Source: an uncultured Oscillospiraceae bacterium
GTDB taxonomy: Bacteria; Bacillota; Clostridia; Oscillospirales; Oscillospiraceae
DNA: 10,184 nucleotides
Assembly: GCA_944385305.1 (NCBI GenBank)
Contig: CALWWS010000047.1
Location: 1-10,184 of the forward strand
Direction of reading: 5' to 3'
Each line of letters begins with the position of its first letter. Within the stretch, counting starts at the first letter, position 1. Both the position numbers and the translations under genes were made by a program. Positions 1 to 10,184 of the stretch are shown piece by piece. A model generated the notes under the pieces. The model was not told where the DNA came from. It was given only the letters and a program-made list of their open reading frames with translations, and did not search any database.

Positions 1-1038
1 ATCCGCCGGGTGAGCCGGGGACTCACCGCCGAGATGATCGCGGCGGTGGCCAAGCTGATGAGCAACATGGACCTCATCTACGCGGCCAGGAAGATGACGG
101 TCACCGCCCACTGCAACACCACCATCGGCCTGCCGGGCACCCTGTCCTGCCGCCTGCAGCCCAACCATCCCACCGACGACCCGGACGGCATCATGGCCTC
201 CCTGCTGGAGGGGCTGACCTACGGGGCGGGGGACGCGGTGCTGGGCCTCAACCCGGTGGACGACAGCGTGGAGAGCGTCACCCGGGTGCTCAACCGGTTT
301 AAGGAGATCCAGACCCGCTGGGACATCCCCACCCAGATCTGCGTGCTGGCCCATGTGACCACCCAGATGGAGGCGGTGGAGAAGGGGGCCCCCTGCGACC
401 TTATCTTCCAGTCCATTGCCGGCTCCCAGAAGGGCAACGAGGCCTTCGGCCTGGACGGGGCCCTCATCGAGCGGGCCCGGCAGCTGGCCCTGGCCCAGGG
501 TACCGCCGCGGGGCCCAACGTGATGTACTTTGAGACCGGACAGGGCTCCGAGCTCTCCTCCGAGGCCAACTTCGAGGCGGATCAGGTGGTGATGGAGGCC
601 CGGTGCTACGGCTTTGCCAAGCGCTTTGCCCCCTTCCTGGTGAACACGGTGGTGGGCTTCATCGGCCCGGAGTACCTCTACAACTCCAAGCAGGTCATCC
701 GGGCGGGGCTGGAGGATCACTTCATGGGCAAGCTCACCGGCATCCCCATGGGGTGCGACGCCTGCTACACCAATCACATGAAGGCAGATCAGAGCGACAT
801 TGAGGATCTGGCCGTGCTGCTCACCGCCGCGGGGTGCAACTATTTCATGGGCATCCCCCACGGGGACGACGTGATGCTCAACTACCAGACCACCGGCTTC
901 CACGAGACCGCCGCCCTGCGGGAGATGTTCGGCCTGACCGCCATTCCCCCCTTCCAGCGCTGGCTGGAGAAGATGGGCTTTGTGGAAAACGGACGGCTCA
1001 CCGCCCTGGCGGGCGACGGGTCGGTGCTGCTGGCGTAA
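1..1038 (+). CDS. eutB: Ethanolamine ammonia-lyase large (catalytic) subunit EutB, 5' truncated by window edge
   Basis: This is the catalytic subunit of adenosylcobalamin-dependent ethanolamine ammonia-lyase, which converts ethanolamine to acetaldehyde and ammonia inside the Eut microcompartment. The frame is open from base 1, giving 345 residues. By recall of E. coli EutB (453 aa), about 109 N-terminal residues lie outside the window. The GTG at position 10 is an internal Val codon, not the start. With that offset, the known active-site residues are all present: Arg and Gln in CRLQPN (residues 51 and 53, E. coli R160/Q162), Asn84 in GLNPV (N193), Glu178 in YFETGQGS (E287) and Asp253 in MGCDACYTNH (D362). 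The conserved blocks TTIGLPGT, LAHVTTQ, VGFIGPEYLYN, AGLEDHFMGKL and LNYQTT also match. It ends in TAA, 15 nt before eutC, its partner subunit. Family identity is essentially certain. Confidence 0.97.
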   Translation: MRRVSRGLTAEMIAAVAKLMSNMDLIYAARKMTVTAHCNTTIGLPGTLSCRLQPNHPTDDPDGIMASLLEGLTYGAGDAVLGLNPVDDSVESVTRVLNRFKEIQTRWDIPTQICVLAHVTTQMEAVEKGAPCDLIFQSIAGSQKGNEAFGLDGALIERARQLALAQGTAAGPNVMYFETGQGSELSSEANFEADQVVMEARCYGFAKRFAPFLVNTVVGFIGPEYLYNSKQVIRAGLEDHFMGKLTGIPMGCDACYTNHMKADQSDIEDLAVLLTAAGCNYFMGIPHGDDVMLNYQTTGFHETAALREMFGLTAIPPFQRWLEKMGFVENGRLTALAGDGSVLLA

Positions 1039-1053
1039 GGGAGGAAGAGGCAG

Positions 1054-1941
1054 ATGAACGAGCAAGAGCTGCGATCCATGGTGGAAAAGCTGGTGCTGGA
1101 GCTGGCGGGAAGCCCGGCGGGCGCTTCAGCCCCCGCGGCCCCGGCGGGTTCCGCGCCCCGGAGCGCCGGGGAGGAGGGCGGCTGCCTGGAGGACATCACC
1201 CAGATTGACCTGCGCCGCCAGTACCTGGTGGAGCACCCCAAAAACGGCGACGCCTTCCGGGACTTGAAGCTGAAAACCCCCGCCCGGCTGGGGGTGGGAC
1301 GGGCGGGCGCCCGGTACAGAACCATCACCATGCTGCGCATGCGGGCCGACCACGCCGCCGCCCAGGACTCGGTGTTCTCCCACGTGGACGAGACCTTTAT
1401 TGACAAAAACGGCTTTGTCTTTGTCCAGACCCTGTGCACCAGCAAGGACGAGTACCTCACCCGTCCGGACAAGGGCCGCCGGTTTGACCAGGCCAACCAG
1501 GACATTATCAAGACCACCCTGGGCCAGAACCCCAAGGTGGCCCTGGTGGTGGGGGACGGCCTGTCCTCCGCCGCCATCGAGGCCAACGCCGCAGACTGCA
1601 TCTCCGCCATCCAGGCGGGCCTGAAGAGCTACGGCCTGGAGAGCGGCCCGGTGCTCTTTGTAAAGTACTGCCGGGTAGGGGCCTCGGACCACATCGGGGA
1701 GATCACCGGGGCGGAGGTGGTGTGCATGCTGGTGGGGGAGCGGCCCGGGCTGGTCACCGCCGAGTCCATGTCCGCCTACCTCACCTACCGCCCCCACATC
1801 GGCATTCCCGAGTCCAAGCGTACGGTGATCTCCAACATCCACCGCCAGGGCACCACCGCCGTGGAGGCGGGGGCCCACGTGGCCCAGCTCATCCACACCA
1901 TGCTGGAGAAGAAGGCCTCCGGCATCGATCTGAAACTGTAA
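1054..1941 (+). CDS. eutC: Ethanolamine ammonia-lyase small subunit EutC
   Basis: This is the small subunit of ethanolamine ammonia-lyase, which with EutB binds adenosylcobalamin. The ATG at 1054 follows a GGGAGGAAGAGG ribosome site. The product is 295 aa, the same length I recall for E. coli EutC. Residues 79-112 hold the family signature ([12 protein letters not shown], then [14 protein letters not shown]). Later blocks [11 protein letters not shown] (135-145), [14 protein letters not shown] (165-178), [20 protein letters not shown] (214-233) and [14 protein letters not shown] (259-272) are also typical. Residues 3-17 ([15 protein letters not shown]) form an amphipathic helix, followed by an Ala/Pro/Gly/Ser-rich linker to about residue 43. 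This matches the N-terminal encapsulation peptide known to carry EutC, and hence EutBC, into the compartment in enteric bacteria. Cargo targeting here is inferred from that resemblance. Confidence 0.97.
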
Positions 1942-1954
1942 GGAGGGTGGGAAG

Positions 1955-2608
1955 ATGACAGGAGATCTGATCCCGGTGAAGGTGCTGGCCACCCACACCA
2001 TCGCCAACGTCAGCCAGACCCTGGCCAAGAAGCTGGGGCTGCCTGACAAGTACCGCTCCATCGGCATCCTCACCGCCGACTGCGACGACGTGACCTACTG
2101 CGCCCTGGACGAGGCCACCAAAGCCGCCGCGGTGGAGGTGGTGTACGGCCGCTCCCTCTACGCCGGGGCGGGCAACGCCAGCACCGCCCTGGCCGGAGAG
2201 GTCATCGGCATTCTGGCCGGGCCCAACCCCGCCGAGGTGCAGTCGGGGCTGCGGGCCTGCGTGGAGTTTATGGAGTCGGGGGTGGGCTTCCGCGCCGCCA
2301 ATCCCGACGGCTCGGTGGTCTACTTCGCCCACACCGTCTCCCGCACGGGCAGCTACCTGTCCAAGGTGGCGGGGGTAAAGGAGGGGGAGGCCCTGGCCTA
2401 CCTCATCGCCCCGCCCCTGGAGGCGGTGGTGGGGCTGGACGAGGCCATGAAGGCCTCCGACGTGGAGCTGGTGGCCCTGTTTGAGCCCCCCAGCGAGACA
2501 AACTTCGGCGGCGGGCTGCTCACCGGCACCCAGAGCGCCTGCAACGCGGCGGCCGCCGCCTTCGCCCAGGCGGTGCAGGACGCCGCCGCCCATCCCAGGG
2601 AGGTGTAG
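1955..2608 (+). CDS. eutL: Ethanolamine microcompartment shell protein EutL (trimeric, tandem BMC domain)
   Basis: EutL is a BMC-T shell protein: two fused BMC domains form a pseudohexameric trimer with a gated pore in the facet. The ATG at 1955 follows AAGGAGGGTGGGAAG, directly after the eutC stop. Length is 217 aa, against about 219 in enteric EutL. Recognisable stretches are MTGDLIPVKVLATHTIANVS at the N-terminus, ILTADCDDVTYCALDEATK (38-56), VVYGRSLYAGAGNAST (62-77), GEVIGILAGPNPAEVQSGL (81-99) and, in the second domain, VVYFAHTVSRTGSYLSKVAG (121-140). The second half (139-178) has the GVKEGEALAYLIAPPLEAVV-type strand/helix pattern. Its last codons contain the AGGGAGGTG ribosome site for the next gene, so the two genes are likely translationally coupled. 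No oddities were seen. Confidence 0.95.
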   Translation: MTGDLIPVKVLATHTIANVSQTLAKKLGLPDKYRSIGILTADCDDVTYCALDEATKAAAVEVVYGRSLYAGAGNASTALAGEVIGILAGPNPAEVQSGLRACVEFMESGVGFRAANPDGSVVYFAHTVSRTGSYLSKVAGVKEGEALAYLIAPPLEAVVGLDEAMKASDVELVALFEPPSETNFGGGLLTGTQSACNAAAAAFAQAVQDAAAHPREV

Positions 2609-2610
2609 CA

Positions 2611-4065
2611 ATGCAGCTTGACAAGGATCTGCGCTCTGTGCAGGAGGTACGCCTGCTGCTGGAGCAGGCACGGCAGGCCCAGCGGACCATGGAGACCATG
2701 GACCAGGCTCAGCTGGACAAAATTGTATCCGCCATCTCCGCCGCCGCCGCGGCCAACGCCCGGCGGCTGGCCGACATGGCGGTGGAGGAGACCGGCTTCG
2801 GCCGGAAAGAGGACAAGGAGATCAAAAACCGATTTGCCGCCCTCACCCTCTACGAGGCCATCAAGGACGAGAAGACCCGGGGCATTCTGGCGGAAAACCG
2901 GGAAAAGCGCACCATCGACATGGGGGTGGGCGTGGGCGTTGTGGCCGGGCTGGTGCCCTCCACCAACCCCACCTCCACGGTGATCTACAAGGCCATGATC
3001 TGCATGAAGGCGGGCAACCCCATCATCTTCTCCCCCCACCCCAGCGCCCTCAACTGCATCCTGGAGACGGTGAATGTGGTGCGCCGGGCGGCGGAGGAGG
3101 CGGGGGCTCCCGCGGGGAGCATTGCCTGCATCCCCACTCCCACCCTGGAGGCCACCCAGGCCCTGATGAAGCACCCCTTCACCCGCCTCATCCTGGCCAC
3201 CGGCGGGGCGGGCATGGTGAAGGCGGCCTACTCCTCGGGCACCCCGGCCATCGGGGTGGGGGCGGGCAACGGCCCGGCCTATATCCACCGCACCGCCGAC
3301 CCGGCCCTGGCGGTGAAGCGGATTCTGGACTCCAAGACTTTTGACAACGGCACCATCTGCGCCAGCGAGCAGTCCATCGTGGTGGAGCGCTCCATGGAGC
3401 AGGCGGTGACCGCCCAGCTCAAGGCCCAGGGGGCCTACGTGCTCAGCGACGAGGAGCACCGCAGGCTCTCCGGCTTCATCCTCCGGCCCAACGGCACCAT
3501 GAACCCGGCCATTGTGGGCAGGAGCGTGGAGACGGTGGCCAAGCTGGCCGGGCTGACCCAGGTGCCCCCCACCGCCCGGGTGTTGGTGGCCCGGGAGACG
3601 GGAGTGGGGCCGGGCTACCCCTACTCCAGCGAGAAGCTGGGGCTCATCCTGGCCTACTATGTGGAGCCCGACGAGCAGGCGGTGCTCCGCCGGTGCGTGG
3701 AGATCCTGGAGTGGGAGGGGGCGGGCCACACCTTCTCCATCCACGCCCAGGACGAGGAGACGGTGAAGCGCTTTGCCCGGGCGGTGCCCGCCTCCCGGGT
3801 GCTGGTGAACACCGCCGCCTCCCTGGGAGGCATCGGGGCTACCACCTGCCTCTTCCCCGCCCTCACCCTGGGGTGCGGCGCGGTGGGCGGCTCCTCCAGC
3901 TCCAACAACATCGGCCCCCTGGATCTCATCAACATCAAGCGGGTGGCCTGGGGGGTGAAGGAGCTGGAGCAGCTGCGGGCCGGGGGCGGCGGAGAACATG
4001 CCGTCCAGGTGGACGAGGGGCTGCTGGGCCAGCTGGTGGAGCAGATTGTGAGGAGGCTGATGTAG
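2611..4065 (+). CDS. eutE: CoA-acylating acetaldehyde dehydrogenase EutE with C-terminal helical tail
   Basis: This enzyme oxidises acetaldehyde to acetyl-CoA with NAD+, trapping the volatile aldehyde inside the compartment. The ATG at 2611 is two bases after the eutL stop, with AGGGAGGTG (2597-2605) as ribosome site. The 484-residue product is a CoA-acylating aldehyde dehydrogenase. [17 protein letters not shown] (111-127) is the family signature near the cofactor site, [17 protein letters not shown] (194-210) and [14 protein letters not shown] (212-225) belong to the Rossmann part, and the catalytic Cys is residue 250 in [11 protein letters not shown]. After the usual domain end (about residue 455), the sequence runs through a RAGGGGEHA linker into an amphipathic helix ([18 protein letters not shown], 467-484). 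That tail looks like a C-terminal encapsulation peptide (inference). The gene sits between eutL and the BMC-H gene, and its AGG AGG codons (4051-4056) double as the next ribosome site. Confidence 0.94.
4051..4056 (+). promoter_or_regulatory. Ribosome binding site AGGAGG for the long BMC-H product
   Basis: AGGAGG sits inside the last codons of eutE, where it encodes two Arg residues with AGG codons, while CGG/CGC are the usual Arg codons here. It lies 10 nt before the GTG at 4067, which starts 1 nt after the eutE stop. This supports GTG 4067 as a real start and argues that the N-terminal extension of the shell gene is translated. Confidence 0.7.
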
Positions 4066-4066
4066 C

Positions 4067-4732
4067 GTGTCCGAGGTCAACGCCGACGGGGTGCTGGTCA
4101 ACCCCCAGGAGCACATTCTCCAGCAGGTGCAGACCCTCACAAACTCCCTGATGGCCGAGCGGCCCCAGGGAGCGGAGGAGGAGGAGCAGGAGCGCCCCGT
4201 CCTGCCCGGCGGACAGCCGGGGGGTGAGGTGGGGGGCGCCCCCCACCTGCCGGCGGACGCCCCCATGGGGGCCGCCCAGAGCCCCACCGCCCTGCCGGCC
4301 CCCGTTGTGCCGGCACAGACGGCCTCCCGCCGGGGCGGCGGGGGAAAAAAGCGGGAGACAAAGTCCAGGGGCGGCGCGCCCAAGAAGCCGCCGGAGGAAA
4401 ACAAATCAGACGACGACAACGACAGGAGGAAGAACAGCATGGCAAATACCAACGCGCTGGGTATGGTGGAGACAAAGGGACTGGTGGGGGCCATTGAGGC
4501 GGCCGACGCCATGGTGAAGGCGGCCAACGTCCAGCTGGTGGGCAAGGAGCAGGTGGGCGGCGGCCTGGTGACCGTGATGGTGCGGGGGGACGTGGGGGCC
4601 GTGAAGGCGGCCACTGACGCCGGAGCCGCCGCCGCCGAGAAGGTGGGGGAGCTCATCTCCGTGCACGTCATCCCCCGGCCCCACGCCGAGGTGGACAACA
4701 TCCTGCCCCACGGGGTGGGAGAGGGGCGGTAG
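4067..4732 (+). CDS. eutM: BMC-H shell protein (EutM-like) with 124-residue N-terminal extension, long form
   Basis: The C-terminal 97 residues (125-221) are a canonical single BMC domain. [40 protein letters not shown] and [13 protein letters not shown] correspond closely to EutM, the main hexameric facet tile of Eut compartments. The unusual part is residues 1-124, in frame with no stop. A helix-like start ([19 protein letters not shown], 13-31) is followed by an acidic run (EEEEQE), a Pro/Ala/Gly-rich stretch (44-86), a basic segment ([16 protein letters not shown], 88-103) and a mixed acidic/basic end ([16 protein letters not shown]). Third codon positions in this segment are as GC-rich as in neighbouring genes, and the GTG start has an AGGAGG site, so it is probably translated. 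Usual EutM has no such extension. An internal start at 4439 would give the plain shell protein. I cannot tell which form predominates; the BMC domain call is near certain, the long form less so. Confidence 0.72.
4424..4430 (+). promoter_or_regulatory. Internal ribosome binding site AGGAGGA for the short EutM product
   Basis: AGGAGGA ends 8 nt before ATG 4439, the point where the conserved BMC domain begins. In the reading frame it supplies two AGG Arg codons, which are uncommon here, suggesting the bases are kept for ribosome binding. Sequence and spacing are as good as those of independent genes in this operon. Confidence 0.75.
4439..4732 (+). CDS. eutM: EutM-type BMC-H shell protein, short form from internal start
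   Basis: Starting at ATG 4439, this nested product is 97 aa, the standard length of EutM, and contains the whole BMC domain: [20 protein letters not shown] at the start, the [13 protein letters not shown] pore-region strand and VHVIPRPH near the end. It shares frame and stop with the longer reading from 4067. EutM hexamers tile the compartment facets and form small pores for substrate and product. An internal start giving two shell products is known for PduB/PduB' of the propanediol compartment; applying that here is inference. If the upstream 124 codons prove untranslated, this is the complete gene. Confidence 0.85.
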
Positions 4733-4735
4733 CCC

Positions 4736-5476
4736 GTGGGCCTCATCACCCTGGAGGACGCCCGGCGCATGTCCGACCAGGGCACCCGGGGCCCGGTGGT
4801 GGTGCGCCAGGGGGAGGTGCTCACCCCCGGGGCGCGGGACTATCTCCAGGAGCACCGCATTCAGGTGGTCTACCCCCAGGGGCGGGAGACGGGGGAGGGC
4901 GGTCACGCCGCCCCCGCCAAGTACCGCACCCTCTTCGGGGCGGCGCTGAACGAGAAGCCGGAGCACATGACCCACCTGAAGGAGAACATCCTGGTCTTTA
5001 AGGACCACCCCCGCATTGCCTTCCGGGGCTGGATCGACCTGCTGGAGGCCCAGACCCTTCTGGCCCAGCGGGAGGCGGCCCAGGGGGGCTGGCCCAGGCT
5101 GGCGGAGGAGCTGGGGCAGGTGCTGGAGTTTGTGCGGCGGTATATCCGCTTTGACGTGCTGGGGGAGAAGCTGGAAAATCTCACCCTGTGCGGCATGGAC
5201 GCCGGACAGCTGCGGGAGTACTCCCACTACCCGGAAAAGCACTTCGGCCAGGGCCATTTCCTGCCCGCCCACACCGATCCCCCCGCTCTGCTGGCGGTGA
5301 ACAAGCTGCGGTGCGTGGTGCGGCAGACCGAGCTTGCCGCCTACGCCGCCTTCCGGGACGCCGACGGCAACGTGACACGGGGGGATATGATTCTGGGGCT
5401 CAACCGGCTGTCCTCCCTGATGTGGATTATGATGATTAAGCTAAAGGCGGGAAAGTATGAACACAGTCCAATGTGA
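4736..5476 (+). CDS. eutT: Corrinoid adenosyltransferase EutT (Cys-cluster-lacking Gram-positive type)
   Basis: EutT transfers the adenosyl group of ATP to cobalamin, making the coenzyme needed by EutBC. GTG 4736 lies 3 nt after the shell-gene stop, with a GAGAGGGG-like site upstream. Length is 246 aa (about 267 in enteric EutT). The N-terminal domain (ITLEDARRMSD, then VLTPGARDYLQEHRIQVVYP, 28-47) and the helical adenosyltransferase domain are both present. The latter carries MTHLKENILVFKDHPRIAFRG (78-98), LLAVNKLRCVVRQTELAAY (185-203) and LNRLSSLMWIMMIKL (222-236). The only cysteines are residues 152 and 193. The HX11CCX2C metal motif of enteric EutT is absent, as I recall for the metal-independent EutT class described from Listeria. 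It overlaps pduL by 20 nt, so the two are probably translationally coupled. Confidence 0.93.
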   Translation: MGLITLEDARRMSDQGTRGPVVVRQGEVLTPGARDYLQEHRIQVVYPQGRETGEGGHAAPAKYRTLFGAALNEKPEHMTHLKENILVFKDHPRIAFRGWIDLLEAQTLLAQREAAQGGWPRLAEELGQVLEFVRRYIRFDVLGEKLENLTLCGMDAGQLREYSHYPEKHFGQGHFLPAHTDPPALLAVNKLRCVVRQTELAAYAAFRDADGNVTRGDMILGLNRLSSLMWIMMIKLKAGKYEHSPM

Positions 5477-6080
5477 CGCGCTGGAGCGCCTGGCCCGGGA
5501 GATTACGGCGCGGATCACCGTGGAGGTGGAGGCCTCCGGGCGGCACGTGCACCTGAGCCGGGCCCACCTGGAGGCCCTGTTCGGCCCGGGCTACCAGCTC
5601 AATCGGGTGCGGGATCTCTCCCAGCCCGGGCAGTTTGTGTGCGCCGAGCGGGTGACCCTGGTGGGGCCGGGAGGAGAGATTGGAAACGTGGTGGTGCTGG
5701 GCCCCGAGCGGAAGCAGAGCCAGGTGGAGATCTCCCTCACCGACGGCCGGGCCCTGGGCATCGCCCCCCCGGTGCGCATTTCGGGGGATATTAAGGACAC
5801 CCCGGGGATCATCCTGCGCCGGGGAGATCGGGAGATCCGGCTGGAGCAGGGCGTGGTGGCCGCCAAGCGCCACATCCACATGACGCCCGCCGACGCGGAG
5901 CGCTGGGGGGTGGCGGACAAGCAGCAGGTGCGCCTGAAGTGCCTCACCGCCCGCCCGGTGACCTTTGAGGCGGTGGAGGTGCGAGTCTCCCCCCAGTTTG
6001 CCACCGCCGCCCACATCGACTACGACGAGGCCAACGCCTGCGGCTTTCAGAAGGGCGACCGAGGCATGATCCTGAAATGA
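5457..6080 (+). CDS. pduL: PduL-type phosphate acetyltransferase of the Eut compartment
   Basis: This is the microcompartment phosphotransacylase (PduL fold, often named eutD in Gram-positive eut operons; unrelated to Pta). It converts acetyl-CoA plus phosphate to acetyl phosphate and regenerates CoA within the shell. The 207-residue product carries the two zinc-binding repeats: SGRHVHLS (His30/His32) and AKRHIHMTP (His139/His141), with the further conserved His186 in HIDYDEANA. IGNVVVLGPERKQSQVEIS (76-94) and VRISGDIKDTPGI (106-118) are also characteristic. Residues 7-23 (DALERLAREITARITVE) are amphipathic and could act as an encapsulation peptide, as reported for PduL N-termini. The ATG at 5457 lies inside the end of eutT behind a GGCGGGAAAG-type site. 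The stop overlaps the next start as ATGA. Confidence 0.95.
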   Translation: MNTVQCDALERLAREITARITVEVEASGRHVHLSRAHLEALFGPGYQLNRVRDLSQPGQFVCAERVTLVGPGGEIGNVVVLGPERKQSQVEISLTDGRALGIAPPVRISGDIKDTPGIILRRGDREIRLEQGVVAAKRHIHMTPADAERWGVADKQQVRLKCLTARPVTFEAVEVRVSPQFATAAHIDYDEANACGFQKGDRGMILK

Positions 6081-6349
6081 CCCTGGAGTGGAGGGGGCGC
6101 ACGCTGTATATCACCCGCCTGGAGGTGCCCGAGATGGGCCGCCTGGCGGCCTGCGCCCCCCAGACGGCGGAAGAGGCCGAGGTGCTGGCCGCCCTGCTGG
6201 CCGGTGCCCGGGTGTGCCTGGGGCGGGAGGGGCTGGAGTACCGCTGCTACCGCCGCACCGCGCCCCACGGGATCTACCGGCGCTGCATGGCGCTGGAGCG
6301 GGAGCTGAGGGAGATGGGTATCTGTGTTGCTGGGACAAGTGGCCGGTAA
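6077..6349 (+). CDS. Small protein of unknown function between pduL and eutN (possible PduM-like)
   Basis: I do not recognise this 90-residue protein with certainty. It starts at ATG 6077 in a 4-nt ATGA overlap with pduL and runs 26 nt into eutN, so it is embedded in the coupled translation chain and is very probably real. Visible features are a strand-like start (TLYITRLEV), a VPEMGRLAACAPQTAEEAE segment (17-35), a hydrophobic helix (EVLAALLAGARVCL, 35-48) and a basic, aromatic C-terminal half (EGLEYRCYRRTAPHGIYRRC, 51-70). No signal peptide or transmembrane span is evident. The pattern x-P-x-(L/M)-G-(R/Q)-L-A followed by a helix and a G-x-RV motif resembles, from memory, the middle of PduM, a propanediol compartment assembly protein. 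Poorly characterised genes also occur at this place in other Gram-positive eut operons. Both comparisons are tentative. Confidence 0.68.
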   Translation: MTLEWRGRTLYITRLEVPEMGRLAACAPQTAEEAEVLAALLAGARVCLGREGLEYRCYRRTAPHGIYRRCMALERELREMGICVAGTSGR

Positions 6350-6557
6350 GGTGTGGGCCACCAAGAAGTCGGAGGCCCTCACCGGCCAGGCCTTCCTCAC
6401 CGTGGAGGTGGAGGGACGGCTTTTGGTGTGCGCCGACTGCGTGGGCGCCGGGGAGGGGGAGACCGTGCTGGTGGCCACCGGCGGCGCCGCCCGGGTGGCG
6501 GCGGGCGGGGCAATCCCCGTGGACGCCGCCATTGTGGGTATTGTGGACAACCAATGA
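6324..6557 (+). CDS. eutN: Microcompartment vertex shell protein EutN (BMC-P/CcmL family)
   Basis: EutN/CcmL proteins form pentamers that cap the vertices of microcompartment shells. The GTG start at 6324 gives MLLGQVAGKVWATKKSEALT, the family's typical first strands. TTG at 6327 is a possible alternative, and GAGGGAG (6307-6313) can serve as ribosome site. VGAGEGETVLVATGGAARVA (40-59) and PVDAAIVGIVDN (65-76) are the conserved core and C-terminal strand. At 77 aa it is shorter than enteric EutN (about 95) because a mid-protein loop and the C-terminal tail are short; the core appears intact. It overlaps the upstream 90-codon gene by 26 nt in another frame. It is the only vertex protein in view. 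Confidence 0.92.
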   Translation: MLLGQVAGKVWATKKSEALTGQAFLTVEVEGRLLVCADCVGAGEGETVLVATGGAARVAAGGAIPVDAAIVGIVDNQ

Positions 6558-6569
6558 AGGAAAGGGGAC

Positions 6570-7670
6570 ATGCAGGTGTCCGTCAATGAGATCATCGTAT
6601 ACCTCATGGTCATCTTTATGGCCCTGGGTGCGCTGGATCGGATTCTGGGCAACCGGTTCGGCCTGGGGGAGAAGTTTGAGGAGGGCATCCTGGCCATGGG
6701 CAGCCTGGCGCTGTCCATGGTGGGGATCATCTGCCTGGCGCCGGTGCTGGCCGACCTGCTCAGCCCGGTGGTGGTGCCCGTCTACCGCGCCCTGGGGGCC
6801 GACCCGGCCATGTTCGCCGGCACTATTCTGGCCAACGACATGGGGGGCGCTCCCCTGGCCCAGGAGCTGGCCCTCACCAAAGAGGCCGGACAGTTCGGCG
6901 GGCTCATCGTGGGGGCCATGCTGGGGCCCACCATCGTCTTTACCATCCCGGTGGGCCTGGGCATTATCAAGGCGGAGGACCGGCCCTACCTGGCCACCGG
7001 CGTGCTGGCCGGGGTGGTGACCATCCCGGTGGGCTCCTTTGTGGGCGGGCTGGCGGCGGGCTTCCCGGTGGGGATGGTGGTGCGCAACCTGATCCCCATT
7101 TTGATCATCGCCGTGCTCATCGCCCTGGGCCTGCGCTTTATCCCGGCGGGCATGGTGAAGGGCTTTCAGGTCTTCGGAAAGATTATCGTCATCATCATCA
7201 CCGTGGGCCTGGCCGCCGCCATCATCCAGCGGCTTACCCCCCTCACCCTCATCCCCGGCCTCAACCCCATTGAGGAGGGGATCGCCATCGTGGGGGACAT
7301 CGCCATCGTGCTGGCGGGGGCCTTCCCCCTGGTGTACGTCATCACCAGGGTGTTTAAAAAGCCCCTGATGAAGCTGGGCCGCCTGCTGGGGATGAACGAC
7401 GTGGCGGCGGCGGGGATGGTGGCCACCCTGGCCAACAACATCCCCATGTTCGGCATGATGGCCGACATGGACCGGCGGGGCAAGGTGATCAACGTGGCCT
7501 TTGCCGTGTCCGCCGCCTTTGTGTTCGGGGATCACCTGGGCTTCACCGCCGGGTTTGACTCCACCATGATCGCCCCCATGATTGTGGGCAAGCTGGTGGG
7601 GGGAATTACCGCCGTGGCGGTGGCCTGGTTTTTGACCCGCAAGTATGGAGAGGAGGGCGCGCATGAATAG
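6570..7670 (+). CDS. eutH: Ethanolamine transporter EutH
   Basis: EutH is the inner-membrane ethanolamine permease, important when external ethanolamine or pH is low. The ATG at 6570 follows AAGGAAAGGGG. The 366-residue product is highly hydrophobic, with about ten membrane segments, clearest at residues 7-27, 41-65, 107-133, 140-165, 172-191, 203-221, 238-260, 306-328 and 335-356. Family motifs include FAGTILANDMGGAPLAQEL (82-100), IVGAMLGPTIVFTIPVGLGI (113-132), ATLANNIPMFGMMADMD (285-301) and VFGDHLGFTAGFD (318-330). The paired ND and NN polar positions within membrane-adjacent stretches are typical. Length matches the shorter Gram-positive EutH proteins (enteric about 408). The gene overlaps the start of eutQ by 8 nt. 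Confidence 0.95.
   Translation: MQVSVNEIIVYLMVIFMALGALDRILGNRFGLGEKFEEGILAMGSLALSMVGIICLAPVLADLLSPVVVPVYRALGADPAMFAGTILANDMGGAPLAQELALTKEAGQFGGLIVGAMLGPTIVFTIPVGLGIIKAEDRPYLATGVLAGVVTIPVGSFVGGLAAGFPVGMVVRNLIPILIIAVLIALGLRFIPAGMVKGFQVFGKIIVIIITVGLAAAIIQRLTPLTLIPGLNPIEEGIAIVGDIAIVLAGAFPLVYVITRVFKKPLMKLGRLLGMNDVAAAGMVATLANNIPMFGMMADMDRRGKVINVAFAVSAAFVFGDHLGFTAGFDSTMIAPMIVGKLVGGITAVAVAWFLTRKYGEEGAHE
7651..7657 (+). promoter_or_regulatory. Ribosome binding site fixing the eutQ start
   Basis: AGGAGGG lies 5 nt before ATG 7663. An in-frame ATG at 7645 has no comparable site in front of it and would place this strong site inside the coding region, so 7663 is the better start. Confidence 0.75.
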
Positions 7671-8097
7671 ACAGGAGCTGGAGGAAATCGTCCGCCAGGT
7701 GCTGGAGCAGCACCTGGGCCGTGGCGGGAGCCACGGGGTGCGGGCCCTGAGCGTCCCCTCCCTCCGGGTGGGGGAGAAGCACCGTCTGGACACGGGCAAC
7801 CCCGCCCACCGGGTGTACACCCGGGACCTCTTTACCTTGCAGGAGAGCCCCAGGCTGGGGGCGGGGATCATGGAGATGACCGACACCGCCTTCCCCTGGC
7901 GGCTGGACTACGACGAGATGGACTATGTGATAAGCGGCCGGCTGGACATCCTCATCGGCGGCGAGCGGGTGTCCGCCGGGCCGGGGGAGCTCATCTATAT
8001 CCCCAGGGGGAGCGAGATCCAGTTCTCCGTCATCGGCCACGCCCGCTTTCTCTACTTTGTCTATCCCGCCGACTGGCAGAACCAGAAGCAGGGATAG
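7663..8097 (+). CDS. eutQ: EutQ, short cupin-domain form
   Basis: EutQ is a cupin-fold protein of eut operons. Salmonella EutQ has been reported to have acetate kinase activity, which would turn PduL-made acetyl phosphate into acetate and ATP. From ATG 7663 the product is 144 aa, much shorter than enteric EutQ (about 230), so most of the enteric N-terminal region is absent. The cupin part is clear: GAGIMEMTDTAFPWRLDYDE (67-86), MDYVISGRLDILIGG (87-101), GPGELIYIPRGSEIQFS (107-122) and ARFLYFVYPADWQ (127-139). Residues 1-18 (MNRQELEEIVRQVLEQHL) form an amphipathic helix nearly matching the encapsulation peptide of enteric EutC, followed by a Gly/Ser linker. This suggests that the protein is compartment cargo (inference). 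It is the last eut gene in the run. Confidence 0.92.
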   Translation: MNRQELEEIVRQVLEQHLGRGGSHGVRALSVPSLRVGEKHRLDTGNPAHRVYTRDLFTLQESPRLGAGIMEMTDTAFPWRLDYDEMDYVISGRLDILIGGERVSAGPGELIYIPRGSEIQFSVIGHARFLYFVYPADWQNQKQG

Positions 8098-8121
8098 CCC
8101 CGTCCCCGCCTCCCTCCTCTC

Positions 8122-8144
8122 CCCGGCGCGTTGCGCGCCCCGGG
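8122..8144. repeat. Inverted repeat (GC hairpin) downstream of eutQ
   Basis: GGCGCG-TTG-CGCGCC (8125-8139) is a perfect 6-bp inverted repeat with a 3-nt loop. It extends by CCC (8122-8124) with GGG (8142-8144) across a 2-nt bulge. No T-run follows on either strand, so it is not a classical intrinsic terminator. It overlaps the proposed -35 box at 8131, so it could be an operator or merely a pause/3'-end structure. Confidence 0.4.
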
Positions 8145-8160
8145 CAAGCCGTGGTACAAT
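8131..8160 (+). promoter_or_regulatory. Putative sigma-A promoter for the 8185-8754 gene
   Basis: TTGCGC (8131-8136) and TACAAT (8155-8160) are separated by 18 nt, and TGG immediately before TACAAT makes an extended -10 (TGnTACAAT). The expected transcript start near 8167 gives a short leader just before the AAGGAGG site at 8173-8179. This is one of the few AT-bearing spots in the region and lies in the longest non-coding gap (8098-8184). Assignment is by consensus match only. Confidence 0.55.
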
Positions 8161-8184
8161 GGCGGAAAGAGGAAGGAGGAGGGG

Positions 8185-8754
8185 ATGTACATGTATGAGG
8201 ACGGAAGAAGCCGCCGGGTGATCTTCCTGGCCCACTGCGCCCTCAACCAAAACGCCATCTCGGACGGCACCGCCGTCGCCCCCGCCCTGCTGGAGGAGGC
8301 GCTGGAGGCAATCCGCCGGGCGGGGGACGTGGGGATCGTGCAGATGCCCTGCCCCGAGCTGCTCTGCCTGGGCCTGGATCGGGGGGACCCGCTGGGGGCG
8401 GAGCGGCCGGTGACGGAGGAGAACACCCGCATCCGGGCCGCCCTGGGTGCGGAGGGGCCCCGGCAGAGGCTGGAGGAGCTGGCGGAGCAGGTTGCCTGCC
8501 AGATCCGCCAGTACCAGGACAGCGGCTTTCAGGTGCTGGGCATTGTGGGGATGAACCGCTCCCCCAGCTGCGGGGTGGACACCACCTCGGACGGGGGGCG
8601 GGAGGTGGCCGGACAGGGCCTGTTTGTGGGGCGCATTGCCGCCCTGCTGGCCAAGGAGGGGAGAAGCGTCCCCCTGCTGGGCCTGCGGGGGGAGGAGGAG
8701 ACCGCCCTGGCGGCCCTGGCGGCGCTGTGCCGGGGGGAGCGCCCCCGGCCCTGA
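8185..8754 (+). CDS. TudS/DUF523-like cysteine protein, function unassigned
   Basis: The 189-residue product starts at ATG 8185, with AAGGAGG 5 nt upstream (ATG 8191 is an alternative). It resembles the DUF523 / 2-thiouracil desulfurase-like group: IFLAHCALNQNA near the N-terminus (Cys18), VQMPCPELLCLGLDR (Cys56, Cys61) and VLGIVGMNRSPSCGVDTT (Cys129). In TudS-type proteins three conserved cysteines of this kind hold a [4Fe-4S] cluster, and the SPSCG loop is the most diagnostic element. Residues 74-110 are a charged helical region, and the C-terminal part (ALLAKEGRSVPLLGLRGEE, 153-171) is a helix-strand unit. No signal peptide or membrane span is seen. Its own promoter suggests a transcript separate from the eut run. 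Desulfurase activity is only a possibility from family resemblance; the substrate is unknown. Confidence 0.82.
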   Translation: MYMYEDGRSRRVIFLAHCALNQNAISDGTAVAPALLEEALEAIRRAGDVGIVQMPCPELLCLGLDRGDPLGAERPVTEENTRIRAALGAEGPRQRLEELAEQVACQIRQYQDSGFQVLGIVGMNRSPSCGVDTTSDGGREVAGQGLFVGRIAALLAKEGRSVPLLGLRGEEETALAALAALCRGERPRP

Positions 8755-8815
8755 GGCGCATACCGGCGGACGGGCCCGCATATACATTCCACATACTACC
8801 AAATACGGAGTGTGG

Positions 8816-9433
8816 ATGGATATGCAAACAGGATGGAACGAGAATCAGGCGGTGCTGCGGGGGACGGTGGCCGCCGCGCCGGTCCCCTCCCACGAGAACC
8901 ACGGGGTGCCCTACTACATATTTCCCCTGTGCGTGCTGCGGCTGTCCGGCTGGGAGGACAGGGTGAACGTCATTGCCGCCAAACCCCTGCTGGAGCAGTG
9001 CCCCCTCTCCCCCGGCATGGAGGTGGAGGTGCAGGGGCAGGTGCGCTCCTTCAACAACAAGAGCGGCCAGGGCAGCCGCCTGGTGATCACCCTCTTTGCC
9101 CAGGGCCTCCGCCCGGCCCAGGGGGAGGAGCACGAGAACAGCCTGCAGCTGGCGGGGGTGCTGTGCAAGCCCCCGGTGCTGCGGCGCACCCCCCTGGGGC
9201 GGGAGATCTGCGATCTGATGCTGGCGGTGAACCGCCGGTACGGCCGGGCGGACTACCTGCCCTGTATCGCCTGGGGGGCGCTGGCCCAGCGGTGCGGCGC
9301 ACTGGGGGTGGGGGACGGCATGCGCATCGGGGGCAGGCTGCAAAGCCGCCCCTACACCAAGGTGGAGCAGGGGGTGCCCCGGGAGCGCACCGCCTATGAG
9401 ATCTCGGTGATGAAAATGGAATTGGTGGAATAA
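8816..9433 (+). CDS. Tandem OB-fold, single-stranded DNA-binding-like protein
   Basis: From ATG 8816 (GGAG site at 8807-8810; ATG 8822 also possible) the product is 205 aa. It appears to hold two OB-fold units. The first, residues 11-98, has QAVLRGTVAAAPVPSHENHG, YYIFPLCVLRLSGWEDRVNV, SPGMEVEVQGQVRSFN and SRLVITLFAQGL. The second, residues 108-204, has NSLQLAGVLCKPPVLRRTPL, REICDLMLAVNRRYGRADYL, PCIAWGALAQRCGALGVGDG and MRIGGRLQSRPYTK, closely following the SSB (PF00436) strand order. It ends KMELVE, without the acidic DDDIPF-type tail that recruits partner proteins in housekeeping SSB, so it is more likely an accessory SSB-like protein. It sits 61 nt downstream of the TudS-like gene and ends directly at the bidirectional terminator. 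Nucleic acid binding is inferred from fold; its role is unknown. Confidence 0.82.
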   Translation: MDMQTGWNENQAVLRGTVAAAPVPSHENHGVPYYIFPLCVLRLSGWEDRVNVIAAKPLLEQCPLSPGMEVEVQGQVRSFNNKSGQGSRLVITLFAQGLRPAQGEEHENSLQLAGVLCKPPVLRRTPLGREICDLMLAVNRRYGRADYLPCIAWGALAQRCGALGVGDGMRIGGRLQSRPYTKVEQGVPRERTAYEISVMKMELVE

Positions 9434-9480
9434 AAAAAGCTGTGGGCGCCGCAGACGCGGCGCCCACAAGTTTTATTTTT
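9431..9480. terminator. Bidirectional intrinsic terminator between convergent genes
   Basis: A perfect 12-bp inverted repeat (left arm 9441-9452, right arm 9457-9468) with an AGAC loop is flanked by TTTTATTTTT on the plus strand (9471-9480) and by seven A at 9432-9438, which read as a T-run on the minus strand. It can therefore end transcripts from both the SSB-like gene (plus) and the fumarase pair (minus). The fumarase beta stop codon (9473-9475) lies inside the plus-strand T-run. Confidence 0.93.
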
Positions 9481-10048
9481 GGGATTCCCGGGCGGCCCGC
9501 TGGGCCAGATAGGCGGCCCGGCCGGTCTCGTAGAGGTTGGCCCCTGTGCTGTCAATGACCACCGTGAGGGGGAGGTTTTCCACCTCCAGGCGGCGGATGG
9601 CCTCGGCGCCCAGATCCTCATAGCACACCAGCTGGGAGGACTTCACGCACTTGGCCAGCAGGGCTCCCGCCCCGCCGATGGCGCCGAAGTACACCGCCCC
9701 TGCCTTCACCATGGCGTCAATGACCTCTTGGCTGCGCTTGCCCTTGCCGATCATGCCCAGCTGGCCCAGGGCCAGCAGGGTGGGGGAGTAGGCGTCCATG
9801 CGGTAGCTGGTGGTGGGGCCCGCCGAGCCGATGGGCTGCCCCGGCCGGGCGGGAGAGGGGCCCACGAAGTAGATGACCGATCCCTCAATGGGGAAGGGCA
9901 GGGGCTTGCCCTCCGCCACCAGGGCGCACAGCCGCTTGTGGGCGGCGTCCCGGGCGGTGTAGACGGTGCCGGAGAGAAGTACGCTCTCCCCGGCGCGCAG
10001 GCTCCGGGCCTGGTCGGGTGTGAGCGGGGCGGTAATCGATCTGGCCAT
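9473..10048 (-). CDS. Class I (Fe-S) fumarate hydratase, beta subunit
   Basis: This is the C-terminal-type subunit of two-subunit, oxygen-sensitive Fe-S hydro-lyases that interconvert fumarate and malate (or dehydrate tartrate). The 191-residue product starts at ATG 10048 behind a GGAGGTG site. It shows the family blocks SGTVYTARDAAHKRL (26-40), YFVGPSPARPGQPIGSAGPT (60-79), TTSYRMDAYSP (79-89), GMIGKGKRSQEV (98-109), VYFGAIGGAGALLAKCV (119-135), YEDLGAEAIRRLEVENLP (143-160) and VVIDSTGANLYE (163-174). Together with the alpha subunit just upstream it forms a fumarase pair. L(+)-tartrate dehydratase (ttdB) is a close relative and cannot be excluded from sequence reading alone, but clostridia most often carry this arrangement as fumarase. 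The gene is convergent with the eut side and ends in the shared terminator. Confidence 0.92.
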   Translation of the reverse strand: MARSITAPLTPDQARSLRAGESVLLSGTVYTARDAAHKRLCALVAEGKPLPFPIEGSVIYFVGPSPARPGQPIGSAGPTTSYRMDAYSPTLLALGQLGMIGKGKRSQEVIDAMVKAGAVYFGAIGGAGALLAKCVKSSQLVCYEDLGAEAIRRLEVENLPLTVVIDSTGANLYETGRAAYLAQRAARESQK

Positions 10049-10049
10049 G

Positions 10050-10184
10050 TCAGATCACCTCCGTCATGTGCCGCGGGACGTGGCAGTTGATGTTCACCGC
10101 GCAGGGCAGCCCGGCAATGTGAGTGGGCAGGGTCTCGATGTGTACCGCCAGGGCGGTGGTGCGCCCGCCGAAGCCCTGGGGGCC
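10050..10184 (-). CDS. Class I fumarate hydratase, alpha subunit (C-terminal fragment at window edge)
   Basis: Reading the minus strand from the window end gives 44 complete codons and a TGA stop at 10052-10050, one base before the beta-subunit ATG. The residues GPQGFGGRTTALAVHIETLP, THIAGLPCAVNINCH and VPRHMTEVI match the conserved C-terminus of the alpha subunit of class I fumarase/tartrate dehydratase, which carries the [4Fe-4S] active-site cluster. The start and most of the gene lie beyond the window. Its last codons contain the ribosome site of the beta subunit. Confidence 0.9.
   Translation of the reverse strand, partial: GPQGFGGRTTALAVHIETLPTHIAGLPCAVNINCHVPRHMTEVI
10056..10062 (-). 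promoter_or_regulatory. Ribosome binding site for the fumarase beta subunit
   Basis: The minus strand reads GGAGGTG here, 7 nt before ATG 10048, inside the final codons of the alpha subunit. Together with the 1-nt gap between the genes it suggests coupled translation of the two subunits. Confidence 0.75.

Follow-up and report, generated by a model that had tools for sequence, protein, structure and literature searches.

In pduB, the nearest working model for the gene described here, one shell gene carries two in-frame starts; the longer product, PduB, has a helix (residues 1 to 22) and an unstructured linker (residues 23 to 37) ahead of the shorter PduB′ start, and its N-terminus is reported to be required for keeping shell and core attached (PMC12108088, PMC9132943). 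Tails on BMC-H proteins are also described. In a 2021 catalogue, the extensions of BMC-H proteins reach 200 residues and are commonest at the C-terminus (PMC8217296), and the Salmonella BMC-H protein EutK has a positively charged tail and affects where Eut BMCs lie (PMC12487888). The BMC-H-type proteins EutS/PduU, whose fold is permuted, have an N-terminal addition that forms a beta-barrel above their pore (PMC12058022), and Flavonifractor genomes are reported to carry one or two EUT2-like operons (PMC7710108). Among the titles and abstract openings searched, in a collection that covers few subscription journals, no N-terminally extended, dual-start EutM was described.

Here, we describe an extended eutM gene from an uncultured Oscillospiraceae bacterium which, judged by its sequence, has two starts, each with a ribosome site, as pduB does. 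In PduB, a trimeric BMC-T protein, the extension is 37 residues long, whereas the EutM extension (65 to 201 residues in the 29 extended genes compared below) precedes a single-domain BMC-H protein and contains a domain that also occurs alone. CcmM of the beta-carboxysome acts as a scaffold and is not one of the shell tiles. Its long and short forms are likewise N-terminal proteoforms with different jobs (PMC11005335). EutK and PduK also are BMC-H proteins with a tail beyond the fold, but their tail is C-terminal and that of extended EutM is N-terminal; unlike EutS/PduU, extended EutM appears to join a conserved domain with a predicted helix, and a linker, to an unpermuted fold. Extended eutM would be a natural, conserved case in which one BMC-H gene serves for both a plain and a tailed tile.

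The extended eutM gene lies in a eut operon

The window, meaning the whole stretch of 10,184 nt that was analyzed, lies on contig C47 of a 1.8-Mb genome in 266 contigs that is about 80% complete. Its genes are, in order, the end of eutB, eutC, eutL, eutE, the extended eutM, eutT, and eutD (PTAC type), followed by a small ORF, eutN, eutH, eutQ, a 2-thiouracil-desulfurase-like gene, and an SSB-like gene. By this content, the window is a eut operon. The features in and around eutM are as follows.

2611 to 4065, + strand: eutE (acetylating acetaldehyde dehydrogenase; TIGR02518, 696.9 bits)
4051 to 4056, + strand: AGGAGG, SD of the long form, in two AGG codons of eutE, 10 nt from the GTG
4067 to 4069, + strand: GTG start of the long form
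4067 to 4252, + strand: conserved N-terminal domain, residues 1 to ~62 (VSEVNADG...GGAPH), as indicated by alignments, a structure model, and dN/dS
4103 to 4156, + strand: predicted helix, residues 13 to 30, from the structure model
4253 to 4438, + strand: variable, basic, low-complexity linker, from charge and a pLDDT below 50 over most of it
4365 to 4398, + strand: possible RNA hairpin in the linker-coding stretch, weak here (z about −1.5) and clear in other genomes
4424 to 4429, + strand: AGGAGG, internal SD, encoding Arg-Arg in frame (two AGG codons of the extension), 9 nt from the ATG
4439 to 4732, + strand: eutM proper from the ATG start of the short form, a canonical BMC-H protein of 97 aa (PF00936)

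Rereading of the sequence confirmed the positions that an earlier note on this DNA had given for the frame, both SDs, and both starts. Positions 4067 to 4732 form a single open frame with its first stop at 4730 to 4732, the eutE stop lies 1 nt 5′ of GTG 4067, and the last eutE codons hold the SD of the extension. PF00936 matches residues 130 to 205 of the long form over profile positions 1 to 75 of 75 (100.3 bits) and is the lone BMC domain; the NCBIfam EutM score of the protein is 131.3 bits, slightly under the cutoff of 133. The EutM part aligns from its own residue 2 with C. difficile chain 4axj_A, contains both VKAAN and IPRPH motifs, and stops 16 residues past the Pfam match, so that it is without a C-terminal extension of the EutK type. 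The extension was said to have native third-position bias, and its GC3 is indeed 0.90, compared with 0.89 to 0.94 in seven eut genes of the window; AGG was rightly called uncommon, as it makes up 15 of the 155 Arg codons counted across eut genes. The source genome has one match to the extended EutM protein and three BMC matches. A search for sigma-70-like promoters and terminators at 3900 to 4800 gave none, and the window had no Rfam match.

Two other parts of the locus match TIGR02536, a eut hypothetical family: the first 45 residues of EutT (4736 to 4870) match positions 164 to 205, and the small ORF at 6077 to 6349 matches positions 55 to 131. It looks as if a protein of this family were split between the start of eutT and the small ORF.

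An internal start signal is conserved at the EutM boundary

Internal starts were compared in a table of 29 extended eutM genes, comprising 20 with an extension of the MSEVNADG type, eight of nine others, and L003, a gene from Candidatus Intestinimonas stercoravium. An SD precedes the internal ATG in 29 of 29 genes, which are related rather than independent rows, with a 6-nt match in 27, a 7-nt match in one, and an 8-nt match in one; its spacing to the ATG is 7 to 10 nt, and all three codon phases are represented. Within the same genes, matches of at least 6 nt precede 333 of the 5187 remaining in-frame positions, 26 of the 461 remaining in-frame start codons (for the most part a single GTG that recurs within EutM), and 1 of the 128 remaining in-frame ATGs. 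For G151, which lies outside the table, AAGGAGGAG precedes the eutM ATG. The exact pattern of the 16S rRNA end that bears the anti-SD was found in 6 of 10 genomes, but not in the incomplete genome of the window.

The sequence around the internal start is poor in GC and in structure. GC content is 0.46 versus 0.70 elsewhere in the same 29 genes, and the 50-nt folding energy is −3.2 versus −18.1 kcal/mol, with z above 1 in 29 of 29; the values at the window's own internal start are 0.525 and −6.0 kcal/mol. Moreover, codons 2 to 7 of EutM have a GC content of 0.49 versus 0.70 in the remainder. The residues directly ahead of Met-Ala-Asn-Thr-Asn include RR, KG, or ERS in 165 of 165 pooled fused MANTN proteins, in keeping with the three phases of AGGAGG/AAAGGAG. 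As the SD is kept while the encoded residues vary with phase, what is conserved is the ribosome site and not the peptide. We conclude from these comparisons that the internal SD and ATG are a start signal at the nucleotide level.

If only the long form were made, the internal ATG would be an ordinary methionine, and SD-like sequence can indeed occur by chance, as it does upstream of the in-frame GTGs inside EutM that make up most of the 26 of 461. Chance is hard to reconcile with an SD kept in every gene in three codon phases, with low structure and AT-rich first codons, and the ATG sits exactly at the plain EutM start of relatives. We consider a long form made alone to be extremely improbable. 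The earlier placement of an SD and ATG at the EutM boundary also held, as ATG 4439 is where plain EutM begins in relatives.

Upstream of the internal start, the region from −75 to −15 had a mean folding z of −2.5 and fell below −2 in 15 of 29 genes, versus a mean of −0.44 and 43 of 480 under that value in other parts of these genes, while its raw energy was scarcely stronger than that of the rest (−16.5 versus −14.8). The hairpin of the window itself is unremarkable (z of −1.5; 21 of 32 control stretches were equal or stronger). Selective RNA processing is reported to use processing or stabilizing hairpins (PMC4423207), and by analogy a hairpin in the linker as a processing or stabilizing element is a lead.

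The upstream start and the reading frame are conserved

All 20 MSEVNADG-type genes have GGAGG 7 to 13 nt 5′ of the upstream start, and the start codon is ATG in 19 of them and GTG in the window. The eutE stop overlaps the upstream start as ATGA in 12 of the 20 and is separated from it by 1 to 4 nt in the other 8, an arrangement that, by its layout, is classical coupling. Where the domain precedes eutM, it is in frame with EutM in 20 of 20 genomes, at 12 different extension lengths, and no domain out of frame ahead of eutM was found in a 400-genome sample of the family. The other two forward frames are open over the extension in 0 and 3 of the 20 genes, and the reverse-strand frames in 12, 9, and 0; as reverse frames are open in such GC-rich DNA, openness alone is weak evidence. 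In nine pairs, dN/dS was 0.10 to 0.51 for the N-domain, 0.14 to 0.80 for the linker, and 0 to 0.18 for EutM.

Frame-broken variants appeared in a protein search over lengths of 121 to 387 aa, a range that would conceal breaks nearer the N-terminus. The N-domain was present in 264 of 294 candidates, and PF00936 was present in 110 of the best 120 of the 264. The remaining ten were judged by eye; five looked frameshifted before or at EutM (P0130, P0128, P0139, P0169, and P0176), and five were truncated or chimeric. The first 66 residues of P0130 are identical to those of the window, and the protein apparently comes from the same species; its break lies in the linker, on a single 2,053-base contig, and could reflect either an assembly error or a real allele. 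The earlier note had held that frame breaks in homologues would count against it, and such breaks do occur, in 5 of the best 120 of the 264, whereas all 20 sampled genomes keep the frame. Frame conservation is given less weight because of the reverse-frame control and these five proteins. Frame-broken alleles keep the internal start region and therefore speak against an indispensable long form, not against the short form, and some strains may do without the long form.

Such alleles would suit a reading in which only the 97-aa EutM matters and a small upstream gene has lost its stop, making the fusion a tolerated by-product. The domain does exist as a free gene, and the linker spans what is the eutM leader in relatives with plain eutM. 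A by-product would not readily account for a frame kept in all 20 genomes at 12 lengths, for the lack of any out-of-frame domain before eutM in the 400-genome sample, or for PF00936 in 110 of the best 120 proteins, and we regard this explanation as quite unlikely. Both starts and the extension are thus kept across relatives, the comparison that the earlier note had proposed, and its claim of two functional starts in one frame is supported by the internal SD in 29 of 29 genes together with the frame in 20 of 20. We conclude that extended eutM very probably gives two products.

The tail comprises a conserved domain and a variable linker

The tail had been described as disordered, a description that suits the second half of the extension only, as residues 1 to ~62 are conserved and residues 13 to 30 are modeled as a helix. 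The N-domain of ~62 conserved residues is acidic, with a mean net charge of −7.6 over the first 45. The linker is variable and basic (mean charge of +7.2; +6 over residues 67 to 124 in the window; above 0 in 19 of 20 genes), and one genome, G366, is practically without it. An MSEVNA(D/E)G start, P13, A30, and GG-x-PH vary little or not at all across 28 aligned rows, fused and free; all are present in the window, whose domain belongs to the MSEVNADG family with its first Met coded by GTG. Comparison of the N-domain with Pfam, PHROG, and the PDB gave no relative, and the domain would represent an undescribed small-protein family.

AlphaFold2 predicted for the window protein a helix at residues 13 to 30 (pLDDT of ~70 to 76) and little else, in a model that was poor overall, BMC domain included (mean pLDDT of 51.7; pTM of 0.22). 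The helix is softly supported by this model. Its hydrophobic moment is 0.32, with shuffle P values of 0.056 for the window and 0.09 for the typed consensus, and the same test, run on the operon's presumed encapsulation peptides (a class marked by a short amphipathic helix on a flexible linker), gave 0.11 to 0.42 and hence has little separating power.

Extended eutM is found within one lineage

Used as a query against 400 family genomes, the 124-residue extension matched 29, of which 20 have the domain in frame before EutM and 9 have it as a separate gene of 59 to 85 aa. EutM itself (E ≤ 1e-40) was matched in 64 of the 400 genomes, and in 29 of the 64 an N-terminal open frame runs far beyond EutM length: the 20 of the MSEVNADG type plus nine whose extensions are diverged or unrelated looking. 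Across the order, an N-domain profile matched 8 of 394 genomes, all in Oscillospiraceae. On these comparisons, extended eutM is a lineage trait. A 31-residue core, EV.A(D/E)G..xNP...L.., recurs in the longer extensions of another genus (89.7% in profile comparison; E of 1.9e-6) and is doubtful in G131 (probability of 47.5%).

The eutM of G151 (L207) has a glutamine-rich, unrelated-looking N-terminal open frame ahead of its AAGGAGGAG and ATG, and N-terminal extensions of eutM may have arisen more than once.

Only three BMC matches were found in 7 of the 29 domain genomes, including that of the window. This is the count to be expected from two matches in EutL and one in the extended EutM, so that extended eutM would be the only BMC-H source there. 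These genomes form a set with extended eutM in which no second BMC-H gene was found. The possibility that the tailed form replaces EutK or EutS was weakened, since 15 family genomes with plain eutM likewise have only three BMC matches, and a minimal shell of this kind therefore does not require a tail.

The tail domain persists without a compartment

No BMC match was found in 8 of the 9 genomes with the free form; in the remaining one, G159, BMCs occur elsewhere and eutM is plain. The free gene has an SD of at least 5 nt in 8 of 9 (3 nt in G074), and all nine genes, like the 16 free-form proteins aligned, share the same first eight residues. Its dN/dS is 0.13 to 0.76 in six pairs. Values below 1, together with the identical first eight residues, led us to reject a frozen relic left after eut loss. 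The small protein appears to be kept by selection without the compartment, and its partner is therefore probably not eut cargo.

An SSB-like gene follows the free gene on the same contig in 8 of 9 genomes, at ~0.1 kb in seven and at ~1 kb, with another gene between, in G159; in G074 the contig ends. By eye, without scoring, inverted repeats lie directly 3′ of the free gene's stop in six gaps, which weakens the case for one operon, and the adjacency is read as positional. The SSB-like gene is present in 84 of 91 family genomes; it also lies 3′ of eutQ, both in the window and at 6 of the 13 further eut loci read. In the window it spans 8822 to 9433 and encodes 203 aa, with PF00436 in the second half.

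On a tree of the SSB proteins, many of whose branches are weak, the free state needs three changes, at least two of them forced by well-supported branches, and would have arisen or persisted in about three places among the fused ones. We infer that the fused state came first, that the eut operon was then lost, and that the small gene was retained; the opposite order is possible. A fuller history would have a free small protein joined to the sole BMC-H protein by stop loss, the tag docking at its old partner and being freed again after eut loss, with the eutM leader, hairpin and ribosome site included, turned into a protein linker. We regard this history as unlikely.

A tailed minority of EutM may face outward

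The sequence comparisons show a canonical EutM cistron that starts at ATG 4439 and has a strong, unstructured ribosome site of its own, and 5′ of it a conserved small-protein domain, tightly coupled to the eutE stop, whose frame runs stop-free through the eutM leader into EutM. Most EutM would come from the internal start and build the facets, and a smaller share, tailed, would enter the same hexamers by the normal BMC-H fold and expose the N-terminal domain by way of a flexible, basic linker. The partner of the domain is probably an ordinary cell component, because the free gene is kept in relatives without BMCs. The tail would then most likely act as an adaptor between this partner and the compartment surface, for location or inheritance, standing where the C-terminal tail of EutK stands in Salmonella; partner and purpose are the least certain parts. 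Overall, we think it probable that eutM is a nested dual-start gene whose tailed product is a minority in shared hexamers, with the tail as an outside adaptor.

The same two products could instead include a lumenal grip, the tail fastening shell to core by an amphipathic helix on a linker, as the PduB N-terminus does. The helix predicted at residues 13 to 30 would suit such a role, as would the window's EutQ, which aligns solely to positions 117 to 232 of the 233-position EutQ profile and therefore is without the N-terminal half that in Salmonella is reported to link shell and cargo (PMC12487888). The tail helix, however, is at most weakly amphipathic by the shuffle tests above (0.056 and 0.09), and the BMC-H N-terminus lies on the concave face, which is reported as cytosolic in recombinant shells and is disputed for native ones, whose orientation is called ambiguous (PMC6109187). 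The main reason to prefer an outside adaptor is that the domain is kept without a compartment, in 8 genomes lacking BMCs. We consider a lumenal grip possible but somewhat unlikely, and a cellular partner at the outer face is weakly favored by analogy. Extended eutM makes testable the direction of the N-terminal face in native BMC-H proteins and the tethering or placement of a minimal Eut shell, and the tail would be a ready-made tag for engineered shells.

Other tailed or interrupted proteins were seen. Seven other BMC-H genes of Oscillospiraceae, L199 to L205, have long C-terminal tails, which are acidic and end in a conserved segment, MPVVKLR...MTRKEIRFAKKEEL..AI in most. This segment looks like a small SAP-type module. 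EutC matches are broken into several parts, with additional stretches that are repeated or inserted, in the relatives L113 (~10490 to 12013), L117 (~12780 to 13882), and L115 (~8442 to 8696).
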